Assembly (NCBI GenBank): GCA_900696495.1
Contig: CAADGI010000023.1
Span: 186,001-250,000, forward strand
DNA length: 64,000 nucleotides
DNA from: an uncultured Alphaproteobacteria bacterium
GTDB taxonomy: Bacteria; Pseudomonadota; Alphaproteobacteria; Micavibrionales; Micavibrionaceae
Direction: 5' to 3'
This document shows, one piece after another, positions 1-64,000 of this stretch. Both the position numbers and the translations under genes were made by a program. Each line of letters begins with the position of its first letter. The first letter of the stretch is position 1. Below the pieces are notes generated by a model. It saw nothing but the letters and a program-made list of their open reading frames with translations, did not search any database and was not told the origin of the DNA.

Positions 1-1027
1 TGGCGACGATCTCGAAATAATCCGCCCGCGCGCGCTCCGCGATCAAAACATTCGCGTCATAAGCCGACAGCCCGAAATCTTTCATGAAGCGGTGCTTCTT
101 CTGGTCGGGCAGTTCCGGCAGCGTCTCGCGCACGCGCTCGATCCAGCTATCCGCCAAGTGAAGGGGCAGGAGGTCGGGATCGGGGAAATAACGGTAATCA
201 TGCGCTTCTTCTTTTGAACGCATCGAGCGCGTCTCGCCCTTGGCCGGGTCCCATAAACGCGTTTCCTGATCGATCTTGCCGCCGCCCTCGATGATCTCCA
301 CCTGGCGCTGCGCTTCATATTCGATGGCCTGCTGCACGGCCTTCAGCGAGTTGACGTTTTTCACCTCGCAGCGCGTGCCGTATCCGGCGCCGGGCTTGCG
401 CACGGAAATATTCACGTCGGCCCGCATCGAACCTTCTTCCATGTTGCCGTCGCACGTATCGAGGTAACGCAAAATCATGCGCAGCTTCGAAAGATAGGCG
501 GTGGCCTCGTCGGGGCTGCGGATGTCCGGCTCGGACACGATTTCCATCAGCGCGCAGCCCGAGCGGTTCAAATCGACATACGATTTCGTCGGGTGCTGGT
601 CATGCACCGATTTTCCCGCATCCTGCTCAAGGTGCAGGCGGGTAATGCCGATTGTTTTTGTCGTGCCGTCGGGCAGATCGATTTCAATTTCTCCCTTGCC
701 GACAATCGGGTGCAGGAACTGCGAAATCTGGTAGCCCTGCGGCAGGTCGGGGTAAAAATAATTCTTCCGCTCGAAAACGGATGTCTTGTTGATCTTCGCA
801 TTCAGGCCGAGCCCCGTGCGGATGGCTTGCTCGACGCAATATTCGTTCAGGACCGGAAGCATGCCCGGCATCGCCGCGTCGACCAGCGACACCTGCGAAT
901 TCGGCTCCGCGCCGAATGAAGCGGCCGCGCCGGAGAAAAGCTTGGATTCGGCGATCACCTGCGCATGGACCTCCATGCCGATCACCACTTCCCACGTGCC
1001 TTGTTCGCCTTGAATCTGGTATGTCAT
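1..1027 (-). CDS. gatB: Asp/Glu-tRNA(Asn/Gln) amidotransferase subunit B (3' end outside window)
   Basis: GatB is the kinase and tRNA-binding subunit of the GatCAB amidotransferase, which converts Glu-tRNA(Gln) or Asp-tRNA(Asn) to the amidated form. About 342 N-terminal codons are present of the usual 480 or so, and the C-terminus lies beyond base 1. The family opening is visible ([10 protein letters not shown] near residue 14), as are [14 protein letters not shown] and the [15 protein letters not shown] stretch of the catalytic core. The ATG at 1027 follows an AAGG site seven bases upstream. The gene is separated from gatA by two small secreted-protein genes on the same strand and by a palindromic repeat (1041-1120). 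Confidence 0.96.
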
Positions 1028-1040
1028 CAACAATCCTTTT

Positions 1041-1120
1041 CCCTCACCCGTCCTCGCTTATCGCTCGGACACCCTCTCCCTTAAGGAGAGGGAGGGCCCC
1101 GCGAAGCGGGAGGGTGAGAG
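1041..1120. repeat. Palindromic repeat, family A (CCCTCACC...GGGTGAG)
   Basis: Inverted ends CCCTCACCC and GGGTGAGAG enclose a CCCTCTCCCTT/AAGGAGAGGG hairpin and a second GC-rich hairpin. The same architecture recurs at 25840-25923, 32207-32319, 32651-32762 and 56454-56603. This copy lies between gatB and an 8-Cys secreted protein gene and could act as a transcription barrier. Confidence 0.85.
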
Positions 1121-1159
1121 ACACCATAATGACAGGAAATAATACTGTCCAGTCGGGGT

Positions 1160-1864
1160 TTACTGCTTGAAAGCCCCGTGCTGCTGGATGCAGCCCGTAA
1201 AGGTCGCATTGACCTGGGCCTGGTATTCCGGGCTGTTCAGGAACGCCCCCAGCGGGTCCATGTCCGACGGGTTGGCCGCGAGTTTCTGCGCCAGGATCGG
1301 CTGGGCGTTAACCGCCACATAGGCCGCCATGTTCTGCGCCAGGCACCCGCATATCGCCTCGCCATTGATCGCTTGCCCGCCTTGCGTCTGTTTAAGCTTG
1401 TCCTGATAGCTGTTGCACTGGTTCATCAGCAGCGCCCGCGAGGGATATTCCATGCAGGGGGCGTAAACGTCGGTCACCATGCGGTTTCTCTGGACCTGTC
1501 CCTCGGGCGTGTCGGTCGTCATGGTCTCGACTTCCTCGACCGTCATTTTTTCCTGAAGCTTTGACGCCGTGCACGCGCACAGCATCCGCAGATCGTCGCC
1601 CTTCAGAATTTCATTTTTCTTTTTCAGGCAGTTTTCGTTGTAACGCTTGGCAAAACTTTCGATAGATTCCTTCTCGGTCTGCGCAGCCTGCGGCGTTGGC
1701 ATCTGCTGCATCTGCGGGGCAGGTTGCGGCGCCACCGGCTGCTGGGCCGCCTGGGGCACATCGGGCAGGGCGTTATCCTTCACCGGCTTGTTGAAGATGT
1801 CGGTGGCCATGGCGGGAAAGGCCGCGAAGGCCACAACCATGGCAATGATCAAAAATGTTCTCAT
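1160..1864 (-). CDS. Secreted 8-cysteine protein, paralogue 1
   Basis: A 234-residue protein with a clear Sec signal peptide (hydrophobic residues 4-18, AMA cleavage-like site near 20). A Pro/Gln-rich linker (about 35-62) is followed by a domain with eight cysteines at 79, 96, 98, 137, 150, 172, 174 and 225. The neighbouring gene (1902-2540) has the same cysteine pattern, including the shared CACTASKL block, so the two are tandem paralogues. An oxidised, periplasmic fold with up to four disulfides is likely. I do not recognise the family and assign no function. The gene lies between gatB and gatA on the same strand. Confidence 0.85.
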   Translation of the reverse strand: MRTFLIIAMVVAFAAFPAMATDIFNKPVKDNALPDVPQAAQQPVAPQPAPQMQQMPTPQAAQTEKESIESFAKRYNENCLKKKNEILKGDDLRMLCACTASKLQEKMTVEEVETMTTDTPEGQVQRNRMVTDVYAPCMEYPSRALLMNQCNSYQDKLKQTQGGQAINGEAICGCLAQNMAAYVAVNAQPILAQKLAANPSDMDPLGAFLNSPEYQAQVNATFTGCIQQHGAFKQ

Positions 1865-1901
1865 AGGTTGATTGTATCAAAAACCGGGGCGGGCACAAAC
1901 G

Positions 1902-2540
1902 TTACTTGAAGCCGTACGACTCGGTCATGACGCATTGCTCGAATTGCCAGCCGGACTGGCGCTCGAAATCCCTGCTGCCGATAATATGGGCCAATGGGTT
2001 TGGCACCGCTTTGGTAACATCAAATCCCCCCCTCACCATGCCGGGTATGAAAAACTCAGCCTTCGAGGCGATGTAATCGCCCATTTTATGACTATAGCAT
2101 TCGCAGATTTTGCGCGGGCTGTTCATCTTTTTGCGCATGTCGTTGGAATAATAACAGCTGTCGAAAACGAACTCATTGATCGATTCATAAAGGCAGGGCA
2201 TATAAGCCAGCATCATGACCCGGCTCTGCTGGAAATCGCCTTCCTGACTTTTCGTGAACAGGGACCTCATGTTTTTCAGTTCCATGAACTCAGGCAGTTT
2301 CGATGCCGTGCACGCGCATTGCGTGACGACATATTCATCCAGTTCGGTTTCGGTATTGGCCTTATGGCAGTTCTCGAAATAAATATTGGCGTATTCGTTG
2401 ACGGTTTGCGGCACGCCGCCATGCTTGTCGAGCAATTTGACCGACGGGTCGTTGGTGCGGTGCTCGCGCAAAACGTCCTGCGCATGCACAGGCTGGATCA
2501 GGGCAATAAAAATAGCTGCGAGGAAAAACAGGACTCTCAT
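1902..2540 (-). CDS. Secreted 8-cysteine protein, paralogue 2
   Basis: A 212-residue protein with a signal peptide (hydrophobic 3-16, VHA cleavage-like site near 20). Cysteines fall at 58, 75, 77, 116, 129, 146, 148 and 203. The first four intervals (17, 2, 39, 13) are identical to those of the upstream paralogue and the CACTASKL block is shared. The mature protein is probably periplasmic and disulfide-bonded. It is encoded immediately downstream of gatA on the same strand, about 30 bases after the gatA stop, so it may be cotranscribed. The function is unknown. Confidence 0.85.
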   Translation of the reverse strand: MRVLFFLAAIFIALIQPVHAQDVLREHRTNDPSVKLLDKHGGVPQTVNEYANIYFENCHKANTETELDEYVVTQCACTASKLPEFMELKNMRSLFTKSQEGDFQQSRVMMLAYMPCLYESINEFVFDSCYYSNDMRKKMNSPRKICECYSHKMGDYIASKAEFFIPGMVRGGFDVTKAVPNPLAHIIGSRDFERQSGWQFEQCVMTESYGFK

Positions 2541-2568
2541 ATAGCCATTTTACATGAAAACGGCGGGG

Positions 2569-4050
2569 CTAGGCAGCCTTTTGCACGGAGGCAGGCAGGG
2601 CGGTGAAATTCGCGGCTTTTTCGATCACGCCCGCGACATTGAACAGCGTTTCCTCGCCCCACGGACGGCCGAGTAATTGAAGGCCGAGCGGCAGGCCCTG
2701 GGAGTCTAATCCAGCGGGCAGGGCAAGGCCCGGCAGGCCCGCGAGGTTGCCGGTCACCGTGAATACGTCGTTCAGGTACATTTTAACCGGGTCGTCCTCG
2801 TTCTCGCCGATCGCGAACGCGGCCGAAGGCGCGGTCGGCGTCAGCAGCACGTCGCATTTTTCAAACGCGCTCATGAAATCGTTATAGATCAGGCGGCGGA
2901 CACGCTGCGCCTTGATGTAATAAGCGTCATAATATCCGGCGGAGAGAACATAGGTGCCGACTAAAATTCTGCGGCGCACTTCCTCGCCGAAACCCTGGGC
3001 ACGGGTTTTCTGGTACATGTCTTTCAGGTTTTCGCCCGTCACGCGCTTGCCGTAGCGCACGCCGTCATAGCGCGCCAGGTTGGACGAGGCTTCCGCCGGG
3101 GCGATAATGTAATAAACGGGCAGCGCATATTTTGTATGCGGCAACGACACATCAACGATCTCCGCGCCTGCGGATTTCAACCAGTCGATACCCTGCTGCC
3201 ACATTTTCTCGATCTCGGCGGGCATGCCCTCGACGCGGTATTCTTTCGGCACGCCGATCTTCAGGCCCTTGATGTTGCCCGTCATCGCGGCGGCGTAATC
3301 GGGCACCGGCCTGTCGGCGGATGTTGAATCTTTCGGATCATACCCCGCCATCGAACGCAGGAGCAGGGCATTGTCTTTCACCGTTCTCGCAAACGGTCCC
3401 GCCTGATCGAGAGACGACGCGAACGCGACCACGCCCCAGCGCGAGCATCGTCCGTATGTAGGTTTAATACCCGCGATGCCGCAGAACGCCGCCGGCTGGC
3501 GGATCGACCCGCCCGTATCCGTTCCCGTCGCGCCCATGCAGATGCGCGCCGCGACGGCGGCGCTTGAACCGCCCGATGAACCGCCGGGAACCAGGTCGGT
3601 ATTGTCATTCTTGCGCTTCCACGGGTTGATGACATTCCCGAACGCGCTCGTGGTGTTCGATGAACCCATCGCGAATTCGTCGAGATTGGTCTTGCCGAGC
3701 ATCACCGCGCCGTCGCGGAACAAATTTGAAGTAACAGTGGATTCATATTCCGGCTTGAAGCCCTCGAGAATTTTACTCGCCGCCGTCGTCTGGACGCCCT
3801 GCGTGCAGAACAGGTCTTTGATCCCCAGCGGAATGCCATCAATCAACCCCGCCTTGCCGCCCGCGCGGCGCTTGTCGGATTCCGCCGCCTGTTTTAACGC
3901 AATCTCCGGCGTCTCGACGATATAGGCGTTGAGCGAGCGGAATTTTTCCATGGCGTCGATATGCGCTTGCGTCAGCTCGACGGCGGTGAAGTCTTTTTTC
4001 TCCAGGCCCTTCAGCGCCTGTTCGATGGTGAGATGCGTGAGGTTCGTCAT
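2569..4050 (-). CDS. gatA: Asp/Glu-tRNA amidotransferase subunit A
   Basis: GatA is the amidase-signature subunit that releases ammonia from glutamine for GatB. The protein has 493 residues, normal for the family. The catalytic Ser-cisSer-Lys signature is present: the lysine in [10 protein letters not shown], then the [14 protein letters not shown] loop and the [12 protein letters not shown] nucleophile motif. An upstream extension to 4125 is open, but the ATG at 4050 gives the standard N-terminus ([13 protein letters not shown]) and overlaps the preceding gene's stop as ATGA. The gene belongs to gatC-(87-aa membrane protein)-gatA, all coupled by ATGA overlaps. Confidence 0.97.
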
Positions 4051-4310
4051 TGCAGTTTGCGCGCTTTCATTTTTTCGATGAACGGCACTGCCACGAGGCC
4101 GATCCCGAGAACCAGCAGCGCCCATGCCAAAATCGTAACCGCCACTGCGCTGAAGCCTGTAAAATTTTGCACGGATTCAATGGTCAGCAGGCAGAACGAC
4201 CCGAACGCCATGATCACGATGCCGAGGCCCTTGGTCAGGGTCGCCATCGTTTTTATCGCCTCGTCGATCTGCTTGTGGCTTTGCTCGGGCCCCATCATTT
4301 TATTATTCAT
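4047..4310 (-). CDS. Small two-TM membrane protein between gatC and gatA
   Basis: An 87-residue protein with a short hydrophilic N-terminus, two hydrophobic helices (about 28-45 and 56-76) and a basic tail ending KMKARKLQ. Its ATG at 4310 overlaps the gatC stop as ATGA, and its own stop overlaps the gatA start as ATGA, so translation is coupled on both sides. A longer reading frame to 4487 only runs through gatC in another frame and is rejected. I recognise no family. The coupling argues that it is a real gene expressed in fixed ratio with the amidotransferase subunits. Confidence 0.8.
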
Positions 4311-4594
4311 TCGACCACCTTCGGCACGACGAAATACCCGGCCGTGGTTTCCGGCGCATTGGCCAGCACCTTGTCCGCGCAATTGCCGTCGGTCAGCGCG
4401 TCGGCGCGGAGCTTGAGTTCGATATTGGCGACATTCGCCAGCGGCTCGACATTGTCCGTATTCAGCGCCTGCAACTGCTCGATCCATTGCAGGATGCCGT
4501 TCAGCTTCGGGGTCATCTTCTCGAGGCCGGCTTCGTCTATTTCAAGCCGGGCGAGCGAGGCGACCTTGCGGACGGTGTTTTTATCTATGGACAT
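4307..4594 (-). CDS. gatC: Asp/Glu-tRNA amidotransferase subunit C
   Basis: GatC is the small subunit that stabilises the GatA-GatB interface. The protein has 95 residues, as usual. It begins MSIDKNTVRKVASLARLEID, the standard family start, and has the internal ILQWIEQL and VEPLANV segments. It is first in the gatC-X-gatA group and its stop overlaps the start of the small membrane protein gene. A palindromic repeat (4656-4732) lies between it and the divergent ruvX. Confidence 0.95.
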   Translation of the reverse strand: MSIDKNTVRKVASLARLEIDEAGLEKMTPKLNGILQWIEQLQALNTDNVEPLANVANIELKLRADALTDGNCADKVLANAPETTAGYFVVPKVVE

Positions 4595-4655
4595 TTCAAA
4601 TCCTTATTTGCCCCGCTTTTTAAGCATAAAGGGAAACAGAAAACAACATAACACT

Positions 4656-4732
4656 GTCATTGGAGCCGAAGGCGAAGCAATCCAGAAAGCCACAAGCTGG
4701 ATTGCTGCGTCGCTTTGCTCCTCGCAATGACG
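4656..4732. repeat. Palindromic repeat, family B (GTCATTGCGAG type)
   Basis: An imperfect palindrome with GTCATTGGAGCC at the left and CTCGCAATGACG at the right, and the GCAATCC/GGATTGC inner arms typical of the family. Related copies lie at 20866-20938, 49357-49447 and 62358-62439. It fills most of the gatC/ruvX divergent spacer and ends 12 bases before the ruvX start, so it must form part of the ruvX promoter or leader. Confidence 0.85.
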
Positions 4733-4744
4733 TATGATCTGTTT

Positions 4745-5233
4745 ATGACGATTGGATTGCTAAAAGACATCGCCGTCAAAGCCCCCAAAGGCCAAAGCCT
4801 GCTCGGCATTGATGTGGGCGCGAAAACGCTCGGCCTTGCCGTCTGCGATGACTCCCACAGGGTGGCGACGCCGCTCCAGACCCTCCGCCGGACCAAATTC
4901 ACGAAAGACGTTGAGGAACTGGCCAATATCGTGCAGGACTATGAAATCGGCGGCTTCGTCCTCGGCCTGCCACTGAACATGGACGGGAGCGAGGGCCCCC
5001 GCTGCCAGTCGGTGCGCGATTTCGCCCTCGAACTGGTCAAATACCCCGCCGTGGTCGGCGGCAAGCCATGGGTCGCCCTTTGGGACGAAAGGTTATCCAC
5101 AGTTTCTGTGGAAGCCTTTGTGGATAACTCTGTGGGTATTAATAAATCGAAGGCCAAGGACAGGGGCATAATCGACAAGCTCGCCGCCCAGCTCATCCTG
5201 CAGGGCGCGCTGGACTATCTCGGAAAAAGTTAA
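4745..5233 (+). CDS. ruvX: Pre-16S rRNA nuclease / YqgF-type Holliday-junction resolvase-like protein
   Basis: RuvX (YqgF) has an RNase H-like fold and matures the 16S rRNA 5' end in E. coli. The 162-residue product has the first acidic motif LLGIDVGAKTLGLAVCDD, the GFVLGLPLNMDG block, the DERLST motif and a late DRGIIDKLAAQLIL helix that supplies the last acidic residue. Upstream ATGs at 4715 and 4727 lie in the repeat, so 4745 is preferred although its ribosome site is weak. The stop overlaps the convergent metallopeptidase gene. Two inverted DnaA-box-like 9-mers lie inside the coding region. Confidence 0.93.
   Translation: MTIGLLKDIAVKAPKGQSLLGIDVGAKTLGLAVCDDSHRVATPLQTLRRTKFTKDVEELANIVQDYEIGGFVLGLPLNMDGSEGPRCQSVRDFALELVKYPAVVGGKPWVALWDERLSTVSVEAFVDNSVGINKSKAKDRGIIDKLAAQLILQGALDYLGKS
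5093..5127. promoter_or_regulatory. Inverted pair of DnaA-box-like 9-mers inside ruvX
   Basis: TTATCCACA (5093-5101) and its exact complement TGTGGATAA (5119-5127) face each other with a 17-base gap. Both match the strong E. coli DnaA-box sequence. They lie within the codons around the DERLST motif, so coding constraint may explain part of the match. Binding is not shown. Confidence 0.3.
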
Positions 5234-5943
5234 TCAATCGCGTCGGTATATCCGTAACGCATCAGGTCCTGGCCGTAATTCTGCATCCAGTACTGGCCTT
5301 CGAGGAAATCGTCCGAGATGGCCCGGCAGAGGTTCCAGAAATGTCGTCCGTGGTTCATGTGACGCAGGTGAGCCACCTCGTGAGCCACCACGTAATCCAG
5401 CGCAACCTCGGGCGCAAAGATCAATCGCCATGAAAAGGACAGGCCGCCATCTTCGGCGCAACTGCCCCAGCGTGATTTGGTGTCGCGCACGTGAACTTCC
5501 TTGATCTTCTCACCGATCTCGGCGGCCTTTTCCTCGGCCAGTTCGGCGAGGCGGATCTTGGCCCATTTCGCCAGCGCACGTTTTATCTTGTCGGTTGGAT
5601 CGTCGAGATTGGTGACCACCAGAATCTCATTTTGTTTCAAGATGACATCCGTCGTTTTTAAAGTTTTTCTTTTAATAACGCGGATGGTGCGGTGACGGCC
5701 GAAAACCGGGATGCTTTCGCCATGATCGAACGAAACCGGGCGCGGCAGCTCGCGCAGTTTTTCCTTCATCCAGCGTTCATGTTCCTCGATGAATGCGGCG
5801 GCGCTTCTGACGCTCATGCCCTTGGGAAGAACCAGGTGAAAAACACGTTCCTTGGCATCCAGGCGAAGGGCCATGCGGCGGGCGCGGGCGCTCTTCTTCA
5901 CCTTGATGTAGTCCGGCAGTTTCGGTTCACGTGATCTGGTCAT
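5230..5943 (-). CDS. YgjP/DUF45-type zinc metallopeptidase
   Basis: A 237-residue member of the YgjP-like (DUF45, SprT-related) metallopeptidase family. The zinc site is plain: HEVAHLRHMNHGRHFW supplies the HExxH-type helix (HEVAH) and a third histidine (near residue 205). The preceding RWGSC motif and the EVALDYVVAHE strand are also typical. The protein appears cytosolic, with no signal peptide or membrane helix. The physiological substrate of the family is not established. The stop overlaps the ruvX stop by three bases (convergent). The N-terminus is lysine/arginine-rich, as in relatives. Confidence 0.92.
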   Translation of the reverse strand: MTRSREPKLPDYIKVKKSARARRMALRLDAKERVFHLVLPKGMSVRSAAAFIEEHERWMKEKLRELPRPVSFDHGESIPVFGRHRTIRVIKRKTLKTTDVILKQNEILVVTNLDDPTDKIKRALAKWAKIRLAELAEEKAAEIGEKIKEVHVRDTKSRWGSCAEDGGLSFSWRLIFAPEVALDYVVAHEVAHLRHMNHGRHFWNLCRAISDDFLEGQYWMQNYGQDLMRYGYTDAID

Positions 5944-5979
5944 TTTTCAGTTCTGCCCTTGTTTACACAGTAGGTTAAA

Positions 5980-7362
5980 TCAGTCGGCCATCTCCTTGTA
6001 ATTATGTTGCTGGTTTTCTTTCAACCAGCGCCGGATAGCCACAATGCCATGCTTATCCCGGTTATAACGCTCGGGTTTCAGGTCGGCAACCCTCTCTAGA
6101 TCTTTTTCTGGAACCGGATCCTTGCCGGGGTCCATAAGCCTGATGAAATGGCGGATTCTCGGCATGATTTCCTCACGCCACTTGCGCCCGTTGAAAATTC
6201 CATAATGCCCGGTCTGCAACTGGAAATGGTGATATTGCTTGTGCTGCGGCAGTGAATAACATAATTCGTGCGCGGCGGTGGTCTGGCCGCGCGCAGAAAT
6301 ATCATCTAGCTCGCCTTCGATCGTCAGCAAGGCCGTGTGCTCGATATCTTGCGGGCGAACATCATGAAGATGGTTGGTCAGCGGGTCGCGCCATTTCATC
6401 AATCCGCGCGGGAGCAGGTGACGCTGGAACACCGTTTCGATCGTTTGCAGGTAAAATTCCGCCGGGATGTCCATGACCGAAAGATATTCGTCATAAAATT
6501 TCCGGTGCGCGTCCGCCGAGCTGCCGTCGCCCGTAATCAGGTGCTGGAAGAATTTCATGTGCGAGCCGACATGGCGGTCGAGATTCATCGACATGAAGCC
6601 TGTGAGCTGCAGGAAACCCGGGTAAACTTTCCGGAACGCGCCGGGATAATAGAACGGCACCTCTTGAATAACCGATTTTTCAAACCACGACATCGGGCGG
6701 TTCTCGGCAAGGTCCGTCACTTCCGTTTTTGAAATCCGCGTATCGACCGGCCCGCCCATAAGCGTCATCGAAAGCGGCTGGTTCGGGTCGTTTTCCGACG
6801 CCATCAGCGCAACAGTCGCTAAAGTGCCCGGCGCGGGCTGGCAAACCGCGATCAAATGCGTCTCCGGCCCGAGCAGACTTAAATATTCACGCAGGTATGT
6901 GATGTAGCTGTCGAGGTTGAACGGCCCGTCTTTCAGCGGCACCTGCCGCGCATCTTCCCAGTCGGTGATGTAAACCTCGTGATGCGGGAGCAGGGCCTTC
7001 ACGGTCCCGCGCAGCAGCGTCGCGTAATGCCCCGACATCGGCGCGACGATCAGAACTTTCGGATCGTTGCGCTTTATGTTCCGTTTGAAATGAAGCAGGT
7101 TTCCCCACGGTTTATCGACGATTATCTCTTCGATGACTTCGACTTTTTTTCCATCGATCGTCGTCTCATGCAGTTTGAAATCGGGGCGGCCGAAACGGCG
7201 CGTCGAGCGCTCGATCATTTCCGCGCCCGCCGCCATGGTCCGCCCGGCCTGCGTATAGGACAGGGGATTCCAGGGACTCTGGAATAAATTCCTCGCGACC
7301 TCGGCCTGGAACCGGACCGGGGTCAGCAGCGCATGCTGAAGTTCATAAAGTTGATAAAGCAC
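5980..7362 (-). CDS. phaZ: Intracellular polyhydroxyalkanoate (PHB) depolymerase
   Basis: This enzyme degrades stored intracellular poly-3-hydroxybutyrate. The 460-residue protein has the catalytic-cysteine motif AVCQPAPGTLAT, an aspartate in GELDDISA and the histidine in QTGHYGIFNGRKW, matching the PhaZ1-type alpha/beta hydrolase. An ATG at 7521 is in frame, but family members begin MLYQLYELQHA, which corresponds to the GTG at 7362 preceded by GGAAGG. That GTG is preferred. A TATAAT hexamer on the minus strand (7393-7398) is a likely -10 element. The gene is divergent from a CobD/CbiB-like gene. It implies that the organism stores PHB. Confidence 0.93.
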   Translation of the reverse strand: MLYQLYELQHALLTPVRFQAEVARNLFQSPWNPLSYTQAGRTMAAGAEMIERSTRRFGRPDFKLHETTIDGKKVEVIEEIIVDKPWGNLLHFKRNIKRNDPKVLIVAPMSGHYATLLRGTVKALLPHHEVYITDWEDARQVPLKDGPFNLDSYITYLREYLSLLGPETHLIAVCQPAPGTLATVALMASENDPNQPLSMTLMGGPVDTRISKTEVTDLAENRPMSWFEKSVIQEVPFYYPGAFRKVYPGFLQLTGFMSMNLDRHVGSHMKFFQHLITGDGSSADAHRKFYDEYLSVMDIPAEFYLQTIETVFQRHLLPRGLMKWRDPLTNHLHDVRPQDIEHTALLTIEGELDDISARGQTTAAHELCYSLPQHKQYHHFQLQTGHYGIFNGRKWREEIMPRIRHFIRLMDPGKDPVPEKDLERVADLKPERYNRDKHGIVAIRRWLKENQQHNYKEMAD

Positions 7363-7392
7363 GGTGTTTTTTGCCCTTCCGCCTATACTTCT

Positions 7393-7398
7393 ATTATA
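7393..7398 (-). promoter_or_regulatory. Candidate -10 element of phaZ
   Basis: A perfect TATAAT on the minus strand, 31 bases upstream of the GTG at 7362, in an AT-rich spacer. No convincing -35 hexamer was found at 16-18 bases. Confidence 0.4.
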
Positions 7399-7470
7399 CG
7401 TTATATAGTGTTTTTTAGCCCTAAAATCGGGAAAAAACGCTACATGCATAAATTTTGCCAAGATAGTTTT

Positions 7471-7483
7471 ACCGCATTGCGGT
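7471..7483. promoter_or_regulatory. Perfect palindrome ACCGCA-T-TGCGGT in the phaZ/cobD-like divergent spacer
   Basis: A 6+1+6 perfect inverted repeat about 33 bases upstream of the CobD-like start and within the divergent promoter region. Its position suits an operator, but no regulator is known from this window. Confidence 0.35.
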
Positions 7484-7515
7484 AGGATGCGGAAGGGACT
7501 GGAAAGACATACTTT

Positions 7516-8553
7516 ATGCAAAACCTGGCTTCATATTTTAACACCCTCCACAGCCATATCATGGACCCCGACCGCATCCCGCTGGCCATTACGGCGGTTG
7601 TGCTGGCGGCGATTCTCGGCGTCATAACCGGTCCTGTGGCCGGAAACGCCAACCCGCTCCTGTGGCTTGTTTACGATAAAACCCTTGGCGGCTTTGGCGA
7701 ACGCCTCGACCGCGTCCATCGTTCCACCGCCGATCTTGCCTTGCGCGGCTTCGCGCTCACCGCCATCGGCCTCGCACTTGGTTTATTGATCGGGAAATTC
7801 TACGCCGCGCTGGTGTTTGAAAAACCCGTCTCCGGCATCACGGAAATCATTCTTCTTTCCACTCTTATCACCAGCGGCAGCGTCTGGTACGCGCTGCTTC
7901 GCCTTTATTTCGCGCTGGAGAAAAAGCAGGCGCTGCAGGGCGCGTATCTTTCCATCTCGCGCTCGACCCGCATAAACCTCGCCGCCACCGACGATTTCGG
8001 CATTACCCGCGCCGGCATGGGTTTCGCCGCCCGTAGTTTCGACAAGGGACTCGTCGCGCCGGTTTTCTGGTACCTGATCGGCGGCCTGCCGCTCGCCGTC
8101 ATTTACGCCGCGCTCGCCGCGCTCGGCTGGCGCTTCGGCAAGGATGGTTTCTCCAAAGGCTTCGGCGCCGTGCCGCTCGCGCTCGAAAAATTGATGGGCT
8201 ATGTCCCGTCTTTACTGGCCGCCGTGCTGATGACTTTAGCCACCATCGTCACACCCACCGCCGCCATCCATAAGGGCGTCTCCGCCTGGTTCGGCCATAA
8301 AAACCGCGCCCCGTACGCACAAGGCGGCTACCCCTTATCGGCCTTGGCCTGGTCCCTGGATGTCAGCCTCGGCGGCGCCAGCCAGGACCTCTCGGGCAGT
8401 GCCATCCACGGCACCTGGGTCGGTCCCGACGGCGCCACCTCCAGGAACGACCATAAACACCTCCGCCGGGCCATTTATATCAATTTTGCCGCCACGATCC
8501 TGTTCATGGCCTCCCTCTGCGGGGCTTACTTATGGTCCGGCCTCGCCCCTTAA
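7516..8553 (+). CDS. CobD/CbiB-family membrane protein (adenosylcobinamide-phosphate synthase-like)
   Basis: A 345-residue integral membrane protein with several hydrophobic helices (about 20-40, 72-92, 105-125, 190-215, 232-255 and 322-340). The central region NLAATDDFGITRAGMGFAA..FDKGLVAPVFWYLIGGLPLAV and the later LEKLMGYVPSLLAAVLM resemble CobD/CbiB, which attaches aminopropanol to cobyric acid. It diverges from classical members, and no other cobalamin gene is in the window. It might therefore be a divergent paralogue with another role. GGAAAG precedes the ATG at 7516. It is divergent from phaZ. Confidence 0.75.
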   Translation: MQNLASYFNTLHSHIMDPDRIPLAITAVVLAAILGVITGPVAGNANPLLWLVYDKTLGGFGERLDRVHRSTADLALRGFALTAIGLALGLLIGKFYAALVFEKPVSGITEIILLSTLITSGSVWYALLRLYFALEKKQALQGAYLSISRSTRINLAATDDFGITRAGMGFAARSFDKGLVAPVFWYLIGGLPLAVIYAALAALGWRFGKDGFSKGFGAVPLALEKLMGYVPSLLAAVLMTLATIVTPTAAIHKGVSAWFGHKNRAPYAQGGYPLSALAWSLDVSLGGASQDLSGSAIHGTWVGPDGATSRNDHKHLRRAIYINFAATILFMASLCGAYLWSGLAP

Positions 8554-8579
8554 TTGTCATTCCTCTAAATCTTTGTCTT

Positions 8580-8629
8580 CCCCGCGAAAGCGGGGATCTT
8601 AAACAACAAAGGTTCCCGCTTTCGCGGGA
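8580..8629. repeat. Palindromic repeat (CCCGCGAAAGCGGG ... CCCGCTTTCGCGGG)
   Basis: Two hairpins of complementary sequence, CCCCGCGAAAGCGGGG and TTCCCGCTTTCGCGGGAA, flank an AT-rich centre, so the whole can fold as one long stem or two short ones. It is related to the GTCATTCC..CGNAAGCNGG family D. It sits between the CobD-like gene and rpmB and may end transcription of the former. Confidence 0.75.
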
Positions 8630-8650
8630 AAAGCAGAAATTAGTAAAAGC

Positions 8651-8679
8651 TTGACTTATAGGGCCCATTGGCACTATTT
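8651..8679 (+). promoter_or_regulatory. Candidate sigma-70 promoter of rpmB
   Basis: TTGACT (8651-8656), a 17-base spacer and CTATTT (8674-8679), 40 bases upstream of the rpmB start. The -35 is strong and the -10 is weak. Confidence 0.45.
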
Positions 8680-8719
8680 TCTGCCCTCAATTGACCGACC
8701 AATTATAAGGATGAGGCCC

Positions 8720-9010
8720 ATGAGCCGTCGTTGCATGATTACCGGAAAAGGCGTGATGAGCGGGAACAACGTTTCCCACGCTGAAAACAGGACGCGCCGC
8801 AAGTGGCTGCCGAACGTTAAAGACGCCAACATCTACAGCGAAGCGCTGAAGCGCTGGGTCCGCATCCGCGTCAGCCCGAATGGCCTGCGCACGATCGAGC
8901 ACAAGGGCGGCCTCGATGCCTACCTGCAAGGCACGGCGAAAACCAAGCTGGACGTCAAACTGCGCCCGCTGAAGGCCCAGATCGAAAAGGCCCAGGCGAA
9001 AAACGCCTAG
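8720..9010 (+). CDS. rpmB: 50S ribosomal protein L28
   Basis: A 96-residue ribosomal protein L28 with the family N-terminus MSRRCMITGKGVMSGNNVSHA and the TRRKWLPN and RVSPNGLRTIEHKGGLDAYL blocks seen in alphaproteobacterial L28. The frame is open to 8651, but the ATG at 8720 is preceded by AAGGATGAGG at proper spacing and gives the canonical start. It is a single-gene unit with its own candidate promoter at 8651-8679. A palindromic repeat follows between it and tgt. Confidence 0.97.
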   Translation: MSRRCMITGKGVMSGNNVSHAENRTRRKWLPNVKDANIYSEALKRWVRIRVSPNGLRTIEHKGGLDAYLQGTAKTKLDVKLRPLKAQIEKAQAKNA

Positions 9011-9018
9011 CCATTCCT

Positions 9019-9111
9019 GTCATCCCGGCGCCCGCCGTGAATGCGGCAAACTTTTAAAGCCGGGATCGAGTGAATTAATGGCAACCCGATTCCGGCTTGC
9101 GCCGGAATGAC
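9019..9111. repeat. Palindromic repeat, family D (GTCATCCCGG...CCGGAATGAC)
   Basis: Terminal GTCATCCCGGC and GCCGGAATGAC form an inverted pair, with an inner AAGCCGGGATCGAG / ACCCGATTCCGGCTT pair. It fills the rpmB-tgt spacer and ends 13 bases before the tgt start. Confidence 0.85.
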
Positions 9112-9124
9112 AACAAGGGAAACC

Positions 9125-10303
9125 ATGCTCTCATACCCCGGCTTCAATTTCGAAATTACCCACCAGGATAAAAAATCCGGCGCACGCACCGGCGTTTTAA
9201 AAACGCCGCACGGCACCATCGAGACTCCCAACTATATTTTCTGCGGCACCAAGGCCAGCGTCAAAAGCCTCTCGCCAGCGCAGGTCAAGGAAGCGCGCAC
9301 CGACATCATCCTCGCGAACACCTACCATTTAATGTTGCAACCCGGCGCCGGGCTCGTCGAAAAAATGGGCGGCCTTCACAAATTCATGCAGTGGGATAGG
9401 CCGATGCTCACCGACTCCGGAGGCTTCCAGGTTTTTTCGATGGGTCACGGCTATGCCGCAGACGAAATCAAGGGCCGCCGCAAATCGCATGATAATAAAA
9501 CCCTGCTGGAAATATCGGAGGAGGGCACTGTTTTCCGCTCCTATGTCGACGGTCAGAAAATAAAACTTACGCCCGAAAGCGCGATGGAAATCCAGCGCCA
9601 ACTCGGGGCCGATCTGCTCATGCAGTTCGATGAATGCACGCCGTACCACGCGACAAAAGATTACACCGCACGCTCGATGGAAATGTCGATGCGCTGGGGC
9701 GACCGCTGCCTCGCGGAATTCGAACGCAGCCATAATGGCAAACAGGCCGTCTACGGAATCGTGCAGGGCGGCGTGCATGAAGACCTGCGCCGCATCAGCG
9801 CCGAATACACCGCCGACAGGCCTTTTTTTGGAACCGCCATCGGCGGCTGCCTCGGTGGCACCGACGAGGAAATGCACACGACGGTCGCCGCCAGCATGCC
9901 CTATGTGAATCCCTCGCGGCCCGTTCACTTTCTCGGCATCGGCAGGATCAAGGATGTTTTCACCTTCGTGCGTCTCGGCATCGACACGTTCGACTGCGTG
10001 ATCCCAACGCGCCTCGCGCGTCACGGCACGGCCTTCATAAAAGGGGTGAAAGGCGAAACCATCAATTTGATGAATGCGCGTTATCGTGACGACCCGGAAC
10101 CGCTCGACCCCGAAAACGACATCCCCGCCAGCCGCGATTTCTCCAAGGCCTACATCCATCATTTATTAAAGGCGGGTGAACTGCTGGCCCCCCAGATTAT
10201 CGCCCAGCATAACGTCGCCACGTTCAACCGCCTGATGCGGGAAACCCGCGCCGCCATTAAAAAAGGCACCCTGGACAAGCTCCAGCAGGAATGGCTGCCC
10301 TAA
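9125..10303 (+). CDS. tgt: tRNA-guanine transglycosylase, zinc-cysteine ligands missing
   Basis: TGT exchanges guanine 34 for preQ1 in GUN-decoding tRNAs (queuosine pathway). The 392-residue protein has the catalytic base in MLTDSGGFQVFSM (D97), the nucleophile in TFDCVIPTR (D290), GIVQGGVHEDLR and the late AYIHHL segment. The usual CxCxxC zinc motif aligns without gaps to N331, I333 and S336, so all three cysteines are absent, while H362 of the fourth ligand position remains. The start at 9125 is chosen because AAGGGA precedes it; the ATG at 9107 lies in the repeat. Confidence 0.94.
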   Translation: MLSYPGFNFEITHQDKKSGARTGVLKTPHGTIETPNYIFCGTKASVKSLSPAQVKEARTDIILANTYHLMLQPGAGLVEKMGGLHKFMQWDRPMLTDSGGFQVFSMGHGYAADEIKGRRKSHDNKTLLEISEEGTVFRSYVDGQKIKLTPESAMEIQRQLGADLLMQFDECTPYHATKDYTARSMEMSMRWGDRCLAEFERSHNGKQAVYGIVQGGVHEDLRRISAEYTADRPFFGTAIGGCLGGTDEEMHTTVAASMPYVNPSRPVHFLGIGRIKDVFTFVRLGIDTFDCVIPTRLARHGTAFIKGVKGETINLMNARYRDDPEPLDPENDIPASRDFSKAYIHHLLKAGELLAPQIIAQHNVATFNRLMRETRAAIKKGTLDKLQQEWLP

Positions 10304-10392
10304 GGCCCTGATTTTCCAAAATCTATTAACCATTTAGGCACTTTTCCAGTGTAATTTAGAGGGGTTAACACACCTGAATCACGTGAAACCTC

Positions 10393-11301
10393 ATGGCCTT
10401 GCATTACGATCTGGATACCGACATCAAAGCTTTGGAAGCCGTTCTGGACGATTACACCGAATGGTTCCTCCAGGTCACGCGCCGCATTTTCTACCCTCAG
10501 CATGTAACCGAAAGCCCGGGCAAGCCTTTTTCCTGCCCGCCGTCTTTCGAAAACTGGGTTAAAACCGCCAGCGGCGTGCGTCCCGACATCCTGCGCAATC
10601 TCCGTGCGCTACATGACGATCTCTGCAAGCGTTCCGAACTTCTGATGGACAACGCGGTGCGCGAAAAAAAACCGCCCGTTTATGATGAATTTTTAAAACT
10701 GACAGTCCTGTTCGAGGAATTCACCGGGCGCATCCGCCGTTTTGAAAAGGATCTCGTGCTGGGCGACAGCGGCATCGACACGCTCACAGGCCTTCGCAGC
10801 ATGCATGCGCTGGAAAAAGACACGAAGCGCGAAATGGAACGCCTGGCGCGTCAGGGCAAGACATTCGCGATGGCGCTCGTGCGTATCGATAATTTCAAGG
10901 ACATACAAACTCCGCAGGAAAGCGAACATTGCATCAAGGTCGTCGCGGAACTCGTCAAAAAATCCATGCGCTCCTTCGACGACGCCTATCGCGGCGAGGA
11001 CGGCATGTTCATTCTTTCGCTGAAGCAGACCGGCACGCCCGGCGGCATCAAGGCGCTCAAGCGCCTCAAAAAAGAACTCGATGAATCCAGGCTTATGTAT
11101 AAAAGCAAGGGCGTCGATACGCTGGTCACGCTTTCCTCATGTATCGGCGAGCCGAACGAAGGCGAAGACATCAAAACTTTTCTCCATAATTTGCAAAAAG
11201 ATCTCGACGTTTATCGCGAGGACATGGGATCCGTACTCGAGCATTTCGACCTCAGCCCGCTTCAGCGTTACGTCCGCGACAGGGACCAGAACCAGGGATA
11301 A
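10393..11301 (+). CDS. Degenerate GGDEF-domain protein
   Basis: A 302-residue cytosolic protein. Residues 1-115 are helical and unrecognised, and residues 125-285 form a GGDEF-like domain opening with DTLTGLRSMHALEKD, the normal DxLTGLxNR-type entry. At the active-site turn the signature reads RGEDG instead of GGDEF/GGEEF, so diguanylate cyclase activity is doubtful. A GTP- or c-di-GMP-sensing or protein-interaction role is possible. The stop is two bases before the start of a PAS histidine kinase, so the two are an operon. TTAACC and TTAAC half-sites lie upstream (about 10325 and 10366), but they are not spaced as a full CtrA box. Confidence 0.82.
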   Translation: MALHYDLDTDIKALEAVLDDYTEWFLQVTRRIFYPQHVTESPGKPFSCPPSFENWVKTASGVRPDILRNLRALHDDLCKRSELLMDNAVREKKPPVYDEFLKLTVLFEEFTGRIRRFEKDLVLGDSGIDTLTGLRSMHALEKDTKREMERLARQGKTFAMALVRIDNFKDIQTPQESEHCIKVVAELVKKSMRSFDDAYRGEDGMFILSLKQTGTPGGIKALKRLKKELDESRLMYKSKGVDTLVTLSSCIGEPNEGEDIKTFLHNLQKDLDVYREDMGSVLEHFDLSPLQRYVRDRDQNQG

Positions 11302-11303
11302 CC

Positions 11304-12848
11304 ATGACCGGGACAAGGCACGCCGAGCTTTTTCAAAAGATGCCGGTACCGCGTTTCATTGTCGAGGCGCGCGGCGGCGAGGAATACATCGTCACAGAAA
11401 TAAACGACCTCGCCCTGAGATATTTTGATCTCAGCGCCGAACAGATCGTCGGCCGCAATATCCGCGATTTCATGAGCCCGGAAAACACCCGGCATTTCCA
11501 GCAATCCTTCGAGGTTTCCTGCACCAAACGCCGTCCTGTAACCATTCAGGCCTTGCCCGGCGTGCCGAGTAATCTGCGCGTTTACGGCTTTTACATCAGC
11601 CCGATCATGGGCTCTTCGATCATGGGCGGCGACGGCGATATCACCTATCTCGATGTCATCGGCCAGCTCGATGTCTCCGATCAATCCATCCTCCAGCGTG
11701 AACGCGACGATGCCATTTCGCTTATGTCCTCGATCTTCGACGTGTCCGAAGTCGGGGTCGTCGTTACCGATCACAACGCCCGTATCATTCGCGTGAACGA
11801 AAGCTTCGTCCGCACCTATGGCTGGTCGCGTGACGAGCTTATAAATTCCGATGTCATCTCGCTTGTCACGCCGGACGAAAGAAATCTCGCCCGCCGCAAC
11901 CACGATGAATTTATCAGGACGGGAATCCGCAGCTCGGGCGAAATGAAAATGATCCGCAAGGACGGCACCATCGCCAACGCGCTCTTCACCACCGCGACGC
12001 TGGAACTCAGCCAGAAAAGGCGATACCAGGTCACGACGGTCATGGACATTACGCTCCGCAAGCAGATGGAGGAATCCCTGCGCCTCGCGAAAGACCAGGC
12101 CGACGCCGCCAACCGCGCCAAATCGGCCTTCCTCGCCAATATGAGCCATGAACTCCGCACGCCATTGAACGCCATCATCGGCTTCTCCGAAATGATGATC
12201 AAGGAAACCTTCGGCGCGCTCGGCCATGATAAATACAAGGAATATCTCGGCGACGTTCACGCCAGCGCCAGGCACCTGCTGGAAATCATCAACGAAGTCC
12301 TCGACATGTCCAAGATCGAAGCCGGCCGCATCGAGCTGGACGAAAGCGGCGTCGATATCGGCGAGATGGTTTCTTCCGTCACGCGCATGATGGCCTCGAA
12401 GGCCTTCGGCAGCAATCTCAAGATCAATATCGACGTGCCCGCAGACCTGCCCGGCATCACGGCCGACCAGCGCCTCGTGCGCCAGATTTTCATCAATCTT
12501 CTCTCCAACGCGGTCAAATTCTCGCGTCCCGGCGGCAACATCGACGTTCATGCCGAAATCCTGAAAGACGGCCGCCTCCAGGTCGATATCCGCGACGAAG
12601 GCGTCGGCATCCCGACCACCAAGATCAACCAGGCCATGGAACCCTTCGGCCAGGTCAGCGACCGCGCCGAAAACGCCCAGTACCAGCAGGGCACCGGCCT
12701 CGGCCTGCCGCTCGCCAAGGCCATGATCGAATTGCATGATGGCAGGATGAAGCTCGAATCGGAGGAGGGAAAAGGAACCCGCGTGTCCATCATCTTCCCG
12801 GCCTACCGCGTCATCCAGCCGGAAACCGCGCAGGCCGCGGCCAACTGA
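11304..12848 (+). CDS. PAS-domain sensor histidine kinase (PleC/DivJ-like core)
   Basis: A 514-residue soluble kinase with no membrane helix. PAS-like domains occupy about 10-120 and 138-250, followed by a HisKA domain with the phospho-accepting His282 in SHELRTPLNAIIGFSE, and an HATPase domain with the N box NLLSNAVKF, the G1 box DIRDEGVGIP and the G2 box GTGLGLPLAKAM. The IKETFGALGHDKYKEYLGDV stretch is typical of alphaproteobacterial PleC/DivJ/PdhS-like kinases. No response regulator is adjacent. It is two bases downstream of the degenerate GGDEF gene, which suggests that they act together. Confidence 0.93.
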   Translation: MTGTRHAELFQKMPVPRFIVEARGGEEYIVTEINDLALRYFDLSAEQIVGRNIRDFMSPENTRHFQQSFEVSCTKRRPVTIQALPGVPSNLRVYGFYISPIMGSSIMGGDGDITYLDVIGQLDVSDQSILQRERDDAISLMSSIFDVSEVGVVVTDHNARIIRVNESFVRTYGWSRDELINSDVISLVTPDERNLARRNHDEFIRTGIRSSGEMKMIRKDGTIANALFTTATLELSQKRRYQVTTVMDITLRKQMEESLRLAKDQADAANRAKSAFLANMSHELRTPLNAIIGFSEMMIKETFGALGHDKYKEYLGDVHASARHLLEIINEVLDMSKIEAGRIELDESGVDIGEMVSSVTRMMASKAFGSNLKINIDVPADLPGITADQRLVRQIFINLLSNAVKFSRPGGNIDVHAEILKDGRLQVDIRDEGVGIPTTKINQAMEPFGQVSDRAENAQYQQGTGLGLPLAKAMIELHDGRMKLESEEGKGTRVSIIFPAYRVIQPETAQAAAN

Positions 12849-12865
12849 AAGGGCTGAACTTAAAC

Positions 12866-12894
12866 TTGCCGTCCGCCGCCGGCCTGTCTAATAT
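12866..12894 (+). promoter_or_regulatory. Candidate sigma-70 promoter of the fur/mur gene
   Basis: TTGCCG (12866-12871), a 17-base spacer and TAATAT (12889-12894). Transcription would begin near 12901, which supports the translation start at 12928 rather than 12901. Confidence 0.5.
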
Positions 12895-12927
12895 CCACCC
12901 ATGCAGCTAGCCAAGGTGGAGAATCAC

Positions 12928-13335
12928 ATGACGGAACTCGAAAAGGCCTGCGCCGAAAAAGGCCTCAAAATGACCGGCCAGCGCCGCGTCATCCTGCGCG
13001 TGCTCGGCAGCTCCGAAGATCACCCGTCCGTCGAAACCGTTTACGAACGCGCCAGGGACATCGACCCGTCGATCTCCATCGCCACCGTCTACCGCACGCT
13101 CAGCCTGCTGGATGAAATGAACCTCGTCATCCGCCACGAATTCCAGGAAGGCCATTCGCGTTACGAGCTTAACTGGGACCACCACCATCACCTCATCGAC
13201 ATGGAAACCGGCCACGTCATCGAATTCCAGAACGACGAGCTGGAAAAACTGAAAAAGAAAATCGCCCGCGACCTCGGCTACGATCTCATCGATCACCGCC
13301 TCGAGCTCTACGGCAAAAAAATCTCGAAAAAATAA
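12928..13335 (+). CDS. Fur-family metalloregulator (Fur/Mur type)
   Basis: A 135-residue dimeric DNA-binding regulator of iron or manganese genes. The winged helix is visible (KMTGQRRVILRVL, HPSVETVYERA, SIATVYRTLSLL), then the metal-binding part DHHHHLIDMETGHVIEF. The CxxC motif of enterobacterial Fur is replaced by MET-G, as in rhizobial Fur/Mur proteins, so Mur-like manganese sensing is plausible. The upstream ATG at 12901 is open, but the ATG at 12928 follows AAGGTGGAG and lies well downstream of the promoter. Confidence 0.92.
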   Translation: MTELEKACAEKGLKMTGQRRVILRVLGSSEDHPSVETVYERARDIDPSISIATVYRTLSLLDEMNLVIRHEFQEGHSRYELNWDHHHHLIDMETGHVIEFQNDELEKLKKKIARDLGYDLIDHRLELYGKKISKK

Positions 13336-13357
13336 CAACAAAAAATAGAGTATCCTG

Positions 13358-13582
13358 ATGTCCTGCAACGAAACCAAAAAAGGCAAAGCCGTATTCAACG
13401 GCGATTGCAAATGCCAGAACGCCGTGATGCGCGCCTATAACGGCCTGCTCACCGCCGGCACGCCCGAGCCGCGCGCGCTCGAGGCCGCGAAGATCGTCTA
13501 TTCCTATCACCACCCCGAAGACGCACCCGACATCGCCGCCCTCACGGTCGAGCGCTGGGTCTATGCCGAACATTTCCACTGA
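13358..13582 (+). CDS. Small conserved alphaproteobacterial protein
   Basis: A 74-residue soluble protein with an N-terminal cysteine cluster (CNETKKG..GDCKCQ) followed by a helical segment (NAVMRAYNGLL, PRALEAAKIVYSYH). It lies 22 bases after fur/mur and two bases before the DUF1491 gene on the same strand, so the three probably form one transcript. Homologues of this general look occur in alphaproteobacteria, but I know of no assigned function. Confidence 0.75.
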   Translation: MSCNETKKGKAVFNGDCKCQNAVMRAYNGLLTAGTPEPRALEAAKIVYSYHHPEDAPDIAALTVERWVYAEHFH

Positions 13583-13584
13583 CA

Positions 13585-13923
13585 ATGGATGACGCCCGCC
13601 TGCCGACTGCGCTCTGGGTCGAAGGTAACCTGCGCCGCCTTGCGCAGGAAGGAATCCCGTACTACATCGCCAACACCGGCGCCCACGCGGGCGGCATGGT
13701 CCTGCTGAAAATCAACGGCCTCGAAAAAGGCTGCCGCGTCCTGATTCAGCAACGCGATCTCGACGGCATTCTCGGCTGGGCCGACGCGACCAAAGACAAA
13801 ATCCTCGACGAGAAAAAAGCCGACGACTATATAAGCCGCGCCGTGTCCCGCGATCCCGATCTCTGGGTCATCGAAACCGAGGACCGGCAAATGCGCAATC
13901 CGTTTGAATTTGTTGATGTTTGA
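13585..13923 (+). CDS. DUF1491 family protein
   Basis: A 112-residue protein matching the alphaproteobacterial DUF1491 family: it opens LPTALWVEGNLRRLAQEGIP, has the central GGMVLLKING strand pair and ends with DPDLWVIETEDRQMRNPF. The function is unknown. No signal peptide or membrane helix is present. It follows the 74-residue gene by two bases. In other alphaproteobacteria the family is usually a stand-alone small gene, so linkage to fur/mur here is only contextual. Confidence 0.85.
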   Translation: MDDARLPTALWVEGNLRRLAQEGIPYYIANTGAHAGGMVLLKINGLEKGCRVLIQQRDLDGILGWADATKDKILDEKKADDYISRAVSRDPDLWVIETEDRQMRNPFEFVDV

Positions 13924-13976
13924 CAATCGGCGCCATTTTTTGCCATAAAATCGATAACTGTTTAGGAGAAAAATAA

Positions 13977-14282
13977 ATGCCAGCACTGCGTTATATTTTC
14001 CAGCATCTTGCTGAGGACGGCCTTCACGCCGAATTTAAAAGAAAATCATCGGGATGGATCGGGTTATTTCAAAAAGGCGAAGACAAATCCTTGGATGAAA
14101 GAGAATGTCTCGAATATCATATAATGGCTCGCGGCAACGAAAATAATGCTCATGGCGGCCGCCCAAGCTTTGAAAGCGCTAATGACTTGTACACCGGCTA
14201 CAACCAAATAAGAGCCTCCAAGCAAAGCAAAGGAATTCCCTTTGACGTTGTAAACGAAGACAGATTTCCTTTCGATCGGTAG
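13977..14282 (+). CDS. Hypothetical protein, AT-rich
   Basis: A 101-residue soluble protein of no recognised family. AGGAGAAAAATAA lies just upstream of the ATG, a good ribosome-binding site. The codon use and base composition are more AT-rich than the neighbouring genes, as for the unrelated genes at 25161 and 36242, which suggests recent acquisition. The protein is charged, has no membrane segment, and ends NEDRFPFDR. Confidence 0.65.
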   Translation: MPALRYIFQHLAEDGLHAEFKRKSSGWIGLFQKGEDKSLDERECLEYHIMARGNENNAHGGRPSFESANDLYTGYNQIRASKQSKGIPFDVVNEDRFPFDR

Positions 14283-14333
14283 GGCGCTTCAAAACTTCTT
14301 GCCCTCAAACTATATTAGGATTATATTCCCAAT

Positions 14334-14666
14334 ATGGTTTGGACTGAAGAACGCAGGCAAAAACAGCGCGAAATCATCAATCGCAACCGCCCGTGGGAAA
14401 AATCCACCGGTCCGCGCACGCGCAAGGGCAAAGCCCGCTCCAGCCTCAATGCCGTGAAAAGCGGGCTTCATGGCCGCTCGGGCCTCGAAATCAGGAAACT
14501 GCTCTACCACAACCGCGAATTTCTCAAGGCGTACCGTGAACACGCGGAATGGGAAGTGCTCATGCGCTTACTTCGAATGGAACGCCCCCCGGAACGAACT
14601 GTTGAAAAATCCTTTGAAATCAGTCATACCCCGGGGGCCCCCGTGAAAAGGGGGAGAACGGACTAA
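14334..14666 (+). CDS. Small basic protein with TGPRT...KSGLHG motif
   Basis: A 110-residue basic protein. Residues 18-48 carry the RPWEKSTGPRTRKGKARSS and NAVKSGLHG blocks, seen in many small proteins near mobile DNA and as short stand-alone genes in alphaproteobacteria. No function is established. The last 15 or so residues are encoded by a GC palindrome (CCCCGGGGGCCCCC region, about 14627-14660), so the natural C-terminus may have been replaced by a repeat. A family C repeat follows before prfC. Confidence 0.6.
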   Translation: MVWTEERRQKQREIINRNRPWEKSTGPRTRKGKARSSLNAVKSGLHGRSGLEIRKLLYHNREFLKAYREHAEWEVLMRLLRMERPPERTVEKSFEISHTPGAPVKRGRTD

Positions 14667-14704
14667 AAGAATGAAACACAACACGCACAACATTAATATT
14701 TTTA

Positions 14705-14766
14705 TCACCCCCGCGCAGGCGGGAGTCCGATCTTTATCGCCGGATGCCCGCCTGCGCGGGCATGAC
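14705..14766. repeat. Palindromic repeat, family C (TCACCCCCGCG...CGCGGGCATGAC)
   Basis: Left arm TCACCCCCGCGCAGGCGGG and right arm CCCGCCTGCGCGGGCATGA are complementary, with CCGGATG in the centre. Near-identical layouts occur at 19305-19378 and 43525-43587. It lies between the small basic gene and prfC. Confidence 0.85.
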
Positions 14767-14830
14767 GCTGTAGATTCAATTATTTATATGTCGTTGTGTT
14801 CGTTGTGATCGTGGTGGTTCAAAAATTAAA

Positions 14831-16405
14831 ATGAGCACCGAAACCGAAATTCAGAAACGCCGCACCTTCGCGATCATCGCCCACCCCGACGCCGGTAAAA
14901 CCACGCTGACGGAAAAACTGCTGCTGTTCGGCGGCGCGATCGAGCTGGCGGGCGCGGTCAAGGCCAAGGGCGACCGACGCCGCGCGCGCTCCGACTGGAT
15001 GAAGGTCGAGCAGGAACGGGGAATCTCCATCGCATCCTCCGTCATGACCTTCGACCACAAGGGCAGGGTGTTCAACCTCCTCGACACCCCCGGCCACGAG
15101 GATTTCTCGGAAGATACCTACCGCACCCTCACCGCGGTCGACAGCGCCGTGATGGTGCTCGACAACGCGAAAGGCATCGAAACCCAGACACTGAAACTCT
15201 TCGAGGTCTGCCGCCTGCGCGACGTTCCCATCATCACCTTCATCAACAAGATGGACCGCGAAGGGCAGGACCCGTTCAATCTCCTCGATGAAATCGAGCA
15301 GAAACTCGCGCTCGATGTCACGCCCGCCAGTTGGCCCATCGGCATGGGCCGCGATTTCAAGGGCTGCTACGATCTGCTGAATGACGAGCTTGTGCTGTTC
15401 GACCGCACCAGGGGCGAAAAGCTTCAGGACACGGTGAAATGCTCCGGCCTCGATGATCCGAAAATCGATGAATTGCTTCCCGCCGAACAGGCTGCGAAAC
15501 TCCGCGCCGATGTCGAAATGGCGCGGGGCCTTTGCAAGCCGTTCGATATGCAATCCTATCTCGAAGGTCATATGACGCCCGTCTTCTTCGGTTCCGCCGT
15601 CAATAATTTCGGCGTGCGCGAATTGCTGGACGGCATCGGCAATTACGCACCGCCGCCGCGCGCGCAGAAGGCGGTCCAGCGCATGGTCGAGCCCACGGAA
15701 AAAAAGGTCACGGCCTTTATCTTCAAAATCCAGGCGAACATGGACCCCAAGCACCGCGACCGCATCGCCTTCACGCGCATATGCTCGGGCGAATTCAAGA
15801 AGGGCATGAAGCTGAAACATGTCCGCAGCGGAAAAATAATGACCGTGCATTCGCCGCTGCTCTTCCTCGCGCAGGATCGCGAAATGGCGCAGGAGGCTTT
15901 TGCGGGCGATATTCTCGGCCTGCCGAATTACGGTGGTCTTCGTATCGGCGATGCTTTTACTGAAGGTGAAGATTTGGCATTCACCGGTATCCCGAGCTTC
16001 GCGCCCGAACTGATGCAGCGCGCCCGTCCCGTTGACCCGTTGAAAGCCAAACACCTCGGCAAGGCGCTCGAGCAACTGGCCGAGGAGGGCGCGGCGCGGG
16101 TGTTTAAGCCCGTCATGGATTCCGACTGGATCGTCGGCGTCGTCGGCGCTCTGCAGTTCGACGTGCTCGCCGACCGCATCCGCACCGAATACAGCATCCC
16201 GGTGAAATTCGAGGAAACGCCGCTCTTCACCGCGCGGTGGATTGCTGCGGACGATCCGCAGATCCTCAAGAAATTCGTGGATTCAAACCAGGCGGCGATC
16301 GCCAACGATCATGACGGCGACCCGGTCTTTCTCGCGCGCAACAGCTGGCACCTCGGCGACGCGCAGGACAAGAACAAGGATATTAAATTTCTGACGACGA
16401 AGTGA
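14831..16405 (+). CDS. prfC: Peptide chain release factor 3
   Basis: RF3 is the GTPase that recycles RF1 and RF2 after termination. The protein has 524 residues, standard length. G1 is AHPDAGKTTLTEKLL, the switch region carries RGISIASSVM, G3 is DTPGHEDFSEDTYR and G4 is INKMDR, followed by the RF3-specific SDWMKVEQ motif and the C-terminal VVGALQFDVL. The start ATG has only a weak purine-rich site upstream. The gene ends directly against the stop of the convergent membrane-fused spermidine synthase-like gene. Confidence 0.97.
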   Translation: MSTETEIQKRRTFAIIAHPDAGKTTLTEKLLLFGGAIELAGAVKAKGDRRRARSDWMKVEQERGISIASSVMTFDHKGRVFNLLDTPGHEDFSEDTYRTLTAVDSAVMVLDNAKGIETQTLKLFEVCRLRDVPIITFINKMDREGQDPFNLLDEIEQKLALDVTPASWPIGMGRDFKGCYDLLNDELVLFDRTRGEKLQDTVKCSGLDDPKIDELLPAEQAAKLRADVEMARGLCKPFDMQSYLEGHMTPVFFGSAVNNFGVRELLDGIGNYAPPPRAQKAVQRMVEPTEKKVTAFIFKIQANMDPKHRDRIAFTRICSGEFKKGMKLKHVRSGKIMTVHSPLLFLAQDREMAQEAFAGDILGLPNYGGLRIGDAFTEGEDLAFTGIPSFAPELMQRARPVDPLKAKHLGKALEQLAEEGAARVFKPVMDSDWIVGVVGALQFDVLADRIRTEYSIPVKFEETPLFTARWIAADDPQILKKFVDSNQAAIANDHDGDPVFLARNSWHLGDAQDKNKDIKFLTTK

Positions 16406-18700
16406 TTAATAATCCGTCTGCTCCGCCGCCTTCTTGGCCGCTTCCATTTCCTTGCTGCGCTCGAAACCCGTCACGTTGTTCAGCACCCGGAAAATATTCG
16501 AATACTGGTCGGTCCACGGTTTGACGCCCTTGCGCGGCCGCGCATCGCTCCACCCGGCCTCGCGCAATTTGTTTCTGAAATCATCGTTTTTGGTGAATAA
16601 AACCCAATGACTTGCATAAGCCTTGATTTCCGTTCCCGGAATTTCCGTGTCGTCGCTCATCCCCACAATCGCCGGAACGCCAAGAACCTGCGAAGCTTCG
16701 TACAGAACAGGCTCGAGATCGAGGAAACGGTTCGAGATATGAACCAGAACTGCTCCATCATCCTTGATCTTGTCCAGATACATCTGCAGCGCTTCGACTG
16801 TCAGCAGGTGAATGGGAATGTTGTCGGACGTGAATGCGTCCGTAACGATCAGGTCGTATGTGTCGTCAGGTTTCTTGGCGACGGTCAATCGTCCATCGCC
16901 CAAAGTTACCGTATATGGCGTTCCGCAATCCTTCAGGAACGTGAAATATTGCGGATCTTCCGCGATTTCCTGCACAAGCTTGTCGATCTCGAAGTAGTCG
17001 ATGCTTCTTCCCGGATGCTTGAAGCATGCAGTCACGCCGATTCCAAGGCCGAGAATGCCGATCTTCTGCTCGCCTTGTCTATCGTCCAGAACCTTGAAGA
17101 CGTCGCGGATCGGGCTGTGAACGCTGTAATACGACAGCGGCGTCAGCCGGAACTTTTCGTCCTGCGCCTGCGTGCCGTGATTGGTCGTTCCGTGCAGCAT
17201 GATGCGCTCGCCGTTCTTGGTGTTGGCGATCTTCACGATGCCGAAGAAGTTCCGGTCGCGGTGAATGACCTCGTTATAGGCATCGCCGCCCCAGTGATAA
17301 CCCAGCGGGAAGAACGCGAATATCATGGCAACCATGAAGCTGAACAGCCAGCGGCGATCCATGACATAGGACAGGATCATGGCAAGCATCGCCGAGCCGC
17401 CAAACAACACGAATTTAGATGATGTGTTGAACAGGAACACCGTGATGAAAACAGCGACGAAAGCCATGAGAAAAGGCCCGCTGAACAGGCTGTCGATGCC
17501 TTTCTGCCTCAATGTGTTTTTAACGCCAGCGACAGCGGCCTGAAAGCTCTTCGCCGGGTTGCCGGCGTGGCGGACCATGCAGGCCAGCACGAGCGCGAAA
17601 ACATATTCAAGCGGGATGACCAGGAATTGCGGCGCGATGATCGCGTTGAAAAACCCGCCGAGAGCGCCGCCGAGCGACATGATCAGGTAGAATTCGGTCA
17701 GGCTCCGCGCATCGGGACGCGACTGCGCGAGCTGGATGTGGCACGTCATCGCCGAGAAGAAAAATACCAACAGATGAATGCCGATCAGGAATAAAGGATC
17801 GATGAAAGGAAAAGCGACTTTTTGCGCGATGAGGACGATCAGCATCGCCGCCTGCAAGGTTATGGCGTTATCAAGGCTAAGAAGCTGCCTGCGCGCAAAA
17901 ACAAGAATGAATGTGCCGACATAAATCGCCAGCGGCAAAATCCATAGCATCGGCACCGCGGCGATATCCATGGTCATGAAAGTGGTGACGCCCAGCATCA
18001 GCGAAGACGGGATGAAGGCAAGCGTCAGCCAGAGAAAACGCTGTTTCCATGTCACGCCGCCTGACGATACGGCAATACGCGCGGGCATAGCCGCAGGCGC
18101 GCCCTTCCAGATCATCAATGCCGAAAGCCCGGTCAGCGCGATCAGGACGAAATAGCCAAGCATCCATATGTGCGCCTGTCCGGAGAGCGGCAGCAGCGGT
18201 TCAATGAGAACCGGGTAGAGAAGCAGCGACGTCATCGAGCCGAGATTGCTCGCGCCATACAGGAAATAGGGATTGCCGGAATCCTTGTCGCCGCTTGCCG
18301 CGAACCAGCGCTGAAGCATCGGCGCCGAGGCCGCGAGAACAAAGAACGGCCCGCCGACCGTCGTGAGCATCAGGCCGAGCTGCCAGAGCGTCGGGTCGCC
18401 CTCGGGCGGTTCGGCGCCAACCGGAATGACAATCGGCAAAACAATCGTGAACAGAACCAGCAAACCAAGCTGCACTATCGCCTGCAGCCGGATGCCGAGA
18501 TATTTCGTCGTCCCGTGCGCATAGGCATAACCGCCCAGCAGCATCACCTGGAAAAACAGCATGCAGGTATTCCAGACCTGCGGCGTGCCGCCGAGATAGG
18601 GCAGCACCATTTTCGAAAACATCGGCTGGACCGAAAACAGCAACGCGGCGCTGAGGAGCAGGGTGAGGGAATAGACGAAAACGAGCGGTGACAGCTTCAT
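16406..18700 (-). CDS. Fused integral membrane / spermidine synthase-like protein
   Basis: A 764-residue protein. About 450 N-terminal residues form many hydrophobic helices, starting SPLVFVYSLTLLLSAALLFSVQ. The C-terminal 300 residues form a Rossmann methyltransferase-like spermidine synthase domain with IGILGLGIGVTAC (SAM-type binding loop), DYFEIDKLV and DLIVTDAFTSDNIP. Relatives are often labelled fused MFS/spermidine synthase; the substrate is uncertain. The frame opens at a TTG (18739), but the ATG at 18700 gives the family N-terminus. It stands alone, convergent with prfC. Confidence 0.88.
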   Translation of the reverse strand: MKLSPLVFVYSLTLLLSAALLFSVQPMFSKMVLPYLGGTPQVWNTCMLFFQVMLLGGYAYAHGTTKYLGIRLQAIVQLGLLVLFTIVLPIVIPVGAEPPEGDPTLWQLGLMLTTVGGPFFVLAASAPMLQRWFAASGDKDSGNPYFLYGASNLGSMTSLLLYPVLIEPLLPLSGQAHIWMLGYFVLIALTGLSALMIWKGAPAAMPARIAVSSGGVTWKQRFLWLTLAFIPSSLMLGVTTFMTMDIAAVPMLWILPLAIYVGTFILVFARRQLLSLDNAITLQAAMLIVLIAQKVAFPFIDPLFLIGIHLLVFFFSAMTCHIQLAQSRPDARSLTEFYLIMSLGGALGGFFNAIIAPQFLVIPLEYVFALVLACMVRHAGNPAKSFQAAVAGVKNTLRQKGIDSLFSGPFLMAFVAVFITVFLFNTSSKFVLFGGSAMLAMILSYVMDRRWLFSFMVAMIFAFFPLGYHWGGDAYNEVIHRDRNFFGIVKIANTKNGERIMLHGTTNHGTQAQDEKFRLTPLSYYSVHSPIRDVFKVLDDRQGEQKIGILGLGIGVTACFKHPGRSIDYFEIDKLVQEIAEDPQYFTFLKDCGTPYTVTLGDGRLTVAKKPDDTYDLIVTDAFTSDNIPIHLLTVEALQMYLDKIKDDGAVLVHISNRFLDLEPVLYEASQVLGVPAIVGMSDDTEIPGTEIKAYASHWVLFTKNDDFRNKLREAGWSDARPRKGVKPWTDQYSNIFRVLNNVTGFERSKEMEAAKKAAEQTDY

Positions 18701-18898
18701 GACACGTAAACCATTGGGGAGGACGAACAAATTGACCAAATAAGGGTACTAGAGGCTTGAAGCGCTTTACATAGGAATTCGCTCCGTACCCTCCACTTTT
18801 CCCTTGAAAAATAGAGTCTAAAATGACATCTAATTGGTACATTTCTGGTCCTGAATGGAAATGCGATTGATTCTCAACTAGTTATGGCGGGTTTTTGA
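18701..18898. promoter_or_regulatory. sufR: Divergent promoter region upstream of the suf operon
   Basis: About 200 bases between the spermidine synthase-like gene and the Rrf2 regulator, AT-richer than its surroundings. TGATTCTCAACTAG (about 18867) resembles part of a Fur-type box, and the Rrf2 regulator itself is the expected autoregulator. I could not define a convincing -35/-10 pair or a full operator. Confidence 0.35.
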
Positions 18899-19399
18899 GT
18901 GATAAAGATATCCAAAATGGCCGACTACGCGGTGGTGGTGCTCGCGGCGCTCGCGCGCAGCGATGACGCGCTGATGACCGCTTCCGGCGTTTCGGCGAAA
19001 ACCGGCCTGCCCGAACCGACCGTGGCCAAGGTCCTGAAGCTTCTTTCGCGCGAAGAATTCCTGGATTCCGTCCGCGGCGCGACCGGCGGATATAAATTAT
19101 CGCAGCCGCCCGAAAAAATTTCCGTGGCGAAGATCATTACGGCCGTCGACGGGCCGATCTCTCTGACCGCCTGCGTGGATGATACCGACCAGAGCTGCGG
19201 CTATAGCAGCCGCTGCGCCGTGAAGGGCAGGTGGAACGGCGTGAACTACGCCGTGCGTGAGGCTTTGGAGAATGTGACTTTGGCTGACATGCTCAACAAC
19301 TGGCGTCACCCCCGCGAAGGCGGGGGCCCGGATGCCCGCCGGAGTTTATCCCCGCCTGCGAGCGGGGGCGGGCATGACGAGATAGGGGGATTGTCATGA
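18899..19399 (+). CDS. sufR: Rrf2-family SUF system regulator with repeat-derived tail
   Basis: An Rrf2/IscR-type [Fe-S]-sensing repressor heading the suf operon. The winged helix spans about 1-85 ([43 protein letters not shown]). Three cysteines in the spacing CVDDTDQSC...C (near 98, 106 and 112) can ligate a cluster. The start is GTG. The natural protein should end near NMLNNW; the remaining 30 or so residues (HPREGG... to the stop) are encoded by a family C repeat. The extended frame ends in an ATGA overlap with sufB. Confidence 0.9.
19305..19378. repeat. Palindromic repeat, family C, inside the 3' end of the Rrf2 gene
   Basis: GTCACCCCCGCGAAGGCGGGGG and CCGGATGCCCGCC at the left pair with GCGGGGGCGGGCATGAC at the right. 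The element is translated as the C-terminal tail of the regulator and ends 17 bases before the sufB start. Confidence 0.85.
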
Positions 19400-20853
19400 G
19401 CTCGATCACCGAAGAGACAATCAAGACGGTCGAAAGTTTAGGTGGAAAATACACTGCCGGCTTCGTCACCGACATTGAATCCGAAAAAGCGCCCAAGGGC
19501 CTGTCCGAGGACATCGTCCGTTTCATCTCGAAGAAAAAAGGCGAGCCGGAATGGCTGCTGGAGTGGCGCCTGAAAGCCTACCGCCACTGGCAGAAAATGC
19601 CCGAACCCACATGGGCCAAGGTCGATTTCCCGCCCATCGATTACCAGGACGCCTATTATTACGCCGCGCCCAAGAGCGCCAGCGATGGCCCGAAGAGTCT
19701 GGAAGACGTCGATCCCAAATTGCTGGAGACGTATGAAAAACTCGGCATTCCGTTGCGCGAGCGCGAAATGCTGGCGGGCGTCGCCGTCGATGTCGTGTTC
19801 GACTCCGTTTCCGTCGCCACCACGTTCAAGGCGAAACTGAAAGAGGCGGGCGTGATTTTCTGCTCGATCTCCGAGGCCGTGAAGGAACACCCGGAACTGG
19901 TGAAAAAATATCTGGGCTCGGTCGTGCCGTTCGCCGACAACAAGCATGCGTGTTTGAACAGCGCTGTATTCACCGATGGTTCGTTCGTTTACATCCCGCC
20001 CGGCGTGCGCTGCCCGATGGAATTGTCGACTTATTTCAGGATCAACGAACTCAACACCGGCCAGTTCGAACGCACGCTGATCATCGCCGACAAGGGCTCG
20101 TATGTGTCGTACTTGGAGGGCTGCACCGCGCCGATGCGCGACACGCGTCAACTCCACGCCGCCGTGGTCGAGCTCATCGCCCATGACGACGCGACGATCA
20201 AATATTCCACCGTCCAGAACTGGTTCCCCGGCGATGAAAACGGAAAAGGGGGCATTTATAATTTCGTTACCAAGCGCGGCCTGTGCGAAGGAAGAAATTC
20301 CAAGATTTCATGGACGCAGGTGGAAACCGGCTCGGCGATCACGTGGAAATACCCGAGTTGCATTCTGAAAGGCGACGGCTCGCAGGGCGAATTCTATTCC
20401 GTGGCGATCACGAACGGGCACCAGCAGGCCGACACCGGCACGAAAATGATCCATCTCGGCAAAAACACGCGGAGCCGGATTGTCTCGAAGGGCATCAGCG
20501 CCGGGAAATCCGACAACACCTATCGCGGTCTGGTCAAGATTATGCCCAAGGCCGAGAACGCGCGGAACTTCACGCAGTGCGACTCGCTGCTCATCGGCGA
20601 TAATTGCGGCGCGCACACCGTGCCCTATATCGAGAGCCGGAACAAAACCGCGAATTTGGAGCACGAGGCGACGACGTCGAAAATTTCCGAAGACCAGATG
20701 TTCTACTGCACGCAGCGGGGACTCTCGGAAGAAGAAGCGGTGGCGCTGATCGTCAACGGCTTCGCCCGCGAAGTGCTGCAAAACCTCCCCATGGAATTCG
20801 CGGTTGAAGCGCAGAAACTTGTCGGGATTTCCCTAGAAGGAAGTGTTGGATGA
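19396..20853 (+). CDS. sufB: Fe-S cluster assembly scaffold protein SufB
   Basis: SufB is the scaffold subunit of the SufBC2D complex on which nascent Fe-S clusters are built. The protein has 485 residues, normal length. It has the conserved [17 protein letters not shown] block, [19 protein letters not shown], the TVQNWFPGD motif, [16 protein letters not shown] and the C-terminal [11 protein letters not shown]. The start overlaps the Rrf2 stop (ATGA). The 63-base 3' end has a diverged second copy at 21030-21092, beyond two palindromic repeats. Confidence 0.97.
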
Positions 20854-20865
20854 TTTTTCAATATC

Positions 20866-20938
20866 GTCATTGCGAGCGAAGCGAAGCAATCCAGAAAAAA
20901 TGGATTGCCGCGTCGGCCTGCGGCCTCCTCGCAATGAC
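20866..20938. repeat. Palindromic repeat, family B, between sufB and sufC
   Basis: GTCATTGCGAGCGAAGCGAAG at the left and CGGCCTCCTCGCAATGAC at the right, with GCAATCC/GGATTGC inner arms. It begins 13 bases after the sufB stop and is followed by a family D element. Confidence 0.9.
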
Positions 20939-20944
20939 GTCCCC

Positions 20945-21022
20945 TGTCGCAATCCGGGCGCAAGCCGGGATCCATAGGGTCTATGCCAACAACATATGGA
21001 CCCCGGCTTTCGCCGGGGTGAC
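20945..21022. repeat. Palindromic repeat, family D, between sufB and sufC
   Basis: GTCGCAATCCGGGCGCAAGCCGGGATCC at the left pairs with CCCCGGCTTTCGCCGGGGTGAC at the right, around a CATAGGGTCTATG core. It ends eight bases before the sufB tail copy. Confidence 0.9.
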
Positions 21023-21029
21023 GCTAGGT

Positions 21030-21092
21030 ATGAAATTTGCCGTCGAGGCGCAGAAGCTGGCTGGGATTTCATTGAAGAGGCCAATTGGATAA
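21030..21092 (+). pseudogene. Diverged second copy of the sufB 3' end
   Basis: A 63-base segment encoding [20 protein letters not shown] and a stop. It parallels the real SufB end [20 protein letters not shown] (20791-20853). By my count 42 of 63 bases and 14 of 20 residues match. Most differences in the first half are synonymous third-position changes, so the copy diverged while under coding constraint. It is separated from sufB by two palindromic repeats. It is best read as the leftover tail of a replaced or duplicated sufB allele, not as a gene. Confidence 0.75.
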
Positions 21093-21141
21093 TTTGCGAT
21101 GATTTTGTTTGTAAAAGTAATTAATGGCGAGTTTAAGAAAA

Positions 21142-21903
21142 ATGATCAAAATCAATAATCTCCACGCCTCGATCGAAACGGACGAGGGCACGAAGGAAAT
21201 TCTGAAAGGCATCGATCTTGAGATCGGGGACGGGAAAGTCCACGCCATCATGGGCCCGAACGGCAGCGGTAAATCGACGCTGTCCTATGTTCTCGCCGGC
21301 CGCGAGGATTATGAAGTCACCAAGGGCTCCATCGAGCTCGACGGCCAAAATATTCTCGAACTGCCCCCGGAAGAGCGCGCCGCCGCCGGATTGTTCCTCG
21401 CCTTCCAGTACCCGGTCGAGATTCCCGGCGTCAACATGAGCACGTTCCTGAAAACCTCCGTCAATGCCGTCAGAAAACAAAGAGGTCAGGAAGAACTCGA
21501 CGCGCTCGCCATGCTCAAACTCATCCGCGAAAAATCGAAAGAGCTTGGCATCTCCGACGAAATGATGAAGCGCGCGGTCAATGTCGGCTTCTCGGGCGGC
21601 GAAAAAAAGCGTAACGAAATTCTCCAGATGGCCATTCTCGAGCCGAAATTCTGCGTCCTCGACGAAACGGATTCCGGCCTCGACATCGACGCGCTGAAAA
21701 TCGTGGCCGATGGCGTCAACAAGATGCGCGGCGCGAAACGCTCCTTCCTCGTCATCACGCACTATCAAAGATTGCTCGATTACATCAAGCCGGATGTCGT
21801 TCACGTCATGGCGGGCGGCAAGATCATCAAGACCGGCGGCCCCGAACTCGCGCTCGAACTCGAGAAAAGCGGTTACGCCGCATTCACAGGAAAAGCAGCA
21901 TGA
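21142..21903 (+). CDS. sufC: Fe-S cluster assembly ATPase SufC
   Basis: SufC is the ABC-type ATPase of the SufBC2D scaffold. The Walker A motif is GPNGSGKST (near residue 40), the Q-loop is AFQYPVEIPGV, the SufC-type signature is FSGGEKKRNEI and the Walker B is FCVLDETDSGLDID, with the switch histidine in VITHYQRLL. The length is 253 residues from the ATG at 21142 (MIKINNLHA, the family start). An ATG at 21124 in frame adds six residues and cannot be excluded, because neither has a strong ribosome site. Confidence 0.95.
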   Translation: MIKINNLHASIETDEGTKEILKGIDLEIGDGKVHAIMGPNGSGKSTLSYVLAGREDYEVTKGSIELDGQNILELPPEERAAAGLFLAFQYPVEIPGVNMSTFLKTSVNAVRKQRGQEELDALAMLKLIREKSKELGISDEMMKRAVNVGFSGGEKKRNEILQMAILEPKFCVLDETDSGLDIDALKIVADGVNKMRGAKRSFLVITHYQRLLDYIKPDVVHVMAGGKIIKTGGPELALELEKSGYAAFTGKAA

Positions 21904-21919
21904 AAATAAAAAAGAATTC

Positions 21920-22010
21920 AAACCCCAGAGTGCACAGAGTTTCACAGAGGATAGAGAATATTTTTTTTATTAATCTCTGTGCCTTCTCTGTGGGCTCTGT
22001 GGTGAATATT
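21920..22010. repeat. Long AT-centred inverted repeat, family E, between sufC and sufD
   Basis: Left arm ACCCCAGAGTGCACAGAG with TTTCACAGAG pairs with the right-arm run CTCTGTG..TTCTCTGTGGG.CTCTGTGGTG. The centre is AT-rich (ATAGAGAATATTTTTTTTATTAA). The arms contain tandem CACAGAG units. It resembles in layout, but not in sequence, the element before sufA (24638-24732). Confidence 0.8.
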
Positions 22011-22027
22011 TTTTGTGGTAGGCTCTT

Positions 22028-22987
22028 ATGAAATTGCAGGCTTTATCTCCGCAAAACCTGCCCACACCAATCCAGGAAGAATGGAAATACACCAACCTGC
22101 CGCGTGTCATGCCAGCCGGGCTTTCCGTTCTGCAACCCGAGCCCCGGATTATCCACAGAAACAGGGGACAAAACGGTGGAGAAGCTGTGCAGCTTTTGTG
22201 GACAGGCCGGGATGGAACGCTGCAAGCGCCTGTTTTGAAAATCATTTTGGACGAGGGCGCCGAGGCCACAATCATAGAGACGCATGAAGGTAATGGTTCG
22301 TACTGGAAAAACATGACGACCGAAATTTCTCTCGGCGCGAATGCGAAACTGAACCACATCCGCATACAAAATGACGCTCCCGAGGCTGTGCACACCAATA
22401 TGGTGAGGATAACGCTTGAACGCGATGGAACTTATAACGGCTTCGCGCTTAATCTCGGCGGCAAGATGATGCGCCATGAAATCCACGCGGTGCTGAACGG
22501 CGCGAATATCGAATGCAGTTTCAACGGCCTGAACCTCGCGCACGGCGAGCAGCATACCGACACCACCATATTAATGGAGCACAAGGCGCCGCATTGCCGC
22601 TCGAACCAGTTTTATAGAACGGTGCTGGACGACTCCGCGCGCGGCGTCTTCCAGGGCAAGGTCCATGTCCACAAACCCGCCCAGAAAACCGACGGCTACC
22701 AGCTCTCGAACGCGATCCTGCTCTCCGACAGGGCCGAGATGGACACCAAACCCGAACTCGAAATCTATGCCGACGACGTGAAATGTTCGCACGGTGCGAC
22801 GACCGGGCAGCTCGATGAAGAACCGGTTTTCTACCTCCGCTCGCGCGGCCTGAGCGATGCGCAGGCAAGATTACTCCTCATGGACGCCTTTGTGGATGAA
22901 GTGGTGGACAAGATTGAGGATGAATCTGTGAGAGAAATGGTTCAGCAAAAGGCGCAAGGATGGCTGCACAAAGCCCTGTCAAAATAA
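22028..22987 (+). CDS. sufD: Fe-S cluster assembly protein SufD (short form)
   Basis: SufD pairs with SufB in the scaffold complex. At 319 residues it is shorter than the 420 or so of E. coli SufD, the loss being mainly in the N-terminal region; short forms are usual in alphaproteobacteria. The N-terminal PTPIQEEWKYTNLPRV matches the family opening, and the C-terminal beta-helix has the conserved KCSHGATTGQLDEEPVFYL and RSRGLSDAQARLLLMDAF. The last 28 bases overlap the sufS start. A TTATCCACA 9-mer occurs at 22148. Confidence 0.93.
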   Translation: MKLQALSPQNLPTPIQEEWKYTNLPRVMPAGLSVLQPEPRIIHRNRGQNGGEAVQLLWTGRDGTLQAPVLKIILDEGAEATIIETHEGNGSYWKNMTTEISLGANAKLNHIRIQNDAPEAVHTNMVRITLERDGTYNGFALNLGGKMMRHEIHAVLNGANIECSFNGLNLAHGEQHTDTTILMEHKAPHCRSNQFYRTVLDDSARGVFQGKVHVHKPAQKTDGYQLSNAILLSDRAEMDTKPELEIYADDVKCSHGATTGQLDEEPVFYLRSRGLSDAQARLLLMDAFVDEVVDKIEDESVREMVQQKAQGWLHKALSK

Positions 22988-24207
22988 AAACCGGAATTGA
23001 AAAATTCCGCGCCGATTTCCCCGTTCTCAAAACCAGGATGAACGGCCAGAAACTCGCATACCTCGACACGGCCGCCAGCGCCCAGAAACCGCAGGCCGTG
23101 ATCGATGCCATGAACGCGGTGTACGAGGGCGGCTACGCGAACATACATCGCGGCCTGTACCGTATGTCCACCGACCTCACGGAAAAATTCGAGAACGTAC
23201 GGGCACGCGTTGCCAAATTTATTGGCGCAACGGAAAAAGAAATTGTCTTCACCCGCAACGCGACCGAAGGTGTCAACCTCGTCGCCATGAGCTGGGGCCA
23301 CAGGAATTTACGCCCGGGTGACGAAGTGATCCTCACCGAAATGGAGCACCACGCGAACATCGTGCCGTGGCAGATTCTGCGCGATCATATCGGCATCGTC
23401 ATAAAGACTGTTCCGTTTGATTCAAATGGTGTTCTCGATCTCGAGGCATTCGAAAAACTTTTATCCACAAAGACGAAGCTCGTCGGCCTTGTGCATATCT
23501 CGAATGCGCTCGGCACCATCAATCCGGTCAAACAAATCATCAGCATGGTGCGCGGCTACAACAAGGATATCCGCATCCTCGTCGACGGTTCGCAAGGAAT
23601 TGTCCATGGCGTTGTCAACATGCGCGACCTCGACGCCGATTTCTACGTTTTCACCGGCCACAAATTATATGGCCCCACGGGCATCGGCATTCTCTACGGC
23701 AAATTTGATGTGCTGAATGCCATGCCGCCATACCAGGGCGGCGGCGACATGATCGCGCGCGTGAGCTTCGAAAAAACCACGTACAAGGACGCGCCGTACA
23801 GGTTCGAGGCCGGTACGCCCGCGATTGCCGAAGTCATCGGGTTAGGCGCCGCTATCGATTACGTCTCCGCCATTGGCATGGACAACATCGCCACGCACGA
23901 ACAGGACCTTCTCGGCCACGCGACCGAGCAGTTAAAACAGATTAAAGACCTCACCATTCACGGCACCGCGCCGGAGAAGGCCGGCATCCTCAGCTTCACG
24001 ATGAAGGGCGTTCATCCGTCCGACATCGGCATGGTGCTCGACCAGTGCGGCGTCGCCGTACGCGCCGGGCATCATTGCTGCATGCCGCTGATGGCGAAGT
24101 TAGGACTGGATTCCACCGTGCGCGCCTCGCTTGGCTTGTACACGAACAAAGATGATATAATTCAATTGGTGGAGGGGCTGCACAAAGTGCAGAAGCTGTT
24201 CGCATGA
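22960..24207 (+). CDS. sufS: Cysteine desulfurase SufS
   Basis: A PLP-dependent cysteine desulfurase that supplies sulfur to the Suf scaffold. The 415-residue protein has the family start FRADFPVL..KLAYLDTAAS, the aspartate region LVDGSQGIVH, the PLP lysine in FTGHKLYGPTGIG and the active cysteine in RAGHHCCMPLM. SufS normally works with SufE or SufU, neither of which is in this operon. The start overlaps sufD by 28 bases and the stop overlaps sufT as ATGA, so translation is coupled through the operon. Confidence 0.96.
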   Translation: MAAQSPVKIKTGIEKFRADFPVLKTRMNGQKLAYLDTAASAQKPQAVIDAMNAVYEGGYANIHRGLYRMSTDLTEKFENVRARVAKFIGATEKEIVFTRNATEGVNLVAMSWGHRNLRPGDEVILTEMEHHANIVPWQILRDHIGIVIKTVPFDSNGVLDLEAFEKLLSTKTKLVGLVHISNALGTINPVKQIISMVRGYNKDIRILVDGSQGIVHGVVNMRDLDADFYVFTGHKLYGPTGIGILYGKFDVLNAMPPYQGGGDMIARVSFEKTTYKDAPYRFEAGTPAIAEVIGLGAAIDYVSAIGMDNIATHEQDLLGHATEQLKQIKDLTIHGTAPEKAGILSFTMKGVHPSDIGMVLDQCGVAVRAGHHCCMPLMAKLGLDSTVRASLGLYTNKDDIIQLVEGLHKVQKLFA

Positions 24208-24632
24208 TCAAGATCGATCCCATCGCGGACCAGGACATGGTCAAGCAAGCCGTCGGCGAGGAGGCGTACGATGAATTGTCGGAGCCGCCGAATGTCGACA
24301 TGCCGCGCGCGCACCCGCTCTGGCCGAAAATCCAGGCGGCCATCCGCGAAATCTACGACCCGGAAATCCCGGTGAATATTTACGAGCTTGGCCTTATTTA
24401 TAAGGTCACGGTCAAGGAACCGAAAGACGACGGCAAATCGGACGTCGATGTGAAGATGACGCTGACCTCGCCCGGCTGCCCGGTGGCGCAGGAAATGCCT
24501 GTCTGGGTGCAGAGCGCGATTTTACCGATCGAGGGCGTCGGCGATGTCGATGTCGAGATCATCTGGGAACCCGCGTGGGACCCGTCGCACATGGCGGAGA
24601 CCGCGAAAATGCAACTGAATATGTTTTATTAA
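24204..24632 (+). CDS. sufT: SufT-type MIP18/DUF59 Fe-S maturation protein
   Basis: A 142-residue protein of the MIP18 (DUF59) family that helps deliver Fe-S clusters to targets. The core is IREIYDPEIPVNIYELGLIY, followed by KMTLTSPGCPVAQEMP with the conserved cysteine, and ends WEPAWDPSHM. A 50-residue N-terminal extension precedes the core. The start overlaps the sufS stop. A long inverted repeat lies between it and the A-type carrier gene. Confidence 0.93.
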   Translation: MIKIDPIADQDMVKQAVGEEAYDELSEPPNVDMPRAHPLWPKIQAAIREIYDPEIPVNIYELGLIYKVTVKEPKDDGKSDVDVKMTLTSPGCPVAQEMPVWVQSAILPIEGVGDVDVEIIWEPAWDPSHMAETAKMQLNMFY

Positions 24633-24637
24633 AAAAA

Positions 24638-24732
24638 TTCACCACGAAGCCACGAAGGACACGAAGTTACACAAATTATTTTTAAATATAAGAGCTTTGT
24701 GATTCTTAGTGTCCTTCGTGGCTTCGTGGTAA
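24638..24732. repeat. Long AT-centred inverted repeat, family F, between sufT and sufA
   Basis: Left arm TTCACCACGAAG.CACGAAGGACACGAAG pairs with the right arm CTTAGTGTCCTTCGTGGCTTCGTGGTAAA, with an AT-rich loop. The stem is nearly perfect over 25 or so bases. It lies within the suf transcript and ends nine bases before the sufA ribosome-binding site (AAGGAG, 24741). Confidence 0.85.
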
Positions 24733-24752
24733 AATTTAAAAAGGAGAAAAAA

Positions 24753-25124
24753 ATGACTCAACCAATCAATATCACCGACAGCGCAGCGGCGCAGATTGAA
24801 AAACTCCTGGGCAAGGCCCCGGCCGGCACGCAGGGCGTACGCCTGAACGTCAAGCCGCGCGGCTGCTCGGGCAACAGCTACCAGATGGAATATATCAAGG
24901 CGGGCGAGGACATCGCGGCTGACGAAGCCTTCAAACAGGGCAACGCGACGCTCTACATCCCGAAGCTCCACAGCTGGATGCTCTTCGGCATCACCATCGA
25001 CTACGCCGAGGATGAAATGGGCAACGCGAAATTCCGTTTCAAAAATCCGAATGAAAAAGGCCGCTGCGGCTGCGGTGAATCGTTCTATGTTCAGGATAAG
25101 GAAGATGAAAAGGTTTCTTCTTAA
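24753..25124 (+). CDS. sufA: A-type Fe-S carrier (SufA/IscA-like)
   Basis: A 123-residue carrier of nascent Fe-S clusters. The three conserved cysteines are in RGCSGNSY (near residue 36) and GRCGCGESF (near 107-109), at the usual spacing. The ATG at 24753 has AAGGAG upstream; the open frame to 24699 runs into the family F repeat and is rejected. It is the last gene of the suf operon. The C-terminal extension DKEDEKVSS is slightly longer than usual. Confidence 0.93.
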   Translation: MTQPINITDSAAAQIEKLLGKAPAGTQGVRLNVKPRGCSGNSYQMEYIKAGEDIAADEAFKQGNATLYIPKLHSWMLFGITIDYAEDEMGNAKFRFKNPNEKGRCGCGESFYVQDKEDEKVSS

Positions 25125-25160
25125 TACTTATATAATAGACAATTATTGGAGGATACTAAC

Positions 25161-25586
25161 ATGTTAAAAGTTGTTGGTATCGCTGTAGCTTCAACAATTG
25201 CCACTATTTTAGTTTTGGCCGTTATAGCTTTTAACGTCTTTTGGTATTATTTGGAACCATTACCCTCAAATAGGATTACCAAGTTACCAGCGTGCGATTC
25301 ATCGCAGGCTTATCTTCTCGCAAAAACCTATGGGAATAAAAGTATCCATGAAAAACGAGCAGAGCTTACTAATACATTTGGCCATGATCGATTTAATGTA
25401 AGTGGTATAATGGATCTTGAATTGATCGAGGTAACTGAAGGTATTGAGTATCGTTCATCTGATGATTTTGTTGCTTGTAGAGGTAAGGCTAATTTTAAAG
25501 ATGGCAGCACAACAATTGATTATTTTATTAGATTGTTGAGTGACGGCGATGTTTATGTGGAAACTAAGTTTATAGATACAAATTAA
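25161..25586 (+). CDS. AT-rich hypothetical protein with one N-terminal membrane helix
   Basis: A 141-residue protein with one hydrophobic helix (about 5-29) then a soluble region, so it is probably anchored facing the periplasm. The two cysteines are near 43 and 105. TTGGAGGATACTAAC precedes the ATG at 25161, a strong ribosome site; the TTG frame opening at 25146 is rejected. Its base composition and codon use are much more AT-rich than the flanking suf and dusA genes, which suggests horizontal acquisition. I recognise no family. Confidence 0.7.
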   Translation: MLKVVGIAVASTIATILVLAVIAFNVFWYYLEPLPSNRITKLPACDSSQAYLLAKTYGNKSIHEKRAELTNTFGHDRFNVSGIMDLELIEVTEGIEYRSSDDFVACRGKANFKDGSTTIDYFIRLLSDGDVYVETKFIDTN

Positions 25587-25601
25587 CACAAATAAAGTTT
25601 T

Positions 25602-26813
25602 TTACGCCGCCAGTTTCTGTTTTGACTCCATCGCCTCAAGCGCCTTGAGCAAAACGCTTTCATCCGCACCATCGACATAGGGCAGGGTGCTTAAAGCGCG
25701 TCGCCACTGCTTCGCGCCCGCCAGTTCATGATAAAGCCCGATCATATGCCGCGTGATGGATTTAACCGGCGTGTCGTATAATTTTCTCTGCTCGCGCGCG
25801 TAGCTGTGCATTTTCAGGACAATTGTTTCCCTGCTTAAACCCTCACCCGATCCTCGCTTGTCGCTCGGATCACCCTCTCCCTCAGGGAGAGGGAGGCGAG
25901 GCAACGCCGAGCGGGGTGAGGGGTTACGGCGGAAAATTTCTTTTTCAATCTGTGTGAGGAACCACGGGTTCTGGTACGCCTCGCGGCCGATCATCGCGCC
26001 GTCCAAAAAGTTGTCATTCCGGCGTAAGCCGGAATCGGGTTGGGTTTGGGGCATAAGATTCCCCGATCCCGGCTTTCGCCGGGATGACAATGAAGGAGAG
26101 ATTGCTTCTTTTATCTGTTCAATCGTCGTCAGTCCGCCATTCAGAATTATCCGCAAGTGTGGGTATTTCTCTTTAATTTTACGCACACGCTCATAATCGA
26201 GCGGCGGCACTTCGCGGTTTTCCTTCGGCGACAAACCTTTGAGCCACGCCTTGCGCGCATGGATGACAAAAGTTTTGCACCCTCTATCCGCAATTTCGCC
26301 CACAAATTTATCCAGGAATTCAAAACTGTCCTCGTCGTCGATGCCGATCCGGCATTTGACGGTGACGGGAATATCCACGGCCTTCACCATCGCCTCGACG
26401 CATTCGGCAACGTGCGAAGGCTCGCGCATCAAACACGCGCCGAAACGCCCCGACTGCACGCGGTCGGACGGGCACCCGCAATTGAGATTGATCTCGTCAT
26501 AACCCGCATTTTCCCCGGCCTCGGCGCCGAAGGCCAGGTCTGCCGCGTCCGACCCGCCGAGCTGCAGGGCGATCGGGTGCTGGGTCTGATCGAAACGCAG
26601 GAAACGGTCCTTGTCGCCGTGTAATATGGCGCCGGTCGTCACCATCTCGGTGTAAAGCTTCACACTCGGCGACAGCAGCCGGTGGAAATACCGGCAATGG
26701 CGGTCGGTCCAGTCCATCATCGGCGCGACGGAAATTTCTGGCATGGAAATTGTAGAGGAAGTTGACGCCAAAGGGCTCTTAGAGTCTTGCATGGCCGGTT
26801 TTTTAACATACAA
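25602..26813 (-). CDS. dusA: tRNA-dihydrouridine synthase A with two in-frame repeat insertions
   Basis: DusA reduces uridines in the tRNA D-loop using FMN. The family core is clear: SVAPMMDWTDRHCRYFHRL, LNCGCPSDRVQSGRFGACLM with the catalytic cysteine, VKCRIGIDD, IHARKAWLKGLSPKENREVPPL, and ILNGG..LDGAMIGREAYQNPW. At 403 residues it is longer than the usual 330-350 because two repeats are translated: family D (26013-26088) between QIKEA and LDGAM, and family A (25840-25923) after EIFRR. The start could be 26813, 26792 or 26744; none has a strong ribosome site. Confidence 0.9.
   Translation of the reverse strand: MYVKKPAMQDSKSPLASTSSTISMPEISVAPMMDWTDRHCRYFHRLLSPSVKLYTEMVTTGAILHGDKDRFLRFDQTQHPIALQLGGSDAADLAFGAEAGENAGYDEINLNCGCPSDRVQSGRFGACLMREPSHVAECVEAMVKAVDIPVTVKCRIGIDDEDSFEFLDKFVGEIADRGCKTFVIHARKAWLKGLSPKENREVPPLDYERVRKIKEKYPHLRIILNGGLTTIEQIKEAISPSLSSRRKPGSGNLMPQTQPDSGLRRNDNFLDGAMIGREAYQNPWFLTQIEKEIFRRNPSPRSALPRLPLPEGEGDPSDKRGSGEGLSRETIVLKMHSYAREQRKLYDTPVKSITRHMIGLYHELAGAKQWRRALSTLPYVDGADESVLLKALEAMESKQKLAA
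25840..25923. repeat. Palindromic repeat, family A, inside dusA
   Basis: CCCTCACCCGATCCTCGCTTG with the CCCTCTCCCT/AGGGAGAGGG hairpin and a closing GCGGGGTGAGGG. It has the same layout as 1041-1120, including the TCGCTCGGA segment. It is translated in frame on the minus strand (about residues 297-325 of DusA). Confidence 0.9.
26013..26088. repeat. Palindromic repeat, family D, inside dusA
   Basis: GTCATTCCGGCGTAAGCCGGAA pairs with CCCGGCTTTCGCCGGGATGAC around a CGGGTTGGG...CCCCGATCC inner pair. It is translated in frame and inserts about 27 residues into the TIM-barrel part of DusA. Confidence 0.9.
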
Positions 26814-26822
26814 TGGGTTCGA

Positions 26823-27359
26823 ATGACCAATAAAACCTCGAATATGGCCTTTCTGGCTATTTTGGCCCTTACAGTCGTGATTATGGCGGTTTTCGGCATC
26901 TCCTATGCCGCCAGCCCACCTACGGACGCCTTCCGTTCGACGGCCTTCCCGTTGCCCCGGTTCGTGTCCCTGTCCTCGGAGGAGGTCTTCGTGCGCTCGG
27001 GCCCGGGCTCCCGCTACCCGGTTAAATATGTATATAGAAAGAAGGGCTTACCGGTCGAAGTTATCCTGGAATATGAAGTCTGGCGCAAAATCCGCGACTT
27101 TGAAGGCGAGACCGGCTGGGTCCACCAGTCGCTGATCTCCGGCAAGCGCACCGGCATGGTCAAGGATGGCGAAAAGGTCAATCTGTACCAGAAACCCAAG
27201 GAGGGCTCCCGCAAGGCCGCCGTCCTTGAGCCCCGTGTCATTGTCGGCGTCGATAAATGCGGCGATAATGGCTGGTGCGAGGTAAGTGCTGCCGGGTACA
27301 AAGGCTGGCTGGAACGCAACCAGATATGGGGCGTTTATGAAAAGGAAAAAATAGAGTAG
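26823..27359 (+). CDS. Exported SH3-domain protein
   Basis: A 178-residue protein with a signal peptide or anchor (hydrophobic about 8-29, ending SYAAS), followed by a bacterial SH3-like domain: LSSEEVFVRSGPGSRYPVKYVY is the typical entry, and EYEVWRKIRDFEGETGWVHQS is the core. A second SH3-like half follows (VKDGEKVNLYQKP to KGWLERNQIWGVY). This layout is common in alphaproteobacterial periplasmic proteins thought to bind cell wall. The start at 26823 lies only ten bases from the farthest possible dusA start, so the divergent promoter region is very short. Confidence 0.88.
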   Translation: MTNKTSNMAFLAILALTVVIMAVFGISYAASPPTDAFRSTAFPLPRFVSLSSEEVFVRSGPGSRYPVKYVYRKKGLPVEVILEYEVWRKIRDFEGETGWVHQSLISGKRTGMVKDGEKVNLYQKPKEGSRKAAVLEPRVIVGVDKCGDNGWCEVSAAGYKGWLERNQIWGVYEKEKIE

Positions 27360-27508
27360 CTATAAGCGTCATTTTTCCTTTTCCTCCCATTTACGAATCA
27401 AAAAATTTCACTTATCCTATGATTCATAAGGCTGATTCGAACCCGGTCTTGATTCTGTCCACTGAGTTTTCCACACTCCCCAAGAACCCCGCATTTTACT
27501 GAATCATA

Positions 27509-28483
27509 ATGTTTGCACTGACCAACAAGCCCGACATGGGAGGCCGGTTGTATGCCGGACTCATTCGTCTTGCCACCGATTCCAAGAGGGGCACGGACGC
27601 GATGCGCGTCATCCAGCACATGGCCGGGATTTTGGTCGAAACCTATCTCGTTTTCGACGATCCCGATCAATCGATGTATGCCGGCTTCAAGAAGCTCGGC
27701 AATCTGCTGGGCTGCCAGCCGGCACAGGGGACATTGAATTCCACGGCGCTGCCGCCCGCCCACATCCTCGACCAGGAAACCGAGCGCGGCCGCCAGGCGG
27801 CACGCGAGTTTTTCGAGGAATGGCTGGACTGCTCATTCGAGTTTCATGAACTCATTATGGTCATCCTCCACAATATTATCGTCAGTTGGGAAGATGACGG
27901 CCAGCCGCGCGAGGAATCGCTGCGCCTCCTGATCGAATGCGCGGCGCGTTGCATGGCCTTTGAAATATCGGCGCAGGAACTCTGCGATATCGTCATAGAA
28001 AAGAAGGTCGCCGAGGAGGGCTGGTCGCTCGGTGATTGCATCGCCGCGCTCGCCGCCGTTTCGGGCCGCCGCCTGGCCTTGTCGCTAAGCTCCGATTGCT
28101 GCCAGCTTTTCCGCGGCGCCGACCTGCCTGAAAATCTCGACCTTATTACGAACGTCATGACGCAGGAGGCCGTGCGCCTCGGCGTGCCTGCCGGCTCCGA
28201 CTGGCGCTTCGGTCTTGCCGCCAACGACATGCCGCTGAACGCCCCGGTCGACCTGATTATGGGCATCGAACCGTTCTGCCAGGGCTTTTTCACCGCCATC
28301 CTGATGAAAAACCAGTACGACCAGTCCGTTGCCTGCGCCAAGGCGGCCGGGCGGATGATCGCCGTCGCCTCGGGCGGGGAAGTTCCCGACCTCGAGCCTG
28401 CCATCGCCAAGCCCCTGGCCATGATGGCCATCACGGAAACCTATAAATCCGTGTGCATGACCAATATCATGGCTTCCGGCTAA
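27509..28483 (+). CDS. Unrecognised helical protein upstream of fabA
   Basis: A 324-residue soluble protein with no signal peptide or membrane helix, mostly predicted alpha-helical by composition. It has the segments DAMRVIQHMAGILVE, WLDCSFEFHELIMVILHN and a C-terminal AKPLAMMAITETYKSVC. I recognise no family. It stands about 90 bases before fabA on the same strand, but has its own upstream spacer (27360-27508). The ATG at 27509 lacks a clear ribosome site, and an ATG at 27536 is an alternative. Confidence 0.7.
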   Translation: MFALTNKPDMGGRLYAGLIRLATDSKRGTDAMRVIQHMAGILVETYLVFDDPDQSMYAGFKKLGNLLGCQPAQGTLNSTALPPAHILDQETERGRQAAREFFEEWLDCSFEFHELIMVILHNIIVSWEDDGQPREESLRLLIECAARCMAFEISAQELCDIVIEKKVAEEGWSLGDCIAALAAVSGRRLALSLSSDCCQLFRGADLPENLDLITNVMTQEAVRLGVPAGSDWRFGLAANDMPLNAPVDLIMGIEPFCQGFFTAILMKNQYDQSVACAKAAGRMIAVASGGEVPDLEPAIAKPLAMMAITETYKSVCMTNIMASG

Positions 28484-28571
28484 GCTTCGGCTTTGGCCGC
28501 TAACGGCTTGCACCAGCGGGGTTTTCCCCCTATAACTCTCTTTCATGACAAACACAGCAGCAAGGCCCGTA

Positions 28572-29093
28572 ATGTCCTTCCAGCCGAAGTCCAGCTATTC
28601 CTATGACGACCTGATCGAGTGCGGCCATGGCCGTATTTTCGGACCCGGCAATGCCCGCCTGCCGCTGCCGCCGATGCTGATGTTCGACCGCATCACCAAT
28701 GTTTCCATCGATGGCGGCGCCCACGGCAAGGGCGTGATCGAGGCTGAATTCGATATCAAGCCCTCGCTCTGGTTCTTCGATTGCCATTTTGAATCCGATC
28801 CCGTGATGCCGGGCTGCCTCGGCCTTGATGCGTTGTGGCAGCTCCTCGGCTTTTATCTCGGCTGGACCGGTGCGCCCGGTTCGGGCCGCGCGCTTGGCCT
28901 CGGGGAATTGAAACTGACCGGCCAGGTATTACCTGAAGTGAAGCTGGTTAAATATGTCGTCGACCTGAAACGCGTCATCAACCGCAAACTCGTTCTCGGT
29001 ATCGGCGACGGCAAAATGTATGCCGACGGCAAGCTGATCTACGAAGCCGCCGACCTGAAAGTCGGCCTCTTCGATAACCCGAAAGCTCTCTAA
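28572..29093 (+). CDS. fabA: 3-hydroxydecanoyl-ACP dehydratase/isomerase
   Basis: FabA dehydrates 3-hydroxydecanoyl-ACP and isomerises the product, the branch point to anaerobic-type unsaturated fatty acids. The 173-residue product matches the E. coli length. The catalytic histidine and aspartate lie in [23 protein letters not shown]. The ATG at 28572 follows AAGG and gives the normal N-terminus; an upstream ATG at 28545 is open but has no ribosome site. Its stop overlaps the fabB start as TAATG. It forms a fabA-fabB-fabI unit. Confidence 0.96.
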
Positions 29094-30322
29094 TGACAGA
29101 ACGTTTGCGCCGCGTTGTTATCACTGGGATGGGGATTATCTCCTGCATCGGCAATTCCATTGAGGAAGTTTCGAAATCGCTTAAGGCGGGCAAGTCCGGC
29201 ATCATCGCCGCGCCCGATTATCACCAGCTCGGTTTCCGCAGCCAGGTCTACGGCAAGCCGCAGATCAATCCCGAAGAGCTGATCGACAAGCGCATGTACC
29301 GCTTCATGGGCGACGCGGCGGCCTACGTTCACCTCGCGATGACGCAGGCCATCAAGCATGCTGGCCTCGAGGAAAAAGACGTGAGCAATGAACGCACGGG
29401 CATCATCGTTGGCTCCGGCGGTCCTTCCACGAAAGTTCAGGTCGCCGCCGCCGAAACCACACTTACTAAAGGCCCAAAGCGTGTCGGCCCGTTCGCCGTG
29501 CCGAAATGCATGAGCTCGACAACCTCGGCCACAGCCGCGACGAACTTCAAGATCAAAGGCGTAAACTATTCGATTTCATCCGCGTGCTCCACATCCGCGC
29601 ACTGCATCGGCAATGCCGCCGAACAGATTCAGTTTGGCAAGCAGGATGTGATGTTTGCAGGCGGCGGCGAGGATATCGACTGGACATTGTCGGTTCTGTT
29701 CGACGCCATGGGGGCTATGTCGTCCAAATATAATGAAACACCGCAGCGCGCTTCCCGTGCCTACGACAAAGACCGTGACGGCTTCGTCATTTCCGGCGGC
29801 GGAGGGATTGTGGTGCTTGAAGAACTGGAGCACGCCAAAGCCCGCGGCGCAAAAATCTATGGTGAAATCACCGGCTACGGCGCGACATCAGATGGTGCCG
29901 ACATGGTCGCCCCGAGCGGTGAAGGCGCCGTGCGCTGCATGCAACAGGCGCTGAAAACCGTTCAGACGCCGATCACCTATATCAACACGCATGGCACATC
30001 GACGCCCGTGGGTGATATCACCGAACTGGGCGCCATCCGCGAAGTATTCGGGGAGAAAAAACCCTATATCAGCGCAACCAAATCCATGACCGGTCACAGC
30101 CTCGGCGCGACGGGGGTACAGGAAACAATTTATTGCCTGCTGATGATGAACGAAAATTTCGTCGCCCCCAGCATCAACGTCGAGAATATGGACGAGGGTG
30201 CGCTCGACATGAACATCGCTACCAAGCGCATCGATAACGTCACGCACCAGACCGTGCTGTCGAATTCCTTCGGCTTCGGCGGCACCAACGCGACGCTCGC
30301 CCTTTCACGGTATGAGGGCTAG
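29093..30322 (+). CDS. fabB: 3-oxoacyl-ACP synthase I
   Basis: FabB elongates cis-3-decenoyl-ACP and is needed with FabA for unsaturated fatty acids. The 409-residue protein has the active cysteine in [15 protein letters not shown], the two histidines in [11 protein letters not shown] and [12 protein letters not shown], and the C-terminal [10 protein letters not shown]. The start overlaps the fabA stop by one base, and the TAG stop abuts the fabI ATG, so the three genes are translationally linked. Confidence 0.97.
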
Positions 30323-31144
30323 ATGACCGCGCAGCTTATGAAGGGCAAAAAGGGACTGGTAATGGGCGTCGCGAACGACCATTCCATCGCCTGGGGCATG
30401 GCCGAGACGCTGCACAAACACGGCGCCGAAATGGCCTTCACCTACCAGGGCGAGGCGTTCGGCAAGCGTGTGAAACCTCTTGTCGCCGATATCGGCTCCA
30501 AAATCGTCATCGATTGCGACGTCCAGAAAGAAGAAAGCCTCGACAAGGTTTTTGAAACGCTCAAAAAAGAATGGGGCTCGCTCGATTTCCTCATCCACGC
30601 GGTTGCGTATTCGAATAAGGAAGAGCTTCAGGGCCGCTATGTCGACACCACGCTCGATAATTTCCTGCAGACCATGCATATTTCCTGCTATTCCTTCACC
30701 TCCGTCATGCGCCGGGCGAAAACGCTGATGAAAGAAGGCGGCAGCGCGGTAACGCTCTCTTACTATGGCGCGGAAAAAGTCATGCCGAGCTACAATGTCA
30801 TGGGCGTCGCCAAGGCCGCGCTCGAAGCCTCGACGCGTTACCTCGCGGCGGATCTCGGGCCCGATGGAATCCGCGTCAACGCGATTTCCGCCGGGCCGAT
30901 GCGAACGCTCGCAGGAGCCGTCATCGGCGGCGCGCGGAAAACATTCAAATTCAGCACGCTCGCGTCACCGCTCCGCCGCTCCGTGGAGCTCGAGGAAATC
31001 GGCGGCGCGGGGCTTTACCTGCTCTCCGATCTTTCCAGCGCCGTCACCGGCGAAATCCACTATGTCGATTGCGGCTTCAACGCTGTCGGCATGCCCGCGC
31101 ACGACCAGTTGGACGCGATTGCCAAAAACGGGAATGGATCGTAA
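30323..31144 (+). CDS. fabI: Enoyl-ACP reductase (NADH)
   Basis: FabI reduces enoyl-ACP in the last step of each elongation cycle and is the target of triclosan in sensitive bacteria. The 273-residue SDR protein has the FabI cofactor motif GLVMGVANDHSIAWGMA and the catalytic YYGAEKVMPSYNVMGVAKAALE (Tyr-x6-Lys). It begins directly after the fabB stop. A family D repeat follows and separates it from the convergent GDPD gene. Confidence 0.96.
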   Translation: MTAQLMKGKKGLVMGVANDHSIAWGMAETLHKHGAEMAFTYQGEAFGKRVKPLVADIGSKIVIDCDVQKEESLDKVFETLKKEWGSLDFLIHAVAYSNKEELQGRYVDTTLDNFLQTMHISCYSFTSVMRRAKTLMKEGGSAVTLSYYGAEKVMPSYNVMGVAKAALEASTRYLAADLGPDGIRVNAISAGPMRTLAGAVIGGARKTFKFSTLASPLRRSVELEEIGGAGLYLLSDLSSAVTGEIHYVDCGFNAVGMPAHDQLDAIAKNGNGS

Positions 31145-31153
31145 ATTTTTATC

Positions 31154-31250
31154 GTCATTCCTGCGAAGGCAGGAATCCATGGAACGACTTGGGATAATAG
31201 TCGCTTTTTGAACAAACGGATGAATGGATCCCAGCCTTCGCTGGGATGAC
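31154..31250. repeat. Palindromic repeat, family D, between fabI and the GDPD gene
   Basis: GTCATTCCTGCGAAGGCAGGAATCCAT pairs with ATGGATCCCAGCCTTCGCTGGGATGAC, with a less conserved middle. It lies between two convergent genes and may act as a bidirectional barrier. Confidence 0.9.
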
Positions 31251-31263
31251 GGTGTCTCCCACA

Positions 31264-32013
31264 TTAATGCACCTTCAAAATCGCGTCCGTCAGCACATCC
31301 GGCGCGTCGGTGAAAAATCCATCCACGCCCCAGCCCTGTAAAATCCGTGCCCGGTCGGGATCGTTGATTGTGTAGGCGAGAATTGGCTTCTCCAGATCCA
31401 GCAATTCATCAATTTGTTCTCGCACGACCTTATTGCCGTTAACGTTGAACGTTGAAACGTCGAGATATTCCGCCAGTTCCCTCCAGTTCTCCGGCCATTC
31501 CTCGGGCAATAAAAATCCGCGGTGCCAGTCGCCCGCCATGTCGAGCGCCGTTTCCATCGACACATGCGAAAAGCTGGAAATCAGCAATCGGTCATGGTCG
31601 TCCCAGATTTGCGAAAGAATATCGAGCGCCGCTTCCGCCGTTTCCTTTTCACGGCCCGGGCAGGGCTTGATTTCAAGGTTGAGACCGAGCCCGTGCCCGA
31701 TCACGACTTCGAGCGCCTCCTCGAGCGTGGGGATTTTTATCCCTGCAAATGAATCCGCGAACCAGCTCCCGGCCTCGAGCGCCCGGATTTCATCCAGCGT
31801 ACATTCAGCCACCGGGCGGTCACCGCCATTCGTGGTGCGCTCCAGCGTGTCGTCGTGAAACAAAATCGGCACCTGGTCCTTCGTCAGCTTGACGTCGAAC
31901 TCCACCCACTCGACGCCCATATCGGCGGCGGTGTGAATCCCTTCCAGCGTGTTCTCGGGGGCGTATGCCGCCGCGCCGCGGTGGCCGATGATTTTGGAAA
32001 ATTTTAATGTCAT
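31264..32013 (-). CDS. ugpQ: Glycerophosphodiester phosphodiesterase
   Basis: A 249-residue cytosolic enzyme that hydrolyses glycerophosphodiesters to glycerol-3-phosphate and an alcohol. The metal-binding residues are in IIGHRGAAAYAPENT, VEFDVKLTKDQVPILFHDD and LNLEIKPCPG. The C-terminal VDGFFTDAPDVL is also typical. No signal peptide is present, unlike GlpQ. It stands alone on the minus strand between a family D repeat and a repeat-rich spacer. The symbol follows the cytosolic short family. Confidence 0.93.
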   Translation of the reverse strand: MTLKFSKIIGHRGAAAYAPENTLEGIHTAADMGVEWVEFDVKLTKDQVPILFHDDTLERTTNGGDRPVAECTLDEIRALEAGSWFADSFAGIKIPTLEEALEVVIGHGLGLNLEIKPCPGREKETAEAALDILSQIWDDHDRLLISSFSHVSMETALDMAGDWHRGFLLPEEWPENWRELAEYLDVSTFNVNGNKVVREQIDELLDLEKPILAYTINDPDRARILQGWGVDGFFTDAPDVLTDAILKVH

Positions 32014-32206
32014 GGCCCGCCTTTATAGTTCGTTTGGTCCGGAGAGCATAGGGGGGTGGGGTGCATCGTTGATAATAAAGGATTTTCTATCAGTTCGTTC
32101 CAGCCCCACCGGAAGCGAAGTGTAGACTTGGTGTTGTTTTATGCTCAATTTTCATGTGGTTATTATAGGAATAAATTCTTATATAGACAAGAAGTTTCTG
32201 TAGAAA

Positions 32207-32319
32207 TCCCTCACCCTAACCCTCTCCCTTCAGGGAGAGGGGACGACAAAAGAACCGTTTTAATTTTCCTCTTCCTTCAGGGAGAGGAAGGGGCCCGCCG
32301 CAGGCGGGAAGGTGAGGGA
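32207..32319. repeat. Palindromic repeat, family A, left copy flanking DUF559
   Basis: A 113-base element beginning TCCCTCACCCTAA and ending AAGGTGAGGGA, with two internal hairpins (CCCTCTCCCTTCAGGGAGAGGG and CTCTTCCTTCAGGGAGAGGAAG). It is in the same orientation as the 112-base copy at 32651-32762. The stop codon and last 20 residues or so of DUF559 are inside it. Confidence 0.92.
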
Positions 32320-32649
32320 CAGGTTTTCTGCGATAACTTTTAAAACGCCCTCCGTATTCTGAAGCACATCATTGTTCCAGAAACGAATAACCTTGTAGCC
32401 CTTACTCTCAAGAAAGCGCGTGCGGTTTTCATCATAAGTTATCGCAGGGCCTTCGTTATGCTGCCCGCCATCGAGTTCGATGACCAGTTTCCGGTCGCGG
32501 CATAAAAAATCGACATAATAGGGATAGACAGGGTACTGCCTGTAAAATTTGAAGCCGCCAAGCTGGCGGCTTCGTAAGTGGTTCCAAAGTTTCTTTTCTG
32601 CGCCGGTTTGATTACGGCGGAGGCGTCTGGCTGTCGAAGTTAGTGTCAT
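32260..32649 (-). CDS. DUF559-domain endonuclease-like protein
   Basis: A 129-residue protein of the DUF559 family, a PD-(D/E)xK nuclease fold related to Vsr. It opens TARRLRRNQTGAEKKLWNHLR, has FYRQYPVYPYYVDFLC (first acidic residue) and KLVIELDGGQHNE (E and D/Q of the active site). The ATG at 32649 is preceded on the minus strand by GTGAGGGAC, which lies inside the right-hand repeat. The C-terminus (about FPPAAGPFLSLKEEEN) is encoded by the left-hand repeat. The nuclease core alone is unique sequence. This is a candidate repeat-associated mobile unit. Confidence 0.88.
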   Translation of the reverse strand: MTLTSTARRLRRNQTGAEKKLWNHLRSRQLGGFKFYRQYPVYPYYVDFLCRDRKLVIELDGGQHNEGPAITYDENRTRFLESKGYKVIRFWNNDVLQNTEGVLKVIAENLSLTFPPAAGPFLSLKEEEN

Positions 32650-32650
32650 G

Positions 32651-32762
32651 TCCCTCACCCTAGCCCTCTCCCTAAAGGGAGAGGGAATAAAAAAGCACTT
32701 TTAAAGCCCCTCTCCCTTCAGGGAGAGGGAGGGGCCCATGCGAAGCATGGGAAGGTGAGGGA
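32651..32762. repeat. Palindromic repeat, family A, right copy flanking DUF559
   Basis: A 112-base direct copy of 32207-32319: TCCCTCACCCTAG start, AAGGTGAGGGA end and two hairpins (CCCTCTCCCTAAAGGGAGAGGG; CCTCTCCCTTCAGGGAGAGG). It supplies the ribosome-binding site of the DUF559 gene and lies five bases beyond the pnp stop, where it could also end pnp transcription. Confidence 0.92.
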
Positions 32763-32767
32763 TAATC

Positions 32768-34975
32768 TTAACCCCGGTTCCTGCGCGGGCCGCGATCGCG
32801 GTCGCGTCCACGGTCACGGTCGCCGCCTTCGCGGCGGGGGCGCGGCGCGGAAACTTCCTCGGGCGAGGGGAGTTCGCCGATGATCTCGCCGTTCTCTTGG
32901 TTGACGCGTTTCATCGACAGTTTCACCTTGCCGCGGTCATCCATGCCGAGCACGACGACTTTCACCTGGTCGCCTTCATTGACGACATCGGTGGTCTGCG
33001 CGACGCGGGTGTCGGCGAGTTCGGAGATGTGAACGAGGCCATCCTTCGCGCCCATGAAATTGACGAACGCGCCGAATTCCATGGTTTTCACGACCTTGCC
33101 GCTATAGACCTTGCCGGCCTCGGGTTCGTCGGTGATGCCCTTGATCATGTTGACGGCTTTCTCGATGGAATCCGCGTTGATGGCGGCGACTTTGATCGTT
33201 CCGTCATCATCGATATCCACTTTCGCGCCGGACACTTCGCAGATTTCGCGAATGACCTTGCCACCAGTGCCGATAACCTCGCGGATTTTATCCGTCGAGA
33301 TTTTCAGCGTGACGATCTGCGGTGCGAACTTCGAGAGCTCGCCGCGCGCTTCGGTCAGGGCCTTGTTCATTTCGCCGAGAATATGCAGGCGGCCTTGTTT
33401 CGCCTGTTCGACGGCGATCTTCATGATTTCCTCGGTGATCGAGGTGATCTTGATGTCCATCTGCAGGGCGGTAATGCCTTGCTCGGTTCCCGCGACCTTG
33501 AAGTCCATGTCGCCGAGATGGTCTTCATCGCCGAGAATGTCGGACAGGACGGCGAATTCATTGCCTTCCTTGATGAGGCCCATGGCGATACCGGCCACCG
33601 GCGCTTTCAGGGGCGCGCCTGCATCCATCAGGGCGAGGGAGGTGCCGCAGACGGTCGCCATCGAGGAGGAACCGTTCGATTCCGTGATCTCGGAGACCAC
33701 GCGCATCGTGTAGGGGAAATCCTCTACCGGCGGCAGGAGCGGGTTGATCGCGCGCCATGCCAGCTTGCCGTGACCGATTTCACGGCGGCCCGGTGCGCCC
33801 ATGCGTCCGGCTTCACCGACCGAGTATGGCGGGAAGTTGTAGTGAAGCATGAAGCGCTGCTTGTATTCGCCTTCCAGCGCGTCGATGATCTGTTCATCCT
33901 GGCCGGTGCCGAGCGTGGTGACCACGAGGGCCTGCGTCTCGCCGCGCGTAAATAGCGCGGAGCCGTGCGTACGGGGCAGGACGCCGGTTTCGGCAACGAT
34001 CGGGCGGACGGTTTTCGTGTCGCGCTGATCGATGCGGCGGCCGGTTTTCAGGATATTGCCGCGAACGACATCGGCCTCGAGTTCCTTGAACTTGCCGACG
34101 ATCGTGTTGTCGTTGATTTCATCAGACTTGAACTGCTCGATCGCTTTTTTCTTGGCGGCATCGACCGCGTCGCGGCGCTCCGCCTTGTTGACGATTGCAT
34201 AGGCATCGCGCACTTCCTTCTCGTAATTCGACTTGATGTCGGCAACGAGTTTCTTGATGTGGGCGGGCGCCTCGGGGATGTCCCACGGCTCTTTCGCGCA
34301 CATTTCAGCAAGATCGATAATGCCGTCGATGACGGGCTGGAACGCTTTCCAGCCGCGCATGACCGCGTCCAGCATGACCTCCTCCGAAAGCTCTTTCGCC
34401 TCGGATTCAACCATCAGGACGCCTTCTTTCGTTCCGGCGACAACCAGATCCAGCGAGCTTTCCTTCATTTCCGACATGGTCGGGTTGATGGCGAGCTGGC
34501 CGTTGATGAAGCCGACGCGTGCGCCGCCGATCGGGCCCATGAACGGGATGCCCGAGATCGTCAGGGCCGCGGAGCAGCCGACGAGCGCGACCATGTCCGG
34601 GTCGTTTTCGAGGTCGTGGGAAACGACCGTAGCGATCACCTGCACTTCGTTGAAGAAATCCTTCGGGAACAGCGGGCGGATCGGGCGGTCGATCAGGCGG
34701 GAGGTCAGCGTCTCTTTTTCGGAGGGACGCGCTTCGCGCTTGAAGAAGCCGCCGGGGATTTTACCGGCTGCGTAGGTCTTTTCCTGATAGTGAACGGTAA
34801 GGGGGAAGAAATCCTGGCCTTCCTTGACGCTTTTCGCGCCGACGACAGTGCAGAGCACCGTGGTTTCGCCCATCGTCGCCATGACGGCGGCATCGGCCTG
34901 GCGGGCGATTTTGCCGGTTTCGAGGATGATGGTCTTACCTGCGAAATCGATTTCTTTTCTGAATAGATTAAACAT
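32768..34975 (-). CDS. pnp: Polyribonucleotide nucleotidyltransferase
   Basis: PNPase is a phosphorolytic 3'-5' exoribonuclease of the degradosome. The 735-residue protein has two RNase PH domains ([18 protein letters not shown] in the first; the active region [20 protein letters not shown] in the second), a KH domain ([15 protein letters not shown]) and an S1 domain ([28 protein letters not shown]), then an Arg/Asp/Gly tail. The frame opens at 35098, but the ATG at 34975 with AAGGAA upstream gives the standard start. Unlike the common rpsO-pnp pairing, about 2 kb with gpmA and others separates it from rpsO. Confidence 0.97.
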
Positions 34976-34994
34976 TCGTTTTATTTCCTTATAT

Positions 34995-35115
34995 GAATTA
35001 AACCCCACCCGTACCTTTACGGGAGGTGATTGTATGTTCGGTGGGAGCGGGGAACTGGTTCCGGGCGGACAGTGGAAACCACGAAGCCTATTTTTCAATT
35101 AGGGGTGGGTTCAAC
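34995..35115 (-). promoter_or_regulatory. Structured leader or palindromic element upstream of pnp
   Basis: Outer arms AACCCCACCC and GGGGTGGGTT enclose three short hairpins, CCCGTA-CCTT-TACGGG, GGAAC-TG-GTTCC and GTGG-AAA-CCAC. Read on the minus strand it forms the pnp 5' region. It could be an RNA leader for pnp autoregulation, as known in enterobacteria, or another dispersed repeat. The sequence cannot decide. Confidence 0.5.
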
Positions 35116-35147
35116 AGTCAACCGGGAAACAGGGCCATTCCCGCCTC

Positions 35148-35176
35148 TTTACTGCGCATAGAAATGCCATTATTTA
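35148..35176 (+). promoter_or_regulatory. Candidate sigma-70 promoter of gpmA
   Basis: TTTACT (35148-35153), a 17-base spacer and TATTTA (35171-35176), about 45 bases before the gpmA ATG. Confidence 0.45.
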
Positions 35177-35220
35177 TAGCCAAAGTCAAAGGAATCTTTA
35201 GGGCAAAAGGCGCTAATATA

Positions 35221-35844
35221 ATGAATTACCTGGTACTTTTAAGACACGGCCAGAGCGAATGGAACCTCGAAAACCGGTTTACGGGCTTCAGGGACGTCGA
35301 CCTGACGCCGCAAGGGGAAGCCGAGGCCAGGAAAGCCGGCGAAATGATCGGCAAAGCCGGGCTGAAGTTCGATGCGCTTTTCAGTTCGACCCAGACCCGC
35401 GCCAACCGCACGGCGCAGATCGCCACCGAAGCGGCCGGGCAGGGCGACCTGTTCAAACAGATGGTCCGGCACGACGATTTGCGCGAGCGCGATTACGGCG
35501 ACCTGACGGGCCTCAACAAGGACGAAACCAGGCAGAAATACGGCGACGAACAGGTTCATATCTGGCGGCGTTCATACGATGTCGCGCCGCCGGGCGGCGA
35601 ATGCCTCGGCGATGTCGTCGAGAAACGCGTGCGGCCCTATTACAACAAGAACATCGGGCCGCTTGTTAATAGCGGCAAGAACGTATTGATCGCCGCGCAT
35701 GGAAATTCATTGCGCGCCGTGCTGATTATTCTCGGCGCCGAAACGCCCGAAACCATCAACGACGCCGAATTCCCGACCGGCGTGCCGCTTGTTTTTGAAA
35801 TGGATAATGGAAAAATTCTGAAGAGGTATTTTTTAAATGAGTAA
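35221..35844 (+). CDS. gpmA: 2,3-bisphosphoglycerate-dependent phosphoglycerate mutase
   Basis: This enzyme interconverts 3- and 2-phosphoglycerate. The 207-residue protein is the shorter alphaproteobacterial form (E. coli 250). The phosphohistidine motif is LLRHGQSEWNLENRFTGF, followed by RHDDLRERDYGDLTGLNK and the second active histidine in IAAHGNSLRAV. An upstream open frame to 35026 is rejected because the ATG at 35221, after AAAAGGCG, gives the family start. The last eight bases overlap the next small gene. Confidence 0.95.
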   Translation: MNYLVLLRHGQSEWNLENRFTGFRDVDLTPQGEAEARKAGEMIGKAGLKFDALFSSTQTRANRTAQIATEAAGQGDLFKQMVRHDDLRERDYGDLTGLNKDETRQKYGDEQVHIWRRSYDVAPPGGECLGDVVEKRVRPYYNKNIGPLVNSGKNVLIAAHGNSLRAVLIILGAETPETINDAEFPTGVPLVFEMDNGKILKRYFLNE

Positions 35845-36178
35845 GACTGTAAAAATAATATTGCTGGTTCTATTGCTCGCCGTCGGCGCCTTTGTAGCCG
35901 ACGCCTATCTGTTCATGAGCCATATGAAATCCGAAGCGGCCCGCGTCAAAAACATCAAGGGAGAGGAGCTGGAAAAAGTCTGCCAGACCGCCATGGCCGC
36001 GCCCGCCAGCGCTGCGGAAGTCAAAAAATTTCTGGCCCAGCATCAAGCCGCTGCTCCGGGAACGGAATTCGATTTCCCTATCGTCGCCGTCCGGCGTCAC
36101 CATGTATGGGCTTACAAAATCACCCTGCCTTGCAAGGTGAAAGCCACGGTCACGCCACCGGCGACGGCGCAGCCTTAA
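35837..36178 (+). CDS. Small exported protein overlapping gpmA
   Basis: A 113-residue protein with one N-terminal hydrophobic segment (about 7-27), either an uncleaved signal anchor or a signal peptide ending near VADA. The rest is soluble with two cysteines (near 49 and 99), which could pair in the periplasm, and a Pro/Thr/Ala tail. It begins eight bases inside gpmA, so the genes are coupled. I recognise no family. Confidence 0.7.
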   Translation: MSKTVKIILLVLLLAVGAFVADAYLFMSHMKSEAARVKNIKGEELEKVCQTAMAAPASAAEVKKFLAQHQAAAPGTEFDFPIVAVRRHHVWAYKITLPCKVKATVTPPATAQP

Positions 36179-36241
36179 GTCTATTTTTGACATAATGTCA
36201 TACAATATGATATCTTCCCGTATTATCAGGGAGCAAATGTC

Positions 36242-36634
36242 ATGGATTTTTTGCATACATGGATGCGGAAGGCTTTTAATTTTGCTTACAAGCACGGCCT
36301 TTACGACAAAAATTTAAGCTTTCAGTTTAGCATTAAAGCTACACCTGAGGGTGAAGCCGAAGCTAAAAAACTTTTTCAAGCTTTAAGAGAAGTCGGTGTT
36401 TCTTCATTTTTTAATAGTGGCCAAAATGCAGGCCCAAATGGAGTTCTTTATGAGCCTTATTATGAAGTAAAGGCAGATGGGTTAACGCGGGAACAATATA
36501 CACGAGTAAAAGATTTTCTAAGGGCAGCTGATAATCTATCGGGTGAAACACCAAACTTTGCAGATCGATTATTAGATAAAGGGCTTTTATTTGGTGCGCA
36601 GGCCAAAGGCGGATTAGGACTGGACTCTATCTAA
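36242..36634 (+). CDS. AT-rich hypothetical protein
   Basis: A 130-residue soluble protein of no recognised family. AGGGAGCAAATGTC precedes the ATG, a fair ribosome site. The sequence reads as a compact alpha/beta protein (FQFSIKATPEGEAEAKKLFQALREVG). Base composition and codon use are clearly more AT-rich than gpmA or rpsO, suggesting acquisition by transfer. A bidirectional terminator follows at 36674-36700. Confidence 0.7.
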   Translation: MDFLHTWMRKAFNFAYKHGLYDKNLSFQFSIKATPEGEAEAKKLFQALREVGVSSFFNSGQNAGPNGVLYEPYYEVKADGLTREQYTRVKDFLRAADNLSGETPNFADRLLDKGLLFGAQAKGGLGLDSI

Positions 36635-36673
36635 CAAAAAACCCGCAACGGTATCTCGAGCCAAGTACAGAAT

Positions 36674-36700
36674 AAAAAACCCCGCCGAAGCGGGGTTTTT
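36674..36700. terminator. Bidirectional intrinsic terminator
   Basis: AAAAAACCCCGCCGAAGCGGGGTTTTT: a stem CCCCGC/GCGGGG with a short loop and A- and T-runs on opposite sides. It can serve both the plus-strand gene ending at 36634 and the minus-strand gene ending at 36717. Confidence 0.9.
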
Positions 36701-36716
36701 AAATTGAGCCGAAAAA

Positions 36717-36947
36717 TTATTCCGGGCTGCCGTCTGTAGCATCATTGATGTCGTCTTTGATGCGCTCGGCAGGCGTGCGGTCTTCAAGCTCACGGGCCGC
36801 ATCGTCAACGCCTTCATCAAGATTGCTGATGGCGTCACCGATATGTTCGCCGGTACTGCGTTGGTCGGGCTGGTTCAGAACCAGGTAACCCGCAACAACC
36901 ACGAGGACCACGATAACAAGGCCAATAAGTGTGTTTCTGTTATTCAT
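36717..36947 (-). CDS. Small single-TM acidic protein
   Basis: A 76-residue protein with one membrane helix (about 7-24, LIGLVIVVLVVVAGYLVL) and a highly acidic soluble tail (DAISNLDEGVDDAARELEDRTP). AAGGGAGTTTGTA precedes the ATG. The topology suggests an inner-membrane protein with its tail in the periplasm. Similar small proteins are common in alphaproteobacteria, but I know no function. It lies between terminators, so it is probably a single-gene unit. Confidence 0.75.
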   Translation of the reverse strand: MNNRNTLIGLVIVVLVVVAGYLVLNQPDQRSTGEHIGDAISNLDEGVDDAARELEDRTPAERIKDDINDATDGSPE

Positions 36948-37013
36948 TACAAACTCCCTTAATCATTAGACTTCCGGGGCACTAACGCCCGAAATCAGGA
37001 AAAGTTTCCTGAA

Positions 37014-37052
37014 ATAAAAAACGCCCCCGGCATTAATCCGGAGGCGTTTTTC
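37014..37052. terminator. Intrinsic terminator downstream of rpsO
   Basis: AAAAAACGCCCCCGGCATTAATCCGGAGGCGTTTTT on the plus strand: a stem of ACGCC(C)CCGG with CCGG(A)GGCGT, and T-runs on both strands. It ends rpsO transcription on the minus strand. Confidence 0.9.
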
Positions 37053-37066
37053 TGAATTCTGCTTGA

Positions 37067-37339
37067 TTAGCGGCGGATGTTCAGGCGCTCGATCAAGCTC
37101 TGGTAGCGGTCGTTGCTCGTGCGCTTCAGGTAGTCGAGAAGCTTGCGGCGCTTGGCGACCATCATCAAAAGACCGCGGCGGCTGTGGACGTCCTTCTGGT
37201 GCGTCTGCAGGTGCTCGGACAATGAATTGATGCGGTCGGTGAGAATAGCGACCTGGACGTCGGCCGAGCCGGTGTCGTTCTTGTCGGTCTGGTATTCTTT
37301 AATAAGAGCGGATTTACGCTCTGCTGCTGTCTTCGACAT
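37067..37339 (-). CDS. rpsO: 30S ribosomal protein S15
   Basis: A 90-residue S15 with the family sequence: [49 protein letters not shown] and the end [27 protein letters not shown] precedes the ATG. It is the last gene of the miaB-to-rpsO cluster and is followed by its own terminator. An AT-rich inverted repeat (37357-37410) lies in its leader. Confidence 0.98.
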
Positions 37340-37356
37340 CGGGTTCTCCTTTTCTG

Positions 37357-37410
37357 AGTTATAAGTTGTAAATCTTAAGTGGTAAGTGAAAATTATAATT
37401 TCTTATAACT
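37357..37410. repeat. AT-rich inverted repeat in the rpsO leader
   Basis: AGTTATAAG (37357-37365) and CTTATAACT (37402-37410) form a 9-base perfect stem around an AT-rich centre, between truB and rpsO. S15 autoregulates through leader structure in other bacteria, so a regulatory role is possible but not shown. Confidence 0.45.
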
Positions 37411-37412
37411 TA

Positions 37413-38447
37413 TTACTTAAAACTGAAGACTTTTACGGGCCTGATTTGCGGTCCTTCGGCTTCCACCAGCGCCACCGGCTTGCTGTTACACAAGGCGAGC
37501 GCGGGTTGAGGCGTCCCGTCCAGACCGGCCTGATTAAGGCGCTCAAAGTCGGGGCGGGAGATGAAGGCGATAACCTGCCCGTTTCTCAGTCTGGCTGCTT
37601 CATCCTCCCTTACGGCCAACGCCGGGATGTCGTCCAGCGCGGTCTCAAGGGGGAGTAAAACGGCCTCGTTGAGGCGGGCAATATCGTCCAAACCCGCCAG
37701 TTTGTCCAGAGAAATAGCCGATTCCAGCGTAAAAGGGCCTACTTTCTCGCGTTTCAGGGCCGTTATATAGCCCAGGCAGCCCATTTCCCGGCCCAGATCC
37801 CGGGCCAGCGCCCGGACATAGGTGCCCTTGCCGCAGACCATGCGGAAGGAGGTTTCTTCTAAACCGTCATGCCAGCGAAGGCTGGCATCCATTCCTTCGC
37901 CCTTGTGCTGGTGGGATTTTGTGTCCGTGTTTCCCATGGATCCCTGCCTTGGCAGGGATGACGAGTTTATAATTTCCAAACTCTCAATATAAACCCCGCG
38001 CTCTTTTAATTCGACCTCTTCACCGTCGCGGGCGAGATCATAGGCGCGAGCGCCGTCGATCTTGATCGCCGAAAATTTCGGCGGGGTCTGCCTGATTTCA
38101 CCGATATAGCGGGGCAGGACGGATTCAATCTGTTCTTTCGTCGGGCGGGCATCGGACGTTTCGATGATCTTGCCTTCAAGGTCGTCTGTATCGCGCTGCT
38201 CGCCCCATTGCACGGTGAAGGAATAGGTTTTCAGGCCGTCCTGAATGTAGGAAATCGTTTTCGTCGCCTCGCCGAGCGCGATGGGGAGAATGCCGGTGGC
38301 GAGCGGGTCGAGCGTGCCCGCATGCCCGGCTTTTTGCGCCTTCATCAGCCAGCGCACCTTGGCCATCGCCTGCGTCGAGGTTAAACCCGGGGGTTTATCG
38401 AGGTTGATCCAGCCGTCGATTTTGTCGCCTTTGCGCTTGCGGGCCAT
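37413..38447 (-). CDS. truB: tRNA pseudouridine(55) synthase with in-frame repeat insertion
   Basis: TruB makes the pseudouridine 55 of tRNA T-loops. The catalytic aspartate is in GHAGTLDPLATGILPIALGEATK; DGWINLDKPPGLTS, PPKFSAIKIDGARAYDLAR and GKGTYVRALARDLG are all present. At 344 residues it is longer than the usual 300-310, because a family D repeat (37866-37962) is translated in frame between SLEIINS and SFRMVCGKGTYVRAL. The start ATG is two bases after the rbfA stop. Confidence 0.94.
   Translation of the reverse strand: MARKRKGDKIDGWINLDKPPGLTSTQAMAKVRWLMKAQKAGHAGTLDPLATGILPIALGEATKTISYIQDGLKTYSFTVQWGEQRDTDDLEGKIIETSDARPTKEQIESVLPRYIGEIRQTPPKFSAIKIDGARAYDLARDGEEVELKERGVYIESLEIINSSSLPRQGSMGNTDTKSHQHKGEGMDASLRWHDGLEETSFRMVCGKGTYVRALARDLGREMGCLGYITALKREKVGPFTLESAISLDKLAGLDDIARLNEAVLLPLETALDDIPALAVREDEAARLRNGQVIAFISRPDFERLNQAGLDGTPQPALALCNSKPVALVEAEGPQIRPVKVFSFK
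37866..37962. repeat. Palindromic repeat, family D, inside truB
   Basis: GTCATGCCAGCGAAGGCTGGCATCCAT pairs with ATGGATCCCTGCCTTGGCAGGGATGAC. The element is open through 97 bases in the TruB frame and adds about 33 residues, rich in Gly, Ser, His and Lys. Confidence 0.92.
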
Positions 38448-38449
38448 GG

Positions 38450-38830
38450 CTAGTCTTTTTGGCCGGAATGAATTTCGCGGAGGATATTTTCGATCTTCTC
38501 GGCTTCGTCGAAGGAATTATCGGCGACGAAGCGGATCGTCGGCGTGAAGCGAAGGCCGGCATTGCGCGCGATTTCCTTCTTGAAGACGTTTTTATCCTTG
38601 TTCAGCGCAGGCAGGATTTCATCCATGTTCGCGCCGCCGAGCGACATGACATAGGCCGTGGCGTGCTTGAGGTCGGGGCTGATTTTGACTTCCGAAATGC
38701 TTAAGTGAGCGTCGATCAGGATTTCCTCGTTGAAATGGCCGCGCTGCATGGTTTCCGCGAGGATGTGGCGAAGCTGTTCGCCCACGCGCAATTGCCTTTG
38801 AGATGGCTCTTTTGATTGTTGTTTACTCAT
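38450..38830 (-). CDS. rbfA: Ribosome-binding factor A
   Basis: RbfA is a KH-fold 30S maturation factor. The 126-residue protein has SQRQLRVGEQLRHILAETM, LIDAHLSISEVKISPDLKHATAYV and LRFTPTIRFVADNSFDEAEKIENIL. The frame opens at 38851 within a family D repeat, but GATGGAG upstream of 38830 marks the likely start (MSKQQSKEPS). It is the link between infB and truB in the cluster, preceded by that repeat. Confidence 0.95.
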   Translation of the reverse strand: MSKQQSKEPSQRQLRVGEQLRHILAETMQRGHFNEEILIDAHLSISEVKISPDLKHATAYVMSLGGANMDEILPALNKDKNVFKKEIARNAGLRFTPTIRFVADNSFDEAEKIENILREIHSGQKD

Positions 38831-38846
38831 AAAAACTCCATCTATC

Positions 38847-38926
38847 GTCATCCCAGCGCAGGCTGGGATCCATTGTTCAGCATCTGTGATAATGGATGAA
38901 TGGACCCCTGCCTCCGCAGGGGTGAC
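38847..38926. repeat. Palindromic repeat, family D, between infB and rbfA
   Basis: GTCATCCCAGCGCAGGCTGGGATCCATT pairs with AATGGACCCCTGCCTCCGCAGGGGTGAC. It occupies most of the infB-rbfA spacer, inside an otherwise continuous transcript, and ends ten bases before the infB stop. Confidence 0.9.
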
Positions 38927-38935
38927 GGCTTTTTT

Positions 38936-41401
38936 TTAAGTAACAGTTCTCGCCTCTTCAACGATCTGGTAGCACTCGATCACGTCGCCTTCCTTCAGGT
39001 CGTCGTAATCCTGGAACGCCATGCCGCACTCGGTGCCTTCCTTGACTTCCTTGACCTCGTCCTTGAAGCGCTTGAGCGTCTTGAGCGTGCCTTCGTGGAT
39101 GACGACGTTGTCGCGCAGCAGGCGGACTTTCGCGCCGCGCTTGACCCAGCCTTCCATGACCATGCAGCCCGCGATCTTGCCGACCTTGGTGATGTTGAAG
39201 ACCTGCTTGACCTGCGCCTGGCCGATATATTCCTCGCGCTTGGTCGGCGAAAGCATGCCGGTCAGGATCGCCTTCACGTCGTCGATGATGTTGTAAATGA
39301 TGTTGTAATAATTGATCGAAACGCCGTCGCGCTGCGCCATGTCGCGGGCCTGCGTGTTGGCGCGGACGTTGAAGCCGATGATGATGCCGCCCGAAGCGCG
39401 GGCGAGCGTGACATCGGATTCCGTGATGCCGCCGACGCCGCTATGCAGCACCTGCACGGCGATGCCCTGGTTTTCATCGACCATTTTCTGCAGCGAGCCG
39501 GCAATCGCCTCCACCGAGCCGTGCACGTCGCCCTTGATGACGACGGGCAGGGTGGTTTTCTCGCCTTCCTGCTTGATGAGCAGCAGGTCTTCCATCGTCG
39601 CGCGGCCCTTGACGGCTTTCGCGGCCTGCATTTCGCGCTTTTTGCGCTGGCGGTAATCGGCGATCTCGCGCGCCTTGTTTTCGTCGCTGACGACGGTGAA
39701 TGTGTCGCCCGCGTCCGGCGTGCCGCCGAAACCCAGAACCTCGACCGGCTGGCCGGGCAGGGCTTTGGCGATGTTCTGGCCGCGGTCATCGACGATGGCG
39801 CGAACGCGGCCCGACTCTTTACCGGCAACGAAAATATCGCCGACTTTCAGCGTGCCTTTCTGGATAAGGACGGTGGCGACGGAGCCGCGGCCTTTTTCAA
39901 GTTTTGACTCCACGATGAAACCGTGCGCTTCCCGGTTTGGATTGGCCTTGAGTTCGAGAACCTCGGCCTGCAGGAGGATGGCTTCCTCGAGCTTGTCCAG
40001 ATTGGTTTTCTTCTTCGCGGAGACTTCGACCGTCTGCACGTCGCCGCCCATTTCCTCGACCACGACTTCATGCTGGAGAAGGTCGGTACGGACTTTCTGC
40101 GGGTCGGCGGAAGGCATGTCGATTTTATTGATAGCGATGATGATCGGCACGTTTGCCGCGCGGGCATGGCTAATCGATTCAATCGTCTGCGGCATGATGC
40201 TGTCCTCGGCCGAGACAACGATAACGACGATATCGGTGACGTTCGCGCCGCGTGCGCGCATTTCCGTGAACGCCGCGTGGCCGGGCGTATCGAGGAAGGT
40301 GATCTTCGCGCCGGATTTCAGCGTAACCTGGTAAGCGCCGATATGCTGGGTGATGCCGCCGGCTTCGCCAGCCACGACGTCGGTATGACGCAAGGCATCG
40401 AGCAACGATGTTTTGCCGTGGTCGACGTGACCCATGATGGTGACGACAGGCGGACGCGGCTGGAGATCAGCCTCGGTATCCTGCGTGCCTTCCATGCCGA
40501 TCTCGACGTCGGCCTCGGTAACGCGCTTGACCTTGTGGCCGAATTCGCCGGCAATCAATTCCGCAGTGTCGGCGTCGATCGGTTCGTTGATCGTCGCCAT
40601 GACGCCCATTTTCATCAGCGCCTTGATGACTTCGCCGCCGGGCTCGGCCATGCGGTTGGCGAGTTCGCCGACTGTCAGGATTTCAGGAAGAATGACTTCG
40701 CGCAGGATTTTCTGCGCCGGTTCCTGCGGGCCGATCGCGGCAAGACGGGCTTTTTCGCGCGCGCGTTTCTGGGCGGCAAGCGACTTGCCGCGTACGCGTT
40801 CGTAATCCTCGTTAAGCGCCTGCGCAACGGTCATGCGCCCGCCGCGCTGATCCGGCGTCATGCGTTTTTGCGGGCGCGCAGGCGGCTTTTTAAAGCGGTC
40901 GCGGAAACCGCCACCGCCGCCTTCATCATCCCCGCCGGGACGGCCGCGGTGCGCCGCATCGCCTCCTGGACGTGCAAACCCCGGGGCCGCCTTGCCGCCG
41001 CGCTCTTCCTGCTCGATGCGGCGCATTTCTTCGAGCTCGCTCGCGGCGGCATCGAGAGGCGCGGCTTCAGCCTTGCTGATCTCTTCCTTCTTGACGTCTT
41101 CGATCGTGCGGCGCTTGGGAAGATTGGTTTTCGGCTTGGAGCCTTCCGCCATGGCGTTCTGAAGCGCGCGGGCGCGGGCGTCGCGCTCCTCGCTCGTCAG
41201 GTGCGCATCTTCCTGGGTTTGCTGCTGGTCCTGGGTGGTGGAAGGCCCGCTGCGCTTGCGGCGGACCTCGACGGAAAACCCGCCAGGCGACTGGCCGATA
41301 TTCGGACGCAACGCGCCGGCATTGCCCTTCAGGCTCAGCGTGCCTTTACCGCCGAGCGTGAGTTTCTTGCCGCCATCTGCCTTGTCTTTTGTTTCCGTCA
41401 T
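38936..41401 (-). CDS. infB: Translation initiation factor IF-2
   Basis: IF-2 is the GTPase that delivers fMet-tRNA to the 30S subunit. The 821-residue protein has a long charged N-terminus with a Gly/Arg stretch (about 130-180), then the IF2-N-like region, and the G domain with GHVDHGKTS (324-332), [16 protein letters not shown] and NKIDMPSA. The C-terminal domains end with [19 protein letters not shown]. The length is normal for alphaproteobacteria. It follows nusA with an AT-rich palindromic spacer (41402-41473). Confidence 0.97.
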
Positions 41402-41473
41402 TAAGTTTCCCAGTTTATCAGTTTTATCAGCCTATTAGTTTTTAAACTAATAAACTACAAAACTATTCAACTA

Positions 41474-42997
41474 TTACGCTCCTATTGTTTCTTCCGCAGG
41501 TTTTTCCTCATCGGCAAACCAGTGCGCCCGTGCGTTCATAATGACCACATTGGCGTCCTTTTCAGTGATTTGACCGGCGCCCAGCATTTCAACCAGCTCG
41601 TCCGCCGCAAGATCCGCGAGGTCGTCGCGCGTCTTGATGCCGGCTTCGCCGAGCTTGATGATCTGGGTCGGGTTGAGGCCTTCAATCGCAACGAGGTCGT
41701 CATTGATGCCGAGTTCCTTGCGTTTTTGTTCGAGCTCTTTCTTCTTCGCGCTCAGGTAATTCTGCGCGCGCGTGACGAGTTCGTTCGAGATTTCTTCCTC
41801 GAAGCCCTGAATGCGGTTCAGTTCATCGACCGATGTCTCGGCCAGTTCCTCGACGGTCGCGAAACCTTCGGCAACCAGCAGGTGGGCGATAACGTCGTCA
41901 ACGTCCAGCGCCTCGATAAAGAGGGCCGAGCGCGTCTTGAGTTCTTCCGCGCGGCGGGCCGATTCCTCGGCTTCCGTCAGGATGTCGATGTCCCAGCCGG
42001 TCAAAATGCTGGCGAGGCGAACGTTCTGGCCGCGGCGGCCGATGGCGAGCGAAAGCTGCTCGTCCGGCACGACGACGTCCATGCGTTTCTTGTCTTCATC
42101 AAGAACGACTTTGACAACCGTTGCAGGCTGCAGCGCGCTGACGACGAAGGAACCGATATCGTCCGTCCACGGCACGATGTCGATTTTCTCGCCCTGGAGT
42201 TCGCCGACGACGGCCTGGACGCGGCTGCCGCGCATACCGACGCAGGCGCCGACCGGGTCGATCGAGCTGTCACGGGATACAACGGCGATTTTCGCGCGTG
42301 AACCCGGATCGCGGGCAACCGCTTTAATCGTGATGATGCCATCGTAAATTTCCGGCACTTCCTGCATGAACAGTTTCGCCATGAATTCCGGGTGCGTACG
42401 CGACAGGAAAATCTGCGGGCCGCGCTGTTCTTCACGGACTTCGTAAATGATCGCACGAACGCGGTCGCCGTTTTTCAAATGCTCGCGGGGCAGGGTTTCA
42501 TCGCGGCGGAGCAGGGCTTCCGCACGGCCCTGGATATCGACCGTGGCATTGCCGTATTCGACGCGCTTGATGACGCCGTTGACGATTTCGCCAACCTTGT
42601 CCTTGAATTCGCCGTATTGGCGCGAGCGCTCGGCTTCACGCACTTTCTGCATGATAACCTGTTTCGCGGTTTGGGCGGCGATGCGGCCGAAATCCAGCGG
42701 CGGCAGGTCGTCGATGATGAACTCGCCCGGCTTGACCGACGAATTGATTTTCTTGGCCTGCGCGGGCGTGAGCTGCGAAACCTCGTTTTCGATGAGAGCG
42801 CCGTCTTCCATGACCTGGCGGTAGCGCTTCAGCTCGATCACGCCGGAGCGGCGGTCGATATGCGCGCGGATGTCATGATCGTGGCCGTATTTCGAGCGGC
42901 CCGCTTTCTGAATGGCTTCTTCCATCGCGCCGATGACGATTTCACGGTCGATGTTCTTTTCTCTGGCAACGTTGTCAGCGACTTGCAGTAGTTCCAT
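41474..42997 (-). CDS. nusA: Transcription termination/antitermination protein NusA
   Basis: NusA modulates pausing, termination and antitermination. The 507-residue protein has the N-terminal RNAP-binding domain ([27 protein letters not shown]), an S1 domain, two KH domains ([35 protein letters not shown]) and a C-terminal pair of helix-hairpin-helix acidic repeats. AAGGTGAGCC precedes the ATG. It is 12 bases downstream of rimP. Confidence 0.97.
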
Positions 42998-43008
42998 GGC
43001 TCACCTTT

Positions 43009-43512
43009 TTAGTTCATACCTTTCGAAGTTTGTTTAAGCAGTTTGTCGTTTAAAACCAGTTTGGCCTTGTTCAGGTTGTTGAACGGGATTTCCGCTGTGC
43101 CCTGATCGGTTTCGATCAGCACCGCGTTTCCGTTGACGCCCTGAAGAACGCCGGTAAATTTTCTTTGCCCCGTCAGCGTCGGCGTATCGCTCTCGAGCTT
43201 CGCGTCGAAACCTTTATAGGTTTCAAAATCCTCAAGGCGAACCAGCGGGCGGTCGATACCCGGCGAGCTGACCTCAAGACGGTAGGAGCCGTTGATCGGG
43301 TCCTCGACATCCAGCAGCGCCGAAAGCGACTTGCTGAGCTTCGTGCATTCCTCGACGCCGAGATTGCGCGTGGCCGGGTTCTCCGCCAGCACCTGCACAT
43401 TCATGCCGCCGCCTTCGCCGAGGATTTTGACGGCAACGATCTCCAGCCCCATGTCCTGTGCGGCGGGGCGGGCGATTTCTGCAATCCTGTTCTCAAGCGG
43501 CGTCGAGCGCAT
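43009..43512 (-). CDS. rimP: Ribosome maturation factor RimP
   Basis: RimP assists 30S assembly. The 167-residue protein starts MRSTPLENRIAEIARPAAQDMGLEIV, the normal N-terminus, and has the conserved SYRLEVSSPGIDRPLV and the C-terminal SH3-like KFTGVLQGVNG. The frame is open to 43611 through a family C repeat, which would add 33 residues. That extension is rejected because GTGAGAAAA precedes the ATG at 43512. Confidence 0.94.
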   Translation of the reverse strand: MRSTPLENRIAEIARPAAQDMGLEIVAVKILGEGGGMNVQVLAENPATRNLGVEECTKLSKSLSALLDVEDPINGSYRLEVSSPGIDRPLVRLEDFETYKGFDAKLESDTPTLTGQRKFTGVLQGVNGNAVLIETDQGTAEIPFNNLNKAKLVLNDKLLKQTSKGMN

Positions 43513-43524
43513 TTTTCTCACATT

Positions 43525-43587
43525 GTCACCCCCGCACAGGCGGGGGTCTGGTCTTTTTTGCCGGATGCCCGCCTTCGCGGGCATGAC
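43525..43587. repeat. Palindromic repeat, family C, upstream of rimP
   Basis: GTCACCCCCGCACAGGCGGGGGTC and TGCCGGATGCCCGCCTTCGCGGGCATGAC. It is nearly the same as 14705-14766, lies 13 bases before the rimP start, and remains open in the rimP frame. Confidence 0.9.
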
Positions 43588-43695
43588 AAATTTATTAATA
43601 AATTCAGTCATTTAGGCACGGGTTTTTGCCCGGGCTTTTTTATTAAGCCCATCCATATCGTTCTACAATATTGGGATGATGGGGGTTATATAGGC

Positions 43696-44559
43696 TTATT
43701 CAGGAGCTTTAGCAAGCTTTTTGAAGATTAAAAACGTCTGCCGCCGCCCGGCCTGCTTGCCTTTGAAGGCGTAGCGGGTTTCGATCCATTCGGCGGGCGG
43801 GGTCTGCCAGTCTTTGGCTGAATTTGCCGTCCATTCAAAAGACGGGTGGGTCATGCATTGCGTGACCATCCATTCCGCGAGGTCATCGACATCGGTCGCG
43901 AGAATTAACCTGCCACCCGGTTTCAGCACGCGCGCGAATTCATCCAGATTGGGCTGCGAGACAATGCGGCGCTTGTGGTGCCGCGTTTTCGGCCATGGGT
44001 CGGGGTTGAGAATATAAATTCGCTCGAGCGACGAACTTTTTAATGAACGAACCAAAGGCATTGCATCATCCATCAATACCTTGACATTACCCAAGACGTC
44101 ATCCCGAGCGGACCCCGGCTTTAAGCCGGGGGAAGTCGAGGGATCTTTCCCTGTAGGATAATGTGAAGATCCCTCGGCTGCGTTCTGCTTTGCAGAACTA
44201 CACTCGGGATGACGCTTGTCTAGGTCCTTCAGAAAATTCGCCATGCCGTTGACGAACGGCTCCGCGCCGATGAAGCCGACATCGGGAAACCCGTTCTTCA
44301 ACGCGATCAGATGCTCGCCATTGCCGAAGCCGATCTCGAACCAGAATTCTGTGAATGGCTTTACAAACAGCGACGCCGGATCGAGGTTGCGCGCGCCAGT
44401 GAGCTTATCTGCAGGAATAGCAACGACAGGCAGCACGTTTTCAATCGCGTGCAGGCGATCTCTCTTGAGAGGCCGCCCCATGCGGCGGCCCCACAAACGT
44501 CGTTTTAAAGATGATTGATCGCCGGGCTTAGCCGAGGATTTTGCGGAGCGGCTCGACAA
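43696..44559 (-). CDS. trmB: tRNA (guanine-N7-)-methyltransferase with in-frame repeat insertion
   Basis: TrmB methylates G46 of tRNA. The SAM motif is [12 protein letters not shown], followed by [31 protein letters not shown] and [12 protein letters not shown] palindromic element (44099-44213) is translated in frame between FLKDLDK and [12 protein letters not shown], making 287 residues instead of 220-250. The start is uncertain. The TTG at 44559 includes the conserved [10 protein letters not shown] but overlaps metK by 32 bases; the ATG at 44481 cuts that motif. Confidence 0.88.
44099..44213. repeat. Palindromic repeat, inside trmB
   Basis: GTCATCCCGAGCGGACCCCGGC at the left and CACTCGGGATGAC at the right, with inner arms GAGGGATCTT/AAGATCCCTC and a TCTGCTTTGCAGA hairpin. 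It is a longer variant of the GTCATCCC family, open in the TrmB frame. Confidence 0.9.
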
Positions 44560-45742
44560 GGTCCAGCTTCTCCCACGAGAATCCGCCGTCCGGCTCCGGG
44601 TCGCGGCCGAAATGGCCGTACGCGGCGGTGCGCGCGTAAATCGGGCGGTTCAGCTTCAGGTGCTCGCGGATACCGCGGGGCGACAGGTCGATCAGCTGGT
44701 TGACCGCGTTCACGATCACCGCTTCCGGCGCGTTGCCGGTGCCATGCGTGTTCAGGTACAGCGAAATCGGCTTGGAAATGCCGATTGCGTAGGAAAGCTG
44801 GATCGTGCAGGCCTTGGCGTAACCGGCGGCGACGATGTTCTTCGCCAGGTAACGCGCGGCATAGGTGGCCGAGCGGTCGACTTTCGTCGGGTCCTTGCCC
44901 GAGAACGCGCCGCCGCCATGCGGGGCCGCGCCGCCGTAAGTGTCGACGATAAGCTTGCGTCCCGTAAGGCCCGCGTCACCAACCGGGCCGCCGATAACGA
45001 AACGTCCTGTCGGGTTGACGTAGAATTCATCTTCCTTCGGCATCCAGCCTTCGGGAAGAATATTTTTCACGTACGGACGAACGATTTCCTTGACGTCCGA
45101 CTGGCTGAGGCCGTCTTTGTGCTGTGTCGAGACGACAACAGCGGCCGCGGCAACAGGGCGGTCGTTCTTATATTGAAGCGTGACCTGCGATTTCGCATCC
45201 GGCTCAAGCTCGGGCAGGGCGCCGGAATGGCGCGCTTCTGCGAGAGAGCGCAGGATCGCGTGCGAATAATAAATCGGCGCGGGCATGAAAGCCGGCGTCT
45301 CGTCGCAGGCATAACCGAACATGATGCCCTGGTCGCCGGCGCCTTCGTCCTTGTTGCCGGCGGCATCAACGCCCTGCGCGATGTCGGCGGATTGCTTGTG
45401 CAGGCGGACGTCGATCTTGACGGTCTTCCAGTTAAAACCCTCCTGCTCGTAACCGATATTGCGGATCGCATCGCGCGCCGCCTGCTCGATCATTGAAGGG
45501 GTGATTTCCTTGGCGCTGCGCGCTTCGCCGCCGACCAGGACGAAATCGGTGGTGGCGAAAGTTTCGCAGCCGACGCGCGCGACCGGGTCATGCGCGAGGA
45601 AAAGGTCGAGGACGGAATCGGAAATGCGGTCGCAGACTTTGTCAGGGTGTCCTTCGGACACAGACTCGGAAGTGAAGATGAAATCTTTCAGGTCTGCTGA
45701 CGGCAAAGGAATGGGCTTTTTGGAATCGTTGGCTTTATTCAT
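44528..45742 (-). CDS. metK: S-adenosylmethionine synthetase
   Basis: MetK makes SAM from methionine and ATP. The 404-residue protein has [20 protein letters not shown], the [16 protein letters not shown] motif, [26 protein letters not shown] and the C-terminal [19 protein letters not shown] precedes the ATG. It lies between an XRE regulator gene and trmB on the same strand. I did not see a recognisable SAM riboswitch in the short upstream spacer (45743-45825). Confidence 0.97.
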
Positions 45743-45825
45743 AAGGTTCTTCCGCTCTCTGGGATGGTTTCGTAAAACAATCCGTGCAGGGTAATGTTTC
45801 AGGGAGCAGGATTCAAGAGATTATT

Positions 45826-46281
45826 CTATTCGGATTCGCCGTCGCCGCCCATGCGGTTTGCCATGGATTTGACGAATTTCAGGATGTCCTTGCGGATTTC
45901 AGGGTTGTCGATGCTGTAATAAGCCCGAATGAGATCAAGCGTTTCCTTGTTCTGCATCAGGTCGCCCGCGGCGAATTGCTCCTGGTCGTTGTCAGCCAGG
46001 CCATAAGTCGCAGAAGAATAGGCTTTGGCGGCGCTGCCAAGCTGATCGTAGAAATAAGTAACCGGAACTTCGAGGATTTTGCTGAACTGGTACAGGCGGC
46101 CGGCGCTGATGCGGTTCATGCCGCGCTCGTATTTCTGGATTTGCTGGAATGTGAGGCCGATCGATTCAGCCAGTTTCTCCTGGCTAAGACCCAGAAGGGA
46201 ACGGCGTACACGTAAACGTTGTCCGACATGGACGTCAACCGGATCCGGCGTGCCTTTGGTTTTTCTAGCTTGTGAAACCAT
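45826..46281 (-). CDS. XRE-family transcriptional regulator upstream of metK
   Basis: A 151-residue regulator with a Cro/C1-type helix-turn-helix (about 17-72: GQRLRVRRSLLGLSQEKLAESIGLTFQQIQKYERG) and a C-terminal region ending KDILKFVKSMANRMGG. Similar regulators are conserved next to metK in alphaproteobacteria. It lies between lnt and metK on the same strand and has its own candidate promoter at 46330-46358. Its target is not known from the sequence; control of metK or the cluster is a guess. Confidence 0.9.
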   Translation of the reverse strand: MVSQARKTKGTPDPVDVHVGQRLRVRRSLLGLSQEKLAESIGLTFQQIQKYERGMNRISAGRLYQFSKILEVPVTYFYDQLGSAAKAYSSATYGLADNDQEQFAAGDLMQNKETLDLIRAYYSIDNPEIRKDILKFVKSMANRMGGDGESE

Positions 46282-46329
46282 ATAATTTTTTTCTTCCTGA
46301 TTTTTAGTAAAATCTAATACAGCTTATAG

Positions 46330-46358
46330 ACATATAGTGCGCCTACGACAGTGTGCAA
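46330..46358 (-). promoter_or_regulatory. Candidate sigma-70 promoter of the XRE-metK unit
   Basis: On the minus strand TTGCAC (46353-46358), a 17-base spacer and ATATGT (46330-46335), about 50 bases before the XRE start. The 134-base gap between lnt and XRE is one of the larger gaps in the cluster, which supports an internal promoter. Confidence 0.45.
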
Positions 46359-46415
46359 CTAACCTCAGGTGTTTTTACCATCTGTTTATTCAACCATACT
46401 CTTTATTTCGGCTGA

Positions 46416-47963
46416 TTACTCCGGCGCGGAATTTTTGCGCCGCGTGAGGTATCCGAAAGCGGTAAAAAGAAGCACCATCCCTGTAAAAATAACGTTTTTA
46501 ATTAAATGATTGTTCCTAAAAATCATATTTTTATCCGGGAGCGCAAGTGTTTTTTCATATTGTTCAAAAAGTGGGGATAGGCCGTGAACCCGGCCCAAAG
46601 GATCGATCAGACCGCTCAAACCGGTATTTGCCGCCCGAATCACGGGTATTCCTTCCTCAACCGCCCGGAAAACGGCTTGCGTGAAATGCTGGTGCGGGCC
46701 GGCGCTGATGCCATACCAGGCGTCGTTGGTGATATTGACGATGAAATCGGGCGTGTCCGGCCCCGCGACCTTGCCTGAGAAAATAATCTCATAACAGATG
46801 ACCGGGCTGTATTTCAGGCCGAAGGCCTCGAAGGTTTTAACGCCTGAGCCAAGGATAAAGCCGGTGAATTCCACGACAGGCTTCAGCGGTATCCATTTCT
46901 GGAAAGGGATATATTCGCCGAACGGCACGAGATGGTATTTATCGTAGACGTTCGAGATTTTTCCTTCCGCGTCGAACATGACCAGCGAATTGAAATAGGA
47001 TTTCGTTTCCGCTTCGTGGCGCAGCATGCCTGTCAGCAGCACCGCGCCGCCGGGATAGGATTGAAGCGTGTCGGTTATGTATTGAATCGCCTGCGGGTCT
47101 TCGGCGAGCCAGAAGCCCATCGCGGTTTCCGGCCAGACGATGATCGTTTTATTGACCGAATCTTCTTTTGGCTGTGAGAGCGCGATCGATTTCAGGAAAT
47201 GCTGGCCGGTTTTGGAGCGGTCCCATTTTTCCGACTGGGCGATGTCAGGCTGCACGATATGGATGTCTATATCCGGCACGGTTGCGATCACAGCAGTGTG
47301 AATGCGCGTAACGCCGAAAATCACGCAGGCGGCAATGCTGATAACGGCAAATTTGCAGAGAAGGATCTTTTCTTTTTTGAGTGGCGCTTTGAGCAACAAG
47401 AATCCCGGCAGCGCAAACCAGAAAATCGTCAGCCAGGTGAGAAAATAGATATTGCCGATGGCGACGGTCTGCACCATCGGCGGCGTGCCGGCCCATGTAT
47501 AGCCGAACAGGTTCCACGGATAGCCTGTAAACACAAACCCGCGGCCCCACTCGACGAAGGCGATGAAGGCCGTGAAAGAAAGAAAACCGGCGCCGGTTTT
47601 AAGATCGGCAAAACGCTTCGCCGCCCACGCGCCGCCCGCGATGAAAAATGCCAGCAGGGACGGGAGGCCCGCGACCGCCAGCGGCCATATCCATGAAAAA
47701 GGATTGCCGTCGACCAGCAGTGCGTTCTTGACCCAGAACAGCCCGGTGAAAAAATATCCGAAGGCAAACAGCCAGCCGTAAACGAAGGCGCCGCGCGGCG
47801 AACCCGTCCGGTCGATCAGGAGATAAAAAGCCGAAAGACACAGGATTAAAACCGGCCACGCATTGTAAGGCGCCATGCCGAGCGAGCCCAGGGCGCCCAG
47901 CGCAAAACACGCCAAAGCGCGCTGCGGTCGGTTGGCTTTTTCAATCACGCTGTGCAGCTGCAT
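46416..47963 (-). CDS. lnt: Apolipoprotein N-acyltransferase
   Basis: Lnt adds the third acyl chain to lipoproteins in the inner membrane. The 515-residue protein has six or so N-terminal membrane helices, then a nitrilase-like periplasmic domain with the triad in WPETAMGFW (Glu), KYHLVPFGEYIP (Lys) and PVICYEIIFSG (Cys), and a last membrane helix near 487-505. It starts two bases after the corC-like gene, so the two are cotranscribed. Confidence 0.95.
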   Translation of the reverse strand: MQLHSVIEKANRPQRALACFALGALGSLGMAPYNAWPVLILCLSAFYLLIDRTGSPRGAFVYGWLFAFGYFFTGLFWVKNALLVDGNPFSWIWPLAVAGLPSLLAFFIAGGAWAAKRFADLKTGAGFLSFTAFIAFVEWGRGFVFTGYPWNLFGYTWAGTPPMVQTVAIGNIYFLTWLTIFWFALPGFLLLKAPLKKEKILLCKFAVISIAACVIFGVTRIHTAVIATVPDIDIHIVQPDIAQSEKWDRSKTGQHFLKSIALSQPKEDSVNKTIIVWPETAMGFWLAEDPQAIQYITDTLQSYPGGAVLLTGMLRHEAETKSYFNSLVMFDAEGKISNVYDKYHLVPFGEYIPFQKWIPLKPVVEFTGFILGSGVKTFEAFGLKYSPVICYEIIFSGKVAGPDTPDFIVNITNDAWYGISAGPHQHFTQAVFRAVEEGIPVIRAANTGLSGLIDPLGRVHGLSPLFEQYEKTLALPDKNMIFRNNHLIKNVIFTGMVLLFTAFGYLTRRKNSAPE

Positions 47964-47965
47964 TT

Positions 47966-48850
47966 TTATTCCGGCGCGGGCAGGGAGGGGATGTTGCTGA
48001 TGCGAAGCAGGTTAATGCGGCGCGGCCCGGCATCCATCACTTCAAACAGCATGCCCGTTTGATGCGTAATGATTTCCCCGCGCGCGGGAATGCGGCCCGC
48101 AAGGAAAAATACAAGGCCGCTCAGCGTATCGCTGACGCCTCTTTCCTCATCCGTCAGCACCTGGCCGAAGCGGTTATCGAAGTCCTCGACCGAAAGCCGC
48201 GCATCCGCGACCACCGAACCGTCGTCATGTATCACGATCTGCGGCACTTCGTCGACGGCATGTTCATCGTCAATTTCGCCGACGATGGACTCGATCACAT
48301 TCCCGATGGTGACCAGTCCGTCGATGCCGCCATATTCATCGACCACCAGCGCCATGTGGCGGCTGCTCTGCCGCATTTTTAAAAGCAGATTCAAAATGGT
48401 CATGGCGGGCGAAACAATCGGAATATCGGTGATCAGTTTCTTGATATCCGGCTGCTCGCCGCGCGCGACGGCGCCGAGCACATCCTTGACGTGGATGGTC
48501 CCGAGCACATCATCCAGCGTATCGCGGTAAACGGGAATGCGGCTGTACTGTTTTTCGGAAAGCAGGGCGAGCAGTTCCTTCGGCGGAGTGTCGGCCTCTA
48601 TGGCGACGATGTTGGCGCGTGGCACCATGACGTTGATGACCTTGAGCTCGCGCAATTTCAGGATGTTGGAGAGCAGGATGCGCTCGTGGCTGGTGATGAA
48701 ATCATAGGCCGGGTTCTCGCCCGTTTCATGAATGATGGCCGCCGCGCCGTTTTCAGACTCGGGCTTCTTGAAGCTCTTGATCCATTTAAGGAAAGCACTT
48801 TGCTTGGGCGGAGAAAGAGAGTCGGACGGGTTACTGTCGGCGTCGGGCAT
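47966..48850 (-). CDS. CorC/HlyC-type CBS-domain protein
   Basis: A 294-residue cytosolic protein with two CBS domains (about 70-195; VMVPRANIVAIEADTP, YSRIPVYRDTLDDVLGTIHVKD, VVDEYGGIDGLVTIGNVIE) and a C-terminal transporter-associated domain (SVEDFDNRF...LAGRIPARGEIITH). E. coli relatives (YbeX/CorC) are linked to magnesium and cobalt efflux and to ribosome-related functions. The position between ybeY and lnt matches the standard cluster. Confidence 0.94.
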   Translation of the reverse strand: MPDADSNPSDSLSPPKQSAFLKWIKSFKKPESENGAAAIIHETGENPAYDFITSHERILLSNILKLRELKVINVMVPRANIVAIEADTPPKELLALLSEKQYSRIPVYRDTLDDVLGTIHVKDVLGAVARGEQPDIKKLITDIPIVSPAMTILNLLLKMRQSSRHMALVVDEYGGIDGLVTIGNVIESIVGEIDDEHAVDEVPQIVIHDDGSVVADARLSVEDFDNRFGQVLTDEERGVSDTLSGLVFFLAGRIPARGEIITHQTGMLFEVMDAGPRRINLLRISNIPSLPAPE

Positions 48851-48875
48851 GGATGTATAATATAAAACCGGCGGG

Positions 48876-49361
48876 CTATTTCACAATATCTTCGTATGGG
48901 TTTTTTATGCCAAGGCTTTCCAGAACCCGGATTTCCAGCGATTCCATTTCCTCGGCCTCGGCGTCATCCTCATGGTCATAGGCCAGCAGGTGCAAAATCC
49001 CGTGCACCAGCAGGTGCGTGACATGATCCTCGAATCCCTTGCCCTGCGAATCCGCTTCTTCTTTGACCGTCTCGTAGGCCAGAATGACATCGCCGAGATT
49101 GGCTTCCCTGTCCCCGGAGCCGGGGTCCTGCGGGAAGGAAAGAACATTGGTCGGCTTGTCCTTGCCGCGATAGGTCTTGTTCAAATTCCGGATGAAAGCA
49201 TTGTCGGCGAGAACGATACTGATTTCGGTCGTGCGGCCTGAAAATTCATGGAAGACGAGGTTCTGCGACAGCGCCTCGATCACGCTCTCGGTGATGTCTG
49301 AAATATCCGGCCAGTCATCGCACAGAATGTTCGTATCTGTTTCTATTTCCATTTGCGTCAT
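48876..49361 (-). CDS. ybeY: Endoribonuclease YbeY, start contributed by a repeat
   Basis: YbeY is a zinc endoribonuclease in 16S rRNA maturation and ribosome quality control. The zinc motif is HLLVHGILHLLAYDHEDD, and the family core KDKPTNVLSFPQD and GDVILAYETV are present. A family B repeat (49357-49447) abuts the start. The ATG at 49361 is the repeat's own AATGAC end with AAGAAGG upstream; the ATG at 49352 lies three codons further in. The longer frame to 49565 reads through the repeat into phoH and is rejected. Confidence 0.92.
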   Translation of the reverse strand: MTQMEIETDTNILCDDWPDISDITESVIEALSQNLVFHEFSGRTTEISIVLADNAFIRNLNKTYRGKDKPTNVLSFPQDPGSGDREANLGDVILAYETVKEEADSQGKGFEDHVTHLLVHGILHLLAYDHEDDAEAEEMESLEIRVLESLGIKNPYEDIVK

Positions 49362-49447
49362 TGCGAGCCTTCTTAGGCGAAGCAATCCAGTTTTGAGCCA
49401 AGCATAGCGTTTCTGGATTGCTTCGTCACTTCGTTCCTCGCAATGAC
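49357..49447. repeat. Palindromic repeat, family B, between phoH and ybeY
   Basis: GTCATTGCGAGCCTTCTTAGGC with inner GAAGCAATCCAG...CTGGATTGCTTCGTC and a right end GTTCCTCGCAATGAC. It fills the spacer between the phoH stop and the ybeY start. Confidence 0.92.
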
Positions 49448-49452
49448 AATCA

Positions 49453-50412
49453 TCACTTTTTCTTGTCGTAGGCGTTGACGATCTTGCCGACAAGCGGGTG
49501 GCGGATGACGTCTTCCTTGGTGAAGTGAACGAATTTGATCTCGTCGACATTCTCGAGAATTTCAACCGCGTCGCGCAGGCCCGATTTGATGCCGACAGGC
49601 AGGTCGGTCTGCGTCAGGTCGCCGGTGATGACCATGCGCGAGGATTCGCCCATCCGCGTCAGAAACATTTTCATCTGCGTGGCGGTCGTGTTCTGCGCTT
49701 CGTCAAGGATAACGAAAGCGTTGCTGAGCGTGCGCCCGCGCATAAAGGCCAGCGGCGCGACCTCGATCTCGCCGGTTTCCATTTTCTTCACCAGCATGTC
49801 CCACGGCATCATGTCCTGCAGCGCGTCGTAAATCGGGCGCAAATACGGATCGACCTTTTCCTTCATATCGCCAGGCAAAAATCCAAGACGTTCACCAGCC
49901 TCGACGGCCGGGCGGCAGAAAATCAGGCGCTCGACTTCGCCCTCTAAAAACATGTTCACCGCGCACGAAACCGCGAGATAGGTTTTACCCGTACCGGCAG
50001 GCCCGAGGCCGAAGACCATGGCGTTTTCCTGGATGGTCTTGATATACAGCGCCTGGTTCGGCGAGCGCGGGCCGATCGTTTTCTTCTTGGTCTGAATGGC
50101 GAGCTTGTCGTCGTTCATTTCATATCCGCCGTTTTTGCCGTTGCCGTTTTTATTTTCGAGGAAACGCAGGGCGGCGTCGATCTCCGCCGTGCCGACATCC
50201 TGGTTTTTATTCAGCATCTCCCAGAGAGAGTTGAGCACTTTTCCGGCCTTTTCAACAGCCGATTTATCGCCGGACAATGTTAATTGATTGCCGCGATCCG
50301 AAATCGATATTCCAAGCTTTTTTTCGAGGTGGGCGATATGGGTATTTCGCTCGCCAAAGAGGAGGGGAACCAGGTCGTTATTCCTGAATTCTAGTACTTG
50401 GTTTTCAGCCAA
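49453..50412 (-). CDS. phoH: PhoH-family ATPase
   Basis: A 319-residue PhoH-like protein with an N-terminal KH-like region and a helicase-type ATPase: Walker A GLGPAGTGKTYLAV, Walker B NAFVILDEAQNTT and the GDLTQTDLP motif. It is linked to ybeY and miaB, as in most proteobacteria. The start is TTG at 50412 with AAAGGATGCCTAT upstream; no in-frame ATG gives the family N-terminus. Confidence 0.95.
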   Translation of the reverse strand: MAENQVLEFRNNDLVPLLFGERNTHIAHLEKKLGISISDRGNQLTLSGDKSAVEKAGKVLNSLWEMLNKNQDVGTAEIDAALRFLENKNGNGKNGGYEMNDDKLAIQTKKKTIGPRSPNQALYIKTIQENAMVFGLGPAGTGKTYLAVSCAVNMFLEGEVERLIFCRPAVEAGERLGFLPGDMKEKVDPYLRPIYDALQDMMPWDMLVKKMETGEIEVAPLAFMRGRTLSNAFVILDEAQNTTATQMKMFLTRMGESSRMVITGDLTQTDLPVGIKSGLRDAVEILENVDEIKFVHFTKEDVIRHPLVGKIVNAYDKKK

Positions 50413-50482
50413 ATAGGCATCCTTTCATGGTTAAAACCATTATACCCTATCAGGGGTTAAAATGTAATAATTTCCTTGGAAA

Positions 50483-51856
50483 TCAAGCCCTAAGCACGGT
50501 TTCATGCTGTTTTATGGCTCCTGTCAGGGACTGGTCGAACCCTTCCGAAATCGCGACTTCGACGATTTCGCCCATCAGGCGCTCATTAGCATTCACATAG
50601 ACCGACTGGTTATAGGGCGAGCGGCCCTGAAGCTGGCCTGCGCGCTTGCCCTTGCGGTCGAGCAGAACAGGCAACGTTAAACCGGCGCACTTTTTATTAA
50701 AGGCCAGTTGCTGTTCAAGGATCAGGGTCTGAAGCCTCGCAAGGCGCTCGGTTGCGATCTTGTCATGCACGAGGTTCTTCATGTTCGCGGCCGGCGTGCC
50801 GGGACGCGCGCTGTATTTAAAGGAATAGCAGGACGCAAAACCGACATCGCGCACCAATTGCATCGTCGCTTCATGATCTTCTTCGGTTTCGCCGGGGAAA
50901 CCGATAATAAAATCCGACGAAAACGCAATGTCAGGCCGCGCTTGTCTCAAACGATCAATAATCCGGCGGTAATCACCGGACGTATGCTTGCGGTTCATGG
51001 CTTCGAGGATTTTATCAGAACCTGATTGCACGGGCAGGTGCAGGAACGGCATGAGCTTCTCCACATTGCCATGCGTTTCGATCAGTTCGTCATCCATATC
51101 GCGCGGATGCGAGGTGGTATAGCGAATACGCTCCAGCCCGTCCATTTCAGCTAATGTTTTGATCAGGCGGCCAAGACCCCAGACTTTCCCGTCCGGCCCT
51201 TCGCCGTGGAAGGCATTGACGTTCTGACCCAGCAGCGTGATTTCCTTCGATCCGCCTTCAACCAGTCTCTTAGCTTCAGCCAATATCTTGCTTACATCAC
51301 GCGAATATTCAGATCCACGCGTATACGGCACCACGCAGAAGGTACAGAACTTGTCGCAACCTTCCTGGATCGAAAGAAACGCCGATGGACCGGCGCTCTG
51401 GTGCTCCTCGGGCAGATAATCGAATTTAGATTCCGCCGGGAAGTCGGTGTTTATAATACGGTTTTTGCCGTACGCGCCCGTGGCCTTGGCGACCATTTCA
51501 GGCAGTTCATGATACGTTTGCGGGCCGAACACCATATCGACATAAGGCGCGCGCTCGGCGATGAATTTCCCTTCCGCCTGCGCCACGCAACCCGCGACTG
51601 CCATGATCATGCGCCCGCCGTCTTCCTTTTTCCTGTCCTGGTGCTCCCGCAAACGCCCGAGCTCGGAAAACACCTTGTCCGTGGCTTTTTCCCGGATGTG
51701 GCAGGTGTTCAGGATGACCATATCCGCGTCTTCCGGCGTATCGACGGCCTTGTAGCCGAGCGGCGCCAAGACATCGGCCATCCGGTTGCTGTCATAGACA
51801 TTCATCTGGCAGCCCCAGGTCTTGATAAACAGCTTTTTTTGCGCGGGTTTATTCAT
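50483..51856 (-). CDS. miaB: tRNA-2-methylthio-N6-dimethylallyladenosine synthase
   Basis: MiaB is the radical-SAM methylthiotransferase for A37 of tRNAs reading UNN codons. The 457-residue protein has the N-terminal domain KKLFIKTWGCQMNVYDSNRM with its cluster cysteines, the radical SAM motif GCDKFCTFCVVPYTRG, and a C-terminal TRAM domain. The frame opens at 51895, but 51856 gives the standard start. It is the first gene of the cluster running to rpsO. Confidence 0.96.
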   Translation of the reverse strand: MNKPAQKKLFIKTWGCQMNVYDSNRMADVLAPLGYKAVDTPEDADMVILNTCHIREKATDKVFSELGRLREHQDRKKEDGGRMIMAVAGCVAQAEGKFIAERAPYVDMVFGPQTYHELPEMVAKATGAYGKNRIINTDFPAESKFDYLPEEHQSAGPSAFLSIQEGCDKFCTFCVVPYTRGSEYSRDVSKILAEAKRLVEGGSKEITLLGQNVNAFHGEGPDGKVWGLGRLIKTLAEMDGLERIRYTTSHPRDMDDELIETHGNVEKLMPFLHLPVQSGSDKILEAMNRKHTSGDYRRIIDRLRQARPDIAFSSDFIIGFPGETEEDHEATMQLVRDVGFASCYSFKYSARPGTPAANMKNLVHDKIATERLARLQTLILEQQLAFNKKCAGLTLPVLLDRKGKRAGQLQGRSPYNQSVYVNANERLMGEIVEVAISEGFDQSLTGAIKQHETVLRA

Positions 51857-51954
51857 GGGATTTCCGTAGCAGGTCCGGGCCCGAAAAACAAACATATTGC
51901 AGGAAAATGGCCATTATAATATGACATGAGCCTTCGGATTCTGAGGAGCGGTGT

Positions 51955-52482
51955 ATGAAAAGAGTGTTTCTGTTTGTCCTGGCGGGCGTTGTAATGTTGC
52001 CCTCATTGGCTTTTGCCGAACTCGAGCTCACTGTTAACCCTTCAAAACAACCCGGCAGAAAATGCTACACCCCCGCCGAGGCCGAGGCCGAGCAGGGAAT
52101 CCGTATCCATAGCGAACTGATGGTTATCGGCCTGAACTGCAACCACATGGGCAAGCGCCATGGCCAGCCGCTTTATTCCATGTACCGGGAATTCACCGCC
52201 AAGTACGGCGATCTGTTCGCCCAGTATGAAACGATATTGATCGATTATTTTAAGACCAATAATGATCCCAAGCCTGTCGCCACCCTGAACACTCTGCGCA
52301 CCAGCTTCGCTAATAAAATTTCAAATGACGCCGCCAAGGCGAGACCTGACATTTTCTGTTCGCAATACGCGCCCCGCATTTTAAAAGCGGCGGAAATGAG
52401 CAAGGAAGATGTGCGCAAATGGGCGGCGACGATCTATCCGTCACACCCTGTTTCCCGTCCGGCCTGCGCCGCCGCGAAATAA
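51955..52482 (+). CDS. Secreted hypothetical protein
   Basis: A 175-residue protein with a signal peptide (MKRVFLFVLAGVV..., cleavage near LAFAE at 21). The mature part has four cysteines (about 38, 62, 142 and 171) and a helical region SMYREFTAKYGDLFAQYETI. CTGAGGAGCGGTGT precedes the ATG. I do not recognise a Pfam family; the general type is common in alphaproteobacteria. It is divergent from miaB. Confidence 0.8.
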   Translation: MKRVFLFVLAGVVMLPSLAFAELELTVNPSKQPGRKCYTPAEAEAEQGIRIHSELMVIGLNCNHMGKRHGQPLYSMYREFTAKYGDLFAQYETILIDYFKTNNDPKPVATLNTLRTSFANKISNDAAKARPDIFCSQYAPRILKAAEMSKEDVRKWAATIYPSHPVSRPACAAAK

Positions 52483-52489
52483 AAATTCC

Positions 52490-52557
52490 TTATCCACAGA
52501 AGCCGGATTTTTTCACCGTAACTCCCGAAGAATATTCGGCTTTGTTAATGTGAATAA
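52490..52557. promoter_or_regulatory. Two DnaA-box-like motifs upstream of the coiled-coil gene
   Basis: TTATCCACA (52490-52498) and TGTGAATAA (52549-52557), the complement of TTATTCACA, lie in the 188-base spacer before the coiled-coil gene. Both fit the TTATNCACA consensus and face each other. This is non-coding DNA, unlike the ruvX pair. Confidence 0.35.
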
Positions 52558-52670
52558 CTTTTCGCTTTTTCTTGAACGCGCGCGCGCGCCGTGGCCTATT
52601 CAGGATGTCTCAAAATAATGCGTTCCAACCCGCGCCTGTGCCGCTTCACAGGAAGAAGGAGCTTTTATCT

Positions 52671-55600
52671 ATGTCTGAACTTTCCGCCCTCAAAAAATCT
52701 CCCCAGGTCCAGTCCGAAGATCAGACGGTCGATCTGAAAACGGATCTGCGCGCGGAACGTACGAAAGATTTGCGGAAAAAAGCCTCCGGCATCGGCGGCC
52801 TGAAAATCACCTCGGTTTCGGCGGCGCCACAGGTCCAATCCCAGCCTCAAGTTCAGACCCAGGCTCAGCCCGCGGCGGTAAAACCGAAAGCGGAAGAAAA
52901 AGAGACGTTCGATCTGGATGAAGAATCCGTTCTGGTCCTCAGCCCGGCCTCGCGCGCGCCGACAGCGCGCATCGGCGTTATCATCAAGGCCGTCTATATC
53001 GCGGCGGGCGTGCTGACGGCGGCGTGGATTGTTTACTCTCTGGGCTTCATCGCCGTCAGCGGCGCTGCCAGCCCGAACGAGCTCGGTGGCATGCTCGCCG
53101 GTATGCTGGCGCCTCCCGCGATGCTCTGGCTGCTGCTCTCCGTCCTGCACCGCCGCGCCGACGTTCACCAATATTCGCAAGCCTTGCGCGCTGAACTGCA
53201 ATCGTTGTTGTTTCCGTCCGAAGAAACCGGCCGCCTGATCAATAAGGACATCGAGCGCCTTTGCGCGCAGGCCGCCGAAATTTCCTCGGCGTCGAAAACC
53301 GTTCTGAAATCGCTCCAGCGTGCCCGTCAGGGTCTGCGCGTCGAGATGCGCGATTTCTCCGGGGTTTCGAAGAAAGCCGAATTCCACATCGACCGCCTCG
53401 CTGAATCCCTGAAGGAAAAAGCGGCGAAACTGGGTGCCCTGACCGATGAAATCGAACAGCGCACGGCGCGTATCGATGAGAAGGCGAAAGCGGGTGCCGA
53501 GGCCTGGGATCAGGCGACGCTCAATATTCTCGAGCGCGCGGGCGAAATGGAATCCTCGCTCGGCAAGGGCGCGGATAAAATCCTCGGCGCCGCCGATAAA
53601 GCGGGCGAGCGCACGAAGGATATCGAATCCAGCCTCAACAAGAGTTACGAGGGTCTCAATGACATCGTCGACCGCGTCGCCGAACGCCTCAAGGGCCTCG
53701 GCACGCAGTTTGAAGGCCACACCGAGAACCTGACCAAGGTTGTCGGCAATGTCGGTTCCGAAACCGAGCGCCTTGCCGTCATGATGACGTCCGGCGTTGA
53801 AAATCTCGAAGCCGTCACCGACCGCACCATCGACGCCATGAACCGCTCGACCGAAACCATCGGCCAGCACAAGGAAGCGCTCGATCTCGGCGCGCAATCC
53901 ATCGCCGAGCAGGCGGAGAAAATCGTCGGTTCGATCGATGTCAGCATCAGGAAACTGGATGACGCCGTCGAGGGCGTGGTTCAGAAAACCGGGGATCTCT
54001 CGGTCCGCCTTGATGAAAAAACCGTCGCGCTCCACGATGTTATCAAAGGCATCACCAAAGAAGCCGACGGCATCGAGCAGGCGGGCGAACACGCCGCCAA
54101 CAAGCTCGGCGAAGCCTTGTCCGTCGCCGTTTCGGGCGCGGAATCCATCAACGCGGCCGTCCGCCGCGCGATGGAAACGGTCGAAAAAACCAGTGCGAAC
54201 GCCAAGGAACAGGCCGAAAGCCTCATGGAAGAGACGCGTGAGAAAGTCACCGAGCTCAACAAGGCGGGCGAAGACAATCTTGAAAACATCAAGAGCATGG
54301 TCGAAATGCTCGAGAAACGCCGCGGCAGCATCGCCGAGGTTACAGAGTCGACGCATCTTAATGTCACGAAACTGGCAGCAACGATCGAGGAGCAGAGCGA
54401 GAAGCTCAACCTTTCCGCCATCAGCCTGTCCGAACGCGTGGAGCAGGTGCGTGAAACCCTCGAAGCGCCCGTCAAGGAACTCCAGACCGCTGTGCGTCAG
54501 GCCGACGAGCGCCATGAGGCGATTGAAACCATCCTCACGCGCCGCGTCGCCGAACTGAACGACGCGAGCGAGAAAGCCTCGGCCAGCGCCGAGAATATCC
54601 GCACCATCCTGCGCGTCCAGGCGCAGGAAATCTCGACCCTGTCAGGTCAAGTTGCGGGTCATGCGCGCACGATCAATGAACAGATGACGCTGCAAAAAGA
54701 TGCGCTCTCCGGCCAGGTTTCGGAATGCATGCAAAGCGTTGAGGAGATCGCCAAATCCCTGGGCGTTCAGGCCAAAAACCTGCACGAGGTTTCAGGCCAG
54801 TCGAAAGAGGATGTTTCCACGCTGCGCGACGAGATTTCCACGCGCTGCCAAGAAATTTCCGAATTCACGACGAAAGCGTTTACGCAACTCGTCGAGATCG
54901 ATGAATCGCTTAACGACAAAATCCTGCTGCTCCGCCAGCAGGCCGACACCGCGGCGGATTCCATCCTCAAGGTCTGCGAAAGCCTCGTCGAAACCGCGCA
55001 GGACATGGAGCCAGTGTGCGAGAAGGCGCTGCAGGGTGCGGAATCAGTCAATACACGCTTCGAGGCGCTGAAGGCCGGGTTCGACGTCACCGCCACCAGC
55101 AACCTTTCCAAGCTCCAGCAGATCGGCAACGTCTTCGACGAACGCCTGCAATCGCTCAAATCAGGCTCCGACGATGCCTCGCGCCTCCTGCGCGCATCGA
55201 GCGAAGACCTCCGCGAGCGCGTCGCCGACATCGAGAACGCCTCGAACTCCGCCAGCGACAAGATGCGCGAAATTGCGCAATCCATCGAGGGCCAGTCTTC
55301 GGACATCCACCTTCTCACCGACCAGGCCCTGCTCAAGGTCGAGGCGATCCAGAAAGCCATCAACGAGCAGTTCCAGGAATTCTCGGCCTCCGTCGGGCAG
55401 GCCGTGGCGCAGCTCAAGGAGGCGGGCGATGAATTCGTCGCGAATTCCCGCGCCGTGCACGGCGAGGCCGAAAAAGCCCGCGAAAGCTTTGAACTTGCCG
55501 GCGAACAGGTTCGAGAGGAAACACGCGCCCTTGCCGAACAGGCCGAAGACGTCACAACCCGCGCCGAAACCATGGCGGGCCGCGTCCGCAGGGAAGCGGA

Positions 55601-56450
55601 AGAACTGCTGGAGCGGGCAACCGACAGCCTCTCCGAACTCAGGAAAGCAGGCGACACGTTCGCCATCCGCGCGCACGAAGTCGGCGAGCAGATGAAAGCC
55701 TCGCAGCAGACGACGGAAAGCTACAGCCGCGACCTCAAGGCGCAGGCGACTGCCGTGGCCGATCTCACATCCCGTTCCGCGCAGGAACTCGGCCAGGTCG
55801 TTTCCGGCCTCACCTCGAAAATGGACGATGTCGGCAAATCGGCGACCAACGTCATCAAGCAGGTCGAGAAAGCCGGCGACCGTCTCTCGACGGAATCCGA
55901 GCGCCTCGTGCATGTCTCGAGCGCCGCGCTCGAAGCCGCGAAAGACGCCGCCGTCACCTTTGGCCGCCAGTCGGAATCGCTGTTCAAGGCGTCGCAGGAT
56001 GCCGCGCAGTTCGTCCTCGACATCGAGAGATCGACCACGAAATCCCAGCGCGATGCCTTCCTTACCTCGGCGAAATTCATCGTCGAGAGCCTGTATTCGC
56101 TCTCGGTCGATGTCTCGCGCCTCATGGACGGCGACATCTCCGAGAAGAACTGGAAGGCGTTCCAGAAGGGCGACGTTTCCGCCTTCACGCGCCGCCTTGT
56201 CGCCCTCGGCGACGAATGGCCGGTCGACAGGGCCCGCGAGAAATTCGGCAAGGATTCCGAGTTCCGCACTTTCGTCCAGCGCTACCTGCGCCAGTTCGAG
56301 GAAATGTTCGACCAGGCCGTCGATACGGACCACGGGGCGCTGCTCAGCACCACCATCGGCTCCAGCGAAGTGGCAAGGCTGTACCAGTTCCTCTGCCAGG
56401 TCGCAGGCCGCGATTCCCGCCTCGGCCGGGAAACCCAGAAGGCAGCGTAA
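52671..56450 (+). CDS. Giant two-TM coiled-coil protein (TipN-like architecture)
   Basis: A 1259-residue protein. Residues 1-100 are a Gln/Pro-rich cytosolic segment, two membrane helices follow (about 101-130 and 138-160), then about 950 residues of coiled coil with repeated Ala/Glu/Lys heptads, and a folded C-terminal domain of about 130 residues (FLTSAKFIVESLYSLSVDVSRL; WPVDRAREKFGKDSEFRTFVQRYLRQFEEMFD). AAGGAG lies upstream of the ATG at 52671; earlier in-frame ATGs at 52572 and 52605 are less likely. The layout recalls the Caulobacter polarity factor TipN, but identity is not proven. Confidence 0.85.
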   Translation: MSELSALKKSPQVQSEDQTVDLKTDLRAERTKDLRKKASGIGGLKITSVSAAPQVQSQPQVQTQAQPAAVKPKAEEKETFDLDEESVLVLSPASRAPTARIGVIIKAVYIAAGVLTAAWIVYSLGFIAVSGAASPNELGGMLAGMLAPPAMLWLLLSVLHRRADVHQYSQALRAELQSLLFPSEETGRLINKDIERLCAQAAEISSASKTVLKSLQRARQGLRVEMRDFSGVSKKAEFHIDRLAESLKEKAAKLGALTDEIEQRTARIDEKAKAGAEAWDQATLNILERAGEMESSLGKGADKILGAADKAGERTKDIESSLNKSYEGLNDIVDRVAERLKGLGTQFEGHTENLTKVVGNVGSETERLAVMMTSGVENLEAVTDRTIDAMNRSTETIGQHKEALDLGAQSIAEQAEKIVGSIDVSIRKLDDAVEGVVQKTGDLSVRLDEKTVALHDVIKGITKEADGIEQAGEHAANKLGEALSVAVSGAESINAAVRRAMETVEKTSANAKEQAESLMEETREKVTELNKAGEDNLENIKSMVEMLEKRRGSIAEVTESTHLNVTKLAATIEEQSEKLNLSAISLSERVEQVRETLEAPVKELQTAVRQADERHEAIETILTRRVAELNDASEKASASAENIRTILRVQAQEISTLSGQVAGHARTINEQMTLQKDALSGQVSECMQSVEEIAKSLGVQAKNLHEVSGQSKEDVSTLRDEISTRCQEISEFTTKAFTQLVEIDESLNDKILLLRQQADTAADSILKVCESLVETAQDMEPVCEKALQGAESVNTRFEALKAGFDVTATSNLSKLQQIGNVFDERLQSLKSGSDDASRLLRASSEDLRERVADIENASNSASDKMREIAQSIEGQSSDIHLLTDQALLKVEAIQKAINEQFQEFSASVGQAVAQLKEAGDEFVANSRAVHGEAEKARESFELAGEQVREETRALAEQAEDVTTRAETMAGRVRREAEELLERATDSLSELRKAGDTFAIRAHEVGEQMKASQQTTESYSRDLKAQATAVADLTSRSAQELGQVVSGLTSKMDDVGKSATNVIKQVEKAGDRLSTESERLVHVSSAALEAAKDAAVTFGRQSESLFKASQDAAQFVLDIERSTTKSQRDAFLTSAKFIVESLYSLSVDVSRLMDGDISEKNWKAFQKGDVSAFTRRLVALGDEWPVDRAREKFGKDSEFRTFVQRYLRQFEEMFDQAVDTDHGALLSTTIGSSEVARLYQFLCQVAGRDSRLGRETQKAA

Positions 56451-56453
56451 ATA

Positions 56454-56603
56454 TCCTCTCCCTTCAGGGAGAGGGAGGGCCCCGCGCCGGAGGCGTGGGA
56501 GGGTGAGGGAATGTTCCGGTCTACGGTAATCCCTCACCAAGATTTTCTAAGCCTCACTTCGTTCGGTTAAGAAAATCTATCCTCTCCCTGAAGGGAGAGG
56601 AAG
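56454..56603. repeat. Double family A palindromic repeat
   Basis: One unit (56454-56510: TCCTCTCCCTTCAGGGAGAGGGAGGGCC to GGGTGAGGGA) and a second, reversed unit (56530-56603: TCCCTCACC to TCCTCTCCCTGAAGGGAGAGGA) stand end to end. The second includes an unusual TTTTCTTAACCGAACG-type hairpin. Both lie between the coiled-coil gene and the HAD gene. Confidence 0.88.
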
Positions 56604-56674
56604 AAATGGGATTGATTCTAAAGGCAAAAACCATAATAATGACCCCAGTTTAGCGTCTACTTCTTAGGGCTTTC

Positions 56675-57616
56675 ATGAGCGCCATTATCAAAACCAAATT
56701 CTGCCAAGGTATTTCCGACATATCCGACAGCTATATGGGCTTCATTATCGACCAGTGGGGCGTGCTCCATGACGGCGAGCGCCCTTATCCCGGCGTGCTG
56801 GATTGCCTGAAAGAGCTTAAAAATCGCAACAAGCACATTATTATCCTTTCGAATTCGGGCAAACGCTCCGAACAGAACATGGAACGCCTGAAGAAAATCG
56901 GCATCGGGCCCAGCCTGTATGACGAACTGATCACCTCCGGCGAACTGGCCTGGCAGGGCATGAAAAATCAGGATGACGGCTTCTTCAAAGGCCTCGGCAA
57001 GAAGGTTTACATCATCAGCCGCGGCGGCGACCGCTCCATCGTCGACGGTCTCGACCTCGAAGTCGTCGACGACATTAAAAAAGCAACCTTCCTTGTCATC
57101 AGCGGCGCCGACTCGCCGGAAACGACCCTCGAGGATTACGAGCCGGTCCTGAAAGAGGCCGCCCGCAAGCAGATCAAGGCGCTGTGCGCGAACCCCGACA
57201 GTTTAGGGGTCATGGGCAACCAGAACATCATGGGTCCCGGCACGCTCGCGCGCCGCTATCAGGATTTCGGCGGCGTCGTGCACTACATGGGCAAACCGCA
57301 CCAGCCGATCTTCCAGCATTGCATCCGCCTGCTGCAGGCCAAGGAAATCTATCCCGGCCAGACGATCGTCATCGGCGATACGATGGCACACGACATTCTC
57401 GGCGGCAATCTCGTGAATATCGACACATGCCTGGTGAAATGCGGCCTGCACGCGCCGACATTCGTCAACGCCGCGACGCCCGGGCAGGTGAACAGGGCGC
57501 TGACGCTCCTCGTCAACCAGTACAACAGCGTCCGTCCAAAATATCTGGTCGAAACCTTGAAATGGGGACGCGCGCTTCCCGACCGCAAGCACAAGAAACG
57601 CGCAGTAAAGAAGTAA
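56675..57616 (+). CDS. HAD-superfamily class IIA hydrolase (TIGR01459 type)
   Basis: A 313-residue HAD protein. Motif I is FIIDQWGVLHDG: the nucleophilic Asp is present, while the usual second Asp of DxD is Trp, which is typical of this subfamily. Motif II is IILSNSGKR, and motif III/IV is GKPHQPIF and VIGDTMAHDILGG. Members are predicted phosphatases of unknown substrate in alphaproteobacteria. The C-terminus is basic (RKHKKRAVKK). Confidence 0.92.
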   Translation: MSAIIKTKFCQGISDISDSYMGFIIDQWGVLHDGERPYPGVLDCLKELKNRNKHIIILSNSGKRSEQNMERLKKIGIGPSLYDELITSGELAWQGMKNQDDGFFKGLGKKVYIISRGGDRSIVDGLDLEVVDDIKKATFLVISGADSPETTLEDYEPVLKEAARKQIKALCANPDSLGVMGNQNIMGPGTLARRYQDFGGVVHYMGKPHQPIFQHCIRLLQAKEIYPGQTIVIGDTMAHDILGGNLVNIDTCLVKCGLHAPTFVNAATPGQVNRALTLLVNQYNSVRPKYLVETLKWGRALPDRKHKKRAVKK

Positions 57617-57627
57617 TCATCACTGTT

Positions 57628-57736
57628 GTCATCCCCGAGGCCACGCGAAGCGTGGCTTAACATCGGGGATCCACAATGTGCGGCGCGAATGCGCCGCTCT
57701 CTATTTATGCCAGACCCCCGCCTTCGCGGGGGTGAC
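57628..57736. repeat. Palindromic repeat, family D
   Basis: GTCATCCCCGAGG with a CCACGCGAAGCGTGG hairpin and CATCGGGGATCC at the left, and AGACCCCCGCCTTCGCGGGGGTGAC at the right. It stands between two convergent genes. Confidence 0.88.
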
Positions 57737-57745
57737 AAGGAGGGG

Positions 57746-58738
57746 TTATTTCTTTTTGCCGCCGTCCGTATCGCGCGGCAGGAACAGCCGCATCGCTTCG
57801 CGGATCGTCGGGATATTGCGCTCGCAGACCTCGTCGCCGAGTGCAATCAACTCTTTGGCGCGCTCGAATTCCAGCAGCCCGATATGACCGATCAGCGGCT
57901 TGATGTGAATATCCGGCGGGTCGGCGGCGAGACGCGAACGCGTCATGCGGTCCTGCATGATTCCGAGCGATGAAATCATGACGCCGAACAGGCTCGGGCT
58001 GTTATGCTCGCGCCGGAACAGGCGGCGCGTCAGGCTCGAATTGATTTTCTGCTGCTCTTCCGGCGGCACGTCCTGGTCGCTGAACGGGTCGAAACCGGCG
58101 ACAGTCTGGAATTTCTGGCCGGGCTTGGCGGCCTTACCGATGATATCCGCGTGCAGGTCAACGCCGATCGTCATGCGCGCGCCGAGCGCCTGGCACGCCG
58201 CGACAGGAACCGGGTTCACGAGCGCGCCATCCACCAGCAGACGCCCGTTTCTTTCAACCGGCGGAAACACGCCGGGCAGGGCGAACGACGCCGTCATCGC
58301 CTTCATGAGCTCGCCGCGCCGGATCCAGACTTCGTGACCCGTCTTGAGGTCGGCCGCCACCGTCACGAACGGGATCGGCAAATCTTCCATCATCGTATCT
58401 TTAAAATGCTCGAGCAGAAGATTGTTCAGGCGCGATCCACCGATCATCCCCGCGCTGCGCACGCGGATGTCCAGGTAAGACAAAATTTTGAGGCGGTTGA
58501 GCGACAGGGCCCAGTCTTCGAGCACCTGCAGCTTGCCGACCAGGTAGGCGGCACCGACGACAGAGCCGATGGATGTCCCGGCAAGAATGGCCGGCTTGAT
58601 GCCGTGGCGGTCGAGGCATTTCAGAACCCCGATATGGGCGAAACCGCGGGCCATGCCGCCGCCAAGGGCCAGGCCAATACCCGGATTCGGTGCCGTTCCC
58701 AGCTCCAGAACCCCTTTTTCACCACCACCGTTAACCAC
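57746..58738 (-). CDS. rssA: Patatin-like phospholipase (RssA-type)
   Basis: A 330-residue serine lipase-like protein. The oxyanion loop is LALGGGMARGFAHIGVL, the nucleophile is in GTSIGSVVGA and the catalytic aspartate is in LLVDGALVNPVPV. The start is GTG (58738) with AGG upstream; it begins with a Gly-rich segment. The C-terminal 100 or so residues are a variable tail. It is divergent from the MsbA-like exporter, which makes a role in membrane lipid turnover plausible. Confidence 0.93.
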   Translation of the reverse strand: MVNGGGEKGVLELGTAPNPGIGLALGGGMARGFAHIGVLKCLDRHGIKPAILAGTSIGSVVGAAYLVGKLQVLEDWALSLNRLKILSYLDIRVRSAGMIGGSRLNNLLLEHFKDTMMEDLPIPFVTVAADLKTGHEVWIRRGELMKAMTASFALPGVFPPVERNGRLLVDGALVNPVPVAACQALGARMTIGVDLHADIIGKAAKPGQKFQTVAGFDPFSDQDVPPEEQQKINSSLTRRLFRREHNSPSLFGVMISSLGIMQDRMTRSRLAADPPDIHIKPLIGHIGLLEFERAKELIALGDEVCERNIPTIREAMRLFLPRDTDGGKKK

Positions 58739-58793
58739 TGATTATCCTGTTGAAACTTGCAGATTTCCCTATACTCAGTATAACACAGGAACG

Positions 58794-60569
58794 ATGCCCA
58801 GAGATATGACTATAGCTGCTGCAGCGCCAAAGAATTCCAGCTTTAACCTTATGAAAAGGTTACTAAAAACTTATATGAGCCCTTATATGGGTTCATGGGG
58901 GGCCGGGCTGTTTTTCATGCTGCTGGAGGCCCTGATGACGGCCGCTTTGGCGCAGCTTATGCAACCCTTGATGGACAGAGTCCTGGGGGGTAAGGAAACC
59001 GGCCTGATCGTGCCGTTCGGCTTCGTTATCCTGGCCGTTTTCACCATCCGCGGCCTGTCGAGCTATATGCACAGCATCATCATGAACAAGGTCGGCCAGC
59101 GCATCGTCGGCGATCTCCAGAAAGACCTGTTTTCGCATTTCATGAGCCTCGACCTCGCGTTTTTCCACGCCAACCCGAGCGGCCAGCTGATTTCGCGCGT
59201 GGTCAACGATGTCAGCATCATGCGCATGGCGGTCTCGGAAACCACCGCCGCGTTCGGCAAAAGTCTCCTGACGCTGTTCTTCCTGATTATCGTCATGATC
59301 GTTCAGGACTGGAAACTCTCGCTCGTCGCGCTCGCGATTTTTCCGTTCGCGACTTTGTTCGTCGCCAATATCGGCCGCAAAATCCGCAAGGTTTCAAAAA
59401 GCATCCAGGGCGAAACCGCCGTGCTCTCCGACCGGCTCTCGCAGATATTCCAGGGCATCCGGCAGGTCAAGGCCTACGGCGCCGAAGCGCATGAAGGCGC
59501 GCGGGCAGGCGGCGCCATCGACAAGGTGCGCAACCTGATGATCAAGTCGGTGCGCATCGGCAACCTCGCGACGCCGGTGAACGAAGTGCTGATCGGCTCG
59601 GTCATCTGCGGCCTCGTGATTTACGGCGGCTACCGCATCGCCGACAGCACCATGAGCCTCGGCCAGCTTGTCGCGTTCCTGACCGCGTTCACGCTCGCTT
59701 ATGAGCCGATGAAGAAACTGGCACGCCTCAACAACTCGATCCAGATGGGCATCGGCGCCGCCGACCGCGTCTTCGAAATGATGGACATGAAACCGACGAT
59801 CGTTGAAAAACCGGGCGCGGGGGATCTCGGCGCGGCCAGCGCGGAAATAAAATTCGACAATGTTTCGTTCCTCTATGACCAGAAAGAACACCGCGCGCTC
59901 GACGGTATTTCATTCACGGCCCGCCCGGGAAAGGTGACGGCGCTTGTCGGCCCTTCCGGTGGCGGCAAAAGCACGATCATCAATCTCATCCCGCGTTTCT
60001 ACGATCCGCAGTCAGGCACCGTTTCCATCAATAATAACGATCTGCGCGATATAACCATTAAATCCCTGCGCAAGCACATCGCGCTTGTCTCGCAGGACAT
60101 CACGATTTTCGACGACACGGTCGAAGCCAACATCGCCTATGGCGCGCCGGAAGCAAGCGAAGATGACGTGCGCCGCGCCGCCAGAGCCGCCGCCGCCGAT
60201 GGATTTATCAGCGAACTTGAATACGGTTATAAAACCCGCCTCGGCGAGGACGGCGTCATGCTTTCCGGCGGCCAGAGACAGCGCATCGCCATCGCCCGAG
60301 CGATCCTCCGCAACGCGCCGGTCCTGCTGCTGGACGAGGCCACATCCGCGCTCGACAATGAATCGGAAAAAGCCGTGCAGGCCGCGCTGCAGGAACTGGA
60401 AAAAGGCCGCACCACCATTGTCATCGCGCACCGCCTCTCGACCGTCCAGACCGCCGACCAGATCATCGTCCTCGACAAGGGCAAGATCATCGAGCAGGGC
60501 CGTCATGACGAACTCATGAAAAATAACGGCCTTTACGCCCGCATGTACAAAACCGGCCTCAGAGAATAA
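58794..60569 (+). CDS. ABC exporter, MsbA-like (lipid A/lipid flippase type)
   Basis: A 591-residue half-transporter. The membrane domain (about 15-320) has six helices, followed by the ATPase domain with Walker A LVGPSGGGKSTI, the signature MLSGGQRQRIAIARA, Walker B VLLLDEATSALD and the switch histidine in VIAHRLSTV. It resembles MsbA-like exporters that flip lipid A or other lipids, but multidrug relatives are similar. The ATG at 58794 follows CAGGAACG; an ATG at 58806 is an alternative. It heads an operon with the next three genes. Confidence 0.92.
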   Translation: MPRDMTIAAAAPKNSSFNLMKRLLKTYMSPYMGSWGAGLFFMLLEALMTAALAQLMQPLMDRVLGGKETGLIVPFGFVILAVFTIRGLSSYMHSIIMNKVGQRIVGDLQKDLFSHFMSLDLAFFHANPSGQLISRVVNDVSIMRMAVSETTAAFGKSLLTLFFLIIVMIVQDWKLSLVALAIFPFATLFVANIGRKIRKVSKSIQGETAVLSDRLSQIFQGIRQVKAYGAEAHEGARAGGAIDKVRNLMIKSVRIGNLATPVNEVLIGSVICGLVIYGGYRIADSTMSLGQLVAFLTAFTLAYEPMKKLARLNNSIQMGIGAADRVFEMMDMKPTIVEKPGAGDLGAASAEIKFDNVSFLYDQKEHRALDGISFTARPGKVTALVGPSGGGKSTIINLIPRFYDPQSGTVSINNNDLRDITIKSLRKHIALVSQDITIFDDTVEANIAYGAPEASEDDVRRAARAAAADGFISELEYGYKTRLGEDGVMLSGGQRQRIAIARAILRNAPVLLLDEATSALDNESEKAVQAALQELEKGRTTIVIAHRLSTVQTADQIIVLDKGKIIEQGRHDELMKNNGLYARMYKTGLRE

Positions 60570-60577
60570 GCACGCGA

Positions 60578-61381
60578 ATGACCCGGAAAAGAATGATCAA
60601 TTTTCTAATCATCGCGCTTCTCGTTTATCTCGGCTCGCTCGCTTATCTTTATTTCAATCAACGCAACATGATTTATTTTCCTGACACTTCGCGGCCCGCG
60701 ACAGTGAACGGCGTGCAGGACGCAAAAGTTACAACGACGGATAATCTGACATTGTGGGGCTGGTTTCTGCCGTCGCAGGGCGATAAGCCCATTGTCGTTT
60801 TCTTTCACGGCAACGCGGGCAATTATTCCCACCGGATCGGTAAAGCCTTCGCCATTCATGAAGAAGGATACGGCGTCGTTCTTGCCGAATATCGCGGTTA
60901 CGGCGGCAACCCCGGCAGACCAGACAAGGAAGGTCTCCTGAAGGACGGCCGTGTCTGGATGGAATTCGCGCTGGCCCAGAATCGCCCGGTCGTTATTTAC
61001 GGGGAATCGATCGGCTCGGCCATTGCCACCGCTATGGCCGCCGAAAACGACTCGGCGGGGCTGATACTCGAAGCGCCCTTCGACTCATTGGCGGCTGTTG
61101 CCCAGTCAATATACCGGATCGTGCCCGTGGGCCTGCTGCTCAAGGATAAATATGACAGCGCCACGCTTATAAAAGACGTCAAAGCGCCAAAGCTTTTTAT
61201 CCACGGCGAGAAAGACCGCACTGTACCCATCGGTTTCGGCCGGGCGCTTTTTGACGCGGCCGGAGAACCCAAAAGCTTCATTTCAATAGATTCGGCGGGA
61301 CATAACGACCTCTACGACCATGGGGCGGCATTGCATGTTTTGAAGTTTTTGAGCACAATAGAGGGCGATAAAAAGGATTAA
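60578..61381 (+). CDS. Membrane-anchored alpha/beta hydrolase
   Basis: A 267-residue hydrolase with one N-terminal membrane helix (about 7-25). The catalytic triad is the serine in IYGESIGSAIA, the aspartate in GEKDRTVP and the histidine in SAGHNDLYD. The oxyanion region is FFHGNAGNYSHR. The type is BEM46/ABHD-like, with an unknown substrate. It starts eight bases after the MsbA-like gene, so cotranscription is likely. Confidence 0.92.
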   Translation: MTRKRMINFLIIALLVYLGSLAYLYFNQRNMIYFPDTSRPATVNGVQDAKVTTTDNLTLWGWFLPSQGDKPIVVFFHGNAGNYSHRIGKAFAIHEEGYGVVLAEYRGYGGNPGRPDKEGLLKDGRVWMEFALAQNRPVVIYGESIGSAIATAMAAENDSAGLILEAPFDSLAAVAQSIYRIVPVGLLLKDKYDSATLIKDVKAPKLFIHGEKDRTVPIGFGRALFDAAGEPKSFISIDSAGHNDLYDHGAALHVLKFLSTIEGDKKD

Positions 61382-61383
61382 CC

Positions 61384-61848
61384 ATGCCCAGCCATGCCGC
61401 CATGAACGACAAGTTTCTCACCGCTTCGCCCGGTGACAACGTCGAGGACACGCTCAAGGCGATGAAAAAGGCCAAGGCCGACATCGTGCCGGTCGTCGAC
61501 GACAAGGGCGCGGTGATGGGAGTTTTCACCATCGACCTGGTTCTTGAGAATTTGCTGCCGGTTTCAGTCGCTATGAGCGATGGCGTCCAGCTCGATATCC
61601 AGATTGGCGCCGCGCCCGGCATCGCCAAGCGCCTGAAAAAAATTCTGCCCCTGAGCGTCGGCGATTTGATGAACCGGAAATTCGATGCTGTGTATCCTGA
61701 AACCCCGCTCTGGGAGACCGTCAACCAGATCGTCATGAGCAACAGGCCGGTTATCGTGGTTGAGCCGAAATCGGGCAAGGCGCTCGGCATCATCGACAGC
61801 GCATCGGCCCTTGAGGAACTCAACAGGATGAAGGATTCAGACAGATGA
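61384..61848 (+). CDS. CBS-domain pair protein
   Basis: A 154-residue soluble protein with two CBS motifs (about 8-60, NDKFLTASPGDNVEDTL..DIVPVVDDKG, and about 95-145, MNRKFDAVYPETPLWETVNQIV..RPVIVVEPKSG). CBS pairs bind adenosyl ligands such as AMP or SAM. The first CBS is interrupted by a short loop (near 70-85). It follows the hydrolase by two bases and overlaps the DUF192 gene as ATGA. Confidence 0.88.
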   Translation: MPSHAAMNDKFLTASPGDNVEDTLKAMKKAKADIVPVVDDKGAVMGVFTIDLVLENLLPVSVAMSDGVQLDIQIGAAPGIAKRLKKILPLSVGDLMNRKFDAVYPETPLWETVNQIVMSNRPVIVVEPKSGKALGIIDSASALEELNRMKDSDR

Positions 61849-62351
61849 GAAATTTTTTACGCGCATTCATGATTATGGCGGCTGTCGCCGCGCTTTCCCC
61901 GGCGTCCGCTTTCGCCAACGATGCCAAAAGCGAGGCGGTCGAAGTCCAGTATCTGCCGCGCGATGTCATCACCATCGAAACTAGGGCCGGACAGGATTAT
62001 ATATTCGAAGTCGAAATGGCGACCGAAAGCGCCGATCAGGCCCGCGGCCTGATGTACCGCTCCAGCCTGAATAACGATTCCGGCATGCTGTTTTTATTCG
62101 GCGGCGAAAGCCAGCGGACCTTCTGGATGAAGAACACGCTCATCCCTCTGGATATGATCTTTATCGCCAGGGACGGGACCATCAATCACATCCATCATAA
62201 CGCCAAACCCCAGGACGAAACCCGCATCACATCCGACACCGAAGCCATGGCTGTGCTCGAGATCAATGGCGGCCTGGCGGGCACGCTGAACATTAATGAA
62301 GGCGACAAGGTGCTCCACCCGGCCTTTCGTAATGTCCTTGCCCCGGAATAA
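61845..62351 (+). CDS. Exported DUF192 family protein
   Basis: A 168-residue protein with a signal peptide (MRNFLRAFMIMAAVAAL..., cleavage near AFAND at 25). The DUF192 core is visible: FEVEMATESADQARGLMYRSSL, GMLFLFGGESQRTFWMKNTLIPLDMIFIARDG and VLEINGGLAGTLNINEGD. The function is unknown; the fold is a small beta barrel. Its start overlaps the CBS gene stop, closing a four-gene operon. Confidence 0.92.
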   Translation: MRNFLRAFMIMAAVAALSPASAFANDAKSEAVEVQYLPRDVITIETRAGQDYIFEVEMATESADQARGLMYRSSLNNDSGMLFLFGGESQRTFWMKNTLIPLDMIFIARDGTINHIHHNAKPQDETRITSDTEAMAVLEINGGLAGTLNINEGDKVLHPAFRNVLAPE

Positions 62352-62357
62352 TTAATT

Positions 62358-62439
62358 GTCATTGCGAGGAGGCCTCATTCTTTTTTGGGGCCGACGTGGC
62401 AATCCAGACTCTGGATTGCTTCGCTGCGCTCGCAATGAC
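62358..62439. repeat. Palindromic repeat, family B, beside tRNA-Pro
   Basis: GTCATTGCGAGGAGGCC and GGCAATCCAG pair with CTGGATTGCTTCG and CGCTCGCAATGAC. It lies between the DUF192 gene and the 3' end of the tRNA-Pro gene, eight bases beyond the tRNA. Confidence 0.9.
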
Positions 62440-62446
62440 GGGGAAA

Positions 62447-62523
62447 TGGTCGGAGTGGAGGGATTCGAACCCCCGGCCCTCTGCTCCCAAAGCAGATGCG
62501 CTACCAGACTGCGCTACACTCCG
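62447..62523 (-). tRNA. tRNA-Pro (anticodon TGG)
   Basis: A 77-base tRNA gene on the minus strand. The 7-bp acceptor stem CGGAGTG/CACTCCG starts at 62523; the D-arm GCGCAGTCTGGTAGCGC, the anticodon stem TCTGC/GCAGA with loop TTTGGGA (anticodon TGG) and the T-arm with GGTTCGAATCC follow. The 3' discriminator A and CCA are encoded (62447-62450). It reads CCA and, by wobble, other proline codons. Confidence 0.97.
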
Positions 62524-62579
62524 TAGGGAGCTTTATAGACAATCTGCCTCCAGGTAACAAGTTATGTTATTGCAATTAA

Positions 62580-64000
62580 TTAGGCCGCTTTACGCAGGAG
62601 TTGCGTATAGCCTTCTTCGCCCAGCGCGTTCATCAGAATCTGGAGCAGGCCTTCATACTTGTTATTGTCCCGGCCCTTGCGGGTGTCGTAGAGGATACGG
62701 TCTTCGTAACCGGAAATCCACAGTGCTTCCGGGTTGCGCTTGGCGATGATGACATCGGCCTGCGTTTCCGCCTCGAACGGCGAACGGTGGATGCGGAAGA
62801 TAATCAGCCCTTCGCCGAACAGTTCATTGAGCATCAACTGCATGACGCCGGGCATCGCCTGGTCCTCGGTGATCTTGATCGGGTCGAGGACGGAAACGAC
62901 TTCCATCTTGCCCCATTCGGTCGACAGAGAGAAACGCGAGCGCGATGTGTCGGACAAGCCCTTCATCGCGTCGGTGTGAATGCGCCATGCTTTTTCAACC
63001 GGAACCGAGAAGGCCTTGTGGCCCTGGATGTCGCGGCCCTGGAACAGATATTTCGGCTTGATGCCCATGCGGCGCGATTCTTCATGGAGAATGCGCAGCG
63101 ATTCAACATCGTCGTTGACCTTGGAAATGATCGGCGTCTGCGTCTCGATCGAAACATAAGGCAGCGAGAGCATGCGCTCGACCGCTTCCTTGCTTTTCGG
63201 CATCCACTGATAGCCGGGACCGTTTTCATTCGGAATATATTTGCCGTCTGCACCCCGCATCAGGAATTCATCCGGGTGGCTGAGATGCGAGACGATATTG
63301 ATGTGCATGTGCGGGAATTGCTCGTGAATGAGCCTGAACGTTTCCGCCAGCGATTCATCGAGGCGCTCGGGGCGGAACGCCAGTTCCTTCGAGCCGATGC
63401 GCAAGAGATTCACTTTCGCCTGGCCTGCCGCGAACATATAGCGGTAAAGCAGGGCATTGTTCAGCACCAGCGGGTCGCCGCCGGAAAGCAGCAATTCACG
63501 CACCGGGTAACGCCGGTCGCCCGTTGCCGGGTCGATGCCGCCGTTTTTCTCCAGCGTCGTATTGTAATTCAGGATGTAATCGCGAAGTTCTTCCGGTTTC
63601 ACGCTCGCCTTGCCCGTGTCCTTGTTGAACAAATCAAGGCGGTAGCAGTAGCGGCAGTGCGCCGAGCAGACCTGGGACGCATAACCGAGAACGATTTCAT
63701 CGTATTTATGCAGAAGTTTTCCGTGATAGCCGTTGTCGGTCGGCGTATAATTCATCTGGTTCGACGGGTCTTTCGCGCCGTCCAAGCTCAGCGTTTCATT
63801 CAGGCGCGGCAGGATCAGCGCGCCGACGGATTTGCTGGGCGGCATCGCGGGCACGAGTACATTGCCGTCCATGTCGCAAAGCTCTTCGCCCATTACCAAA
63901 GCCTGGTAATGCGGGTTGGTGCCGAACATCATGCGCTTGTCGACGCCGGCCTTCTGCATGTCGGCATATTCTTCTTCGCCGTGAATTTCGGTGAGCAGGG
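62580..64000 (-). CDS. KamA-family radical SAM aminomutase (5' end outside window)
   Basis: A lysine 2,3-aminomutase-type enzyme, at least 473 codons, still open at base 64000. The radical SAM cysteines are in SAHCRYCYRLDLF (CxxxCxxC with the preceding Cys). PLP-family features include LLSGGDPLVLN and SHLSHPDEFLMR. Members convert L-lysine to beta-lysine or, as EpmB, modify EF-P. The length favours a KamA-type protein over the shorter EpmB. The methionine at 63959 is internal, since the sequence continues upstream in frame with conserved-looking codons. Confidence 0.88.
   Translation of the reverse strand, partial: LLTEIHGEEEYADMQKAGVDKRMMFGTNPHYQALVMGEELCDMDGNVLVPAMPPSKSVGALILPRLNETLSLDGAKDPSNQMNYTPTDNGYHGKLLHKYDEIVLGYASQVCSAHCRYCYRLDLFNKDTGKASVKPEELRDYILNYNTTLEKNGGIDPATGDRRYPVRELLLSGGDPLVLNNALLYRYMFAAGQAKVNLLRIGSKELAFRPERLDESLAETFRLIHEQFPHMHINIVSHLSHPDEFLMRGADGKYIPNENGPGYQWMPKSKEAVERMLSLPYVSIETQTPIISKVNDDVESLRILHEESRRMGIKPKYLFQGRDIQGHKAFSVPVEKAWRIHTDAMKGLSDTSRSRFSLSTEWGKMEVVSVLDPIKITEDQAMPGVMQLMLNELFGEGLIIFRIHRSPFEAETQADVIIAKRNPEALWISGYEDRILYDTRKGRDNNKYEGLLQILMNALGEEGYTQLLRKAA

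Follow-up and report, generated by a model that had tools for sequence, protein, structure and literature searches.

RESULTS

A DUF559 gene beside pnp lies between two palindromic repeats

The 64,000-nt stretch of DNA analyzed here (the window) comes from a genome of 2.04 Mb in 25 contigs. Between two genes that we take, by eye, to be pnp (32768-35098, minus strand) and a glycerophosphodiesterase-like gene (31264-32013, minus strand) lies a short open reading frame (ORF) that matched the DUF559 profile (PF04480) with an E value of 1.1e-41 in a profile search. DUF559, or YcjD, is a common protein family of unknown function for which a structure has been solved. The features of the locus are as follows.

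32260..32649, minus strand: DUF559 (PF04480) nuclease ORF, 129 aa (ATG at 32647-32649, TAA at 32260-32262)
32207..32319, no strand assigned: left BoxC-type repeat, 113 nt, on the 3′ side of the gene, with two core hairpins and CCCTCACC/GGTGAGGG feet
32651..32762, no strand assigned: right BoxC-type repeat, 112 nt, on the 5′ side of the gene, with two core hairpins
32651..32685, minus strand: gene-proximal predicted triplex unit (pyrimidine arm, loop, purine arm GGGAGAGGG, spacer, third strand GGGTGAGGG)
32652-32660, given on the plus strand: third strand of the gene-proximal unit
32207..32241, no strand assigned: outer unit of the left copy (CCCTCACCC foot, spacer, CCCTCTCCC-loop-GGGAGAGGG hairpin)
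32652..32656, minus strand: GAGGG Shine-Dalgarno-like sequence, from the foot of the right repeat

Both repeats start with TCCCTCACC and finish with GGTGAGGGA. They are direct repeats of each other, with 84%, 80%, and 100% identity over three aligned blocks, and each copy is itself palindromic, with two core hairpins. Repeat alignment and the PF04480 match thereby confirmed the original prediction of a DUF559 ORF between two same-direction palindromes of 112 to 113 nt with matching ends. The coordinates agree equally with its placement of the translation signals: the ATG comes after GGGTGAGGGAC, which forms the foot of the right repeat, so that GAGGG falls within this copy, and the left copy contains the stop and the last ~20 codons. 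Folded as single-stranded DNA, the window copies gave z scores of −4.2 to −8.0 relative to shuffled sequences, and none of 200 shuffles folded equally well. The flanks of the ORF matched each other with a score of 110 in direct and 59 in inverted orientation, against a median of 16 for control ORFs (n = 877).

Three DUF559 matches were found in the window's genome at an E value of ≤0.001, all of them bracketed by palindromes. Copy 2 lies in frame within priA (an open frame of 902 codons) and copy 3 between fliQ and fliR. Copies 1 (the window ORF) and 2 have GGGAGAGGG with GGGTGAGGG, and the repeat of copy 3 has the variant core GGGAGGGGG with the foot GGGGGAGGG. Identity to the window protein is 50% and 49% for the other two proteins, and recent copying is not visible in this genome. 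Three more solo BoxC elements occur in the window, at about 1041-1121, 25840-25923, and 56455-56510, and have an extra small hairpin between core arm and foot. Two GTCATTCCTGCGAAGGCAGGAATCC-type palindromes lie at 31152-31256, downstream of a fabI-like gene; this type also adjoins some GIY-YIG genes elsewhere.

The repeat corresponds to BoxC and keeps a triplex geometry

Judged by sequence, the core and foot of the repeat are those of BoxC, also called the PIT element or TM intrastrand triplex motif, an identity that the original prediction had not recognized. The window repeat carries the BoxC hallmark, a hairpin (CCCTCTCC-loop-GGAGAGGG) followed by the G-rich third strand GGGTGAGGG, and the strict BoxC pattern occurred 11 times in the window's genome, compared with 0 times for the reversed control pattern. 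According to the available text of Holder et al. 2015 (PMC4666352), BoxC was described in E. coli in the 1990s, occurs in over 260 genomes, and is surrounded by genome instability in E. coli, where mobility genes were never found beside its sites; the E. coli version is reported to fold into a triplex in solution. DUF559 and YcjD are absent from the main text of that paper, and the accessible part of the open-license PMC literature yielded neither a link of DUF559 or YcjD to BoxC nor another enzyme for BoxC.

The purine-arm hairpin nearest the gene was extracted from each flank (236 of 316 flanks), giving 195 arm-tail pairs that were distinct and asymmetric. A purine-type intrastrand triplex requires a third strand that mirrors its purine arm. 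The mirror match was better than the direct match in 118 pairs, worse in 23, and tied in 54. The mean mirror match was 5.89 of 8; shuffles averaged 5.15, and none of 2,000 reached 5.89. Variant arms and third strands include GGGGAAGG with GGATGGGG, GGAGAGGA with AGGTGAGG, and GGAGGGGG with GGGGGAGG. A second duplex would not require a mirror match in asymmetric arms. These results indicate that the triplex geometry is conserved; triplex formation in the cell is a prediction from sequence.

Inverted BoxC-type units bracket DUF559 genes

DUF559 loci were gathered by HMM score or sequence similarity, independently of repeats, and the two 150-nt flanks of each were given an inverted-match score (threshold, ≥30). 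Every open frame of ≥300 nt, true gene or not, served as a control ORF. The set of relatives comprised the window and 48 strong loci, two of them from the window's genome; 47 of 115 genomes had a DUF559 match. The flank test left out L051 and L079 (contig edge), together with the control ORFs of L079. Inverted flanks were present at 32 of 47 DUF559 loci (30/44 without the three loci of the window's genome), compared with 5 of 877 control ORFs and 2 of 1,439 random windows from the same stretches. The 15 loci that scored below 30 count against pairing; L043, L070, L075, and L080 scored 15, near background. DUF559 matches occurred in 145 of the 398 genomes of a phylum sample, where 29 loci beyond those of the window's genome were scored. 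Thirteen of these passed, compared with 0 of 34 controls, and that only 13 did so also counts against pairing. Among the best 80 of 575 relatives from named genomes, two of which were left out of scoring, inverted flanks were found at 65 of 78 loci and at 3 of 597 controls. These best 80 are mainly from Proteobacteria and also from Desulfobacterota, Nitrospirota, Kapabacteria, Chloroflexota, Gastranaerophilales, and others. A Dadabacteria locus had a flank score of 21. The expectation that DUF559 relatives are associated with repeats was thus borne out among both the relatives (32/47 versus 5/877) and the best 80 (65/78 versus 3/597); a lack of repeats around DUF559 homologues was not what appeared.

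The strict BoxC core reached a density of 2.4 per kb in the 150 nt next to the domain and fell to about 0.02 per kb more than 1 kb away. At least one side carried the strict core in 71 of 156 loci and both sides in only 33, which counts against pairing. A loose BoxC-like motif stood on both sides of 39 of 47 DUF559 genes, 2 of 914 control ORFs, 0 of 30 GIY-YIG genes, and 0 of 30 PDDEXK_3 genes, the GIY-YIG flanks beginning at the stop codon and the DUF559 flanks at the domain end. Plain chance was rejected on the basis of control ORFs, random windows, and the distance profile; the proposal that any small nuclease gene carries BoxC was rejected by the two counts of 0/30.

DUF559 genes stand between inverted BoxC-type units, and the ribosome-binding site often comes from the foot of such a unit: in 66 of 156 loci, the repeat motif lies no more than 24 nt ahead of the chosen start. 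The open frame continues for more than 150 nt beyond the DUF559 domain in 42 of 156. A preference for same-direction insertion was not shown, both neighbors being on the DUF559 strand in only 64 of 149 loci. At ycjD, the DUF559 gene of E. coli MG1655, a decayed BoxC overlaps the 3′ end and a full BoxC lies about 200 bp downstream; strain KE47 has kept a complete BoxC at the ycjD stop codon.

Repeat subtype tracks nuclease clade, and gene and repeats co-occur

Core-subtype labels were placed on a tree of 156 DUF559 domains (L080 and L051 were dropped, and 22 rows were unlabeled). The labels changed 21 times on this tree, which rests on few columns, is weak at many of its forks, and contains near-copies that favor clustering; shuffled labels changed 33.3 times on average, and none of 500 shuffles was as low. 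One clade (support, 100/86) has a single subtype at three sites: between fliQ and fliR (L034), after pnp (L037 and L044), and after a peptidyl-prolyl-isomerase-like gene (L055). The pnp site, in turn, holds differing DUF559 and repeat lineages among genomes (the window, L037, L039, L040, and L044).

For co-occurrence, a DUF559 match from the phylum sample was called strong when its E value was below 1e-10 (110 of 145 matches), and one from the relatives when it was ≤2e-26 (36 of 47); weaker matches were treated as absent. Strict BoxC was present in 25 of 36 relatives with strong DUF559 and in 9 of 79 without it (P = 8e-10), and in 61 of 110 and 22 of 288 genomes, respectively, of the phylum sample (P = 2e-23); both P values ignore phylogeny, and the counts include BoxC copies adjoining DUF559 itself. 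At least five strict copies were found in 37 of 110 phylum genomes with DUF559, compared with 8 of 288 without. Those 8 of 398 genomes that have ≥5 strict copies and no strong DUF559 (among them G254 with 129, G414 with 98, and G313 with 66) count against pairing, as do the 49 of 110 DUF559 genomes that lack any strict-pattern BoxC.

Filled, repeat-only, and empty sites

The original prediction called for a comparison of empty and filled sites in close genomes. Within the window's genus, the window's genome (G000) is filled at priA site 1 and at the fliQ-fliR junction, both of which are empty in G001 and G002; at rpsP-rimM these two genomes are filled and G000 has a different palindrome. Yet another repeat lies at the pnp end in G002. 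In genus g3, three states occur at the fabB-fabI junction: G042 is empty, G004 has decayed BoxC-like hairpins and no gene, and G072 is filled. The pnp end of G003 carries two units in inverted orientation whose feet are 28 nt apart, resembling a pair without a gene. The comparison thus yielded filled, repeat-only, and empty states; because repeat-only sites exist, repeats and gene may also have arrived independently. Neither a target duplication nor a defined insertion boundary was seen in the empty/filled alignments, in which the flanks were too diverged.

DUF559 frames were fused to neighboring frames in 46 of 158 loci, ten of them in PriA (nine identified by motif and L061 by eye). In a comparison of 75 priA genes (106 genomes had a match), nine contained an in-frame DUF559 and one (G016) the translated repeat alone. 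An additional repeat lies at a second site in the priA genes of G045 and G057, and in a Gastranaerophilales locus (L313), thus outside the phylum of the Proteobacteria loci, DUF559 is in frame within PriA at this second site, just before the Walker A motif. At L086, the priA gene of G063, the PriA linker that takes DUF559 elsewhere carries an in-frame insert of another repeat family, translated as SLRAQRSNLEM. Specificity for PriA as a target is weakened by this other palindrome family and by the second PriA site, and for the same two reasons the PriA linker is probably merely permissive. In L236 and L242, DUF559 is in frame within what we take to be a type I restriction HsdM gene; the DUF559 protein of Mariprofundus erugo is identical to one in another genome (L236/L242).

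In E. coli, 2,093 of 5,426 genomes had no place covering 80% of the fabI-ycjD stretch, which counts against pairing. This stretch did not serve as a clean empty site: A16 (L326, fabI-sapF without ycjD) has a TetR-RND efflux-MFS cluster there, and the site in a second E. coli strain begins the same way. In Legionella, repeated transposase-DUF559 segments are described as recombination hotspots in the available text of PMC12308824.

DUF559 resembles Vsr and EDxHD homing endonucleases

Counting residues from 32646, where the HMM match begins, we found E17, D46, D59, H63, and D72 conserved in 47, 49, 49, 49, and 48 of 49 domains, respectively. Five Vsr residues have been mapped onto Caulobacter VsrA in the accessible portion of PMC12907096, and the DUF559 pentad matches these Vsr/VsrA catalytic residues by spacing. 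YcjD was assigned to the PD-(D/E)XK superfamily in 2005, with Vsr as a relative (PMC1189080, in part), and one DUF559 gene is classed as an EDxHD homing endonuclease in the available text of PMC9403480. The predicted DUF559 structure had a mean pLDDT of 89 and matched NGO0050 (3hrl; Z = 16.2), I-Bth0305I (3r3p; Z = 11.8), and Vsr (1cw0; Z = 10.4), so that in this model the nearest functionally named fold relative would be the homing endonuclease I-Bth0305I.

We compared 12 close pairs of DUF559 genes, 2 of which lacked a dN/dS ratio. In 9 of the 10 measurable pairs the ratio was 0.05 to 0.20, and in one very close pair it was 0.51, values that point to purifying selection on DUF559 genes. L065 and L069 have kept the gene at one site despite a dS of 1.46. 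DUF559 was found in 46 of 72,556 plasmid records, several of them chromosome-sized, and in 3 of 50,697 phage records. This rarity counts against pairing, as do the vertical retention of the genes, the ~50% identity among the three copies of the window's genome, and the lack of a visible target duplication or insertion boundary.

Other nuclease genes have palindromes of their own

One of the five control ORFs that matched in the flank test is a PDDEXK_3 gene (PF13366; E value of 9.5e-38) of the window's genome (G000:C5:41326-41676). It is bracketed by CACGAAG-type palindromes of the form ACCACGAAGACACGAAG.../...CTTCGTGTCTTCGTGGT and variants. We gathered 30 PDDEXK_3 loci (L375 to L404) from 58 relatives, 20 of which had a match, and compared 200 nt upstream with 150 nt downstream against a control set of their own. 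Inverted flanks scoring ≥30 were present at 22 of the 30 loci and at 7 of 914 controls measured alike; CACGAAG-like motifs stood on both sides of 15 of 30 loci and 4 of 914 controls. Among single-domain GIY-YIG genes, 7 of 30 (L342, L345, L346, L348, L349, L351, and L353) were bracketed by other palindromes (GTCATTCC..GGAATC, TCATTGCGAG, and similar). The BoxC-DUF559 pair may be one of several such nuclease-palindrome pairs.

DISCUSSION

We interpret DUF559 nucleases and BoxC repeats as one cognate system in which the nuclease acts on the folded repeat, and we put the probability of this reading at roughly 60%. By analogy, the arrangement is best read as a REP/RAYT-like pairing built on an unrelated nuclease. 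An EDxHD/Vsr-type nuclease would recognize the folded repeat, a hairpin with its third strand, when it is single-stranded during replication and would nick or cut there; host repair would then copy the repeat, or repeat-gene-repeat, from another site. One resident nuclease could in this way sustain non-autonomous repeats as a family, the role proposed for RAYTs with respect to REPs. Cleavage would be by metal-dependent hydrolysis, with no covalent strand transfer of the RAYT kind: since EDxHD enzymes use a metal-bound water (PMC3943268, in part), a covalent intermediate is not expected. Because the foot doubles as a ribosome-binding site, repeat and gene would be coupled, and since the repeats can be translated and carry ribosome-binding sites with them, insertions would be tolerated at operon junctions and even in frame in genes such as priA.

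Somewhat short of even odds, and offered tentatively, is the wider proposal that DUF559 is the first dedicated nuclease for intrastrand DNA triplexes and one of a larger class of bare orphan nucleases that keep their own palindromes. DUF559 would then read the hairpin and mirror third strand and drive both the spreading of BoxC and its turnover, from Proteobacteria to Gastranaerophilales, Chloroflexota, and Nitrospirota. That PDDEXK_3 genes show palindromes of their own makes this proposal likelier.

The main rival to a cognate system is homing into BoxC that is spread by another agent. DUF559 would be a homing-type gene, with BoxC as its target and homology arms, a landing pad and not its product; a solo BoxC would be cut, and repair from a gene-bearing copy would turn solo into filled sites. 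The fold similarity to I-Bth0305I, the EDxHD homing endonuclease label given to one DUF559 gene, the repeat-only and filled states at fabB-fabI, the G003 pnp end, and the BoxC-rich genomes without DUF559 all suit this account. The agreement of subtype with clade, the co-occurrence, and the presence of units facing both ways are, however, explained more simply by a nuclease that governs the repeats, and the accessible open-license literature offers no other BoxC enzyme; we regard homing as rather unlikely. It is improbable that BoxC is simply an expression and insertion adaptor on which the enzyme does not act, nuclease genes surviving best where BoxC, with its ribosome-binding site and tolerated linker, is already present. 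The motifs just upstream of starts, the frames running past the domain, and the fused frames would follow from such a role, but it leaves unexplained the bracketing on both sides, the subtype-clade agreement, and the third-strand covariation, and in the same genome group neither GIY-YIG nor PDDEXK_3 genes use BoxC.

Two further accounts have little to recommend them. Were DUF559 a Vsr-type mismatch-repair nuclease, the role proposed for Caulobacter VsrA in the available text of PMC12907096, its fold and catalytic pentad would be as observed, but repeats that are incidental cannot yield 65 of 78 loci versus 3 of 597 controls or the agreement with the tree; we give this account very little weight, and a repair role alongside a repeat role is possible. 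An ordinary composite transposon or cassette, a 556-bp unit moving between terminal repeats, would have the direct 112-nt ends and the filled and empty sites seen here. Such an element is weakened by the ~50% identity of the three copies in the window's genome, the rarity of DUF559 on plasmids and phages, purifying selection, and the retention at one site in L065 and L069, and no target duplication was seen in the diverged flanks; it is correspondingly very improbable.

If DUF559 and BoxC form a cognate system, both acquire a testable role in E. coli, and a natural protein that handles DNA triplexes is suggested. The tie would also account for translated repeat linkers and for nuclease inserts in core proteins such as PriA. 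Together with the PDDEXK_3 and GIY-YIG cases, it hints that the REP/RAYT logic arose perhaps several times on unrelated nucleases.

Among known systems, REP/BIME elements with TnpA-REP (RAYT) share with the DUF559-BoxC pair a dedicated resident nuclease gene with cognate palindromic repeats. REPs are small palindromes with a conserved foot beside the hairpin that occur as inverted pairs and solo copies, and BoxC is alike in this. The REP hairpin is of the GTAG type, whereas BoxC is marked by its mirror third strand. RAYT belongs to the HUH tyrosine enzymes and works through a covalent 5′-phosphotyrosine link (PMC8266576, in part), whereas DUF559 is an EDxHD/PD-(D/E)XK metal nuclease. The REP/RAYT analogy of the original prediction therefore stands as to a nuclease gene flanked by cognate palindromes and falls as to enzyme class (PF04480 with an EDxHD fold, not HUH): the pair would work like REP/RAYT, yet it is not a member of that group. 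The BoxC/PIT/TM motif itself (PMC4666352) has the same core and third strand and occurs in E. coli and many genomes; in the available text of that paper no mobility gene lies near the E. coli sites, whereas here DUF559 is tied to the repeat. I-Bth0305I shares the EDxHD pentad and, in the predicted model, the catalytic fold (Foldseek E value of 2.1e-5; VIA Z = 11.8, root mean square deviation [rmsd] of 2.6 over 90). It is named a mobile intron protein and has a long multi-domain DNA-binding part (PMC3943268, in part), whereas DUF559 is a bare, repeat-flanked domain. Vsr and Caulobacter VsrA have the catalytic residues and, again by the model, the fold (1cw0; Z = 10.4, rmsd of 2.1 over 96), the difference being that DUF559 is tied to repeats. 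Rickettsia palindromic elements, finally, are likewise translated in frame within genes; they have another sequence, and the available text of PMC10969869 names no nuclease for them, whereas the repeats described here come with DUF559.
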